Origin: Oscillibacter sp.
GTDB taxonomy: Bacteria; Bacillota; Clostridia; Oscillospirales; Oscillospiraceae
Direction: 5' to 3'
NCBI GenBank assembly: GCA_017547085.1
Contig: JAFYQM010000003.1
Span: 1 to 40,169, forward strand
Length of the DNA stretch: 40,169 nucleotides
The translations under genes and the position numbers were made by a program. Below, one piece after another: positions 1 through 40,169 of this stretch. How positions within the stretch are numbered: position 1 is the first letter of the stretch; every line of letters starts with the position of its first letter. The notes beneath the pieces were generated by a model that ran no database searches, was not told the origin of the DNA, and saw only the letters and a list, made by a program, of their open reading frames with translations.

Positions 1-104
1 ACAACTTCGTGAAGGTTGTCTCCTGGTACGACAACGAGTGTGGCTATGCTACCAAGATGGTCGAGCTGGCTTGCTACATGAACGGCGTTGACAACGCTCA
101 GTAA
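1..104 (+). CDS. gapA: Glyceraldehyde-3-phosphate dehydrogenase, C-terminal end (partial)
   Basis: The last 33 codons of type I glycolytic GAPDH, cut by the window edge; the reading frame starts at base 3 and stops with TAA at 102-104. The visible tail contains [15 protein letters not shown] followed by [11 protein letters not shown], which matches the highly conserved C-terminal SWYDNE(W/F)GYS region of the family. The enzyme oxidises glyceraldehyde-3-phosphate with NAD and phosphate in glycolysis. One difference from the usual sequence is a Cys where Trp or Phe normally follows YDNE. A strong terminator follows 30 bases later, so the gene ends its transcript here. Identity is secure from the tail alone; whether a pgk or tpi operon lies upstream cannot be seen. 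Confidence 0.93.
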
Positions 105-135
105 TTCGTATCCGGTATTTGTGATGTATCAAAAA

Positions 136-169
136 CCGCCTCTTTCCAAACGGGAAGAGGCGGCTTTTT
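136..169 (+). terminator. Intrinsic terminator of gapA
   Basis: The CCGCCTCTT arm (136-144) pairs with AAGAGGCGG (155-163), the next CC/GG pair extends it past a one-base bulge, and a run of five T follows at 165-169. It sits 30 bases after the gapA stop. Confidence 0.9.
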
Positions 170-181
170 GCAAAAAAGTGG

Positions 182-210
182 TTGAGAAAACAGTGATTTT
201 CTGTTACTAT
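182..210 (+). promoter_or_regulatory. Promoter of the cobalamin riboswitch operon
   Basis: TTGAGA (182-187) and TACTAT (205-210) are separated by 17 bases, just before the riboswitch. The -10 match is modest; TATAAG three bases further on is an alternative. The position between the gapA terminator and the aptamer supports it. Confidence 0.5.
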
Positions 211-217
211 AAGTAAA

Positions 218-425
218 AATCAATCATGTTTCGTGGCCGCTGCGGGGGATTATCCACCGTACCGGCTGAACAAGAGAATCGGGTGAGAATCCCGAACGGT
301 ACCGCCGCTGTATGCGCAGAGCCCTCTTTTTGGACGAAAGTCAGTCACTGGGGAGACCTGGGAAGGCAAAAGAGGGCGTGGAGGCTTTCTCCGGATGCGT
401 GAGTCAGAAGACCTACGGGACAGAA
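218..425 (+). promoter_or_regulatory. Cobalamin (vitamin B12) riboswitch
   Basis: The aptamer hallmarks occur in the correct order: AAGAGAATCGGGTGAGAATC and the paired CCCGAACGG stretch around 270-300, the ACCGCCGCTGTATG motif at about 301-315 (the B12-box CCGCNNCTGTA region), AGTCAGTCACTGGGG at about 340-355, GGGAAGG at about 360-366, and the closing GAGTCAGAAGACCTAC segment at about 402-417, which corresponds to the usual AGTCAGGAGACCTGCC end. An intrinsic terminator at 484-517 lies between the aptamer and the first gene. The expected behaviour, from the family, is that adenosylcobalamin or a related corrinoid binding favours the terminator and turns the operon off. Exact 5' and 3' limits are approximate. 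Confidence 0.9.
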
Positions 426-483
426 GGATACCCTACTCCTGCGGAAAGACGGGGGAGGGGGTCATTTTGCGTGCGGAAAAACG

Positions 484-517
484 GCCGCGGCGTCTTTAGG
501 GACGCCGCGGCTTTTTT
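484..517 (+). terminator. Riboswitch expression-platform terminator
   Basis: A perfect 11-bp stem, GCCGCGGCGTC (484-494) with GACGCCGCGGC (501-511), a 6-base loop and six T (512-517). It lies 18 bases before the DUF4430 start codon, so it must be read through for expression; this is the expected platform for the B12 riboswitch. Confidence 0.88.
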
Positions 518-535
518 GCGGAGCAGGGAGGAACC

Positions 536-934
536 ATGATGAAGAAACCCACGAAAAAACTGCTGGCAGTGGGAGTACTGTTGTGTGTCATGGCGGCTTT
601 TGCCGCGATCTATGCAGCGACCCGCCCAGAGACCGCTGCCGGAGAAAAAGAAATCACTGTGGAGGTGACCCACAGTGATGGTGTGATTGCGGAATTTACC
701 TATCAGACAAATGCAGAATATCTGGGAGCCCTTCTGCTGGAGGAGGGACTGATCGAGGGCGAAGAAGGGGCATATGGCCTGTATATCAAGGTTGTAGACG
801 GAGAACGGGCTGACTATGATCTGGACGGGGCCTACTGGGCCTTCTATCAGGGAGAGGAATATGCCGCGCAGGGCATCGACCAAACGCCGGTTTATGACGG
901 AGATACCTTTAAGCTGGTGTATACCTATGGATAA
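536..934 (+). CDS. DUF4430-domain membrane-anchored protein, B12-regulated
   Basis: A 132-residue protein with a lysine-rich N terminus and one hydrophobic segment (about 9-28) that looks like a signal/anchor; there is no convincing lipobox. Residues about 38-131 fit the DUF4430 domain, the fold also found at the C terminus of transcobalamin-like corrinoid binders: a beta-rich unit with a central YWAFYQGEEYAAQGID stretch and a final DTFKLVYTYG. It is the first gene after the cobalamin riboswitch and overlaps the following S-component gene by 8 bases, so the two are probably translated together. I infer an extracytoplasmic role in capturing or passing corrinoid to the transporter; direct binding is not shown. 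A GGGAGG ribosome site supports 536; an adjacent ATG at 539 is possible. Confidence 0.85.
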   Translation: MMKKPTKKLLAVGVLLCVMAAFAAIYAATRPETAAGEKEITVEVTHSDGVIAEFTYQTNAEYLGALLLEEGLIEGEEGAYGLYIKVVDGERADYDLDGAYWAFYQGEEYAAQGIDQTPVYDGDTFKLVYTYG

Positions 935-1445
935 GAAGAATCATTGGAGCATATCGCTGCGGGAGATAACCTTGTTTGCCGTGTTGGGCAGCGTGACATT
1001 TGGCGCCAAGGTGGCGATGATGTGGCTGCCCAATATTGAACCGGTGTCGTTGTTTGTGATGCTGTTTGCGGTTGCCTTTGGACATAAGGCTGTTTACCCG
1101 ATCTATGTGTATGTGTTTTTGGAGATCGCGGTATACGGCGTGAATCTGTGGGCCGTCAATTACCTGTATGTATGGGTGATGCTGGCCTTTGCGGCGTGGT
1201 GTCTGCGGAATATGGAATCTCCATGGGGCTGGGCGGTGCTGTCCGGTGGGTTTGGCTTGTTGTTCGGGGCCTTGTGTGCACCGGTCTATCTGGTCACGGG
1301 TGGCGTTCATGCGGCTATCTCGTGGTGGATCAGCGGGATCCCGTACGATCTGATGCATTGCGCCGGAAATTTTGTGATGACATTGATGCTGTTTGTACCG
1401 CTGCGCCGTGTGCTGGAGCGGCTGTGTGGAGGAGAGAAGATATAA
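927..1445 (+). CDS. ECF-transporter S component, probably for cobalamin or a corrinoid
   Basis: A 172-residue integral membrane protein with about six hydrophobic segments and the C-terminal pattern GIPYDLMHCAGNFVMTLMLF followed by PLRRVLERL that is typical of energy-coupling-factor substrate-binding (S) subunits. The start at 927 is chosen because it overlaps the preceding stop (ATGGATAA arrangement) and begins just before the first membrane segment; the frame extends further upstream only inside the previous gene. Location behind a B12 riboswitch points to a cobalamin or precursor substrate. No EcfA or EcfT gene is in the window, so it must use a shared module encoded elsewhere. It could belong to the CbrT or CblT type; this cannot be settled from sequence reading alone. 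Confidence 0.85.
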   Translation: MDKKNHWSISLREITLFAVLGSVTFGAKVAMMWLPNIEPVSLFVMLFAVAFGHKAVYPIYVYVFLEIAVYGVNLWAVNYLYVWVMLAFAAWCLRNMESPWGWAVLSGGFGLLFGALCAPVYLVTGGVHAAISWWISGIPYDLMHCAGNFVMTLMLFVPLRRVLERLCGGEKI

Positions 1446-1450
1446 GAAAA

Positions 1451-1475
1451 AGGACGGGGAACCCGTCCTCTTTTT
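1451..1475 (+). terminator. Terminator of the B12-regulated operon
   Basis: AGGACGGG (1451-1458) pairs with CCCGTCCT (1462-1469), followed after one C by five T (1471-1475), six bases after the S-component stop. Confidence 0.9.
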
Positions 1476-1552
1476 GATTTCGCTTGCTGATACTGGCTCG
1501 CAGCGGGAACCCTATCGCGGATGAATGGAAATATTTTTTATGACTACGCCAT

Positions 1553-1909
1553 AAAAAACATTTCCCCCCATCCGCTCCGTCGGCGAATGGGGGGTTCAAC
1601 CATTGATTGGACTGTTCATTGGACCGTACCTCTTTCTTTAAATTTCGTTCAGATCACAGGGGGACTTGTTTTCTCGGGTTTTCGCCAATCCATAAAACGT
1701 CAGGTACACGCAGAATCTTCTCCAGTTTTTACCGAATAGTCTTTCTCGTGTGGCTCATCATAGTGAGATTGTTTCGTCTTTGGGTATTACCGAGTTGTTT
1801 GCTTACTCATTCACTGCACTTGATTTTTTTGGTTGAATCTGAACGATGTGCGGATAGGTTATATGAAACCTCTGAGCTGATCAGCCCATGGGACTCACTC
1901 CTTTCCTGT
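1553..1909 (-). ncRNA. Candidate non-coding RNA of about 350 nt, unknown family
   Basis: On the minus strand a consensus-like promoter (1916-1944) is followed by about 350 nt with no credible ORF and then a GC-rich hairpin with a T run (1559-1594). The sequence is visibly more AT-rich than the surrounding genes. Near the predicted 5' end there is a good ribosome-site-like AGGAAAGGAG followed by ATG GGC TGA, that is, a two-codon ORF, and the last part holds a 7-codon frame (MNSPING) behind AAAGAGGT, directly before the terminator. Small self-complementary pieces (GCTGATCAGC; GGTT with AACC) are present. I compared it by eye with RNase P, tmRNA, SRP RNA, 6S RNA and T-box consensus motifs and saw no match. 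It could also be a decayed mobile element or the 3' UTR of the upstream gene. Confidence 0.4.
1559..1594 (-). terminator. Terminator of the candidate minus-strand RNA
   Basis: CCCCCCAT (1564-1571) and ATGGGGGG (1587-1594) form an 8-bp stem extended inward by four pairs (one wobble). Read on the minus strand it is followed by AAATG and six T. A separate AT-rich perfect inverted repeat, TTTTTTATG (1534-1542) with CATAAAAAA (1550-1558), lies directly beyond. Confidence 0.55.
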
Positions 1910-1915
1910 GTCTAC

Positions 1916-1944
1916 AATATACAATACATTTTCAAAAAAGTCAA
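1916..1944 (-). promoter_or_regulatory. Strong promoter reading left into a gene-free region
   Basis: On the minus strand TTGACT (1939-1944) and TATATT (1916-1921) are separated by exactly 17 bases. It lies about 70 bases beyond the stop of the FliB-like gene and points away from every annotated gene start, so it must serve the candidate RNA. Confidence 0.65.
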
Positions 1945-1950
1945 TGGTGT

Positions 1951-1976
1951 TTGTGCATGTTTTACTATTTGCACAA
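1951..1976. promoter_or_regulatory. Operator-like inverted repeat upstream of the candidate RNA promoter
   Basis: TTGTGCA (1951-1957) and TGCACAA (1970-1976) are perfect 7-bp arms around a 12-base centre, just upstream of the -35 box of the minus-strand promoter. The geometry fits a dimeric regulator site; the regulator is not known. Confidence 0.35.
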
Positions 1977-2017
1977 TGTCAAAACGTTTAACAGTGGAGA
2001 AATTCACAAAGGTTGAC

Positions 2018-3034
2018 CTATTGCACCAGCGTCTGGAAAAAGCGGGGAAGAGAGAAGGCCTCGCCATAACAAAAGGCCTCCAACAGGGCGGAGACATTCT
2101 CCTCGTTGTGCTCGATCTCGCAGCTGAAGCGGCGCAATGCTTCGGAAAGTCCGCAGACAGCTGCCAGCTGTTCCACGGTCAAAACAGCAAATACCACCAG
2201 CTGCGCACGGCTCAAAAGATCGCCGTCGTTGACGCATTTCAGCAGATACCGGAAGGCAAAATACACGGCAATGCGTTCCAGCAGCGCAGAGGAATGATCG
2301 GCGGGGGGGATCGTTTCAGCACGGTGCAGCAAGTTGCGCCAGTCCGCTTCTAAAATCTCCAGACCATCCAGCAGGTGCAGGGCGGCAGGAAACAGCCCTG
2401 CTCCATTGACGGAGGCAGGGGGCGTCCAGTCGGCTGTCAGGTTGGGTAGTTCCGATTCCATTCCCGCGTCCAGCAACGTTTGTGCCTGCTCCGCCAGTGT
2501 AAGAAAGGAGTACAGCCGCAGATAGAATGAGTGGGAGCGATCCTGCAGGATGTCCAACATCTGCTGGCGCAGCGGCAGCAGGAAGGGCAGCCAGTCATCG
2601 CCGTTCTCAGCGGGGGCATCGTCCGCCCATTCCACAAAGCGCAGCGGTGCTTCGCTGCCCAGCAACAGGTCGTTGGCAGCGGGGCAGGAGGCGGAGAGAG
2701 TGATCTCGCGGAAGGGACCGAAATCCTCGGTGAAGCGGGGATGCTCCTGACAGGTAACGCTGGTGGCGGCTTCGCCCATCTGCCGGTGGATCTCGCAGAG
2801 GTTTTCGTGATCCCAAAACGGGCAGCGGTTTCCGTTCAGCGCAAAGCAGACATCGCCCTCTGCGTCCTGTACCATAGCAGCGCGCAGCTTGCTGCCCAAC
2901 GGGCCGGAAATGCTTTCATACAGGTTGACATGCTCGGTATCCAGCACGACCTCCCACTTTTCACAGCAGCTGTGGGGGCAGCGGTCCGCCAGACAGCGGA
3001 AGTGGTGATAATAGTCAGGTACGCGCACCAGCAT
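2018..3034 (-). CDS. FliB-like lysine-N-methylase family protein
   Basis: A 338-residue cysteine-rich protein. The N-terminal half has the family pattern: FRCLADRCPHSCCEKWEV at about residues 13-30, CFALNGNRCPFWDHENLCEI around 63-82, and a CQEHPRF stretch near 94-100. These cysteines suggest a metal or Fe-S site. FliB homologues transfer methyl groups to lysines of flagellin, but many clostridial members have no known target and no flagellar gene is visible here. The start at 3034 is chosen for the excellent AGGAGGAATTGCC ribosome site; the seven codons upstream have none. It is divergent from the ferredoxin gene and has its own promoter. No clear terminator follows before the candidate RNA promoter. 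Family assignment is fairly sure; substrate is unknown. Confidence 0.8.
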   Translation of the reverse strand: MLVRVPDYYHHFRCLADRCPHSCCEKWEVVLDTEHVNLYESISGPLGSKLRAAMVQDAEGDVCFALNGNRCPFWDHENLCEIHRQMGEAATSVTCQEHPRFTEDFGPFREITLSASCPAANDLLLGSEAPLRFVEWADDAPAENGDDWLPFLLPLRQQMLDILQDRSHSFYLRLYSFLTLAEQAQTLLDAGMESELPNLTADWTPPASVNGAGLFPAALHLLDGLEILEADWRNLLHRAETIPPADHSSALLERIAVYFAFRYLLKCVNDGDLLSRAQLVVFAVLTVEQLAAVCGLSEALRRFSCEIEHNEENVSALLEAFCYGEAFSLPRFFQTLVQ

Positions 3035-3066
3035 GGCAATTCCTCCTGTTTGCAAAGGATGGTTCT

Positions 3067-3095
3067 ATTTTACGCTTAGGAAGGCCGTAGTGCAA
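3067..3095 (-). promoter_or_regulatory. Promoter of the FliB-like gene
   Basis: On the minus strand TTGCAC (3090-3095) and TAAAAT (3067-3072) are 17 bases apart, ending 32 bases before the start codon at 3034. Confidence 0.6.
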
Positions 3096-3165
3096 GAGGG
3101 CGTGTTTGAAAGATAGGAGAGTGGGGCAGAATAGGGTATCCCTGATTTCACATTGGAGGTGTGAC

Positions 3166-3348
3166 ATGAAAGCAACGGTCAACGAGAACTGCATCGCCTG
3201 CGGCATGTGTGCGAATGTATGCTCCGCAGTCTTTGCCATGGGTGACGATGGTTACGCGCACGGCGGTGATTTTGACCCGCCCCTGCTGGATATGGTGCAG
3301 GAGGCGCGGGACAGCTGTCCTGTGGATGCCATCAGCATTGAGGAATAG
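3166..3348 (+). CDS. Small 4Fe-4S ferredoxin
   Basis: A 60-residue protein that begins MKATVNENCIACGMC. It has the CxxCxxC motif at residues 9-15, a further Cys four residues later, and a C-terminal CPVDAI, the pattern of single-cluster ferredoxins of the Thermotoga/Clostridium type (a single [4Fe-4S], the second cluster motif being incomplete). It would act as a soluble low-potential electron carrier. The TTGGAGGTGTGAC ribosome site fixes the start at 3166. It has its own terminator 3 bases after the stop and stands alone, so its partner cannot be read from context; NfnAB elsewhere in the window is one ferredoxin user in this type of organism. Confidence 0.92.
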   Translation: MKATVNENCIACGMCANVCSAVFAMGDDGYAHGGDFDPPLLDMVQEARDSCPVDAISIEE

Positions 3349-3350
3349 GA

Positions 3351-3379
3351 AAAACGGCTCCGGAATGGAGCCGTTTTTT
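3351..3379 (+). terminator. Terminator of the ferredoxin gene
   Basis: CGGCTCC (3355-3361) pairs with GGAGCCG (3367-3373), flanked by AAAA and TTTTTT (3374-3379), starting three bases after the stop. Confidence 0.93.
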
Positions 3380-3387
3380 CTCAGGAC

Positions 3388-3416
3388 TTGCAAGGAACGT
3401 GAAAATGTGCTTCAAT
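3388..3416 (+). promoter_or_regulatory. Probable fumC promoter
   Basis: TTGCAA (3388-3393), 17 bases, TTCAAT (3411-3416), placed between the ferredoxin terminator and fumC. The -10 box is only a partial match. Confidence 0.4.
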
Positions 3417-3448
3417 AGGTGCATCTGAACAATCGGGGGAGAGACACT

Positions 3449-4807
3449 ATGAACTTCCGTATGGAACACGACACCATGGGAACTATTGCCGTGCCGGCTG
3501 AGCACTACTGGGGCGCACAGACCCAGCGGAGCATCGAGAATTTCAAGATCGGCGGCCAGCGCCAGCCGAAGGAGATCATCACGGCATTTGCTTACTTAAA
3601 AGAAGCCTGCGCACGAGCCAATGCCGAGGTAGGCAAGCTGACGGCGGTACAGGCGGACGCTATTGCCGCGGCTTGTGCAGAGATCCGCGGCGGCAAGCGG
3701 GATGAGGAATTCCCCCTTGTGGTCTGGCAGACCGGCAGCGGCACCCAGACCAATATGAATGTGAATGAAGTGATTGCCCATCTGACGGCGGAGGCAGGCG
3801 TGGCACTGCACCCCAACGATCACGTCAATGCCTCCCAGTCCAGTAACGATACTTTCCCCTCCGCACTACACATTGCGGCCGCGCTGAGTGTGGCGGGCGA
3901 GGTGCTGCCCGCAGCAGAGCGGCTGGAGGCCGCCTTTGCCGCGCTGGAGGCCCAGTATCCCGATCTGATCCGCATCGGTCGCACCCACCTGCAGGATGCC
4001 ACGCCTCTGAAATTTGCGCAGGAGGTCTCCGGTTGGCGGGAACTGATTGCCGCACCCTGCCGGATGCTGCGGCTGGCGCAAACGGAATTGTGTAAACTTG
4101 CTATCGGCGGTACCGCCGTGGGCACTGGCCTCAATGCCCCCAAGGGCTATGATGAGAAGGTCTGCGGTTATCTGCGGCAGATGACCGGTTTGGAGTTCGT
4201 GCCGGATGCAAACAAGTTCCATGCCCTGACCAGCAAGGATGCGCTGGTGTTCGCCCACGGCGCGTTGAAGGCGCTGGCGGCCAACCTGATGAAGATCGCC
4301 AACGACATTCGCTTTGAGGCCAGCGGCCCCCGCTGCGGCATGGGCGAGCTGTATATTCCAGAAAATGAACCCGGCAGCAGCATTATGCCCGGCAAGGTGA
4401 ACCCCACCCAGTGCGAAGCGGTCACCATGGTGGCAGTGCAGGTGATGGGCAACGATGCGGCCATCGGTTTTGCTGCGTCCCAGGGCAACTTCCAGCTGAA
4501 TGTGTTCCTGCCGGTGAGCGCCTATAACTTCCAGCTTTCCACACGGCTGCTGACGGACGTGATGGATTCCTTCCGCGTCCACTGTGTGGAGGGCATCGTA
4601 CCCAATGTGGAGCGTATGGAATACAATCTGCAAAACTCCCTGATGCTGGTGACCTGCCTGACACCCAAGATCGGTTACGAAGCGGCTGCTAAGTGCGCCA
4701 AGCGGGCGTTGGAGGAGGGAACCACTCTGAAAGAGGCGGTGCTGAATTCCGGCCTGCTGACGGTGGAGGAGTATGACGAGACGGTTCGTCCCGAAAAAAT
4801 GGTATGA
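3449..4807 (+). CDS. fumC: Class II fumarate hydratase
   Basis: A 452-residue enzyme, close to the usual 460 of class II (iron-independent) fumarases, which interconvert fumarate and malate. Diagnostic segments are TGSGTQTNMNVNEV near residues 95-108, the SSNDTFP stretch, the HLQDATP segment, and the superfamily signature GSSIMPGKVNP at 309-319 with the mobile-loop serine. These separate it from aspartase (which shares the signature) by the FumC-like HLQDATPLKF and the overall N-terminal MEHDTMGTIAVPAEHYWGAQ. The start at 3449 follows a GGGGGAGAG ribosome site and aligns with the family N terminus; ten upstream codons are ignored. It stands alone between two terminators, with a convergent gene downstream. 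Confidence 0.95.
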   Translation: MNFRMEHDTMGTIAVPAEHYWGAQTQRSIENFKIGGQRQPKEIITAFAYLKEACARANAEVGKLTAVQADAIAAACAEIRGGKRDEEFPLVVWQTGSGTQTNMNVNEVIAHLTAEAGVALHPNDHVNASQSSNDTFPSALHIAAALSVAGEVLPAAERLEAAFAALEAQYPDLIRIGRTHLQDATPLKFAQEVSGWRELIAAPCRMLRLAQTELCKLAIGGTAVGTGLNAPKGYDEKVCGYLRQMTGLEFVPDANKFHALTSKDALVFAHGALKALAANLMKIANDIRFEASGPRCGMGELYIPENEPGSSIMPGKVNPTQCEAVTMVAVQVMGNDAAIGFAASQGNFQLNVFLPVSAYNFQLSTRLLTDVMDSFRVHCVEGIVPNVERMEYNLQNSLMLVTCLTPKIGYEAAAKCAKRALEEGTTLKEAVLNSGLLTVEEYDETVRPEKMV

Positions 4808-4811
4808 TGAG

Positions 4812-4844
4812 AATCCCGCCGTCCCATATCAGGATGGCGGGATT
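4812..4844. terminator. Hairpin between convergent fumC and a membrane-protein gene
   Basis: AATCCCGCC (4812-4820) with GGCGGGATT (4836-4844), extended inward to 13 pairs with one wobble. The plus side continues ATTATTTGATG, the minus side has no T run, so it is a weak canonical terminator but well placed for fumC. Confidence 0.6.
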
Positions 4845-4856
4845 ATTTGATGAACT

Positions 4857-5525
4857 TCAGCGGGGCGGACAGACAGTGTCTGCCAGACGGCGGGCTTCTT
4901 CCTCCACGGAGGTGCGTTTGGGAATCGCAGCACGCTGGCGTTCGGCGCGGCAGCCATGGCGCTTCAGCGCGGCACCACAGGTGCAGCCAAGCAGGCAGAG
5001 GGAGCCAATGCGCCACACGGCCTGCGAAATGCGGTCATAGCCTGTCCAGACGGCAGGCAGCGCCAGATCTGCCAATGCCAGAACCGCTGTCATGCCGAGC
5101 AAAAACAGAACGGTGCCGGGCCGCAGGATGCGGCGGAGAGAGACTTTGGGAAATGCCGCCTTGACGGAAACGGTGTGGACGACCAGCAATATGAGTGCCA
5201 GACACAGCCAACCCAACAGGTGCTGTACCAATGGCACAGAGGCACTCAACAGAGCGGTCAGGGCGCTTTGCAGCACCCAGCCAATCCCCCAAAGGGGAAT
5301 GACTACCAGAATCCGAATAGCCTCCGGCAGGGAGAGCAGCCACCGCCGAATGCGGGCGGAAACGGTGGATCTGCGCATTTCGGTATCTTGTGTGTCGGTA
5401 TCTTCTGCAATCGCTTCTGCATCCTGCAGCAGCTCGGCGGGGGATTCCACCACAGAGCCGGTCATCATACCTGCCGCGGCTACGGCTGCCATAGCGGCTG
5501 CTGCCGCCCGTTGGCGCTTATCCAT
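4857..5525 (-). CDS. Hypothetical membrane protein
   Basis: I do not recognise this 222-residue protein. It has a short N-terminal Ala/Met-rich hydrophobic stretch (about 8-24, perhaps a signal or first membrane segment), an acidic stretch (about 30-47: AELLQDAEAIAEDTDTQDTE), then three or four hydrophobic segments between about 65 and 190 (for example IRILVVIPLWGIGWVL and LLGWLCLALILLVVHTV), and a basic C-terminal tail. The ribosome site is weak (GGGCGGTGAGAG). It is convergent with fumC and lies downstream of the terminator that ends the yfbR-like gene, so it probably has its own promoter. The uninterrupted frame, codon bias like its neighbours and membrane pattern support a real gene; function unknown. 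Confidence 0.65.
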   Translation of the reverse strand: MDKRQRAAAAAMAAVAAAGMMTGSVVESPAELLQDAEAIAEDTDTQDTEMRRSTVSARIRRWLLSLPEAIRILVVIPLWGIGWVLQSALTALLSASVPLVQHLLGWLCLALILLVVHTVSVKAAFPKVSLRRILRPGTVLFLLGMTAVLALADLALPAVWTGYDRISQAVWRIGSLCLLGCTCGAALKRHGCRAERQRAAIPKRTSVEEEARRLADTVCPPR

Positions 5526-5570
5526 GTTCTCTCACCGCCCTTTCGTTTTTTCGATTCTACTCTCTTTGAC

Positions 5571-5605
5571 AAAAAAAGGCAAGTATCCGAAGATACCTGC
5601 CTTTT
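5571..5605 (-). terminator. Terminator of the mtaB-yfbR operon
   Basis: The stem GGCA-GTATC/GATAC-TGCC (5578-5601, one internal mismatch, CGAA-type loop) is followed on the minus strand by a run of seven T (5571-5577). It begins just after the stop at 5608. Confidence 0.85.
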
Positions 5606-5607
5606 CT

Positions 5608-6183
5608 TTATTTCAGTTCGTCCAATGTCAGGGAGAAACTGTCTATGAAAGTTGACATAAAATAATCGACTTCCGGCAGACCGTATTCCTCCAGTGCCTT
5701 GCGTGTCTGGGCGGCGGCTTCTCGGAATTCATTGTTGCCTGCTTTCAGCTCCTCTACACACTTGATGTAGGCGGAGAGCTTGTCTGCGGCTTTTACCAGC
5801 TGTTCAGTCTCGCCGCCGGGGCCGGTAATGATGGGTGCGTACACCCCTTGCAATTCCTGCGGCAGTAACTCCAGCAGTTTGCGCTCTGCTACGGCTTCCA
5901 CATCCTTGTATGCCTTGCGGATGGCAGGGTTGTCATATTTGATAGGGGTGGGCATGTCACCGGTAAAGATTTCACTGGCATCGTGATACAGTGCGGCGAC
6001 CGCCACCTGTCCGGCATCCACGCTGCCGCCGAATTTTTCGTTGCGAATGACTGCCAGCGCATGGGCCAGGACGGCTACCTGATGGCTGTGCTCCTGCACA
6101 TTCTCCTGTGCGGTGTTGCGCATCAGCGCCCAGCGCTGGATAAAGCGCATGCGGGACACATACGCGAAAAAGTGACTTTTCAT
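5608..6183 (-). CDS. HD-domain 5'-deoxynucleotidase, YfbR family
   Basis: A 191-residue HD-superfamily phosphohydrolase, close to the 199 of E. coli YfbR, which removes the 5' phosphate from deoxyribonucleoside monophosphates. The metal ligands are visible: His34 in EHSHQVAVLAHAL, the His67-Asp68 pair in ALYHDASEIFTGD with the catalytic-site Glu71 and Asp76, and Asp134 in KAADKLSAY. The start at 6183 follows GGAGGATTGACCG and lies 4 bases after the mtaB stop, so the two genes form an operon with a shared terminator. Expected role is nucleotide-pool housekeeping; the exact substrate is inference from the family. Confidence 0.88.
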   Translation of the reverse strand: MKSHFFAYVSRMRFIQRWALMRNTAQENVQEHSHQVAVLAHALAVIRNEKFGGSVDAGQVAVAALYHDASEIFTGDMPTPIKYDNPAIRKAYKDVEAVAERKLLELLPQELQGVYAPIITGPGGETEQLVKAADKLSAYIKCVEELKAGNNEFREAAAQTRKALEEYGLPEVDYFMSTFIDSFSLTLDELK

Positions 6184-6187
6184 TCGG

Positions 6188-7477
6188 TCAATCCTCCATG
6201 ATCTCGCCCAACAGCGCGTCGCCTGCAACGCCGGTGATGCGGACGTTTTTGATCTGATTGTGCAGGTCACAGCCGTCCACCAGCACCTCCATGTAGTTGG
6301 GGGCATGGCCGCTGAAGCAGTCGCCTTTGGGCTGCTCAAACAGTACGGGATACGTCTGCCCCACGCAGGCGGCAAGGTATGCCTGCTGCATTTCTTCTGC
6401 CACAGCGGCGGCGCGGTGAGCCCGCTCTTCCTTCACGGCCTTGGGGATCTGGATCATCTTGGCAGCCGGTGTACCGGGGCGGATGGAGTAGGGGAAGATG
6501 TGCATCTGGGCAAAACCACACTTGCGGATGAAGTCCAGCGTTTCCTCGAACTCTGCCTCCGTCTCCTCCGGAAAACCGGTGATCAGGTCAGTGGTAATGG
6601 CTGGATGCTCAAAATATTGGCACAAAAGATCAACGGATTGCGCAAAACGGGCGGAATCGTACTTACGATTCATCCGCTTTAAGGTGGTATCGCAGCCAGA
6701 TTGCAGGGATAGGTGGAACTGGGGGCACAGCTGCGGCAGGGCTGCTGCACGGCGGCAGAAGTCCTCCGTAATGGTGCGGGGTTCCAGACTGCCAAGGCGC
6801 AGACGCATCTTCGGCGCGGCTGCGCAGATGGCTTCCATCAGGTCGATCAGGGTTTCTCCGGTTTTCAGATCGCGACCCCAAGAGGAAATTTCGATGCCGG
6901 TCAGCACGATCTCCTGATAACCCTGCTGCGCCAGTTCAGCGGCCTGCCGTGCCGCCTCGGCAAGAGGCAGGGAGCGGACGCCGCCGCGGGCGTAGGGGAT
7001 GATGCAGTAGGAACAGAAATTAACGCAGCCGTCTTCCACCTTCAGCATAGCGCGGGTGCGGCGGCTGGAGCCGCCGGCAGGCAGGATCTCAAAGACGCGG
7101 CGCTCAAAGGCCTGGTCGATGGCTTCGATATGCTTGCGCTCCGTCACGGCTTCTTCCAGCAGGTCGATGAAGCCCATCCGGTCGCCGGTACCGGCGATCA
7201 GGTCTATATCGAGCTTCTGCACATCCTCTACATGGGTCTGAGGGTAGCAGCCGGCCAGTGCGGCCACGGCATCGGGATGCTGACGGCGGACGCGGTGAAG
7301 CACCTGACGGGACTTCTGGTCGCTGACCGCCGTGACCGAGCAGCTGTTGATGACGTAGGCGTCTGCCGCGTCGGCAAAGTCCACGACTTCGTGACCCCTC
7401 CGGCGCAATTCCTGTTCCATGGCCTGCGTTTCGTATTGATTCACTTTGCACCCGAGGGTGTAAATGGCAACTTTCAT
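6188..7477 (-). CDS. mtaB: tRNA threonylcarbamoyladenosine (t6A37) methylthiotransferase
   Basis: A 429-residue radical-SAM methylthiotransferase. The N-terminal UPF0004 domain carries the three cysteines of the auxiliary [4Fe-4S] cluster at 10 (LGCKVNQYE), 46 (INSCSVT) and 77 (AGCYPQ). The radical-SAM motif CxxxCxxC is at 151, 155 and 158 (GCVNFCSYCIIPYARG), and a C-terminal TRAM-like segment ends the protein. The LGCKVNQYE start and ~430 length fit MtaB, which converts t6A to ms2t6A at position 37 of ANN-decoding tRNAs, rather than MiaB or RimO. The ATG at 7477 follows AAGGAG and begins exactly at the family N terminus. It is the first gene of a two-gene operon with the yfbR-like gene and is divergent from the cysteine desulfurase gene, an apt neighbour because sulfur is needed for the modification. 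Confidence 0.92.
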   Translation of the reverse strand: MKVAIYTLGCKVNQYETQAMEQELRRRGHEVVDFADAADAYVINSCSVTAVSDQKSRQVLHRVRRQHPDAVAALAGCYPQTHVEDVQKLDIDLIAGTGDRMGFIDLLEEAVTERKHIEAIDQAFERRVFEILPAGGSSRRTRAMLKVEDGCVNFCSYCIIPYARGGVRSLPLAEAARQAAELAQQGYQEIVLTGIEISSWGRDLKTGETLIDLMEAICAAAPKMRLRLGSLEPRTITEDFCRRAAALPQLCPQFHLSLQSGCDTTLKRMNRKYDSARFAQSVDLLCQYFEHPAITTDLITGFPEETEAEFEETLDFIRKCGFAQMHIFPYSIRPGTPAAKMIQIPKAVKEERAHRAAAVAEEMQQAYLAACVGQTYPVLFEQPKGDCFSGHAPNYMEVLVDGCDLHNQIKNVRITGVAGDALLGEIMED

Positions 7478-7622
7478 GCTTTCTCCTTGCGCTTCAGGCA
7501 AAAATTTTATATAATAAAATGTTGTAGTTCCATAGAGGAAAGATGTGAGGTTTTCACACTTTTACCCATTCATTATACTGACAAATCCCACATTGGGCAA
7601 GTCCCAAGAAAAGGAGTTCCCC
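7478..7622. promoter_or_regulatory. Divergent promoter region of mtaB and the cysteine desulfurase gene
   Basis: This 145-base AT-rich gap must hold both promoters. For the plus strand TTGCGC (7488-7493) is 16 bases from TATAAT (7510-7515), and a second -10-like TATACT lies at 7574-7579. For the minus strand several overlapping TATA-like hexamers lie at 7505-7520. No choice can be made firmly. Confidence 0.35.
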
Positions 7623-8753
7623 ATGATTTATTTAGATCACGCGGCTACCACGCCCATTCCCCGCGCCGTGGCGGACGCCATGTATGAAGTGCTGACGGAG
7701 CAGTACGGCAATCCCAGCTCCCAGTATTCCTTTGGCGCGGATATGAAAAAGCGGGTGGAGGAGTGGCGCGAAACCGTGGCGGATGCGCTGGGCTGCGATC
7801 CCAAGCGGCTCTATTTCACCGCCTGTGGCACCGAAAGTGACAACTGGGCCATCTCCGCTGCCTGCTGGCAGAACCGCCATTTGGGCAAACACATCGTCAC
7901 CACCGCCGTGGAGCACAGTGCAGTGCGGGTCACTTGCCAGTGGCTGGAAAAGCAGGGCTATGAGGTGACCTACCTGACCCCTGACGGCAGCGGCGACATC
8001 ACCGCGCAGCAGGTACTGGATGCAGTGCGTCCCGATACGGCGTTGGTTTCTGTCATGCTGGTGAATAACGAGCTGGGTAACATCTATCCCGTGGCGGAAA
8101 TTGCTGCCGGACTGAAGAAGAAAAATCCCCAGACCCTGCTGCATACCGATGCGGTGCAGGCCTTTTTGAAGATTCCCTTCACCGCCAAAACGCTGGGCGC
8201 GGACTTCATTGCCCTCTCCGGTCATAAAATTGGTGCGCCCAAGGGCATCGGTGCGCTGTATATCAGCGACCGCGTCCGCAACCCCAAGCCGCTGCTCTCC
8301 GGCGGTGGGCAGGAGGGTGGTCTGCGGGCCGGTACGGAAGCCACGGCCCAGATCGCCGGTTTTGCCAAGGCGGTGGAGCTGCGGACAGAAAACCTTGCGG
8401 AAAAGCTGGCCCGTATGACGGAACTGAAAGCCTATGCGAAAGAGCAGCTTTCCACCATCCCCGATGTGCTGCTGCTGGGCGGTGAGGCACCTCATGTGCT
8501 GGCACTGAGTTTGGTGGGCTGGCCCAGCCAGAATATCGTCAATGATCTGGGCAGTCAGGGCATCTGCATCTCGGCAGGTTCCGCCTGCCATCAGGGGAAG
8601 CCCAGCCATGTGGTAGCCACGCTGAAGCTGCCGAAGAAGGCGGCAGGTGGTGTGATTCGGCTCAGCTTCGGCCCTGAGACCACAAGGGAGGAGATCGACG
8701 CCTGCGTGGCGGCGCTTCGCACCCACCACGATACTCGAATGCCCATGCTTTAA
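7623..8753 (+). CDS. Cysteine desulfurase, NifS/IscS class
   Basis: A 376-residue PLP enzyme of aminotransferase class V that takes sulfur from cysteine as a persulfide. The N terminus MIYLDHAATTPIP is the classic family start. Further landmarks are TACGTESDNWAI, the PLP lysine in ALSGHKIGAPKGIGALY (Lys202), GGGQEGGLRAGT, and the loop cysteine in SAGSACHQGKP (Cys322) that carries the persulfide. It is a little shorter than housekeeping IscS (~400). An AAAAGGAG ribosome site fixes the start at 7623. No iscU, thiI or mnmA follows; the next gene (MATE, 16 bases away) is probably co-transcribed. It lies back to back with mtaB. The sulfur acceptor is therefore unknown, and I give no gene symbol. 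Confidence 0.9.
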   Translation: MIYLDHAATTPIPRAVADAMYEVLTEQYGNPSSQYSFGADMKKRVEEWRETVADALGCDPKRLYFTACGTESDNWAISAACWQNRHLGKHIVTTAVEHSAVRVTCQWLEKQGYEVTYLTPDGSGDITAQQVLDAVRPDTALVSVMLVNNELGNIYPVAEIAAGLKKKNPQTLLHTDAVQAFLKIPFTAKTLGADFIALSGHKIGAPKGIGALYISDRVRNPKPLLSGGGQEGGLRAGTEATAQIAGFAKAVELRTENLAEKLARMTELKAYAKEQLSTIPDVLLLGGEAPHVLALSLVGWPSQNIVNDLGSQGICISAGSACHQGKPSHVVATLKLPKKAAGGVIRLSFGPETTREEIDACVAALRTHHDTRMPML

Positions 8754-8769
8754 TCAAATAGGAGAAATT

Positions 8770-10155
8770 ATGTCAACTTATGCGCATCAGCGGCCCGGCT
8801 TCTACCGGCAGGTATGGAAGCTGTCGCTGCCTATGATCTTACAAAACTTAATTACGTTTTCCCTCGGACTGATCGACACCTTCATGGTCAGTCAGCTGGG
8901 CAACGAGGAAATGGCGGCTGTGACCACAGCCAATGTGCCGGTGTTTTTGCTGATCAGTATCGTCTTCGGCGTTCAGAGCGGACTGGGCATTCTGGTCAGC
9001 CAGTACTGGGGCAAGGGAGATGTGCAGAGTATCAACCGTGCCATCGGCGTGGCTGCCATGGTAGGCACTGCCATTACGGTGGTTTTGGCGGTTGTGTTTG
9101 CACTGTGGCCGGTGCAGGTGATGGATCTGCTCAGTAACCGGCACGACCTCAGCCTGTTGGGTGCGCCGTATCTGCGCATCATCGGTTTTTCCTATGTGTT
9201 CAACATGCTCTCCTCGATCTATGTCAGCGCCCAACGCAGCGTGGAGAATGGCAGCTTTGGCATGAAAGTGTTCGGTTTTTCCACGCTTCTGAATACGGGA
9301 TTGAACTATCTGCTGATTTTCGGCAAGTGCGGATTCCCCATGCTGGGGGTTGCGGGTGCGGCATTGGCTACTCTGCTTGCCCGCATGTCGGAGTGCATCA
9401 TCTGTGTGGTGTGTGCGGTCCGAAGTAAAACCATTCCGCTGGATCTCGGCGCCTTGCTACGGCCCGGTTGGGACATGCTGCGCCGCTTTGTGAAATATTC
9501 TTCTCCCGTCATCCTCAATGAAATGCTCTGGGGTCTGGGCAATTCCATGCTGACAGTCATTCTGGGTTATACCCACAACTCGATGGAAATGCTGGCGGCC
9601 AATGCCGTCATCGGTAATCTGTCCCGCCTGTTTCTGGTGGCCTGCTTCGGTCTGGGTGCAGCCACAGCTGTGATGGTGGGAAAAGTGATTGGCGAAGGCC
9701 GCGATCACGAAGAAATCATGGGCCTTGGTGGCGCGCTGCTGCGCTTCAATGTCATCGTAGGCGGTGTGATCGCACTGGTGGCAGTCCTGTTAGTGCCGGT
9801 ACTGTTCCGCCCGGTGATTTTCCCGATGTTCAAGCTGTATGGGGAAACGGCGCGAATTGCCACGGCGCTGGCGGTAGCCAGCTTTGCGGGTATTCCGCTG
9901 CATGCTCATGGTATTTCCGCCGTTACCGGTGTATTACGGGCAGGCGGCGACGTGGTGTGGTCCACGGTGCTGGATATTGTGCCGCAGTGGCTGGTATGCC
10001 TGCCGCTGACGGCTCTCGTGGCGCTGGTGCTGCAGTGGGGGTGCTGGCCCATTGCCATTGCCATGCAGGTAGAGGGTATGGTCAAGATGCCGTTATGTAC
10101 CATTCGTTACCGCAGTGGCAAGTGGATCCATGATGTAACACAGGCAAACAACTAA
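8770..10155 (+). CDS. MATE-family multidrug/toxin efflux transporter
   Basis: A 461-residue protein with about twelve membrane segments, the standard MATE length. The opening (FYRQVWKLSLPMILQNLITF, then LGLIDTFMVSQLGNEEMAAV) is the characteristic first half of MatE domains, and the second MatE repeat begins near residue 240 with FVKYSSPVILNEMLWGLG. Members export cationic drugs or metabolites using a sodium or proton gradient. The ribosome site AGGAGAAATT precedes the ATG at 8770, 16 bases after the cysteine desulfurase stop, so it is in an operon with that gene and the rlmA-like gene. Substrate unknown; the coupling with rRNA methyltransferase rlmA may hint at drug exposure but is probably incidental. 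Confidence 0.92.
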   Translation: MSTYAHQRPGFYRQVWKLSLPMILQNLITFSLGLIDTFMVSQLGNEEMAAVTTANVPVFLLISIVFGVQSGLGILVSQYWGKGDVQSINRAIGVAAMVGTAITVVLAVVFALWPVQVMDLLSNRHDLSLLGAPYLRIIGFSYVFNMLSSIYVSAQRSVENGSFGMKVFGFSTLLNTGLNYLLIFGKCGFPMLGVAGAALATLLARMSECIICVVCAVRSKTIPLDLGALLRPGWDMLRRFVKYSSPVILNEMLWGLGNSMLTVILGYTHNSMEMLAANAVIGNLSRLFLVACFGLGAATAVMVGKVIGEGRDHEEIMGLGGALLRFNVIVGGVIALVAVLLVPVLFRPVIFPMFKLYGETARIATALAVASFAGIPLHAHGISAVTGVLRAGGDVVWSTVLDIVPQWLVCLPLTALVALVLQWGCWPIAIAMQVEGMVKMPLCTIRYRSGKWIHDVTQANN

Positions 10156-10170
10156 AAAGGAGAGGGTTTT

Positions 10171-10995
10171 ATGACATCCCTGTTCCGTTGTCCCCTCTGT
10201 GGGGGCGGTTTAACGCGGGAGGAACGGAGTTACCGCTGCTGCGCAAACCACAGCTATGACATTGCCAAAGAGGGTTACACCCATTTGCTGCCTGCCAATC
10301 AGAAACACTCTGCCGCCCCCGGCGATGATAAGCTGATGGCGCGAGCCCGCTGGGAATTTCTGTCTAAAGAATATTATGCCCCGCTGCGGGATTCCCTGTG
10401 CCGGGAGATCAGCTGCCGCTGCGGGGATGCACCCAGCTTGCTGGATGCAGGCTGCGGCGAGGGCTATTATACCGCCGGGATCTACCAGACCCTGCTGAAT
10501 GCAGGAAAGCAGCCCCGTATGGCGGGAACCGACATTTCCAAATTCATTCTCCGCTATGCGGCAAAACGGGAAAAGGGCATCGAATTTGCGGTGGCCTCTT
10601 CCAACCGCCTGCCGCTGGCAGACGAAAGCGTGGATGTGCTGCTGAACTGCTTTTCACCGCTGTTTTTAGAGGAGTTCCGGCGGGTGCTGAAGCCGGGCGG
10701 GTTCTTTTTCTATGTAGTGCCCGCCGCCGATCACCTGTGGGAGTTGAAGCAGGTGCTCTATGACAAGCCCTACCCCAACGAGGAGAAGAAGACACCCTAC
10801 GAGGGTTTTTCTTACGAGACTATCGTGCCGGTGGATGGGATGATCCATCTGGAAAATCAGGCGGATATCCAGGCGCTGTTTGGCATGACGCCCTATGCGT
10901 GGAAAACCCCCAAGGCGGGAAAAGACCGTCTGGCGGCGCTGGATGCACTGGACTGCCGCATTTCCTTCCGCATCCACATCTTCCGTAAACTCTGA
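10171..10995 (+). CDS. rlmA: 23S rRNA (guanine-N1)-methyltransferase, RlmA family
   Basis: A 274-residue methyltransferase. The N-terminal zinc-binding motif is visible as C7-P-L-C10 with C23/C24 and H27 (FRCPLCGG ... YRCCANHSYD). The AdoMet-binding motif I is LLDAGCGEGYY at about 90-100, followed by GTDISKFILRYAAKR as the next strand. This architecture matches RlmA(I)/(II), which methylates N1 of G745 or G748 in 23S rRNA helix 35 at the mouth of the exit tunnel; the type II enzyme affects tylosin susceptibility. Which base is modified cannot be read off. The gene starts 15 bases after the MATE gene with an AAAAGGAGAGG ribosome site and ends in a strong terminator. Confidence 0.88.
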   Translation: MTSLFRCPLCGGGLTREERSYRCCANHSYDIAKEGYTHLLPANQKHSAAPGDDKLMARARWEFLSKEYYAPLRDSLCREISCRCGDAPSLLDAGCGEGYYTAGIYQTLLNAGKQPRMAGTDISKFILRYAAKREKGIEFAVASSNRLPLADESVDVLLNCFSPLFLEEFRRVLKPGGFFFYVVPAADHLWELKQVLYDKPYPNEEKKTPYEGFSYETIVPVDGMIHLENQADIQALFGMTPYAWKTPKAGKDRLAALDALDCRISFRIHIFRKL

Positions 10996-11000
10996 TGCAA

Positions 11001-11043
11001 AAAGCCACACGGCAGACGGATCTGTCTACCGTGTGGCTTTTTA
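11001..11043. terminator. Bidirectional terminator between convergent genes
   Basis: AAAGCCACACGG (11001-11012) pairs with CCGTGTGGCTTT (11029-11040), with a further AGAC/GTCT inner stem. T runs occur on both sides (TTTTT on plus; the A run before 11001 reads as T on minus), serving rlmA and the minus-strand gene at 11056. Confidence 0.9.
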
Positions 11044-11055
11044 TTTGTTCATGCT

Positions 11056-11796
11056 TCATTTGATTGGAATACAGCGTGCGCCGTACTTCCACTCGTAAAC
11101 GGAATAGTCCAGGCCAAGGCTTTCCACGGTGATGAAAGGATAATAATGTGAGGATTTCTTCCCGTTGTGTACCCCTTTATCTACCAAAGCCACCATATCT
11201 TCCTGCTCAGGGTTCAGATAAATCCTGAGCCCATCATAAGGGCGGTAATTCACGGTTCCGTTCTCCATCGGAACACAGTCTGCGGTGCTGAAAGAAACGG
11301 ATTCTCCGGTAGGGGCGTATTCCTTCTCAATAAATCGATAGGAAATATCCAGTTCTTGCGTGGGAATAGACGATTGCGCGGAGATATATAACCGCCCGTT
11401 ATAACGCAGAAGATCCTGCTGTAGTTCCTTCACGGTCATGTAGCTCCACCGGCCATTCTGGTCTTCCGCATAAATCACACCGGGGTGGTTTTCGCTGCGG
11501 CACAGGGTCGCTCCCGCAGAAAAACCGTTGGCCTGACCGTTTTCCTCCGCAAGGCCTTCCGTTGTCGTTTCCACCTCTGAGAATGGTTCAAATCCGGTGG
11601 GCAATTCCGCCACGTAGGGCAGTGCATCCCGGGAAAGCCAATAAATGACATCATCCATCATCAGGTGATGGTTATAGACATGATAGAACTCTGTATCATC
11701 TTTTTGGTACTCTGCTAAACGGGGGATCACTGCGCAAAGCACCACTACCACACAGGCTATGATCACACAGCGTTCGACGCGCCACTCTTTCCGCAT
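11056..11796 (-). CDS. Hypothetical protein with N-terminal membrane anchor
   Basis: I do not recognise this 246-residue protein. It has a basic N terminus and one hydrophobic segment (about 10-26, CVIIACVVVVLCAVIP), then a soluble extracytoplasmic region rich in Tyr, Asp and Glu with no cysteine pattern I can assign. The strong AAAGGAGGCATCG ribosome site before the ATG at 11796 and the long open frame with normal codon use support a real gene. It lies about 45 bases upstream of (in transcription order, after) the broken metallo-hydrolase gene on the same strand, so the two may share a transcript. Function unknown. Confidence 0.7.
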   Translation of the reverse strand: MRKEWRVERCVIIACVVVVLCAVIPRLAEYQKDDTEFYHVYNHHLMMDDVIYWLSRDALPYVAELPTGFEPFSEVETTTEGLAEENGQANGFSAGATLCRSENHPGVIYAEDQNGRWSYMTVKELQQDLLRYNGRLYISAQSSIPTQELDISYRFIEKEYAPTGESVSFSTADCVPMENGTVNYRPYDGLRIYLNPEQEDMVALVDKGVHNGKKSSHYYPFITVESLGLDYSVYEWKYGARCIPIK

Positions 11797-11842
11797 CGAT
11801 GCCTCCTTTCAGCAGGATCACGGGTAGGGATGGTTGGGGGGA

Positions 11843-12444
11843 TCAGGGAAAGGTCAATACGTTCACGCCGGTGGTGGTTTCATCCACCGTCAGGCTGCTG
11901 CTTTCCACGCGGATCGCATCAGGCCACAGCGCAGTGAAGTCCTCCGCGGTCTGCAGCACGGGGAAACCATAGGGTGCGTGGCGGTAGTGCATGGGCACCA
12001 CCCACTTGGGGCCGATTGCATCGCACACCCGCTTAGCTCCCGCCGCGTCCACGGTGTAGGTGCCGCCGATGGGGACGAGGATACCGTCTACTTTGCCGAT
12101 GGCAGAAAGTTGCTCCGGTGTCAGCTGGTGGCCCAGATCGCCTAAGTGGGCAATGGTGATGCCTCCGGCGGAGAAGATATGGATCAGATTTTCGCCCCGC
12201 AGCGCACCGCCTTCTTCGTCGTGGCAGGTTTTTACGGTGCGGACGGTAAAGGGACATCCCGCGTAGGCAGCAGCGTCACGCCCGCTACGGCATTGTGATC
12301 ATAATGCTGGTGACTGCAATAGACTGCATGGGCAGAAGTCTGCACATCCGCATGGCCCTCCACATTGGTGTAGGGGTCGATAACAATACGGTAGCCGTCC
12401 TGCTCCAGTGCAAAACAGGCGTGGCCCAGCCAGGTGAGTTTCAT
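11843..12444 (-). pseudogene. Metallo-beta-lactamase-fold hydrolase (UlaG/YtkL-like), frameshifted
   Basis: The N-terminal frame MKLTWLGHACFALEQDGYRI carries on through the metal motif CSHQHYDHN and then ends early (about residue 70). Shifting one base near 12258-12260 gives a continuous frame: CPFTVRTVKTCHDEEGG, IHIFSAGGITIAHLGDLGHQ, LVPIGGTYTVDAAGAKR and MHYRHAPYGFP to a stop at 11843. Adding one G to the GGG run (CCC at 12258-12260 on the plus strand) would make an intact protein of 200 residues of the usual length. The SHxHxDH, HLGDLGH and MHYR elements all belong to the UlaG/YtkL branch of small metal-dependent hydrolases. The ribosome site AAAGGAGGG is intact. It is either a recent single-base loss or a sequencing error in the assembly; every metal-binding residue survives. 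Confidence 0.85.
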
Positions 12445-12470
12445 GGGAATTCCCTCCTTTGTGAAATCGA

Positions 12471-12496
12471 AAAGGGACGGATCACTCCGTCCCTTT
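12471..12496 (-). terminator. Terminator of the DUF4349 lipoprotein gene
   Basis: A perfect 11-bp stem AAAGGGACGGA (12471-12481) with TCCGTCCCTTT (12486-12496) and a TCAC loop, starting 13 bases after the stop at 12510; on the minus strand it runs into TTTTCGATTT. Confidence 0.75.
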
Positions 12497-12509
12497 CAGT
12501 GTAGCAGAT

Positions 12510-13490
12510 TTATTCCGCCTTGTCATCCGTTTGCGCGTTCTTCTTTTTGCGCAGGCGGGGCAGCTTGCCCATGCGCTTGCGTGCCACGCGGATCACCACC
12601 ACAGCGACCACTGCTACGATCAGCCACCACATCCAGCTGTAGGCGAAGCTGACAGCCAGATCCTCGAGGGAATCCACGAAGTTGTTGATGCCGCGGGTGA
12701 AGGAACGGCCCAGTCGGTCACCGAAGGTGTCAGGCACTTCTTCCACGTTGGAGAGCTTGTAAACCTCCTGGAGATTTACATAAATCGTTGCGTAATCCAC
12801 CTTGCCGTCGTAGTGGCGCAGGGTGCCGGAGAGACTGTCGATGGCCATTTCCGTCTCAGAAATGGCAGATTCGATGGTGATGATGTCCTCCATCAGCTCT
12901 GCCTGTGCCAGCAGGTTCTGCAGGCGTTCCAGCTTAATCTGCTGGGTCTTGAGGCGGCCTGCGGTGTCGTAGTAGACCTCGCTGACATCCTCCTGACGGG
13001 ATTCCTGACGGGTCACATGGCACAGCTCGCCTGCGAGAGTCAGGAAGGCGTTGTACTTCTCCGCGGGAATGCGGACGGTGTATTCCGCCCAGCGGGAACC
13101 GTTCTTCCGGTTATAGACGTTGCTGGATTCGTAATAGCCGCCCAGCTCCTCCGTCAGGTCAGTCATGCCCTGTGCGGCGTCCTCAAACTCAGTGGTCTCC
13201 ATTTCCAGCGTGGCGGTGCGGATCAGCTTCTGACCGGAGATACCGGCAGAACTGTTTGCGCTGTCGGCTGTTGTGGAGTACTTCATGTCACTTCCGTACT
13301 CGATGTAGCTTTCTTCCGTGTAGACCATTTCGGCCTCGGCCTTGGGCGCTTCTTCCCGTTCGGGCATCATGGGAGCTCCTGCGGCACTGTCGTATGCGGC
13401 GGCTTCCTCCTTGGCGCTGCCGCCGCAGGCGGTCAGGGCAAGGATCATCACAAGGGTCATCAGTCCTGCAAGAATTCTTCGTTTCATCAT
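12510..13490 (-). CDS. DUF4349-domain lipoprotein
   Basis: A 326-residue exported protein. The signal ends in a lipobox, LALTACGGS, with the lipidated cysteine at 22. Low-complexity acidic sequence follows (to about 80), then the DUF4349 domain begins with GISGQKLIRTATLEMETTEFED and continues through YYESSNVYNRKNGSRWAEYT, RIPAEKYNAFL and a coiled-coil stretch (about 175-215, with LKTQQIKLERLQNLLAQAE). Near the C terminus is a membrane segment (SWMWWLIVAVVAVVVIRV, about 290-307) and a basic tail. This anchor-coil-anchor layout is standard for the family, whose role is not established. A GACAGGAGGACGG ribosome site precedes tandem ATGs at 13490 and 13487. It ends in its own terminator. Confidence 0.88.
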   Translation of the reverse strand: MMKRRILAGLMTLVMILALTACGGSAKEEAAAYDSAAGAPMMPEREEAPKAEAEMVYTEESYIEYGSDMKYSTTADSANSSAGISGQKLIRTATLEMETTEFEDAAQGMTDLTEELGGYYESSNVYNRKNGSRWAEYTVRIPAEKYNAFLTLAGELCHVTRQESRQEDVSEVYYDTAGRLKTQQIKLERLQNLLAQAELMEDIITIESAISETEMAIDSLSGTLRHYDGKVDYATIYVNLQEVYKLSNVEEVPDTFGDRLGRSFTRGINNFVDSLEDLAVSFAYSWMWWLIVAVVAVVVIRVARKRMGKLPRLRKKKNAQTDDKAE

Positions 13491-13599
13491 TCCGTCCTCC
13501 TGTCTGCGGCTCCTTCCAATGAGCCTTTACCTGTATAGACGGAAAACGCGGAAAAAAGTTCCACAAAATTTTCTTTTTTGCGAAAAAAGATGCTGCGGA

Positions 13600-13628
13600 T
13601 TGCAAAGATTTTCGCAATGCCCTATAAT
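13600..13628 (+). promoter_or_regulatory. Promoter of the NimA-like gene, with overlapping inverted repeat
   Basis: TTGCAA (13600-13605) and TATAAT (13623-13628) with 17-bp spacing. An imperfect palindrome with arms ATTGC (13599-13603) and GCAAT (13614-13618) covers the -35 and spacer, the place a repressor would sit. Confidence 0.75.
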
Positions 13629-13653
13629 GGAACCGGAAAAAGGAGGAATTGCC

Positions 13654-14142
13654 ATGTTCAGACCCATGAGACGCCACGGCCAGCAGCTGCCGGAGGTGGA
13701 GTGCCGTGCCATTCTGGAGCGGGGGAGCAGCGGCGTGCTGGCGGTGCTGGGGGATGAGGACTATCCCTATGCCGTGCCGCTGAGCTATGTGTGCTGCGGA
13801 GATACCCTGTATTTTCATTGTGCCAAAGCGGGCCACAAGCTGGACGCAGTACGGCGGCATGACAAGGCGTCCTTCTGCGTGATCGATCAGGATCAGGTGG
13901 TTCCGGCGGAGTATACCACCTATTTTCGCAGCGTTATCGCCTTTGGACGCGTGCGGGAGGTGACGGAGGCAGAGGAGTTCCGGCGGGCCATCTGTCTGCT
14001 GGCGGATAAGTATGCCCCGCGGGAAGGGAATACACGCCGCGACGGTGCCATTGAGAAGGAGATGCCTGCCCTTTGCATGCTGGCGCTGGAGATCGAACAT
14101 CTCACCGGCAAGGAGGCCATCGAACTGAAACGCAGCCGCTGA
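13654..14142 (+). CDS. Pyridoxamine-phosphate-oxidase-like flavoprotein (NimA-related)
   Basis: A 162-residue split-barrel FMN-binding protein. The pattern CRAILERGSSGVLAVLGDEDYPY, then AVPLSYVCCGDTLYFHCAKAGHKLD and SFCVIDQDQVV, is that of the NimA/5-nitroimidazole-reductase-like branch of the pyridoxamine 5'-phosphate oxidase superfamily, common in gut anaerobes. NimA proteins reduce nitroimidazoles to amines; most clostridial homologues have no proven substrate. The start at 13654 follows AGGAGGAATTGCC and a near-consensus promoter; the longer upstream frame overlaps the divergent DUF4349 lipoprotein gene and is not used. It is monocistronic, followed by the promoter of the hydroxy-acid oxidase gene. 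Confidence 0.85.
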   Translation: MFRPMRRHGQQLPEVECRAILERGSSGVLAVLGDEDYPYAVPLSYVCCGDTLYFHCAKAGHKLDAVRRHDKASFCVIDQDQVVPAEYTTYFRSVIAFGRVREVTEAEEFRRAICLLADKYAPREGNTRRDGAIEKEMPALCMLALEIEHLTGKEAIELKRSR

Positions 14143-14157
14143 CTTCACAAGTGCGGC

Positions 14158-14186
14158 TTGTCATTTGCCTGCGAACGGAGTACAAT
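14158..14186 (+). promoter_or_regulatory. Promoter of the FMN hydroxy-acid oxidase gene
   Basis: TTGTCA (14158-14163), 17 bases, TACAAT (14181-14186), ending 54 bases before the start codon. Confidence 0.75.
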
Positions 14187-14239
14187 ACCCTTGTAAAAAA
14201 CCATCCATGTGGATTTAAAAAATGGGAGGAAATATACAT

Positions 14240-15259
14240 ATGACCTATCAGGAAGTTCTGGCCAATGCACGCACCTGCATGGGCCCCTACTGCAAGTCCT
14301 GTCCCACCTGCAACGGTGTGGCCTGCAAGAACACCGTGCCCGGCCCCGGCGCCAAGGGCAGCGGTACCGGTGCCATGCGCAACTATCAGAAGTGGCAGGA
14401 ACTGTGTGTCAACATGGACACCATCTGCGAGAACAAACCCGTAGATACCACAGCCAAGCTGTTTGGCCGGGAGTTCACCCTGCCCGTGTTTGCCGGCCCC
14501 GTGGGTGCCATGCAGATGCACTACGGTGATAAGTACACCGATTTGGAGTACAATGACATTCTTGTTTCCGGCTGTGCCGCCGCGGGCATTGCAGCCTTCA
14601 CCGGTGATGGTGTGAACCCTGCCGTGATCGAGGCCACAGCTGCCGCGCTGAAGAAAAACAATGGATGCGGTGTCCCCACGGTCAAGCCCTGGAACATTGA
14701 CCTCATTCGTGAGAAGATGGCTCTGGTCAAGGAATCCGATCCCTTTGCCATCGCGATGGATATTGATGCCGCAGGACTGCCCTTCCTGAAGAACATGACG
14801 CCTCCCGCCGGCAGCAAGACCGTTGCCGAACTGAAGGAGATCGCCGCTATCGCAGAGAAGCCCTTCATCCTCAAGGGTATTATGACCGTGAATGGTGCAA
14901 AGAAGGCGCTGGAAGCCGGCGCCAGCGGCATCGTCGTGTCCAACCATGGCGGCCGCGTGCTGGACCAGTGCCCCGCTACGGCGGAGGTCCTGCCTGCCAT
15001 CGTGGATGCTGTGGGCGGCAAGATGACCATCATCGTGGACGGCGGCATCCGTACCGGCATGGATGTGTTCAAGGCGCTGGCTCTGGGTGCAGATGCCGTC
15101 ATCATTGCCCGCCCCTTTGTCAACATGGTCTATGGCGGCGGTGCCGAGGGCATTCAGGTCTATGTGGATAAGCTGAAGGCCGAACTGGCCGACACCATGG
15201 CCATGTGCGGCGCCCATTCTCTGGCGGACATCAACCGCTCCATGATTTTCGGTTATTAA
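14240..15259 (+). CDS. FMN-dependent alpha-hydroxy-acid oxidizing protein with N-terminal cysteine cluster
   Basis: A 339-residue TIM-barrel flavoenzyme related to lactate/glycolate oxidases and lactate monooxygenase. The C-terminal part has the catalytic IVVSNHGGRVLDQ stretch with the active-site His and the FMN-phosphate site GGIRTGMDVFKALALGADAV. Unlike the classical oxidases it begins with a compact cysteine motif (CMGPYCKSCPTCNGVACK, Cys at about 13, 18, 21, 24 and 29), which could bind zinc or an Fe-S cluster. The first Gly-rich segment AGPVGAMQMHYGD and GVPTVKPW are typical of the anaerobe subgroup. In an anaerobe it more likely acts as a dehydrogenase than an oxidase; substrate not known. 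Start at 14240 follows GGGAGGA; ATG 14222 overlaps the ribosome site and is rejected. Confidence 0.87.
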   Translation: MTYQEVLANARTCMGPYCKSCPTCNGVACKNTVPGPGAKGSGTGAMRNYQKWQELCVNMDTICENKPVDTTAKLFGREFTLPVFAGPVGAMQMHYGDKYTDLEYNDILVSGCAAAGIAAFTGDGVNPAVIEATAAALKKNNGCGVPTVKPWNIDLIREKMALVKESDPFAIAMDIDAAGLPFLKNMTPPAGSKTVAELKEIAAIAEKPFILKGIMTVNGAKKALEAGASGIVVSNHGGRVLDQCPATAEVLPAIVDAVGGKMTIIVDGGIRTGMDVFKALALGADAVIIARPFVNMVYGGGAEGIQVYVDKLKAELADTMAMCGAHSLADINRSMIFGY

Positions 15260-15270
15260 TGCAAAGGAAA

Positions 15271-15299
15271 AGAGCCTCCCAGCGGGAGGCTCTTTTTTT
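15271..15299 (+). terminator. Terminator of the hydroxy-acid oxidase gene
   Basis: AGAGCCTCCC (15271-15280) and GGGAGGCTCT (15284-15293), AGC loop, then a T run to 15299. Confidence 0.95.
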
Positions 15300-15331
15300 G
15301 CTGTCTTTGGTAGGGTTTTCAGCGGTAAGTA

Positions 15332-16057
15332 TCACAGGTGGTCGCAGTAAAAGGCAATGGCCTGTGCGGCGAAATCCGCCGTGCCCTCGCCGCCGGCGCG
15401 GTCGATGTTGCGGCGAAAGCGCTCGTCACCGGTATACATCTGGCCCAGTCCCCGCAGGATCTCCGGCGTGCAGGTGTAGTAATGGTCAGTGATAAACTGC
15501 CGCAGTGCTGCAACCTTTTCCTGCACGGCGGCATCGGCAGGGGATGCCTGCCGCAGTGTGCCCAGTTCCGCAAAAATCGACATCATCTGTTGGGTGGAGG
15601 CGCCAAAATCCTGCTTGCCGGTTGCCCGCGCTTCGTATTCCTGATAGGCCTGCGTGGCACCCCAACGCTCTTTGGCCTCTTCCTTGTACTGTTCCAGTTC
15701 ACTCTGGTCAAATGCCTGAAAATCCATGATGTTTACTCCGTTCTGTAACAATTCACGGGCATGGGAGATCAGTTCCTCCAAGTGCTTTTTCTGCAGTTCC
15801 AGCAGCCGGATCTGCTGACTGAGCGCCTCGGTTGGATCGAAGTCCGGTCGATCCAGAATGGCCTTGATGTCCTTCAGAGGAAACTGCAGCTGGCGGAACA
15901 ACAAAATGCTTTGCAGCCTTTGCAGCGCTGCATCGTCATACAGCCGATAGCCCGCCTCCGTTACTTTTGCGGGTTTTAGCAACCCAATGGCGTCATAGTG
16001 GTGCAGTGTCCGCACGCTGACACCGGTATAGTCGCTGACTTCCTTGACAGTTCGCAT
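15332..16057 (-). CDS. MerR-family activator with TipAS ligand domain
   Basis: A 241-residue regulator. Residues 1-70 are the MerR winged helix-turn-helix: MRTVKEVSDYTGVSVRTLHH, YDAIGLLKP, GYRLYDDAALQRL, LLFRQLQFPLKDIKAIL. A coiled coil follows (about 75-115), and residues 130-241 fit the TipAS antibiotic-recognition domain (YKEEAKERWGATQAYQEYE; DHYYTCTPEILRGLGQMY; FCDHL end as in TipA). Such proteins activate their own or neighbouring genes when bulky antibiotics bind. The start at 16057 follows GGGAGGGATTTTG. Its promoter has the 19-bp spacer that MerR proteins act on, so it is almost surely autoregulated. No separate resistance gene is under the same promoter; the adjacent GNAT gene is upstream with its own start. 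Confidence 0.92.
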   Translation of the reverse strand: MRTVKEVSDYTGVSVRTLHHYDAIGLLKPAKVTEAGYRLYDDAALQRLQSILLFRQLQFPLKDIKAILDRPDFDPTEALSQQIRLLELQKKHLEELISHARELLQNGVNIMDFQAFDQSELEQYKEEAKERWGATQAYQEYEARATGKQDFGASTQQMMSIFAELGTLRQASPADAAVQEKVAALRQFITDHYYTCTPEILRGLGQMYTGDERFRRNIDRAGGEGTADFAAQAIAFYCDHL

Positions 16058-16080
16058 CAAAATCCCTCCCGTGTAAATCC

Positions 16081-16111
16081 ATGATAGGGTATTACGCAAC
16101 GTCAGAGTCAA
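16081..16111 (-). promoter_or_regulatory. MerR-type promoter (19-bp spacer) with operator
   Basis: On the minus strand TTGACT (16106-16111) and TATCAT (16081-16086) are separated by 19 bases, the elongated spacing that MerR activators correct by untwisting DNA. The spacer contains TGACGTTGCGTAA, with ACG/CGT arms around TTG, like other TipA/BmrR-type operators. It lies directly upstream of the merR gene. Confidence 0.8.
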
Positions 16112-16132
16112 GAGGAAATTTATTTTTTCACC

Positions 16133-16615
16133 TCAAAACGTCAGCCGCATGGCGTACCACACCACGCCGCCGTGGGTGGAGCCGGACATGCCTTCGTTTT
16201 CAAAGCCCAGCTTGCCGTAGTAATGTACCAGTTGTTCCTTGCAGGTCAGCACGCAGCCTTTCCGCCCCTGTGCCTTTGCGTCCGCAATGACGCGGCGCAG
16301 CACCTGCTCCGCAAAGCCCTGGCGGCGGTACTTGGGCAGGGTGTTGACACCAAAGATCATCTGCCACGCACCGTTGGGATCGTGGAGGGACGCATCGGTA
16401 TACATCTCGTCCCGCAAATCAGCTTCGTCTGTCACCATACCATTGACGAAACTGACGATTTCACCGTCCTGCTCCAGTAGCCAGAAGTGGTCGGGGTAGA
16501 CGGCAAGGCGTTTTGCAAAGTCCTGCTCCGTGGCAGCCTCTGCGGCGGGGAAACAGGCGGCCTCGATGGCAGTGAGGGCGACGAGGTCGGACATGGATGC
16601 GGTGCGGATGTGCAT
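16133..16615 (-). CDS. GNAT-family N-acetyltransferase
   Basis: A 160-residue GCN5-related acetyltransferase. The start MHIRTASMSDLVALTAIEAACFP is the usual first strand-helix, the acetyl-CoA loop is visible as NTLPKYRRQGFAEQVLRRVI (R/Q-x-x-G-x-A/G type, about 108-127), and KEQLVHYYGKLGFENEG is the conserved C-terminal helix/strand. The acceptor is unknown; the sequence has a faint resemblance to arylalkylamine/polyamine-type members. The start at 16615 follows GAGAGGAGCACC. It is on the same strand as, and upstream of, the merR gene, which has its own promoter in between, so any regulatory link is speculative. Confidence 0.88.
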   Translation of the reverse strand: MHIRTASMSDLVALTAIEAACFPAAEAATEQDFAKRLAVYPDHFWLLEQDGEIVSFVNGMVTDEADLRDEMYTDASLHDPNGAWQMIFGVNTLPKYRRQGFAEQVLRRVIADAKAQGRKGCVLTCKEQLVHYYGKLGFENEGMSGSTHGGVVWYAMRLTF

Positions 16616-16683
16616 GATAGGTGCTCCTCTCAGGTGTATTACATGTATCCTACCCGCATTTCCCACTGGCTGTCAAGGCGGTC

Positions 16684-16712
16684 TTTTCATCCGGTGGGAA
16701 TCCTGTTATAAT
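16684..16712 (+). promoter_or_regulatory. Extended -10 promoter of the rsmH-like gene
   Basis: TATAAT at 16707-16712 with the extended TGT just before it (16704-16706) and TTTTCA (16684-16689) 17 bases upstream. Confidence 0.7.
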
Positions 16713-16751
16713 GAATAGGAACAATAAAACTCTTTGCAAAGGAGCGGTCTC

Positions 16752-17789
16752 ATGGAGCAGGAACACAAGCGCCGTGTGCGCTATAAAGGCACTCATCCCC
16801 GTAAGTTCGAGGAAAAATACAAGGAGCTGAATCCGGAAAAGTACGGTGCGGATGTCAATAAGATCATCCAGAGCGGTAAGACTCCTGCGGGTATGCACAT
16901 CTCCATCATGGTGGATGAGATTCTGGAATTCTTAGACATTCAGCCGGGCCAGATCGGCTTGGATGCCACGCTGGGTTATGGCGGTCACTCCCGCCGCATG
17001 CTGGAGAAATTGCAGGGGCAGGGACACCTGTATGCCACGGATATCGATCCCATCGAGTCGGAAAAGACCCGCCAGCGTTTGGCGGAGGCGGGATACGGCT
17101 CTGAAATTCTCACCATCAAGCGGATGAACTTTGCCCAACTGGACGAAGTGGCACCCGATCAGAAATTTGATTTCATTCTGGCCGACTTGGGTGTTTCCTC
17201 TATGCAGATCGACAATCCCGAACGGGGCTTTACCTTTAAATATGACGGCCCGTTGGATCTGCGGCTGGACCCCACGGCCGGCGTCACCGCTGCCCAGCGC
17301 CTGAAAGAGCTGGATCAGGAGGAGTTGGAGGCCATGCTGGTGGAAAACTCCGATGAGCCTTATGCCGATCGCATTGCCAAAGCGGTGATGCAGGTCTATA
17401 AACGCGGCGGCAGCATCGAAACCACCAAACAGTTTGCCGCCGTCATCGAGGGTGCCCTCAGCTTTCTGCCGCCCAAGGAGAAAAAGGAGGCAGTGAAGAA
17501 GTCCTGCCAGCGGTGCTTTCAGGCGCTGCGCATCGATGTGAACAGCGAGTTTGAAGTTCTGTATTCTTTCCTTGAAAAGCTGCCGAACGTGCTGAAAAGC
17601 GGCGGCAGAGTGGCGGTGCTGACTTTCCATTCCGGCGAGGACCGGTTGGTGAAAAAGGCATTCAAGCAGCATTACAAGGAGGGTGTTTACAGCGACATCT
17701 GCGAGGATGTGATCCGCCCCTCCGCGGAGGAGTGCTTCCGCAATCCCAGAGCAAAGTCCACCAAGATGCGCTGGGCGATCAAGGAGTGA
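16752..17789 (+). CDS. RsmH/MraW-family rRNA methyltransferase with N-terminal extension, outside the dcw cluster
   Basis: A 345-residue AdoMet-dependent methyltransferase. The family signatures are DATLGYGGHS (71-80), YATDIDPIE, ILADLGVSSMQIDNPERGF, and near the C terminus VAVLTFHSGEDRLVKKAFK. Canonical RsmH (about 310 residues) makes N4-methylcytidine 1402 in 16S rRNA and sits in the mraZ-ftsL division cluster; here the DATLG motif is some 40 residues further in, behind a charged extension (HKRRVRYKGTHPRKFEEKYK, ELNPEKY), and the neighbours are unrelated. It may be a second, divergent copy or the only copy in this genome. The start at 16752 follows AAGGAGCGG. It is in an operon with the MazG-like gene 4 bases downstream. 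Confidence 0.85.
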   Translation: MEQEHKRRVRYKGTHPRKFEEKYKELNPEKYGADVNKIIQSGKTPAGMHISIMVDEILEFLDIQPGQIGLDATLGYGGHSRRMLEKLQGQGHLYATDIDPIESEKTRQRLAEAGYGSEILTIKRMNFAQLDEVAPDQKFDFILADLGVSSMQIDNPERGFTFKYDGPLDLRLDPTAGVTAAQRLKELDQEELEAMLVENSDEPYADRIAKAVMQVYKRGGSIETTKQFAAVIEGALSFLPPKEKKEAVKKSCQRCFQALRIDVNSEFEVLYSFLEKLPNVLKSGGRVAVLTFHSGEDRLVKKAFKQHYKEGVYSDICEDVIRPSAEECFRNPRAKSTKMRWAIKE

Positions 17790-17793
17790 TACC

Positions 17794-18135
17794 ATGCTGA
17801 GAGATGAAACGATACAGCGGGTTTTAAACTTCCGCGATGACCGCGATTGGCGGCAGTTCCACACACCGAAGGATCTTGCCATCTCTATGAATTTAGAGGC
17901 GGCCGAACTGTTGGAGATCTTCCAGTGGAGCGGCAGTAACGTGGACTGCGATGAAACGCAGCTTGCCAAGCTGCGGGATGAATTGGCGGACGTGCTGAGC
18001 TATTGCATCCTGATGGCGGATGTTTGCGGTCTGGACCTGGATGAGATTATGAACGCGAAGGTTGCCAAAAACGAAGCCAAGTACCCTGTGGAAAAGGCAC
18101 GGGGGAGTGCGGCGAAATATACGGAACTGAAATGA
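17794..18135 (+). CDS. MazG-like nucleotide pyrophosphohydrolase
   Basis: A 113-residue all-alpha NTP pyrophosphatase of the MazG/RS21-C6 (dCTPase-like) type. The metal-binding acidic residues are visible: LEAAELLEIFQWS (Glu 35, 38 and 41) and RDELADVLSYCILMAD (Glu63, Asp66), preceded by a RDWRQFHTPKDLAISMNLE segment typical of the short, RS21-C6-like branch. It would hydrolyse non-canonical or excess (d)NTPs to monophosphates. It begins 4 bases after the rsmH-like stop behind AAGGAGTGATACC, so the two are co-transcribed, and ends 3 bases before a strong hairpin. Confidence 0.9.
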   Translation: MLRDETIQRVLNFRDDRDWRQFHTPKDLAISMNLEAAELLEIFQWSGSNVDCDETQLAKLRDELADVLSYCILMADVCGLDLDEIMNAKVAKNEAKYPVEKARGSAAKYTELK

Positions 18136-18138
18136 GAA

Positions 18139-18169
18139 CTGCCCCTGCGGTGAAAGACCGCAGGGGCAG
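18139..18169. terminator. Hairpin terminator between convergent operons
   Basis: A perfect 13-bp stem CTGCCCCTGCGGT (18139-18151) with ACCGCAGGGGCAG (18157-18169) around GAAAG. T content afterwards is modest on both strands (AATTGTTT; TTCTCATTT). Confidence 0.75.
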
Positions 18170-18175
18170 AATTGT

Positions 18176-18736
18176 TTATAGACGGATCACAGTCGCATTC
18201 AGCAGACGGGCATCCTCTTCGTCATGGGTCACCAGCAGCACGGGCTTGGCCTGTGCCGCTTCTTGGATGACAGCGAGACAGCGAGCGCGGTTTTCTTCGT
18301 CCAGACCGGTGAAGGGCTCGTCCAGCGCCAGTGCGTCAGAGGGGGCAAGCAGGGCACGAACCAGCGCTAGCCGGCGCTTCATGCCGCCGGAAAAGTCGCG
18401 GACGTTTTTTCCACCGGTATCGGCCAGATACAACCGTTCCAGCAGTGCATTCGCTGCTGCTTCATCCAGCTGATCTCCCAGAACAAACCGGAGGTTTTCC
18501 ATGGCGTTGAGGTGCGGCAGCAGGCGGTCTTCCTGAAAAACGGCGCTCCAGCGGCAGCGGGTCACGCTTCCGCTGTCGGCCTTTTCCAGACCCAGCAGAA
18601 TCCGCAGTAGCGTGGTTTTTCCGGTGCCGGAGGGAGCCATGATGCAGGTGACGCCGTTTCCGGCGGTAAAAGTAACGTCTCGCAGAACGCTGACGCCCTC
18701 ATAGGCCTTGCAGAGATGTTCCACGCGGAGTTCCAT
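18176..18736 (-). CDS. ABC transporter ATPase, NitT/TauT type
   Basis: A compact 186-residue ABC ATPase with every core motif: Walker A APSGTGKTT (34-42), Q-loop VFQEDRLLPH (Gln68), signature SGGMKRR (116-122), Walker B ALALDEP (Asp139-Glu140) and the switch histidine in VTHDEEDA. It is shorter than the usual ~250 of SsuB/TauB because little follows the H-loop. It would energise import of the small molecule bound by the lipoprotein encoded at 19519-20619. The ATG at 18736 overlaps the permease stop by one base (TGATG arrangement), implying translational coupling. It is the last gene of the operon. Confidence 0.9.
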   Translation of the reverse strand: MELRVEHLCKAYEGVSVLRDVTFTAGNGVTCIMAPSGTGKTTLLRILLGLEKADSGSVTRCRWSAVFQEDRLLPHLNAMENLRFVLGDQLDEAAANALLERLYLADTGGKNVRDFSGGMKRRLALVRALLAPSDALALDEPFTGLDEENRARCLAVIQEAAQAKPVLLVTHDEEDARLLNATVIRL

Positions 18737-19506
18737 CACATCACCGCCTTTCCTGCGGTCCAGTCGACCAGATACAAAAACAGCTTTTCAAATACCAGCG
18801 AGATCACCACGATCACCGCCGTCCATGCGAAGAGGTCAGAGGTTTCATAGTATACCTTGGCGTTGTAAAGGGCTTCACCCATGGAACCCACCGGCAGGCC
18901 GATGACTTCTGCGGCAAGGCCCGCTTTCCAGCAAAGACCCAGAGCCAGAGAGGCGGCGGAGCGGAAGTGGGGCAGCACGGCGGGTAGGTAGATGCCCCGC
19001 AGCTGGCGGGAGAAGGGGACGCGAAAGACCTGTGCCATCTCCAACAGCTGTGCGTCAGCACTGCCGATACCTGCCAGTACATTGAGATAGACCGGCGGGA
19101 ATACCATCAGCGCGGAAATGAACAGAGATAGTTGACTGGCGTCCAGCCACACCAGTGCCAGAATGATGAAGGACACCACCGGGACTGCTTTCACGGCGGC
19201 TACCAGCGGATAGAGCAGTTCCTGCACGGCGCAGGAACAGGCAGACGCTGCTGCCAGTACCACGCCCAGTGCGCAGGAGAGCAGAAAGCCGCCGAAGATG
19301 TGAGCGGCGGAGGAGCCCACGGCGCGCCAGAAAGCCACCGTTACAGATAGTTCCGCCAGCCGCGTCAGTGCCTCCACAGGAGAGGAGAGTAGCAGGTGTC
19401 CGTGAGGCCACAGTCGGGCAAACACCATGCTGGCACCCTGCCACAGCAGCAGCCATACCACCACTGCCCAGAGCCGTATGCGGTTGTGAGCAGTGGCTTT
19501 TTTCAT
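18736..19506 (-). CDS. ABC transporter permease, NitT/TauT (SsuC/TauC-like) type
   Basis: A 256-residue inner-membrane permease with about six membrane segments. The segment GGFLLSCALGVVLAAASACS (about 72-91) and the coupling-helix region EMAQVFRVPFSRQLRGIYLPAVLPHF (EAA motif, shown here in part) are standard for binding-protein-dependent permeases of the nitrate/sulfonate/taurine/pyrimidine family. Start at 19506 follows AGAGAGGATCACG, 12 bases after the stop of the binding protein gene. With the ATPase it forms one transporter; the substrate cannot be deduced from the permease. Confidence 0.9.
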   Translation of the reverse strand: MKKATAHNRIRLWAVVVWLLLWQGASMVFARLWPHGHLLLSSPVEALTRLAELSVTVAFWRAVGSSAAHIFGGFLLSCALGVVLAAASACSCAVQELLYPLVAAVKAVPVVSFIILALVWLDASQLSLFISALMVFPPVYLNVLAGIGSADAQLLEMAQVFRVPFSRQLRGIYLPAVLPHFRSAASLALGLCWKAGLAAEVIGLPVGSMGEALYNAKVYYETSDLFAWTAVIVVISLVFEKLFLYLVDWTAGKAVM

Positions 19507-19518
19507 CGTGATCCTCTC

Positions 19519-20619
19519 TTATCCTACGAAATAGAAATCGTCAGCGGGGAGCTTGCCGCCCACGGCCTGAGGAGCCTGCTCGGCAAGGGCTGCCAGATAG
19601 CCGGAGAGCATTTCCTGCATCTCGGTGCCGGTAATGCACACAATGTTGCAGAAGGGCAGTGCCTTTTCCGCCACAGCGGCAGCCACGATGCCGAAATTGC
19701 CAATGACCTGTGCGGCGTCAGCGGTGTTGGTGTTGACCCACTCCACGGAGGCGGCGTAATCCTTCAAAAAGGCTTCAATGGCTTCGGGATGTTCTTCCAC
19801 AAAGGAGTTGCGGGCCACTACCACGCCGGTCAGCATGGCGGAGCCGTTGTCCAGCTTGTCCCATTCCTCAGTCAGGCTCAGAGCTACGCGCAGGCCCTCC
19901 ACCTTGCCCTGTGCCACGGTGACATAGGGCTGGGGCATGACAGCGATCTCGGCGGCACCGGAGGCCAGTGCGGCCACGCATTCGGCCTGTTCACTCTTCC
20001 ACTCAATGGTCAGGTCCTTGTCGGGGTCGATGCCGTTCTGGCTCAGCACATAGCGGAAGGCATACTCGGGGACGCTGCCCTTACCGGCGGAGACCACGGT
20101 CTTGCCCTTCAGGTCTTCCAGAGACTGAATGCTCTCGCCCTTGTCTACCACATAGATGACACCGAGGGTGTTGATGCCAAGGGTCACGATCTCGCCCTCG
20201 GTCTTGTTGTACAGCACGCTGGCCAGATTGGCAGGCACGCAGGCGGCGTCCAGCTGGCCCTTGATCAGCAGGGGGCTGATCTCATCGGCAGTGCCGGCCA
20301 GATCAAAGACATAGCGGTTGCCGTTTGTGCTGATATCCTCTACCAGAGCTTCGTCCTGCAGTGTTTCCACTACGCCGAACTGGTCCATCAGGGCGGCGAG
20401 GCCCATGCCGGTGGGGCCGGTCATGGCGGCGACTTTCATGGTCACGCCGGTGTCAGGTGTTTCGGGGGTTTCTTCCAGGGCTTCCACTTCGGGTGCGGGA
20501 TCTTCCACCGCGGGTTCCTCCACCTCGGGAGCGGGTTCTTCCTTGGTGCCGCAGGCGGCAAGGGAAACAGTCAGCAGCAGTGCCAGACACAGGGACAGGC
20601 TACGTTTCAGCAGATTCAT
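19519..20619 (-). CDS. ABC transporter substrate-binding lipoprotein, NMT1/TauA-like
   Basis: A 366-residue lipoprotein. The signal peptide ends in the lipobox SLAACGT with Cys23; an acidic, Pro/Glu-rich linker (about 27-58) joins it to a two-lobed binding domain beginning MKVAAMTGPTGMGLAALMDQ. Later landmarks are GTADEISPLLIKGQLDAACV, SLEDLKGKTV and YAFRYVLSQNGIDPDKDL, all typical of the SsuA/THI5-like periplasmic-binding fold. These proteins bind sulfonates, nitrate, pyrimidine precursors of thiamin or other small organics; no residue pattern seen here selects one. The start at 20619 follows AAAGGAAG. It lies 20 bases after the TM1266-family gene and before the permease, in a four-gene operon. 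Confidence 0.9.
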   Translation of the reverse strand: MNLLKRSLSLCLALLLTVSLAACGTKEEPAPEVEEPAVEDPAPEVEALEETPETPDTGVTMKVAAMTGPTGMGLAALMDQFGVVETLQDEALVEDISTNGNRYVFDLAGTADEISPLLIKGQLDAACVPANLASVLYNKTEGEIVTLGINTLGVIYVVDKGESIQSLEDLKGKTVVSAGKGSVPEYAFRYVLSQNGIDPDKDLTIEWKSEQAECVAALASGAAEIAVMPQPYVTVAQGKVEGLRVALSLTEEWDKLDNGSAMLTGVVVARNSFVEEHPEAIEAFLKDYAASVEWVNTNTADAAQVIGNFGIVAAAVAEKALPFCNIVCITGTEMQEMLSGYLAALAEQAPQAVGGKLPADDFYFVG

Positions 20620-20639
20620 GTTGGGTTCTTCCTTTCTTC

Positions 20640-20894
20640 TCACAGTGCGTTTTCCGGTGCGTAGACCGTCTTGGCGGTGATGCCCGCAAGGCGGCCGATC
20701 TTGCCCGAAAGGGCCGAGATCACATCGGCAGGCGCGTCCACCGCCACACTGATGATGTTGACGCCCCGGGCATGATAGGGCACGCCCATGCGCCCGATGA
20801 TGTACTTGCCGTACTGGTGCAGCAGGTCGTTCAGTTCCGCCACGGCGGTGCCCTCCCGCACAATGATGGCCAGCATAGCGACACGCGTTTCCAT
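20640..20894 (-). CDS. TM1266-family putative iron-only hydrogenase system regulator
   Basis: An 84-residue ACT-like protein. METRVAMLAIIVREGTAVAE followed by LNDLLHQYGKYIIGRMGVPY and NIISVAVDAPADVISALSGK is an almost textbook copy of the TM1266 family, annotated as putative regulators of the [FeFe]-hydrogenase system because of frequent neighbourhood with hydrogenase and maturase genes. Here it instead leads an ABC-transporter operon. The family fold resembles NikR/ACT ligand-binding domains without an obvious DNA-binding part. The start at 20894 is fixed by AGAGGAGCATCACT; the longer upstream frame runs through the leader and is not real coding sequence. Transcription starts behind a near-consensus promoter and a ~190-nt structured leader. 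Confidence 0.92.
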   Translation of the reverse strand: METRVAMLAIIVREGTAVAELNDLLHQYGKYIIGRMGVPYHARGVNIISVAVDAPADVISALSGKIGRLAGITAKTVYAPENAL

Positions 20895-21086
20895 AGTGAT
20901 GCTCCTCTCTTTCGGAAATGAAGAAAATCTCCCCTGCCGTCCGGCAGAGGAGATGAAGAAAGCATGTTTTTCAGGCGCGGGCAGCCCCGCACCGTTCTTC
21001 CCTCTCACTTCCGGCTCGGACGCATCCTTACCATCAGAACGACAGAATGATTTTCGTGTCGCCGGTCAGAACAACTTTCCGGAGAC
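20895..21086 (-). promoter_or_regulatory. Structured 5' leader of the TM1266-ABC operon, possible unidentified riboswitch
   Basis: The leader runs about 190 nt from the predicted transcription start to the gene. Read on the minus strand it can fold as an outer stem GTTCT/AGAAC (plus 21068-21072 with 20994-20998), an inner stem CCGGC/GCCGG (21061-21065 with 21011-21015) enclosing two small hairpins, GACA/TGTC (21057-21060 with 21041-21044) and GGA-TGCG-TCC (21018-21027), then an 8-bp hairpin GGTGCGGG/CCCGCGCC (20974-20993), and finally a terminator-like hairpin (20918-20954). A multi-stem junction followed by a terminator is the usual layout of transcription-terminating riboswitches. I could not match it to TPP, cobalamin, FMN, SAM, guanidine or THF consensus by eye. 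Confidence 0.45.
20918..20954 (-). terminator. Leader terminator of the TM1266-ABC operon
   Basis: ATCTCC/GGAGAT (20927-20932 with 20949-20954) and CTGCC/GGCAG (20934-20938 with 20943-20947) joined by one U-G wobble; read leftwards it runs into TTTTCTTCATTT. It lies 24 bases before the start codon, inside the leader. Confidence 0.65.
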
Positions 21087-21092
21087 GGGAAG

Positions 21093-21121
21093 ATTATACG
21101 CCTGTTTTGGTGTTTCGTCAA
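21093..21121 (-). promoter_or_regulatory. Promoter of the TM1266-ABC operon
   Basis: On the minus strand TTGACG (21116-21121) and TATAAT (21093-21098), 17 bases apart, directly beyond the malQ stop codon, so the operon is separate from malQ. Confidence 0.85.
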
Positions 21122-21125
21122 GGGT

Positions 21126-22607
21126 TCAGCAGCGGGCGAAGGTGTGGGTCATGGCCCGGATTTCCTTGGCCAGATCCGGCGTGGCGGCACCGCTGCCCAT
21201 GCGCCAGCCCCAGTTGCCGTCAGCCACGCCGGGGACATTGATGCGGGCGTCGCTGCCGAGAGCCAGATAGTCCTGCATCTGGGCCACGAACAGGTGTGCC
21301 ACAGAGGCCTGACCGCACCGCAGTACAGCACGGCGCACGGCTTCCACATCGTCCCGTACACCCAGATACTGCTCCACATAGTCCCGTTCCTTCTCGTCAG
21401 CTTTGGTGTACCAGCCAACGAGGGTGTCATTGTCATGGGTGCCGGTATAGCAGATGCAGTTTTCCTCGTGGCGGTGGGGGAGATAGGCGTTCCACGGGTT
21501 GTCAAAGGCGAACTGCAGCACCTTCATGCCGGGCATGCCTGCGGCACGGCGCAGAGCATGGACCTCCTCCGTCAGGGTGCCCAGATCCTCGGCGATATAG
21601 CTGACGTCGGCATACCAGAACCAGGTGTTCAACACATGTAGCAGGTCCATACCGGGGCCCTTTTCCCATGCGCCTGTCTTGGCGGTCTCCGCATCAGCGG
21701 GCACGGCCCAATAGCTCTCCAGACCGCGGAAGTGGTCGATGCGGATGCGGTCAAACAGGCGGATGGCGCCGTCCACACGGCGGATCCACCAGCCAAAGCC
21801 GTCCGCCTTCATGTGGGCCCAGTTGTAGAGGGGATTGCCCCACAGCTGGCCGTCGGCGGCAAAGTAGTCGGGGGGCACGCCTGCTACCTTGGAGGGCTTG
21901 CCCTCCTCGTCCAACAGGAACTGTTCCCGCTCGCTCCATACATCGGCAGAGTCAAGAGAGACGTAGATGGGGATGTCGCCGATCAGCTTGATGCCAAGGT
22001 CGTTGACATACTGCTTCAGCGCTGCCCACTGGGTGAAGAACCAGTACTGCACACAGGTGTAGAACGCAACATCCTCGGCAAGGCGCACGCTCCAGCGGGA
22101 CATGGCCAGCGCATCGTGGCGGCGAAGCGCCTCCTCCGGCCAGTTATACCAGGCCAGACCGCCAAAGTGGGTTTTGACGGCACGGTACAGGGCGTATTCC
22201 CGTACCCACGGCGTTTTGGCGGCGAAATCCCGCATCTTCACCAGCTCGTCCTCGCTCAGGCGGTGGAATGCGCTGCGCAGCAGCGGTTCCCGCACGGCAC
22301 GCAGGGCTGCGTAGTCGATGCGGTCGCCCTCAGGCAGCACGGCGGTTTTACATTCTTCTTCTGTCAAAAGCCCCTCGGCGGCCAGCGCGTCCAGATCAAT
22401 GTAGAACAGGTTGCCTGCAAAGGTGGATTCGCTGGAGTAGGGGGAGTTGCCCTCGCCAGTGGGGCCCACCGGAAGGATCTGCCACCATTTTTGGCCGGCG
22501 GCATGGAGGAAATCAGCAAAGGCGCGGGCTTCCTTGCCCAGCGAGCCAATGCCATAGGGGGAGGGCAGAGAGAAAATCGGCATTAAAATGCCTGCGGAAC
22601 GTTCCAT
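21126..22607 (-). CDS. malQ: 4-alpha-glucanotransferase (amylomaltase)
   Basis: A 493-residue GH77 enzyme that transfers maltosyl and longer glucan units in maltodextrin and glycogen turnover. It starts ERSAGILMPIFSLPSPYGIG, the standard bacterial MalQ opening, and continues WWQILPVGPTGEGNSPYSS. The catalytic residues lie in the usual motifs: the nucleophile Asp in RIDHFRGLESYW, the acid/base Glu in YIAEDLG, and the third carboxylate in THDNDTLVGW. The length matches short bacterial and plant amylomaltases. The start at 22607 follows AAAGAGGT; the longer frame lacks support. It has its own promoter and stands alone, with no glycogen or maltose genes around it. Confidence 0.95.
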   Translation of the reverse strand: MERSAGILMPIFSLPSPYGIGSLGKEARAFADFLHAAGQKWWQILPVGPTGEGNSPYSSESTFAGNLFYIDLDALAAEGLLTEEECKTAVLPEGDRIDYAALRAVREPLLRSAFHRLSEDELVKMRDFAAKTPWVREYALYRAVKTHFGGLAWYNWPEEALRRHDALAMSRWSVRLAEDVAFYTCVQYWFFTQWAALKQYVNDLGIKLIGDIPIYVSLDSADVWSEREQFLLDEEGKPSKVAGVPPDYFAADGQLWGNPLYNWAHMKADGFGWWIRRVDGAIRLFDRIRIDHFRGLESYWAVPADAETAKTGAWEKGPGMDLLHVLNTWFWYADVSYIAEDLGTLTEEVHALRRAAGMPGMKVLQFAFDNPWNAYLPHRHEENCICYTGTHDNDTLVGWYTKADEKERDYVEQYLGVRDDVEAVRRAVLRCGQASVAHLFVAQMQDYLALGSDARINVPGVADGNWGWRMGSGAATPDLAKEIRAMTHTFARC

Positions 22608-22645
22608 ATACAAAGACCTCTTTCTATCCAAAATCGATCGCATTT

Positions 22646-22674
22646 ATTGTAGAGACTTTTTCCACCTCTGTCAA
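22646..22674 (-). promoter_or_regulatory. malQ promoter
   Basis: On the minus strand a perfect TTGACA (22669-22674), 17 bases, TACAAT (22646-22651), about 40 bases before the malQ start. Confidence 0.88.
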
Positions 22675-22754
22675 GGCGGCCCTTGCCGAACATAGGGGGC
22701 GGAAAAACGAGTCTCAGGACAGATGGGGATGCGTCCCAATAGCTCCCGCAAAGT

Positions 22755-22789
22755 GAAAAGCCGTCCCTCCGGAACCGGAGGGACGGCTT
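22755..22789 (-). terminator. Terminator of the arginine operon
   Basis: A 13-bp stem AAGCCGTCCCTCC (22758-22770) with GGAGGGACGGCTT (22777-22789); on the minus strand it continues TTTTCACTTT. It starts 14 bases after the argF stop. Confidence 0.85.
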
Positions 22790-22802
22790 ATTTGGGGTTG
22801 TT

Positions 22803-23786
22803 TTATTTCATCAGCTCGTACATGACGGCCTTGATGGTGTGCATACGGTTTTCTGCCTCGTCAAAGACGATGGACTGCTCGGATTCAAACACTTCGTCGG
22901 TGACTTCCATGGCGTCGCGGCCGAACTTTTCGCCCATTTCCTTGCCCACGGTAGTCTTATGGTCGTGGTAGGCGGGCAGGCAGTGCATGAAGCGGCACTG
23001 GGGACCGGCGTTGTCCATCAGGGCCTTGGTGACCTGATAGGGACCGAGGGCTTCGATGCGCTCTGCCCATACTTCCACGGGTTCACCCATGGAGACCCAA
23101 ACGTCGGTGTAGAGCACATCGGCGTCCTTGGTGGCGACCATGGGATCTTCGATGAACTCCAGCACGGCTCCGGTCTCAGCTGCGATGGCCTGACACTGGT
23201 CGATCAGCTCCTGAGCGGGCATATAGGCCTTGGGCGCGCAGGCTACGAAGTGCATACCCATCTTGGCGCAGCCTACCATCAGGCTGTTGCCCATGTTGTA
23301 GCGGGCGTCGCCGAGGTACACAAATTTGATGCCTTGCAGCTTGCCGAAGTGTTCCTGAACGGTCAGGAAGTCGGCAAGGATCTGGGTGGGATGGAACTCG
23401 TTGGTCAGACCATTGAACACGGGTACACCGGCATACTTGGCCAGCTCTTCCACCAACTCCTGACCGAAGCCGCGGTACTCAATGCCGTCAAACATGCGGC
23501 CGAGGACGCGGGCGGTGTCGGCGATGGACTCCTTCACGCCGATCTGGCTGCCAGTGGGGCCGAGGTAGGTGCTGCCCATGCCCAGATCCTGCGCTGCCAC
23601 CTCGAAGGCACAGCGGGTACGGGTGGAGGTCTTTTCAAAGATCAGAGCAACGTTCTTGCCCTCTAAGTACTTGTGGGGGATGCCGGCCTTTTTCTTGGCC
23701 TTCAGGTCGGCGGCAGTGTCCAGAAACTGCTGGATCTCAGCGGGGGTGAAGTCCAAGAGCTTCAGAAAATGGGTGTGGTTTTCCAT
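22803..23786 (-). CDS. argF: Ornithine carbamoyltransferase
   Basis: A 327-residue transcarbamylase that joins carbamoyl phosphate and ornithine to give citrulline. The carbamoyl-phosphate motif STRTR is at residues 54-58 ([13 protein letters not shown]), followed by [20 protein letters not shown] and [11 protein letters not shown]; the ornithine loop and catalytic cysteine occur as DVWVSMGE and [11 protein letters not shown]. Biosynthetic (argF) rather than catabolic (arcB) use is indicated by its place as last gene of the arg operon, followed by the operon terminator. Start at 23786 has AGGAGGACG. The gap of 63 bases to argD contains no promoter I can see. Confidence 0.96.
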
Positions 23787-23849
23787 AAAACGTCCTCCTG
23801 CTGCACAAAAGGGTGCAAAAGTAAAGTGAATTTCAAAAGCGGAATGCGC

Positions 23850-25031
23850 TTATGCGCGCAGGGCCTTTTCCATGATTGCAACGCCCTTGTCCATCTCTTC
23901 GCGGGTGATAACCAGAGGCGGCAGCAGGCGCATACCGGGGCCGGCGGTGAGTACCAGCAGGCCGTTTTCGATCAGCTTGTTTACGATCTCGCCCTTGTTG
24001 TAGCCGTCCTTCACCTCAATGCCGATCATCAGGCCCATGCCGCGGGTTTTGCCGAAGCAGGGCAGATCCAGTGCTTCGATCTGCGCACAGAGGTATTCGC
24101 CCTTGGCGGTGACTTCTGACAGGAAAGCATCGTCCAGCGTTTCCTGTACCACCAGACCGGCTGCGGCGCAGACCGGGTTGGCTCCGAAGGTGGTGGCGTG
24201 GGTGCCGGGGGTCAGCACGCCGCTGCACTTTTCGTTTGCCATAATGCCGCTCATGGGCATGCCGCCGGCAATGCCCTTGGCAAAGGAGCAGACATCAGGC
24301 AGGATGCCATACTGCTGGAAGGCGAACAGCTTGCCGGTACGGCCTACACCGGTCTGGACTTCGTCCGTCAGGAAGAGCCAGTCTTTTTCCTCGCACAGCT
24401 TCTTCACCGCCTGCACATATTCGTAATCCAGAGGCAGCACACCGCCTTCGCCCTGCACCAGCTCCACCATGACGGCGCACACATCGTCGCCTGCGGCAGC
24501 TTCCAGAGAGGCAAAGTCATTGGCGGCAGCGTAGCGGAAGCCCTCGGTAAAGGGGAAGAAGAACTGGTGGAACACATCCTGACCGGTGGCCTTCAGTGTA
24601 GTGATGGTGCGGCCGTGGAAGGAATTCTGCAGGGTGATAATGGTAGCGCGGCCTTCGCCGTACTTGTCATAGCTGTACTTTCTTGCCAGCTTGATCATGC
24701 CCTCGTTGGCTTCGCCGCCGCCGTTGGCAAAGAAGACGGAGGACATGCCGGTGCGCTTGCAGAGGATTTCTGCCAGACGGGCAGAAGGCTCGGTGTAAAA
24801 GAGGTTGGACACATGACCCAGCTTTTTGGCCTGTGCTGCGATGGCATCGGCCCAGGCCTGATGACCGTAGCCCAGATCCGTCACGCCGATTCCGCTGGTG
24901 AAGTCGATGTACTCATTGCCTTCGAAGTCATAGAGACGGGCGCCTTCGCCCCGTTCCACGGCCACGGGGAAGCGGCCGTAGGTATTCATCACATATTGAT
25001 GGGTCAGGTTTTTCAGTTCGTTGGAAGTCAT
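23850..25031 (-). CDS. argD: Acetylornithine aminotransferase
   Basis: A 393-residue class-III PLP aminotransferase that makes N-acetylornithine from N-acetylglutamate semialdehyde and glutamate. Landmarks are NTYGRFPVAVERGEGARLYD, FANGGGEANEGMIKLARKY, FHGRTITTLKATGQ, LTDEVQTGVGRTGKLFAFQ and the PLP lysine in SFAKGIAGGMPMSG. The N terminus MTSNELKNLTHQYVMNTY is the family's usual start. The ATG at 25031 lies one base after the argB stop with GAGGAGG placed inside the end of argB, so translation is coupled. It could also serve in lysine synthesis as DapC, as some ArgD enzymes do. Confidence 0.95.
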   Translation of the reverse strand: MTSNELKNLTHQYVMNTYGRFPVAVERGEGARLYDFEGNEYIDFTSGIGVTDLGYGHQAWADAIAAQAKKLGHVSNLFYTEPSARLAEILCKRTGMSSVFFANGGGEANEGMIKLARKYSYDKYGEGRATIITLQNSFHGRTITTLKATGQDVFHQFFFPFTEGFRYAAANDFASLEAAAGDDVCAVMVELVQGEGGVLPLDYEYVQAVKKLCEEKDWLFLTDEVQTGVGRTGKLFAFQQYGILPDVCSFAKGIAGGMPMSGIMANEKCSGVLTPGTHATTFGANPVCAAAGLVVQETLDDAFLSEVTAKGEYLCAQIEALDLPCFGKTRGMGLMIGIEVKDGYNKGEIVNKLIENGLLVLTAGPGMRLLPPLVITREEMDKGVAIMEKALRA

Positions 25032-25032
25032 C

Positions 25033-25896
25033 TTAATCCTCCTCGCGGATCATCATGGTACCGATGCCCTTGTCAGACAGCAGCTCGATCAAAATGGAAT
25101 GGGGGATGCGGCCGTCCAGAATGTGGACACGGTCTACGCCGCCGTGGATGGCCTGCACGCAGCACTCCATCTTGGGGATCATGCCGCCGGAGATCACGCC
25201 CTCTTCCACCAGCTTGGGCACCTCGTAGGTGTGCACCACATGAATGAGGGTCTCCTCGTCCTTGGGGTCGCGGAGCAGGCCGCGGATGTCGGTCAGCAGG
25301 ATCAGCTTTTCCGCACCCAGCGCCACGGCCAGCAGAGCGGCGGCGGTGTCGGCGTTAATGTTGTAGGCGGTGTCTTTATCCACGCCCTGTGCCACGGTGG
25401 ACACCACGGGGATGTAGTTGTTTTGCAGCGCGGTCTGCACCGGCTCGGTGTTGACGGCGGTGATCTCGCCTACCAGACCGTACTTTTCCTCCATCTGGAC
25501 TGCCTGGAACAGCTGTCCATCCATGCCGCACAGCCCGATGGCGTTGCCGCCGAGGCGGTTCAGTTGGGCGACCAGATTCTTGTTGACCTTGCCGCACAGC
25601 ACGGACTGTACCACATCCATGGTGACTTCGTCGGTGTAGCGCAGGCCGTCCACAAAGTGGGACTGGTGGCCGATCTTTTTCAGCATATCGTTGATCTCAG
25701 GGCCACCGCCATGGACGACCACGACACGGATACCAACCAGATGCAGCAGGATGATATCCTTCATCACAGCCTGACGCAGCTCGTCGGAGATCATGGCGTT
25801 GCCGCCGTATTTCACCACGATGGTCTTGCCGGTAAATTTCTGAATGTAAGGCAGAGCCTCGACCAGTGTCTGGGCCTGCTGTGCATGAGAAGACAT
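25033..25896 (-). CDS. argB: Acetylglutamate kinase
   Basis: A 287-residue amino-acid kinase that phosphorylates N-acetylglutamate, the committed step of arginine synthesis. The phosphate-binding lysine and glycines lie in TIVVKYGGNAM, the substrate loop is VVVVHGGGPEIN, and INADTAAALLAVALGAEKLI plus GVISGGMIPKMECC complete the signature. The N-terminal stretch QAQTLVEALPYIQKFTGKT is of the arginine-sensitive hexameric type (an N-terminal helix is present), so feedback inhibition is likely. The start at 25896 follows AAAAGGAGGG; the upstream part of the frame is the repeat-filled spacer and is not coding. The argJ gene is 177 bases upstream. Confidence 0.96.
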   Translation of the reverse strand: MSSHAQQAQTLVEALPYIQKFTGKTIVVKYGGNAMISDELRQAVMKDIILLHLVGIRVVVVHGGGPEINDMLKKIGHQSHFVDGLRYTDEVTMDVVQSVLCGKVNKNLVAQLNRLGGNAIGLCGMDGQLFQAVQMEEKYGLVGEITAVNTEPVQTALQNNYIPVVSTVAQGVDKDTAYNINADTAAALLAVALGAEKLILLTDIRGLLRDPKDEETLIHVVHTYEVPKLVEEGVISGGMIPKMECCVQAIHGGVDRVHILDGRIPHSILIELLSDKGIGTMMIREED

Positions 25897-25920
25897 ATGC
25901 TTCCCTCCTTTTCGTTTCCC

Positions 25921-26054
25921 TTGCTCCGACGCAAACCAGCCAAGCGGGAGGTGAATTGCCCGCAGGGCAAAAGAAGTCCCTCTGGAGGGTTTGCGGAGGA
26001 AAGATGAGGAATCGCCTGTCCGGTCAAGCGGCACTTTGTAAAAGTGCTGCGGAC
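25921..26054 (+). repeat. Hairpin-rich intergenic repeat in the argJ-argB spacer
   Basis: This spacer holds three stem-loops. TTGCCC/GGGCAA is at 25956-25970. CCCTC/GAGGG is at 25978-25989. GCGGCACTTT with AAAGTGCTGC is at 26028-26050, clamped by GTCC/GGAC (26018-26021, 26051-26054). A longer outer stem GCAAACC with GGTTTGC (25931-25937, 25988-25994), extended by CTCC/GGAG, can close around the core. The core (GGTGAATTGCC, hairpin, GCAA, AGAAG, CTCTGGAG) reappears on the opposite strand near 38081-38115 in the serC-serA spacer, with different but still complementary stems. In the arg transcript it is read as the antisense copy. Neither a promoter nor a terminator is apparent. Confidence 0.6.
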
Positions 26055-26073
26055 CTATCAGGTGTATTCCGAA

Positions 26074-27297
26074 TCAGGTGCGATAATCGCCGTTGATCTT
26101 CACATAGTCATAGGTCAGGTCACAGCCCCAGCAGGTGCAGGCAGCCTCGCCCTCGCCCATGATAATGTTGATTTCCACATCGTGCTCAGAGAGCACCTTC
26201 TTGGCCAGATCTTCGTCGAAATCCAGACCGCGGCCCTTGGCACACACCGCCACATCGCCTGCGGCGGAGGTGAAGTGGACATCTACCTTCTCAGGGTCAA
26301 ACTGCTCGCCGGAATAGCCCATGGCGCACAACACGCGGCCCCAGTTGGCGTCCGCACCAAAGATGGCGCACTTGGTGAGAGAGGAACCGATGACGCTCTT
26401 AGCCAGTGTTTCGGCCTGTGCTTCAGTGGCCGCACCCTTGACGGAGCAGGTGATGAGGTGCTTGGCACCTTCACCGTCAGCGGCCATCATCTTGGCAAGC
26501 TCGATACAAAGTGCTTGCAGTGCAGCCAGAAATGCGGCGTAGTCCTCGCCTTTTTCGGTGATCTCCGCGTTGCCTGCCATGCCGTTGGCCAGCACCATGC
26601 AGGTGTCGTTGGTGGAGGTGTCGCCGTCCACGCTAATGCGGTTGAAACTGACGTTCACCGTCTCCAGCAGGGCGGTTTTGATCATAGCGGGGGAGATGGC
26701 GCAGTCAGTGGTCAGGAAGCAGAGCATGGTGCCCATGTTGGGGTGGATCATGCCGCTGCCCTTGGCGATACCGCCCATGCGGACGGTCTTGCCGCCGACG
26801 GTGGTTTCCACGGCGACTTCCTTCTTCACAGTGTCGGTGGTCATGATGGCGTGGGCTGCCGCATCGCTGGCTTCGATGGAGTGATCCAGCGCGGCACACA
26901 GGTCAGCCATGCCATCCTCGATGACCTTGACGTTCAGCGTCTGGCCGATGACACCGGTGGAGGACACCAGCACATCCATGGGATCGCAGCTGATAGCTGC
27001 GGCAGCTGCCTGACACATCCGGATGGCGTTTTCCTCGCCCATGGGAGCGCAGGCGTTGGCGTTGCCGCTGTTGGCAATGACGGCTTTCGCCCTGCCGTTT
27101 TCCAGATGCTTCTTGTCCACGTGAATGGGGGCGGCCTTTACCACGTTTTTGGTGAACACGGCGGCTGCTGCGCAGTCCACATCGGAAACGATGAGGGCCA
27201 CATCCTTCTTCCAGCCGGCCTTGGTCTTGACACCCACATGGATGCCCGCGGCCTTGAAGCCCTGTGCGGCGCAGACGCCGCCTTCGATAAATTTCAT
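26074..27297 (-). CDS. argJ: Bifunctional glutamate N-acetyltransferase / ornithine acetyltransferase
   Basis: A 407-residue self-cleaving Ntn-type enzyme that moves the acetyl group from N-acetylornithine back to glutamate, closing the cyclic arginine pathway. The cleavage site lies in MGGIAKGSGMIHPNMGTMLC, where the Thr of MGTML becomes the nucleophile of the beta chain; VIANSGNANAC and VSSTGVIGQTLN are the oxyanion-hole and substrate regions, and TSTNDTC and GADANWGRVLCAMGYSG complete the pattern. Presence of argJ and absence of argA/argE in the operon fit the recycling pathway. AAGGAGGATCC precedes the ATG at 27297. Whether it can also use acetyl-CoA cannot be told from this reading. Confidence 0.95.
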   Translation of the reverse strand: MKFIEGGVCAAQGFKAAGIHVGVKTKAGWKKDVALIVSDVDCAAAAVFTKNVVKAAPIHVDKKHLENGRAKAVIANSGNANACAPMGEENAIRMCQAAAAAISCDPMDVLVSSTGVIGQTLNVKVIEDGMADLCAALDHSIEASDAAAHAIMTTDTVKKEVAVETTVGGKTVRMGGIAKGSGMIHPNMGTMLCFLTTDCAISPAMIKTALLETVNVSFNRISVDGDTSTNDTCMVLANGMAGNAEITEKGEDYAAFLAALQALCIELAKMMAADGEGAKHLITCSVKGAATEAQAETLAKSVIGSSLTKCAIFGADANWGRVLCAMGYSGEQFDPEKVDVHFTSAAGDVAVCAKGRGLDFDEDLAKKVLSEHDVEINIIMGEGEAACTCWGCDLTYDYVKINGDYRT

Positions 27298-27324
27298 AGG
27301 AGGATCCTCCTTGGGTGTTGGATT

Positions 27325-28260
27325 TTATAAAGTCAGACCGGTTGTTTCATCCAGTCCCAGCATGATGTTCATGTTCTGGACGGCGGCACCGGAGGCGCCT
27401 TTGCCGAGGTTGTCAAACAGTGCCGTGATGGTAAACTGTTCGTCGTTGCCTGCCACGATGAGGGTTAGGCTGTCCTGTCCTGCCTTGGCGTTGGCATAGA
27501 CCTTGGCGGTGTCGGTGGTGTTCGCCACCTGTACCATGGTACTGCCTGCATAGTAGTTTGCCAGCTTCTGCTGCACTTCCTGCACCGTGGAAACGCCGTT
27601 CATCTGACTCATATGGAACGGCACGGTAGTAGCCATGCCCTTGTAGTAGTCGTCCACGATGGGGGTGAAGACCGGCTTGGTTGTCAGGCCGCAGATAGTT
27701 TTCATTTCCGGCAGGTGCTTGTGGGTCTGTGTCATACCGTAGGGACAGGGGGCAAACAGTTCGGCGGCCTTATCCTCTGCTTCGTACTGGGCAATCATTT
27801 TCTTGCCGCCGCCGGAGTAGCCGGTGAGGGAGAAAGCAGAAAGGCAGGCATCGGGACTGATGAGCCCCATAGCCACCAACGGATAGATAATGGAGATAAA
27901 GCCAGTGGCGTGGCAGCCGGGGTTGGCTACCCGCTTGGAGGTTTTGATCGCTTCACGGTGCGCCGCACTCAATTCGGGGAAACCATAGGCCCAGTCCGGG
28001 TTGATGCGGTGGGCAGTGGAGGCATCGATCACGCGAGTGGTGGGGCTTTCGATGAGACTGACTGCCTCGATGGCTGCTGCGTCCGGCAGGCAAAGGAACA
28101 CGATGTCTGCCGCATCCATCAGCTTCTTTCGCTCGGCGGGATCCTTGCGTTTCTCCTCGTCGATCAGCAGCAGCTCGATGTCGCTTCTTGCGGCGAGACG
28201 GTCGTAGATCTGCAGTCCGGTGGTGCCTTCCTTGCCGTCGATATATACCTTCGGTTTCAT
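27325..28260 (-). CDS. argC: N-acetyl-gamma-glutamyl-phosphate reductase, type 2
   Basis: A 311-residue NADPH-dependent reductase making N-acetylglutamate semialdehyde. Its length and the start KVYIDGKEGTTGLQIYDRL mark the short type-2 AGPR, distinct from the ~345-residue type 1 usual in Bacillus and E. coli. The catalytic cysteine is Cys116 in VANPGCHATGF, and the substrate histidine lies in FTPIVDDYYKGMATTVPFH or nearby. It sits 27 bases upstream of argJ in the coding order, between argH and argJ, with an AAGGAGGGACAG ribosome site. Type-2 ArgC inside a Firmicute arg operon is known in this class. Confidence 0.95.
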   Translation of the reverse strand: MKPKVYIDGKEGTTGLQIYDRLAARSDIELLLIDEEKRKDPAERKKLMDAADIVFLCLPDAAAIEAVSLIESPTTRVIDASTAHRINPDWAYGFPELSAAHREAIKTSKRVANPGCHATGFISIIYPLVAMGLISPDACLSAFSLTGYSGGGKKMIAQYEAEDKAAELFAPCPYGMTQTHKHLPEMKTICGLTTKPVFTPIVDDYYKGMATTVPFHMSQMNGVSTVQEVQQKLANYYAGSTMVQVANTTDTAKVYANAKAGQDSLTLIVAGNDEQFTITALFDNLGKGASGAAVQNMNIMLGLDETTGLTL

Positions 28261-28296
28261 GGTCTGTCCCTCCTTGGGTGCGGTGACTTGTTTGAA

Positions 28297-29679
28297 TCAG
28301 GTGCGTTCTGCCACGAAGGCCTCGATGGCTGCGATCTGGCGGTTCACTTCCGTGCGGGCGGGACCGCCGATGGCCTTACGGCCGTTGACGCAGTTGTTCA
28401 TATACAGGGCCTGATAAATATCTTCGTGGAAGCAGTCGGATACCTCCTGAAATTCCTCCAGCGACAGGGTGTCCAGCTTCTCGCCCTTTTCGATACAGGT
28501 GTGAACCAACTTGCCCACCACCATGTAGGCTTCGCGGAAGGGCAGGCCCTTCTTTACCAGATAGTCGGCGCAGTCGGTGGCGTTGATGAAGCAGCCGTCC
28601 ATGGCGGAACGGCGCATGTTCTCGGGCTTGACGTTCATGGTGTCGATCATGGCTGCGAACACAGGCAGGCACATCTTCACGGTGTCGATGGCGTCAAATA
28701 CACATTCCTTGTCTTCCTGCATGTCCTTGTTGTAGGCCAGAGGAATGCCCTTCATCACGGTCAGCAGGGTGATGAGGGAGCCGTAAACACGGCCGGTCTT
28801 GCCGCGGACCAGCTCGGCCACGTCGGGGTTCTTCTTCTGGGGCATGATGGAGGAGCCGGTGGAATAGGCGTCGTCCAGTTCCACATACTTGAACTCCCAG
28901 GAGCACCACAGGATGATTTCCTCTGCGAAGCGGCTCAGGTGCATCATCAAAATGGAGCAGGCGCACAGGAATTCAATGGCGAAGTCACGGTCAGACACGG
29001 AGTCCAGAGAGTTGTCCGTAGGCTTGGAAAAGCCCAGCAGCTCTGCGGTGCGGGTCCGGTCGATGGGATAGGTGGTAGTAGCCAGAGCGCCGGCGCCCAG
29101 AGGGCACTCGTTCATACGCTCCAGGCAGTCCTCCAGACGGGTGACGTCACGCTTGAGCATGTTGGCGTAGGCCATCAGGTGATGGCCCAGCGTAGAGGGC
29201 TGGGCGCGCTGCAGGTGGGTGTAACCGGGCAGCAGGGTGGATACATGGGCCTTGGCCTTCTTCACCAGAATGGTTTCGAAATCCAGAATGATCTTAATGA
29301 TGTCCTGGATCTCTTCACGGACGTACATGCGGAAGTCCACGGCTACCTGATCGTTACGGCTTCTGGCGGTGTGCAGGCGCTTGCCGGTCTGACCGATACG
29401 GCTGGTCAGCAGGGACTCGATGTTCATGTGGATGTCTTCCATATCCACGGTGAACTCCACATTGCCTTCCTCGATATCCACCAGAATGGCCTTCAGACCT
29501 TCGATGATCTTCTCAGCCTCGTGGGCTTCGATGATGCCCTGCTCGCCCAGCATGGTGGCGTGAGCAATGGAGCCGGTGATATCCTGACGGTACATTCTGG
29601 CGTCAAATGCGATGGAGGAGTTAAAATCGTTCACTGCGCTGTCGGTTTCCTTCTGGAACCGTCCTGCCCAAAGTTTCAT
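28297..29679 (-). CDS. argH: Argininosuccinate lyase
   Basis: A 460-residue member of the fumarase/aspartase superfamily that splits argininosuccinate into arginine and fumarate. It opens [20 protein letters not shown], has [12 protein letters not shown] and [13 protein letters not shown] (the argininosuccinate-binding strip), [16 protein letters not shown] with the catalytic His, and the superfamily loop [16 protein letters not shown] with the catalytic Ser. The start at 29679 follows AAGGAGAACG; the upstream part of the frame falls in the argG-argH spacer. The fumarate it releases can be hydrated by FumC encoded at 3449-4807. Confidence 0.96.
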
Positions 29680-29852
29680 AGTCGTTCTCCTTGTATGGTT
29701 ATTCAAGGCGCGGCACCGGCTGCGAAATGGCTGCCTTGCCGTCTGCCCATTCACCGCAGACGCGGGGCGAAGAAAATCTTCTCCGTCCCGCACCTGCTTT
29801 CGTTTTCAAAAAGAGTGTTTTGGAGGGAAAGTTGCTTCCCTTTCCGATTCCA
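29680..29852. repeat. Hairpin-rich spacer between argG and argH, possible degenerate copy of the repeat
   Basis: No gene. Stem-loops seen are GTCTGC/GCAGAC (29741-29746, 29756-29761), a nested GCGGG-GAAGA/TCTTC-CCCGC (29762-29791) and GGGAA/TTCCC (29825-29840). On the minus strand the piece GGTGAATGGGCAGACGGCAA (roughly 29736-29755) resembles the GGTGAATTGCC-hairpin-GGCAA core of the other two spacers, but the inner hairpin is not conserved, so kinship is only suspected. Confidence 0.35.
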
Positions 29853-31079
29853 TCAGGGCTTCAGCTTGCCCTGATCCAGCAGAGCCTGCACCTTGGTGGG
29901 CAGACCCCACAGGTTGATGAAGCCGGTGGCGTCGGTCTGGTTGTAGTCGCTCTCACCGAAGGTACAGATATCCTCGGAATACAGGGAATAGGGAGAGCGG
30001 ACGCCGGCCTTGATGATGTTGCCCTTATAGAGCTTCAGCTTGGTGGTGCCGGTGACGTTCTTCTGGGTCTCGGTGACAAAGGCGCTCAGAGCCTTGCGCA
30101 GGGGAGTGTACCACTGGCCGTTATACAGCAGCTCGGCGAAGCACACGCTCAGCTCCAGCTTCTTGTGAGCGGTCATCTTGTCGAGGCACAGAGTCTCCAG
30201 ATACTCGTGGGCACGGTACAGGATGGTGCCGCCCGGAGTTTCGTACACGCCGCGGCACTTCATGCCGACCAGACGGTTTTCCACGATGTCCAGCAGGCCG
30301 ATACCGTTCTTGCCGCCCAGCTCGTTCAGCTTCCAGATCAGATCCACAGCGTTCATCTTCTCGCCGTTCAGGGCCACGGGCACGCCCTGTTCCCAGTCGA
30401 TGGTGATGTAGGTGGGCTCGTCGGGTGCCTGCATGGGAGAAATGCTCATTTCCAGGAAACCGGGCTTCTCGTACAGGGGCTCGTTCCAGGGATCTTCCAG
30501 ATCCAGACCCTCGTGGCTCAGGTGCCACATGTTCTTATCCTTGGAGTAGTTGGTTTCGCGGTTGATCTTCAGAGGCACGTTGTGCGCCTCGGCATAGTCG
30601 ATCTCTTCGTCACGGCTCTTGATGCTCCACTCACGCCAGGGGGCGATGATGGGCATGTCGGGAGCGAAGTGCTTGATGGCCAGCTCGAAACGGACCTGAT
30701 CGTTACCCTTGCCAGTGCAGCCGTGGCAGATGGCGTCGGCGCCTTCGGCCTTGGCGATCTCCACCAGAGCCTTGGCGATGATGGGGCGTGCAAATGCGGT
30801 GCCCATCAGATACTCCTCGTAGATGGCGCCTGCCTGAATGGAAGGGATGATGATGTCGTTGACCATCTCTTCAGACAGATCAGCAGCGTAGAACTTGCTG
30901 GCGCCGGTCTTGATGGCCTTTTCCTCCAGACCCTCCAGCTCGTCAGCCTGACCCACGTTGCCGGCCACGGCGATGATTTCGGGGTTGCCGTAGTTTTCCT
31001 TCAGCCAGGGGATGATGATGGATGTATCCAGACCGCCGGAATAGGCGAGAACGATTTTCTTGTAAGTTTTCTGAGTCAT
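29853..31079 (-). CDS. argG: Argininosuccinate synthase
   Basis: A 408-residue ATP-dependent ligase joining citrulline and aspartate. The nucleotide-binding PP-motif is [17 protein letters not shown] (about 9-25), followed by FVC-type and citrulline-binding segments [12 protein letters not shown]-like (here [14 protein letters not shown]) and [14 protein letters not shown]. It is the first gene of the arginine operon, directly behind the ArgR-box promoter, with GGGAGGAACCCG at the ribosome site. Leading an operon with argG-argH and then argCJBDF means the last pathway steps are encoded nearest the promoter. Length and motifs are fully canonical. Confidence 0.96.
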
Positions 31080-31117
31080 AACGGGTTCCTCCCTGCAATG
31101 TGTTTGATGATGGTTGC

Positions 31118-31147
31118 ATTATACGACAACGGTGAATATTTATGCAA
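31118..31147 (-). promoter_or_regulatory. Arginine operon promoter with ARG box
   Basis: On the minus strand TTGCAT (31142-31147) and a perfect TATAAT (31118-31123) are 18 bases apart. The sequence TGAATATTTATGCA at 31133-31146 matches the ArgR/AhrC box (TGNATNNNNATNCA) and covers the -35 box and spacer, so arginine-bound ArgR should block RNA polymerase. Beyond it lies another inverted repeat, ATGTTG-CA-CAACAT (31153-31166). Confidence 0.85.
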
Positions 31148-31364
31148 GTGTCATGTTGCACAACATTTTAGCCGGTCTTTGGGCGGTTTTGCACATTTTG
31201 GTAAACTGTCCCTTTGCAATAGTTATAATAAAATAAGAGAGAGGAAAATGCGTGGCAGAGAATTAGAAAAGACAGGTGTTTTTTACAGGAATGCATGTTG
31301 CATACAGAGTGGGTATTCATTCACTGATGCATGAAAAAATATACGAATAATTTTTGCCGAGCAG
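31148..31364. other. Gap upstream of the arg promoter; doubtful small ORF
   Basis: No secure gene. On the plus strand a TATAAT (31224-31229) without a good -35 precedes a 28-codon frame at 31248-31334 (MRGRELEKTGVFYRNACCIQ, then SGYSFTDA) with GAGAGG only three bases before its ATG. A TGCATAC/GTATTCA near-palindrome lies near 31296-31316. The sequence is AT-richer than its neighbours. I would not call the ORF a gene without transcription data. Confidence 0.3.
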
Positions 31365-31399
31365 AAAAAATATCCGGCGGGGTGATCCCCGCCGGATAT
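31365..31399 (-). terminator. Terminator of the CBS-hydrolase operon
   Basis: A perfect 13-bp stem ATATCCGGCGGGG (31370-31382) with CCCCGCCGGATAT (31387-31399), TGAT loop; on the minus strand it ends in six T. It begins five bases after the hydrolase stop. Confidence 0.92.
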
Positions 31400-31403
31400 G
31401 GAT

Positions 31404-32351
31404 CTAATGGTCGGAAAAGGCGCGGCTGCACAGCTCGTCCAGCGCGGCCCAGTAGGCGTCCGTGTCCACATAATAGCTGATGCCGTGGGCCGCATGGGGC
31501 ACGGTCAGCAGCGTCACGGGGGAGGCACAGGCATCCCGCAGGGCATAGGCGTGGGACAGGGGGACGATCTCGTCCTCTTCTCCGTGGATCAGCAGCACCG
31601 GTACTTTGGCATGGCGCAGAGATTCCACAGCGGAAACGGAATCCACCTTAATGCCGGCCAGCAGCCGTCCACTGCAATGCACCAGCGGGTAGACGATCTT
31701 TTCCGGCATACGCCGCTGGCGGATCGTCTCCCGCAGAATACCCTCCGGTGTGTCAAAGCCGCAGTCTGCCCAGATGCCCCGTACGTTTTCCGGGAGGGGC
31801 AATTCAGCGGCCATCAGCACCGTGGCAGCGCCCATGGAGATGCCTGCCAGTAAAATTTTGATGTCGGGACCGAACCGGCGAATGACCTCGTTGACCCATG
31901 TGAGACAGTCCTGCCGTTCTTTGATACCGAACGTAATACTGCGGCCCTCACTCTCGCCCAGTGCCCGCTGGTCCACCATCAGCAGGGAATAGCCCCGCTC
32001 CCGGCAGTACCAGAAGCCGCCGCTGGCATCCCGCTCGGCGGTACTGCGGTAGCCGTGGAAAAACAGGATCAGAGGCGCCCCCTCGGGACCGGCATAGTAT
32101 TTGCCCACCAGTTTCAGCCCATCGTGGGAGCGGATAGTGATGCGTTCATAAGGCTCTTTCAGCAGGGCGTCAATGTTTTTCAGCATCAATTCCTTATGGG
32201 GGGCGTACAGTTCTCCGTCGGGAATTTCCCGGATACCGGCCTGACGTTTGGGGTCATGCTGAAAAGCGTTGTTGTAGGCGTAAAAAAGACCGCCACCGAT
32301 CGCGGCAGCAGCCGCCGTGACGGCGGCTGCGCAAAGTGTGTGTCGTTTCAT
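31404..32351 (-). CDS. Alpha/beta hydrolase with N-terminal membrane anchor
   Basis: A 315-residue protein with a basic start and a hydrophobic Ala-rich segment (about 7-26) that anchors or exports it. The hydrolase core begins near 70 (ERITIRSHDGLKLVGKYY). The oxyanion strand is LILFFHGYRST, the nucleophile elbow is AGISMGAAT with Ser172, the acid lies in LLIHGEEDEIVP, and the histidine in VPHAAHGISYY. This is the BEM46/YqkD-like branch of serine hydrolases; substrate unknown. The start at 32351 is preferred because the frame further upstream overlaps the CBS gene and offers only TTG; the ribosome site (AAAGAAAAG) is weak. The CBS-domain gene ends 34 bases upstream, so the two are likely one transcript. 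Confidence 0.85.
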   Translation of the reverse strand: MKRHTLCAAAVTAAAAAIGGGLFYAYNNAFQHDPKRQAGIREIPDGELYAPHKELMLKNIDALLKEPYERITIRSHDGLKLVGKYYAGPEGAPLILFFHGYRSTAERDASGGFWYCRERGYSLLMVDQRALGESEGRSITFGIKERQDCLTWVNEVIRRFGPDIKILLAGISMGAATVLMAAELPLPENVRGIWADCGFDTPEGILRETIRQRRMPEKIVYPLVHCSGRLLAGIKVDSVSAVESLRHAKVPVLLIHGEEDEIVPLSHAYALRDACASPVTLLTVPHAAHGISYYVDTDAYWAALDELCSRAFSDH

Positions 32352-32385
32352 GTTGCTGACCAGCTTTTCTTTCAGAATATATAAG

Positions 32386-32805
32386 TTACGGGTCCTTATG
32401 TTCTGCAAAATACCGGATAATATCCTTGCGGGTGACGATGCCGATAAAACTGCCGAAGTCGTCTGTCACGGGGATAAAATTCTGGTTCATGGCGCTGTCC
32501 AGCAGCTCGTCCATGGTGACGGTGATACGGACGGCGGGATAGGAGTTGTCCTTCAGAATGTCGTGCACATGCAGATGCTCCATGTCCTTCATGGAATAGG
32601 TCTGCTGGGGATCCTCTGCCCGGTAAAGCAGCTGCCAGAGAAAATCGCCCTCGCTCACAGTACCCAGATACTGGCCGTCGCGGGTGATGACGGGGATCGC
32701 GGTGTAGCCGTGATGGTGCATTTTTTCCAGTCCCTGTCGGAACGTAAAGTCGTCATACAAATAGGCAACGCGGCCTTTGGGAAGCAGAAAATACGCAATA
32801 TTCAT
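32386..32805 (-). CDS. CBS-domain pair protein
   Basis: A 139-residue stand-alone Bateman module: two CBS repeats (about 1-55 and 75-135). The typical strand-helix elements are visible as MHHHGYTAIPVITRDGQYLG followed by TVSEGDFLW, and NQNFIPVTDDFGSFIGIVTR followed by KDIIRYF. Such modules bind adenine nucleotides or related ligands and act as sensors, often on a partner protein. Start at 32805 follows AAGGGAGCAAGC. It is the first gene of a leaderless-looking two-gene operon with the hydrolase and divergent from the Crp/Fnr regulator, with an operator-like palindrome over its promoter. The partner is not known. Confidence 0.9.
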   Translation of the reverse strand: MNIAYFLLPKGRVAYLYDDFTFRQGLEKMHHHGYTAIPVITRDGQYLGTVSEGDFLWQLLYRAEDPQQTYSMKDMEHLHVHDILKDNSYPAVRITVTMDELLDSAMNQNFIPVTDDFGSFIGIVTRKDIIRYFAEHKDP

Positions 32806-32868
32806 CGATGCTTGCTCCCTTGGTTCGCAGGTGGAAAATCCACCGGTATTGGGAGCCTTTACTCCCTG

Positions 32869-32897
32869 TCTATACTATACAGCAAAACGGCCGTAAA
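32869..32897 (-). promoter_or_regulatory. Promoter of the CBS-hydrolase operon
   Basis: On the minus strand TTTACG (32892-32897), 17 bases, TATAGA (32869-32874). The 60-base leader has two small hairpins (GGGAG/CTCCC and GGTGG/CCACC). Confidence 0.6.
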
Positions 32898-32911
32898 TTG
32901 GTAAACAATTT
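32895..32911. promoter_or_regulatory. Operator-like palindrome between divergent promoters
   Basis: AAATTG-GTAAA-CAATTT, perfect 6-bp arms, overlapping the -35 box of the CBS gene promoter and 24 bases upstream of the -35 of the Crp/Fnr gene. A likely site for the adjacent regulator; this is inference. Confidence 0.45.
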
Positions 32912-32934
32912 ATGAAATCGAAGGGAGAAGATGC

Positions 32935-32963
32935 TTTACTTTTCCTGTGCAAACTGCTACAAT
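32935..32963 (+). promoter_or_regulatory. Promoter of the Crp/Fnr-family gene
   Basis: TTTACT (32935-32940), 17 bases, TACAAT (32958-32963), 37 bases before the start codon. Confidence 0.7.
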
Positions 32964-32999
32964 CAAAATGTGATTTATGCAACAAAAGGGGATGGTTCT

Positions 33000-33659
33000 A
33001 TGCTGAACAAACAGGAATTGGAAAAAAGTCCGTTGTTCGAAAACATCAGCTATGAGGAATATCTGCGAATGCTGACCTGTTTTCAGGCGGTGCAGAAATC
33101 CTTCCGGCCAGATGACCTGATCTATGATTTCATGGCGCCGAAAAATGACGCCGTGGGCATCATTGAACATGGTACGGCCCAGCTGATCCGCATCGATCAG
33201 GAGGGTGTTGCCACCGTGATGGAGGAGCTGGGGCCCGGAGGTGTCTTTGGGCGGACGCTGGCCTTTGCCGGTTCCGGCGAGGACAGCCTGGAGGTTGTGT
33301 GCCGCACACCCTGCGATGTGTTGTTTATTGATTACTCCCATATTCTCAAACGATGTTCCAATGCCTGCACCCACCACAGCCTGCTGGTGCAGAATATGCT
33401 GCGGTTGATGGCGGATAAGGCGCAGGCCCTCAGCGAGCGGGTGGATGTGCTGTCCCGCCGTTCCATCCGGGAAAAGCTGCTGTGCTATTTCCGCCAGTTG
33501 GCGGATAAAAGCGGAGGGACCTCGTTCACGCTGCCGTTCTCCCTCAGCACGCTGGCGGACTATATCGCAACGGACCGCAGCGCCATGATGCGGGAATTGA
33601 AACGCCTCCGCGAGGAGGAGATTGTGACCTCTGACGGCCGGAAGTTCACGTTATATTGA
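33000..33659 (+). CDS. Crp/Fnr-family transcriptional regulator
   Basis: A 219-residue regulator. The N-terminal cupin-like effector domain (about 10-125) includes GIIEHGTAQLIRIDQEGVAT and ELGPGGVFGRTLAF; a long dimer helix follows (LLVQNMLRLMADKAQALSER), and the C terminus is a winged HTH (RSIREKLLCYF; FSLSTLADYIATDRSAMMRE as recognition helix; TSDGRKFTLY). The cyclic-nucleotide RxS phosphate motif and the FNR cysteine cluster are not evident, so the signal is unclear; clostridial members of this group respond to redox, CO/NO or unknown cues. Start at 33000 follows AAAAGGGG. It is divergent from the CBS-domain gene and upstream of nfnAB, which has its own promoter. Confidence 0.88.
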   Translation: MLNKQELEKSPLFENISYEEYLRMLTCFQAVQKSFRPDDLIYDFMAPKNDAVGIIEHGTAQLIRIDQEGVATVMEELGPGGVFGRTLAFAGSGEDSLEVVCRTPCDVLFIDYSHILKRCSNACTHHSLLVQNMLRLMADKAQALSERVDVLSRRSIREKLLCYFRQLADKSGGTSFTLPFSLSTLADYIATDRSAMMRELKRLREEEIVTSDGRKFTLY

Positions 33660-33727
33660 TTTGATGTTTTTTGCGAAAGTTGTAGGGAAAAGTTGTTAAA
33701 AATGGTCATCCTGTACTTGAAAATGAA

Positions 33728-33756
33728 TTGACGGCCTAGGTGCCGTCTGATATAAT
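33728..33756 (+). promoter_or_regulatory. nfnAB promoter with inverted repeat in the spacer
   Basis: TTGACG (33728-33733), 17 bases, TATAAT (33751-33756). A perfect GACGGC-CTAGGT-GCCGTC repeat (33730-33747) spans the -35 box and spacer, the place for a repressor. Upstream, TTGTTAA at 33693-33699 equals one half of the Rex consensus, but the second half is poor. Confidence 0.75.
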
Positions 33757-33823
33757 CGAAACAGTGTGTGATCTACATATGACTGATAAAATACAGTTAA
33801 TATCAAGGGAAAGAAGGAAGCTT

Positions 33824-34666
33824 ATGTATCGTATCGTCAGAAAAGAAGCGCTGCGTCCCATCGTTACGCTGTATGAGATCGAGGCTCCTCTGGTTGCCAA
33901 GAAGGCACAGCCGGGCCAGTTCATCATCCTGCGTGTGGATGAGAATGGTGAGCGTATCCCCATCACCATCAACGACTACAACCCCGAGAAGGGAACCGTT
34001 ACCATCATTGTCCAGACTGTCGGCTCCACCACCGAGAAGCTGAGCCACCTGAACGAGGGCGATTGCCTGCATGACTTCGTCGGCCCTCTGGGCAAGGCCA
34101 CTGAGACCGAAGGCAAGAAGAAGGTCTGCGTAGTTGGCGGCGGCGTTGGCTGCGCGATCGCATACCCTGTGCTGAAGAAGTTCCATGACTGCGGTGCTGA
34201 AGTTCACGCTGTGGTCGGCTTCAAGAGCAAGGATTTCGTGATTCTGGAGGAGGATTTCCAGAAGTCCAGCGATAAGCTGATCGTTTGCACTGATGATGGC
34301 TCCTACGGCCGCAAGGGCCTGGTTACCGAGGCTCTGAAGGACCTGATCGAAGAGGGCAACCAGTATGATGAGGTCTTCGCCATCGGCCCCATGGTCATGA
34401 TGAAGTTCGTCTCCCTGACCACCCAGCCCTACGGCATCCCCACCACCGTGTCCATGAGCCCCATCATGATCGACGGCACCGGCATGTGCGGCGGCTGCCG
34501 TCTGAGCGTCGGCGGCGAGATGAAGTTCGCCTGCGTGGACGGCCCTGACTTTGACGGCCACAAGGTGGACTGGAATCTGGCTGTCAAGCGTAATCAGATG
34601 TATGCAGAGTTCGAGAAGCACAAGCACGAAGAGACCTGCAACCTGTTCAAGAAGGAGGTCCAGTAA
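33824..34666 (+). CDS. nfnA: NADH-dependent ferredoxin:NADP oxidoreductase, small subunit (NfnA-type)
   Basis: A 280-residue FAD/NAD-binding subunit with a [2Fe-2S] site. The N-terminal FAD domain includes KKAQPGQFIILRVDENGERIP and TVTIIVQTVGSTTEKL; the NAD domain starts KVCVVGGGVGCAIAYPVLKK. The C-terminal cluster region has DGTGMCGGCRLSVGGEMKFA then CVDGP; the three cysteines plus an aspartate just before them agree with the unusual ligands known in the sulfide dehydrogenase/NfnA group. With NfnB it forms the flavin-bifurcating transhydrogenase that couples NADH and reduced ferredoxin to NADPH formation. Start at 33824 follows AAGAAGGAAG; nfnB begins 2 bases after the stop. The older label sulfide/dihydroorotate dehydrogenase-like is equivalent. 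Confidence 0.9.
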   Translation: MYRIVRKEALRPIVTLYEIEAPLVAKKAQPGQFIILRVDENGERIPITINDYNPEKGTVTIIVQTVGSTTEKLSHLNEGDCLHDFVGPLGKATETEGKKKVCVVGGGVGCAIAYPVLKKFHDCGAEVHAVVGFKSKDFVILEEDFQKSSDKLIVCTDDGSYGRKGLVTEALKDLIEEGNQYDEVFAIGPMVMMKFVSLTTQPYGIPTTVSMSPIMIDGTGMCGGCRLSVGGEMKFACVDGPDFDGHKVDWNLAVKRNQMYAEFEKHKHEETCNLFKKEVQ

Positions 34667-34668
34667 TC

Positions 34669-36054
34669 ATGGCCAACATGTCTTTAGTAAAGAATCCCAT
34701 GCCCTCTCAGGACCCCAACGTCCGCAATAAGAACTTCAGCGAGGTCGCTCTGGGCTATACCGCCGAGCAGGCCATCGACGAGGCACAGCGCTGCCTGAAC
34801 TGCAAGAACCGCGCCTGCATGACCGGCTGCCCTGTTATGGTACATATCCCCGAGTTCATTGCCGAGGTTGCCAAGGGCAACTTTGAGGAGGCCTATCAGA
34901 TCATCTCTGCCACTTCTGCACTGCCCGCAGTCTGCGGTCGTGTCTGCCCGCAGGAGAGCCAGTGCGAGAAGTACTGCGTCCGCGGCAAGAAGGGCGAGCC
35001 CGTGGCCATTGGCCGTCTGGAGCGTTTCGTGGCTGACTGGCACAATGCCAACGCCACTGCTGCTCCCGTGAAGCCCGAGAGCAACGGTCATAAGGTGGCA
35101 GTTGTCGGTTCCGGCCCTGCAGGCCTGACCTGCGCAGGCGATCTGGCCCGTAAGGGTTATGACGTCACCGTGTTCGAGGCTCTGCATCTGGCCGGCGGCG
35201 TTCTGGTCTACGGCATCCCCGAGTTCCGTCTGCCCAAGGCCATCGTTCAGAAGGAAGTGGACGGCCTGAAGGCACTGGGCGTCACCATCGCCACCAACAC
35301 CGTTGTGGGTCGTACCATCTCTGTGGACGAGCTGATGAATGACATGGGCTTCGAGGCCGTGTTCATCGGTTCCGGTGCAGGTCTGCCCATGTTCATGGAC
35401 ATCCCCGGCATCAACTATCGCGGTGTCTACTCCGCCAACGAGTTCCTGACCCGCATCAACCTGATGAAGGCATACCGCGAGGATGCAGATACTCCCATCC
35501 AGCACCCCAAGAAGGTCGCTGTTGTCGGCGGCGGCAACGTGGCTATGGACGCAGCCCGCTGCGCCAAGCGTCTGGGTGCCGAGGTTTACATCGTCTACCG
35601 CCGCGGCATGGAGGAACTGCCTGCCCGTAAAGAAGAGGTGGAGCACGCAGAGGAAGAGGGCATCATCTTCAAGACCCTCTGCAACCCCGTGGAGATCTTC
35701 GCGGACGAGAACGACGATGTGAAGGGCATTCGCTGCATCCGCATGGAGCTGGGCGAGCCTGACGCTTCCGGCCGCCGCCGTCCCATCGAGGTTTCCGGCA
35801 GTGAGTTCGAGCTGGACGTGGACTGCGTGATCATGTCTCTGGGCACCAACCCCAATCCCCTGATCAAGGATACCACTCCCGACATGGAGTTCAACCGCAA
35901 GGGCGGTATCGTGGTCAACGAGGATGGCCTGACTTCCAAGGCTAATGTGTACGCCGGCGGCGATGCTGTCACCGGTGCTGCCACCGTCATTCTGGCTATG
36001 GGCGCCGGTAAGACCGCTGCCAAGGCCATCGACGAGCAGCTCAGCGGCAAGTAA
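34669..36054 (+). CDS. nfnB: NADPH-dependent oxidoreductase, large subunit (NfnB / GltA-like)
   Basis: A 461-residue subunit of the glutamate-synthase small-subunit family. Two [4Fe-4S] clusters are indicated by the N-terminal cysteines: CLNCKNRACMTGCPV near 42-56 and CGRVCPQESQCEKYCV near 88-103. The FAD motif is VAVVGSGPAGLTCAGDLARK, and the NADPH motif KVAVVGGGNVAMDAARCAKR, followed by IVYRRGMEELPARKEE. Homologues are often mis-called glutamate synthase; pairing with an NfnA-type gene 2 bases upstream and no large gltB favour the NfnAB transhydrogenase. AAGGAGGTCC lies at the end of nfnA, so translation is coupled. Role: NADPH supply for biosynthesis from reduced ferredoxin and NADH. Confidence 0.92.
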   Translation: MANMSLVKNPMPSQDPNVRNKNFSEVALGYTAEQAIDEAQRCLNCKNRACMTGCPVMVHIPEFIAEVAKGNFEEAYQIISATSALPAVCGRVCPQESQCEKYCVRGKKGEPVAIGRLERFVADWHNANATAAPVKPESNGHKVAVVGSGPAGLTCAGDLARKGYDVTVFEALHLAGGVLVYGIPEFRLPKAIVQKEVDGLKALGVTIATNTVVGRTISVDELMNDMGFEAVFIGSGAGLPMFMDIPGINYRGVYSANEFLTRINLMKAYREDADTPIQHPKKVAVVGGGNVAMDAARCAKRLGAEVYIVYRRGMEELPARKEEVEHAEEEGIIFKTLCNPVEIFADENDDVKGIRCIRMELGEPDASGRRRPIEVSGSEFELDVDCVIMSLGTNPNPLIKDTTPDMEFNRKGGIVVNEDGLTSKANVYAGGDAVTGAATVILAMGAGKTAAKAIDEQLSGK

Positions 36055-36067
36055 TCTGTCCTATTTC

Positions 36068-36100
36068 AAAGAGGCGGACCCATCCGGTCCGCCTCTTTTT
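36068..36100 (+). terminator. nfnAB terminator
   Basis: GAGGCGGACC (36071-36080) with GGTCCGCCTC (36086-36095) and a T run to 36100, 13 bases after the nfnB stop. Confidence 0.95.
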
Positions 36101-36116
36101 CCAAATCGGAGGAGTT

Positions 36117-36953
36117 ATGAAAAAGGAATTGACACTGACGGCGGAGAAATTGGTTCTCCGCTATCAAAAAGAAGTGAAGACGGTGCGGATCGTGCGTTGG
36201 GTGATGCTGGCGGCGTATGTTCTCATGCTGGTCGTGACGGCGGCTAACATTACCTTTCCCCGTGCTGTGATCGCGGTGATCCTGTTCGTTCTGGTGATGA
36301 AGGTGCTGCAGGGGGCAGAGACTCAGCAGTTTGTGGAACTGCAGCAGGTGCTGAATCAGAACTGTGACGCAGTGAAATATACCGAGATCATGGAGCGGCT
36401 TTTAGAGGCTCCCGGCAAAGAACAAAACGCCATCCGCATGTCCTATGCAAAGGGGCTTTACTATGCCGGCCGTTTTGCGGAGGCACAGGAGGCGCTGAAC
36501 TCCTTCTATCTGCAGCGGCCCTCTGTGGGCACGGCAGTACTGTACCGCAGCATTGCATTTGGCTGCTGCATGGAGCAGGAGGATCTGGACGGCGCCCGCC
36601 GTGAGCGGGAAGAGGTAGCCCAGCTGCTGGGCCGGGTAAAACCCGCGGAGCGGGGGCCCGCACATGCTCAGCTGCAGATCATGGATGCGGAACTGGCACT
36701 GGCGGAGGAGCGGTATGACGAGTTTTTCCCGCAGCAGACACAGGTGCTGCAGGCTGCCCAGCTTCCGCTGCAGCGCGTTTCTGCAACCTACCGTCTGGCG
36801 CTGGGAAAGCTGGTGATGGGCGAAGATGCCGAGGCCCGGCAGCTGCTGGAACAGGTTGTGGAAAACGGCGGCACCTGCTTTATGGCAGCGGAGGCCGCAA
36901 ACCTGTTGGAGGAATTTGCCCTGCCTGAGAAGGCTGCCGAAGACGAGGCGTAA
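36117..36953 (+). CDS. TPR-like membrane protein of unknown function
   Basis: A 278-residue protein. Two hydrophobic segments lie close together near the N terminus (about 27-44 WVMLAAYVLMLVVTAANI and 48-63 RAVIAVILFVLVMKVL). The rest is helical, with tetratricopeptide-like units, for instance AIRMSYAKGLYYAGRFAEAQ followed by EALNSFY (about 105-131) and LGKLVMGEDAEARQLLEQVV near 235-254. This pattern suggests a cytoplasmic protein-interaction domain tethered to the membrane. ATCGGAGGAGTT is the ribosome site for 36117. It sits between two terminators and only 16 bases after that of nfnAB, so its promoter is unclear and may be read-through. I do not recognise a named family. Confidence 0.75.
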   Translation: MKKELTLTAEKLVLRYQKEVKTVRIVRWVMLAAYVLMLVVTAANITFPRAVIAVILFVLVMKVLQGAETQQFVELQQVLNQNCDAVKYTEIMERLLEAPGKEQNAIRMSYAKGLYYAGRFAEAQEALNSFYLQRPSVGTAVLYRSIAFGCCMEQEDLDGARREREEVAQLLGRVKPAERGPAHAQLQIMDAELALAEERYDEFFPQQTQVLQAAQLPLQRVSATYRLALGKLVMGEDAEARQLLEQVVENGGTCFMAAEAANLLEEFALPEKAAEDEA

Positions 36954-36975
36954 TCACAACATTTTGCATGATAAA

Positions 36976-37008
36976 AATAGCGCTCCGGAAACCCGGAGCG
37001 CTGTTTTT
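36976..37008. terminator. Bidirectional terminator between the TPR-like gene and serA
   Basis: AGCGCTCCGG (36979-36988) with CCGGAGCGCT (36993-37002), T run on plus (37004-37008) and an A run before the stem that gives T on minus, serving both convergent genes. Confidence 0.92.
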
Positions 37009-37034
37009 GTATGTTTTCATGTCAAAGGCTGGTC

Positions 37035-37943
37035 TTAAAAGCTTTCGATGATATCCACCAGCTCTGCGCCGATGCGCTTCTGTGCTTCTTTGGTGCCCGC
37101 ACCGATATGAGGCAAACAGGAGACTGCGGGATGGGCTGCTAACTCCCAGTTGGGATTCTTTTCGTCCATCCACACGTCCAGACCGGCGGCCTTTACCTTG
37201 CCGGAATTGAGGGCCTCCAGCAGTGCGGCTTCATCTAAGTTGGAGCCGCGGGACACGTTGATAATCACCACGCCGTCCTTCATTTTGGTAAGACTTTCGG
37301 CATCCACCAGCGGCTTGCTGCCGCCCGGGGCGCAGAGGATCAGGATATCAGACTTGGCGTAGACCTCATCCGGTGTGACGAACTTCATCGTCTCGCACTC
37401 ACAGCCCTCCGGCTTGTTGCGATTGACATAAGACAGTACGTTCATGCCCAGAGCCTGACACTTGGCGCCCACCAACTGGCCGATGCGTCCGTAGCCGATA
37501 ACGCCTGCTGTCTTACCCATGACTTCGAAACCCTTGGAGTAGGTCTTCTTCTCCCATTTCTGTTCCCGCATGGTGTGCCCCGCGATGGAGATACTGCGGG
37601 CACAGGAGAACAGCAGGGCGATGGCCAGCTCGGCTACGGCGTTGGAGGAAGCGCGAGGCGTGTTTTTCACGGTGATGCCTGCGGCCTCCGCATACTTCAC
37701 GGCGATATTGTCCACGCCGACGCCTGCACGGATGATCAGCTTCAGGCGGCTGTCCTTGGCGGCGTCGATCTGCGGCTCCTTGATCTTGGTGGCAGAGCGG
37801 ATGATGACCGCGTCAAAGTCCCGCAGGGCCGCGCCTAAAGCGTCCGGTTCGTAGAACTGTTCCACCACTTCATAGCCATCGTTGCGCAGCTTTTCCACTG
37901 CACTTGCGTCCATTCCGTCAGTTACCAATACGCGCATTGACAT
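37035..37943 (-). CDS. serA: D-3-phosphoglycerate dehydrogenase, short form without ACT domain
   Basis: A 302-residue D-isomer-specific 2-hydroxyacid dehydrogenase. The NAD-binding motif is GVIGYGRIGQLVGAKCQALG (about 150-169), with the catalytic Arg in VIINVSRGSNLDEAAL, Glu near DVWMDEKNP, and His in CLPHIGAGTKEAQ. It makes 3-phosphohydroxypyruvate, the first step of serine synthesis. It ends right after the catalytic domains and has no ACT regulatory domain, so feedback by serine through ACT is not expected. Identity as SerA rests on the adjacency to serC, upstream on the same strand. The ATG at 37943 follows AAGGGG at 10 bases; ATG 37937 and TTG 37949 are alternatives. Confidence 0.9.
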   Translation of the reverse strand: MSMRVLVTDGMDASAVEKLRNDGYEVVEQFYEPDALGAALRDFDAVIIRSATKIKEPQIDAAKDSRLKLIIRAGVGVDNIAVKYAEAAGITVKNTPRASSNAVAELAIALLFSCARSISIAGHTMREQKWEKKTYSKGFEVMGKTAGVIGYGRIGQLVGAKCQALGMNVLSYVNRNKPEGCECETMKFVTPDEVYAKSDILILCAPGGSKPLVDAESLTKMKDGVVIINVSRGSNLDEAALLEALNSGKVKAAGLDVWMDEKNPNWELAAHPAVSCLPHIGAGTKEAQKRIGAELVDIIESF

Positions 37944-37976
37944 ATTCAATTACCCCTTCACAAATATTTTCGTTGC

Positions 37977-38337
37977 GTGCGCACCCCAGGGGCGCACAGT
38001 GAAAATCCCAGTACCCATTGGGGGACAGGTACTTGGCAAAAGCCGCGGGAAAGCGGTGCATTTTCGCCGCGACACACTCCAGAGTGGCTTCTCTTGCCGC
38101 TTTGCGGCAATTCACCTTCTGAGTGTGGCGAAAATACAAAGCCCCAGCCGCCGTGCACTCGCAAGGAGTATGCGATATCCGTAAGGCGCTGAGGCGCCAA
38201 CGGCTATCCAAGGCGGCGTTCACCAGTGGAGTGGCTTCACTGGCGGTGGGGGATTATCCTGCGCAGCCGTTAGCAGCTTTGCTGCTTTACGGATGCGGCG
38301 TACCCCTTGCGGGTGAAGGGGGAGCCTGTTCCCCCTT
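37977..38337 (-). repeat. Dense array of stem-loops in the serC-serA spacer, shares core with the argJ-argB repeat
   Basis: About 400 bases without a gene, packed with at least nine inverted repeats. Examples: GTGCG/CGCAC with CCCC/GGGG (37977-37997), AGTACC/GGTACT (38010-38033), CACTC/GAGTG (38075-38086), TTGCCGC/GCGGCAA (38094-38110), an outer TTTTCGCC+ACACTC with GAGTGT+GGCGAAAA (38061-38079, 38121-38134), GGCGC/GCGCC (38185-38198), CCAGTG/CACTGG (38223-38243), AGCAGC/GCTGCT (38272-38286), AAGGGGG/CCCCCTT (38316-38337). Two units with the frame ATCCGTAA-stem loop-AACGGCT lie in opposite orientation at 38177-38205 and 38265-38294. The minus strand is the transcribed one. No T-run terminator is seen, so serA may still be co-transcribed. 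Confidence 0.7.
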
Positions 38338-38345
38338 GACGATTT

Positions 38346-39437
38346 TTAGGCGTGTTCCGCTTCGTACTTCTTCAGGAACTCCACCAGAGCCTCCACGCCT
38401 TCCTTGGGCATGGCGTTATAGATGGAGGCGCGCAGACCGCCCACGCTCTTATGGCCCTTCAGATTGTCGAACCCGGCAGCCTTGGAGGCGGCCACCACAT
38501 CGGCATCCTGCTCGGCAGAGGGCGTCACGAAGGGGACGTTCATCAAAGAGCGGTCTTCCTTGCGGACAGCACCGGTGAACAGCTTGCTGGAATCCAGGAA
38601 GTCATACAGGATGCCTGCCTTTTCCTCGTTGCGGGCATTCATGGCCTCTAGACCGCCGTTATCCAGCAAGTACTTGAACACCTTGCCACAGCAGTAGATG
38701 GCCCAGCAGTTGGGGGTGTTATACAGGGAATCGTTGTCGGCATGGGTCTTGTAGCTGAGATAGGTGGGCACCTTGGGGTCCAGATCGTCACGCAGCAGGT
38801 CTTCGCGAATGATGACCACAGCCATACCGGCGGGGCCCACGTTTTTCTGCACGCCTGCCCAGATCAGACCATATTTGCTCACATCGCAGGGACGGGAGAG
38901 GAACATGGAGGACTGGTCAGACACCAGCAGTTTGCCCTTGGTATCGGGCAGCTGGTAGTAGGTAGTGCCGTTGATGGTCTCGTTCTCGCAGATGTAGACA
39001 TAGTCTGCGTTGTCGGGAATGTCCAGATCGGAGCAATCAGGGATATAGGAGAAGTTCTTGTCCTTGGAGGAGGCGACAATCTTGACTTCGCCGTATTTCT
39101 TGGCTTCAGCAATGGCCTTCTTGGACCATGCGCCAGTCTCCACATAGCAGGCCACGCCGTTTTTCATCAGGTTCATGGCTACCATGGCGAACTGCACGGT
39201 GCCGCCGCCCTGAATGAACAGGACCTTGTAGTTGTCGGGAATGCCCATCAGCTTGCGCAGGTCGGCTTCCGCCTCATCGCGGATCTGCTGGAACACCTTG
39301 GAGCGGTGGCTCATCTCCATGACGCACATACCGCTTCCGCGGTAGTTCATCATTTCGGCAGCGATCTCTTCCAGAACGGGCTCCGGCATCATGGCGGGGC
39401 CTGCGGAGAAGTTATAAGTGCGACCGTATTTCATCAT
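38346..39437 (-). CDS. serC: Phosphoserine aminotransferase
   Basis: A 363-residue class-V PLP aminotransferase that converts 3-phosphohydroxypyruvate and glutamate to phosphoserine. It opens YNFSAGPAMMPEPVLEEIAA, has the FIQGGGTVQFAMVAMNL cofactor region, DQSSMFLSRPCDV with the PLP-binding Asp/Ser, and the lysine-containing strip around YGLIWAGVQKNVGPAG (Lys of GVQKN). Later SVGGLRASIYNAMP is the conserved C-terminal phosphate-binding segment. The ribosome site AGGAGGAATC precedes tandem ATGs (39437, 39434). It is first in a serC-serA pair; no serB is in the window. A near-consensus promoter lies upstream. Confidence 0.96.
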   Translation of the reverse strand: MMKYGRTYNFSAGPAMMPEPVLEEIAAEMMNYRGSGMCVMEMSHRSKVFQQIRDEAEADLRKLMGIPDNYKVLFIQGGGTVQFAMVAMNLMKNGVACYVETGAWSKKAIAEAKKYGEVKIVASSKDKNFSYIPDCSDLDIPDNADYVYICENETINGTTYYQLPDTKGKLLVSDQSSMFLSRPCDVSKYGLIWAGVQKNVGPAGMAVVIIREDLLRDDLDPKVPTYLSYKTHADNDSLYNTPNCWAIYCCGKVFKYLLDNGGLEAMNARNEEKAGILYDFLDSSKLFTGAVRKEDRSLMNVPFVTPSAEQDADVVAASKAAGFDNLKGHKSVGGLRASIYNAMPKEGVEALVEFLKKYEAEHA

Positions 39438-39487
39438 GATTCCTCCTGTATCATCAGAATTTTGTTAAAAAGGTTGACCTTGTCTGT

Positions 39488-39516
39488 ATTATAATGGACA
39501 CAAACGTAAACATCAA
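39488..39516 (-). promoter_or_regulatory. serC promoter
   Basis: On the minus strand TTGATG (39511-39516), 17 bases, perfect TATAAT (39488-39493), about 45 bases before the serC start. Confidence 0.8.
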
Positions 39517-39610
39517 GAAAAATTACGAAAATTTACCAAAAAGTTTCTTGCGGGCAAAAAAATTGTCTGCTTTTGCAGCGGCGGGAACAGCTCCCTATAA
39601 AATATGAACA

Positions 39611-39636
39611 CTCTGCCGCGGATATTTGCGGCAGAG
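39611..39636 (-). terminator. Hairpin after the small membrane protein gene
   Basis: A perfect 9-bp stem CTCTGCCGC (39611-39619) with GCGGCAGAG (39628-39636); on the minus strand followed by TGTTCATATTTT, a weak T tract. Probably ends the transcript of the gene at 39684-39926. Confidence 0.55.
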
Positions 39637-39683
39637 CGGCAAAAATACGGAAAAAGAGAGGAGGTTTAAGCTGCTACCAGAGG

Positions 39684-39926
39684 TCAAAGCATGCGGATGG
39701 CCAGTCCCAGCAGGATACCCAGCAAGATGCCACAGAGGGTCACAAGCCATTTAGGAAGTCTGGTGTGCCGGGGCATATCCGGGTGCGTGTGCTTTGCTTT
39801 TTGAAACTTACCCAGCTTTTTTGCGTTGTAAAGCCAGCATAGAAGCGCCACGGCGGGAGCGATGACAAATACCAAAAGGCCCAGATCGTGGTCTGTGTAA
39901 TTGGGGTTGATATGGGGAAGATGCAT
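39684..39926 (-). CDS. Small two-segment membrane protein, unknown function
   Basis: An 80-residue protein beginning MHLPHINPNYTDHDLG with two membrane segments (about 15-34 LGLLVFVIAPAVALLCWLYN and 57-78 WLVTLCGILLGILLGLAIRM) joined by a basic loop (KKLGKFQKAKHTHPDMPRHTR). The hairpin topology and basic loop suggest both termini outside. I do not recognise it. The start at 39926 is chosen for AAAGGAGCGGGATC; the frame goes 14 codons further upstream but has no ribosome site there. It lies between the serC promoter and an insertion sequence and may have an AT-rich promoter near 39970-39990. Confidence 0.65.
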   Translation of the reverse strand: MHLPHINPNYTDHDLGLLVFVIAPAVALLCWLYNAKKLGKFQKAKHTHPDMPRHTRLPKWLVTLCGILLGILLGLAIRML

Positions 39927-40004
39927 GATCCCGCTCCTTTCTCGATAGGTGATACGCTTGATTTTCATCCATCATATCATATGGTTTCTTCAGATACAAC
40001 AGAA

Positions 40005-40028
40005 AAGCCGCGGCTTCAGCCGCGGCTT
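40005..40028. terminator. Perfect GC-rich hairpin next to the insertion sequence
   Basis: AAGCCGCGGC (40005-40014), TTCA, GCCGCGGCTT (40019-40028). On the minus strand it continues TTTTCTG, so it would stop leftward transcription coming out of the insertion sequence or of a gene beyond it. Confidence 0.6.
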
Positions 40029-40029
40029 G

Positions 40030-40169
40030 CAGCCTGTCGAAAAAGTCTGCTAAATGCAGACTTTTTCGTATTTATGGAGTAAAATGGAATAGGGTGATGA
40101 AAATGCTGGAACGCGGAAAGATGGATCGAGACGCGATAGAAATCGTAGGAATAGATAGTCTGGTTCCAA
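40030..40169 (+). mobile_element. Left end of an IS1182-family-like insertion sequence (partial)
   Basis: The window ends in the first ~140 bases of an insertion sequence. It starts near GCAGCCTGTCGAAAAAGTCT, contains a perfect 13-bp hairpin CGAAAAAGTCTGC (40038-40050) with GCAGACTTTTTCG (40056-40068) that can both form the terminal structure and stop read-through, and continues into a transposase start. The exact left boundary and any target duplication cannot be fixed because the right end is outside. Confidence 0.7.
40103..40169 (+). CDS. IS1182-family transposase, N-terminal fragment (cut by window end)
   Basis: Twenty-two codons are visible: MLERGKMDRDAIEIVGIDSL then VP. The string IDSLVP right after a short charged start is the hallmark opening of IS1182-family DDE transposases (in others, a VSIDSLVPKDHLLRKI-type sequence). 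It would catalyse transposition of the element. The ATG at 40103 has AGGG eight bases upstream; an in-frame ATG at 40097 is an alternative. The catalytic domain lies beyond the window, so intactness is unknown. Confidence 0.75.
   Translation, partial: MLERGKMDRDAIEIVGIDSLVP

Follow-up and report, generated by a model that had tools for sequence, protein, structure and literature searches.

As far as the excerpts of the sources cited here describe them, GTAG- and CGTC-tagged REPs are small, folded, and present in many copies, each being a single palindrome of 20–40 bp (Di Nocera et al. 2013, PMC3733652); REP size is also given as 21–65 nt (PMC6006769). In three species, REPs or REP dimers lie inside other palindromes (PMC3733652). 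MITEs such as Correia, RUP, and ERIC are reviewed as non-autonomous, repeated, and structured elements (PMC2229807) with a size of 70–300 bp (PMC3733652). A survey of ncRNAs in 50 genomes reports MRSC-65-2, a repeat with covarying structure that occurs in diverse phyla and is judged closer to a selfish element that might function as DNA (PMC11109978).

In this study, we analyzed a stretch of 40,169 nucleotides from Oscillibacter sp. (assembly GCA_017547085.1, contig JAFYQM010000003.1, positions 1 to 40,169; hereafter the window). It carries two copies of a short folded sequence: unit A in the argJ-argB spacer (25897–26073, both genes on the minus strand) and unit B in the spacer of serC and a serA-like gene. 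The features in window coordinates are as follows.

25947..25989, plus strand: unit A, 43 bp, antisense to the argJ-argB operon
Parts of unit A, first half: X = G25947; loop GAGGTGAA 25948–25955; P2 25956–25961/25965–25970 with loop GCA
Parts of unit A, second half: AAGAAG 25971–25976; Y = T25977; P3 25978–25982/25985–25989 with TG in between
25925..25946, plus strand: left arm of the host palindrome of unit A, TCCGACGCAAACC...
25990..26012, plus strand: right arm of the host palindrome of unit A, TTTGCGGAGGA...
25033..25896, minus strand: argB, acetylglutamate kinase (TIGR00761, 267 bits), start 50 nt from unit A
26074..27297, minus strand: argJ (NF003802, 471 bits)
38075..38119, minus strand: unit B, 45 bp, sense with the serC and serA-like genes
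Parts of unit B, first half: X = G38119; AAGGTGAA 38118–38111; P2 38110–38104/38100–38094
Parts of unit B, second half: GAGAAG 38093–38088; Y = C38087; P3 38086–38082/38079–38075
38120..38142, minus strand: left arm of the host repeat of unit B, GTATTTTCGCC...
38053..38074, minus strand: right arm of the host repeat of unit B, ...GGCGAAAATGCA
38346..39437, minus strand: serC, phosphoserine transaminase (NF003764, 523 bits)
37035..37949, minus strand: serA-like phosphoglycerate/2-hydroxyacid dehydrogenase (TIGR01327, 271 bits, below the cut-off of 454)

The product of the serA-like gene has 304 aa as listed, with an uncertain start, and scores below the curated cut-offs. Unit A reads GGAGGTGAATTGCCC-GCA-GGGCAAAAGAAGTCCCTC-TG-GAGGG on the plus strand (25947–25989), and its X-Y pair is G.T; unit B reads GAAGGTGAATTGCCGC-AAA-GCGGCAAGAGAAGCCACTC-TG-GAGTG on the minus strand (38119–38075). 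Both copies had been recognized in the initial annotation, and their stems differ but stay paired exactly as quoted there (TTGCCC/GGGCAA versus TTGCCGC/GCGGCAA, and CCCTC/GAGGG versus CACTC/GAGTG). The interval that it had assigned to the arg copy, 25921..26054, does contain unit A; the rest includes a separate strong hairpin of the spacer at 26028–26050 (GCGGCACTTT-GTA-AAAGTGCTGC), which lies outside the unit family. Scanning the argJ-argB spacer for consensus motifs revealed nothing resembling a promoter or terminator. Between serC and unit B (38140–38335) there is a run of more palindromes that appears by eye to be a mosaic of host-type repeats.

The general plan of the unit is X-AAGGTGAA-[hairpin P2]-GAGARG-Y-[hairpin P3, CTGG apex], in which X and Y form an additional covarying pair (CG 78, GC 77, TA 8, AT 5, and other 12 in 180 distinct units). 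In the consensus of these 180 units, P2 is TTGC..GCAA, usually of 4–7 bp, and P3 has five pairs with TG at the tip. Among 223 matches of 44–56 bases that were retained for the length count, 217 units measure 42–46 bp, and the commonest length is 45 bp (172/223). At least 97% of the 180 units share one letter in 11 of the 14 loop columns, a value that is inflated because many units were found by the exact core pattern. The fairer figure therefore comes from 31 distinct genus units that escape the search pattern, in which 11 of 14 columns reach at least 90% and the others 65–81%.

The stems covary. The covariance model was built from 27 distinct copies, and 98.4% of the cells in their alignment are paired, versus 84.7% after shuffling and 43–59% with the partner slid. 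Two of the five measures applied to this set are weak: pairs changed on both sides (6 versus 3.8 shuffled, reached by 10/500 shuffles) and further pair types (9 versus 9.1 shuffled, 357/500). Across 97 distinct rows from multiple phyla, 97.1% of cells are paired versus 78.9% shuffled and 41–56% slid; cells changed on both sides number 210 versus 62 shuffled, and such changes occur in 10 of 13 pairs versus 6.9 shuffled. The shuffle controls ignore relatedness, which inflates pair counts. The model was given 97 of 133 pattern loci (L068–L200); the omission of 21 that were already included or were near relatives, and of 15 judged by eye to be chance matches (8 genome, 7 viral), raises the pairing percentages.

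A degenerate core pattern occurs three times in the genome of the window and is present in 12/60 genomes (own included), comprising 12/37 of the genus and 0/23 others of the order, versus 0/60 for the same pattern read backwards as a control; the shared core is beyond chance. A covariance-model search, as had been proposed in the initial annotation, gave five matches at E ≤ 3.5e-13 in the own genome, along with three weaker ones at 4.9e-4, 0.06, and 0.76. In the genus (Oscillibacter and Dysosmobacter), 21/41 genomes matched at E ≤ 0.01, with 1 to 17 matches each. The pattern scan of one genome per species matched at least 120 stretches, from which chance matches were dropped. Among the matches listed, carriers outside Oscillospiraceae are Agathobaculum, Lutispora, Lachnospiraceae, Mariprofundaceae, one Gracilibacteria genome, and the gammaproteobacterial Sedimenticola, Zhongshania, Seongchinamella, Thiotrichales, and Oleiphilaceae. 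We take these carriers to represent Gammaproteobacteria, Zetaproteobacteria, Clostridia, and Gracilibacteria. Copy numbers at E ≤ 0.001 in 26 genomes or records are 50 in A. butyriciproducens, 44 in Sedimenticola, 42 in L. saccharofermentans, and 36 in Seongchinamella, down to 1. When genomes were drawn without the pattern and few candidates were scored per genome, the unit was found in 3/299 genomes of the window's phylum (own included) and in 11/185 of the class of Sedimenticola (Sedimenticola included). With one natural unit as the query, which diverged units could escape, E. coli genomes gave no match, and plasmids and phages gave no place covering 80% of the query. In IMG/VR, 13 stretches contain the pattern and six match the model (L189, L191, L194, L196, L197, and L199); these units on viral contigs are perhaps prophage-borne, a possible transfer route.

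The initial annotation had described a family of structured repeats whose stems covary, and it knew of no named element with this core. Both statements hold: the family is real, with many copies in Oscillibacter/Dysosmobacter, other Clostridia, and other phyla, and it is undescribed within the literature and databases searched. At the gathering threshold of Rfam 15, the only match in the window is a cobalamin riboswitch (214–434, plus strand, 76 bits), and 15 carrier loci match only a tRNA; known Rfam RNAs were ruled out as the identity of the unit on the lack of a family match. HEARO was considered and rejected. None of the papers listed by literature searches showed this core, and those listed for the letters GGTGAATTGC had unrelated titles.

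The unit resembles GTAG/CGTC REPs, as far as the excerpts describe them, in being small, folded, present in many copies, and nested in palindromes (PMC3733652), but differs in its two hairpins, its fixed asymmetric internal loop, and loop letters that are kept in distant taxa. The 180 units carry no GTAG or CGTC tag and start with X followed by AAGGTGAA-like columns, each 90–99% one letter. The likeness to IS200/IS605 ends and TnpA-REP systems lies in hairpins near both ends and a single-stranded DNA logic, as outlined in the excerpted text (PMC6006769). The described MITEs share with the unit their non-autonomous, repeated, and structured nature (PMC2229807), from which the unit differs in having no terminal inverted repeats (by inspection), no duplication, and a length below 70 bp. 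MRSC-65-2 is one long stem with UYCCGG repeats (PMC11109978), whereas the unit folds into two short hairpins around a different core. MRSC-65-2 is the only one of the 250 mobile or repeat candidates of that survey that was compared, and the unit could be among the others (PMC11109978).

We determined the unit boundaries by joining the left and right flanks of each unit and seeking the junction in 1.6 Mb of DNA, using 207 units after 16 of the 223 with unit-like flanks were dropped. A strict empty site was found for 91/207 units, with no base duplicated or lost. Shuffled flank partners gave 3, 6, and 8 such sites, and moving one boundary by 1–3 bases gave 0–4; since few or no strict matches are left on moving the boundary, X and the final base of P3 are the exact ends of the unit. 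The 91 units are not independent because many have a host class in common. Most empty sites are further copies of the host repeat, located in the same genome or a different one, rather than the same place in a sister strain. In the own genome, locus L034 matches ATTTTCGCCACGTACA^CGCCGCGGCGAAAATGATT in L014 with 0 mismatches in 35, and a unit in a Lutispora host repeat (L326) has its unit-free form in the same genome (L325) with 1 mismatch in 44. The base before the unit is A in 159/223 and the base after it is T or C in 203/223, so the site is mostly A^Y.

The initial annotation had described unrelated outer arms that close around the core. These arms are not part of the element but belong to separate host repeats that have unit-free counterparts, and the arm GGTTTGC quoted for the arg copy takes in two G of the P3 hairpin. 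By sequence, the host of unit B belongs to the class whose empty sites lie in L014 and L218. Host arms like those of unit A occur elsewhere with a unit inside (L016), and the only possible empty site found for this host is a diverged one, L199 (7 mismatches in 42), from a permissive search that includes trivial matches; all counts rest on the strict search alone. Host arms pair well: the stem score is at least 16 in 82/191 flank pairs versus 5.5% of shuffled pairs, a count that uses a later control, as an earlier shuffled control was weakened by shared host families. We read the hosts as including GTAG- and CGTC-type REPs (Zhongshania and Seongchinamella) and several clostridial palindromes. 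In Lutispora, units of the G-C and C-G types lie at an identical host position (L318 and L324), and Seongchinamella has spacer-free head-to-tail units, at least seven in one array. Several of the unit arrays of Seongchinamella sediminis (L086, L309, L310, and L312) lie at palindromes read as CGTC-type REPs. Sedimenticola copies have common flanks, and host repeats that move while carrying a unit can account for part of the copy number. At orthologous places in the genus (e.g., L005, L049, L206, and L011), the unit is kept and pairing is retained through differences in the host arms, P2, and P3, which may reflect descent or replacement. In L186 (813–862), the P3 tip of a unit has an apparent insert of ~35 nt, as if units themselves were targets of nesting.

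A covarying fold, conserved loop letters (AAGGTGAA/GAGARG), exact unit-free junctions, palindromic hosts, and both orientations are observed, and we consider that the unit is probably a very small, non-autonomous, structure-dependent mobile DNA module whose mover acts in trans. The folded single strand, probably ssDNA, would be recognized by an enzyme that acts on it in trans and excises or copies the unit. The target would be a palindrome likewise extruded as a hairpin, with the unit joined close to its tip, and selection for mobility of the folded form would give rise to the covariation. The arg copy would have arisen by an insertion of this kind, its target being a palindromic repeat upstream of argB. 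Against the mobile reading, the strict search of the 1.6 Mb gave no empty site for 116/207 units, 109/191 flank pairs do not reach a stem score of 16, and no transposition event was seen.

An arg-specific role of the unit is unlikely. Besides the own locus, 29 argB loci were obtained from 38 argB-bearing genomes; the 230 nt upstream of argB was inspected, and a loosened core pattern was applied to each of the 29 loci. None of these congener loci has a unit (one locus was partly masked), and an arg-operon regulator was rejected on this basis. In a further genome outside the 29, G016, the argB spacer does contain a unit, but a different one that lies in the orientation opposite to the operon, so the arg operon is merely one landing place. 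At argB, several congeners instead carry a unit-free clostridial host palindrome, and one of these (L343) is the empty site for the unit in L232. The carrier locus L016 was ruled out as an arg ortholog, as argB of that genome is on another contig.

Among the alternatives, the one that survives best, although it too seems unlikely, is that the unit is a functional RNA module, a protein-binding or stability element in mRNAs or intergenic transcripts, whose fold is selected as RNA and whose copies spread with the repeats. The strong covariation and conserved internal loops fit this explanation, the RNA of the unit folds well, and, by gene predictions made for this analysis, 34 of 64 genus units off predicted genes lie in sense between two co-directional genes and 16 are antisense. 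An RNA fold acting on one strand is expected to show G.U above A.C. Over all pairs, mismatch cells are G.T 54 versus A.C 39. The second pair of P3 accounts for G.T 28 versus A.C 4, an excess that favors the sense strand and could fit RNA; by subtraction, the remaining pairs have G.T 26 versus A.C 35, which speaks against RNA. The P2 triloops also do so. GNA triloops are unusually stable in DNA, and they make up 78/123 of the P2 triloops. The closing pair is C-G in 151/167 units. The nine tetraloops include five GNRA, a point against the DNA reading, and no UNCG (13/180 units with a stem below 4 bp were left out of this tally). The near-equal G.T and A.C counts and the GNA triloops thus lean towards a role as ssDNA rather than RNA. 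One Oscillibacter host repeat contains 19 units in the forward and 7 in the reversed orientation, and this host class is itself co-directional with both neighbors in 18 of 22 units off predicted genes (by the same gene predictions). These opposed orientations, the exact unit-free junctions, and the absence of a unit from the 29 other argB loci all weigh against an RNA module. The compensatory changes had been taken initially as direct evidence that the folded form matters. The covariation itself is confirmed, but given the close G.T and A.C counts, the GNA loops, and both orientations in one host repeat, it need not mean a functional RNA.

It is quite unlikely that the unit is non-autonomous and moved by a Y1 (HUH) transposase of the IS200/IS605 or REP-associated type. 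Members of the IS200/IS605 family insert without target-site duplication, as the unit does, and the two hairpins and REP-like hosts are further points in favor. However, the tetranucleotide expected 5' of the left end was not seen: only A is preferred at this position (159/223), and the flanks share no such motif. The Y1 domain (PF01797, E ≤ 0.001), which is also that of the RAYT genes expected alongside GTAG/CGTC REPs, was found in 16/24 carriers and not in 8/24, where drafts may miss genes, and Agathobaculum butyriciproducens, with 50 copies, has no PF01797 match. Sixteen Y1 loci contained no unit by the strict core pattern. Across 41 genomes of the genus, 12 have both unit and Y1, 9 the unit only, 3 Y1 only, and 17 neither, a co-occurrence that may reflect shared genome mobility rather than cause. 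Dependence on IS110 or a reverse transcriptase fares similarly, with IS110 (PF01548) in 10/24 and RVT_1 (PF00078) in 14/24 carriers, again in drafts that may miss genes; A. butyriciproducens lacks RVT_1 as well as Y1, and Sedimenticola and Seongchinamella lack both IS110 and RVT_1. None of the three can be the common mover, unless through draft gaps or loss after spread. No mover was found, and no family tested is present in all 24 carrier genomes (drafts may miss genes). A shared neighbor protein was also rejected: the 40 largest ORF clusters within 3 kb represent, by inspection, shared genomic places, general families, or repeat-spanning ORFs.

Quasipalindrome correction, in which template switching perfects DNA hairpins and would produce the covariation without selection on the fold, matches the almost wholly Watson–Crick stems with small strand bias and the host arms, which also pair well, but it is very unlikely because it would keep neither the covariation of the single X-Y pair and the 5-bp P3 nor the fixed unpaired loop letters.

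Beyond the mobile reading that we prefer, we tentatively raise the possibility that the unit represents a new mobile DNA class whose members would rank with the smallest described: a 42–46-base folded single strand with precise A^Y integration in palindromic repeats, present in at least three bacterial phyla and based on neither Y1-HUH, IS110, nor reverse transcriptase, possibly moved by a general host hairpin-processing enzyme. The origin of very small bacterial repeats is now testable, since this 45-bp unit, whose fold is fixed, whose unit-free junctions are exact, and whose copies occur in unrelated phyla, defines boundaries, a site rule, and structural constraints. The high-copy genomes named above are places to seek the mover. 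Our data also provide a warning that strong covariation in intergenic DNA alone does not prove a functional RNA.

Units may also occur within coding sequences. In-frame placement inside open reading frames has been reported for Rickettsia palindromic elements. By eye, units in L085 (843–889) and L150 (863–908) lie in frame within open reading frames and encode QGEL..GKRR-like peptides. ORFs that run across a unit yield recurring peptides, such as KVNCPEGAREA, and hypothetical proteins containing these peptides may be mis-annotated repeat copies.
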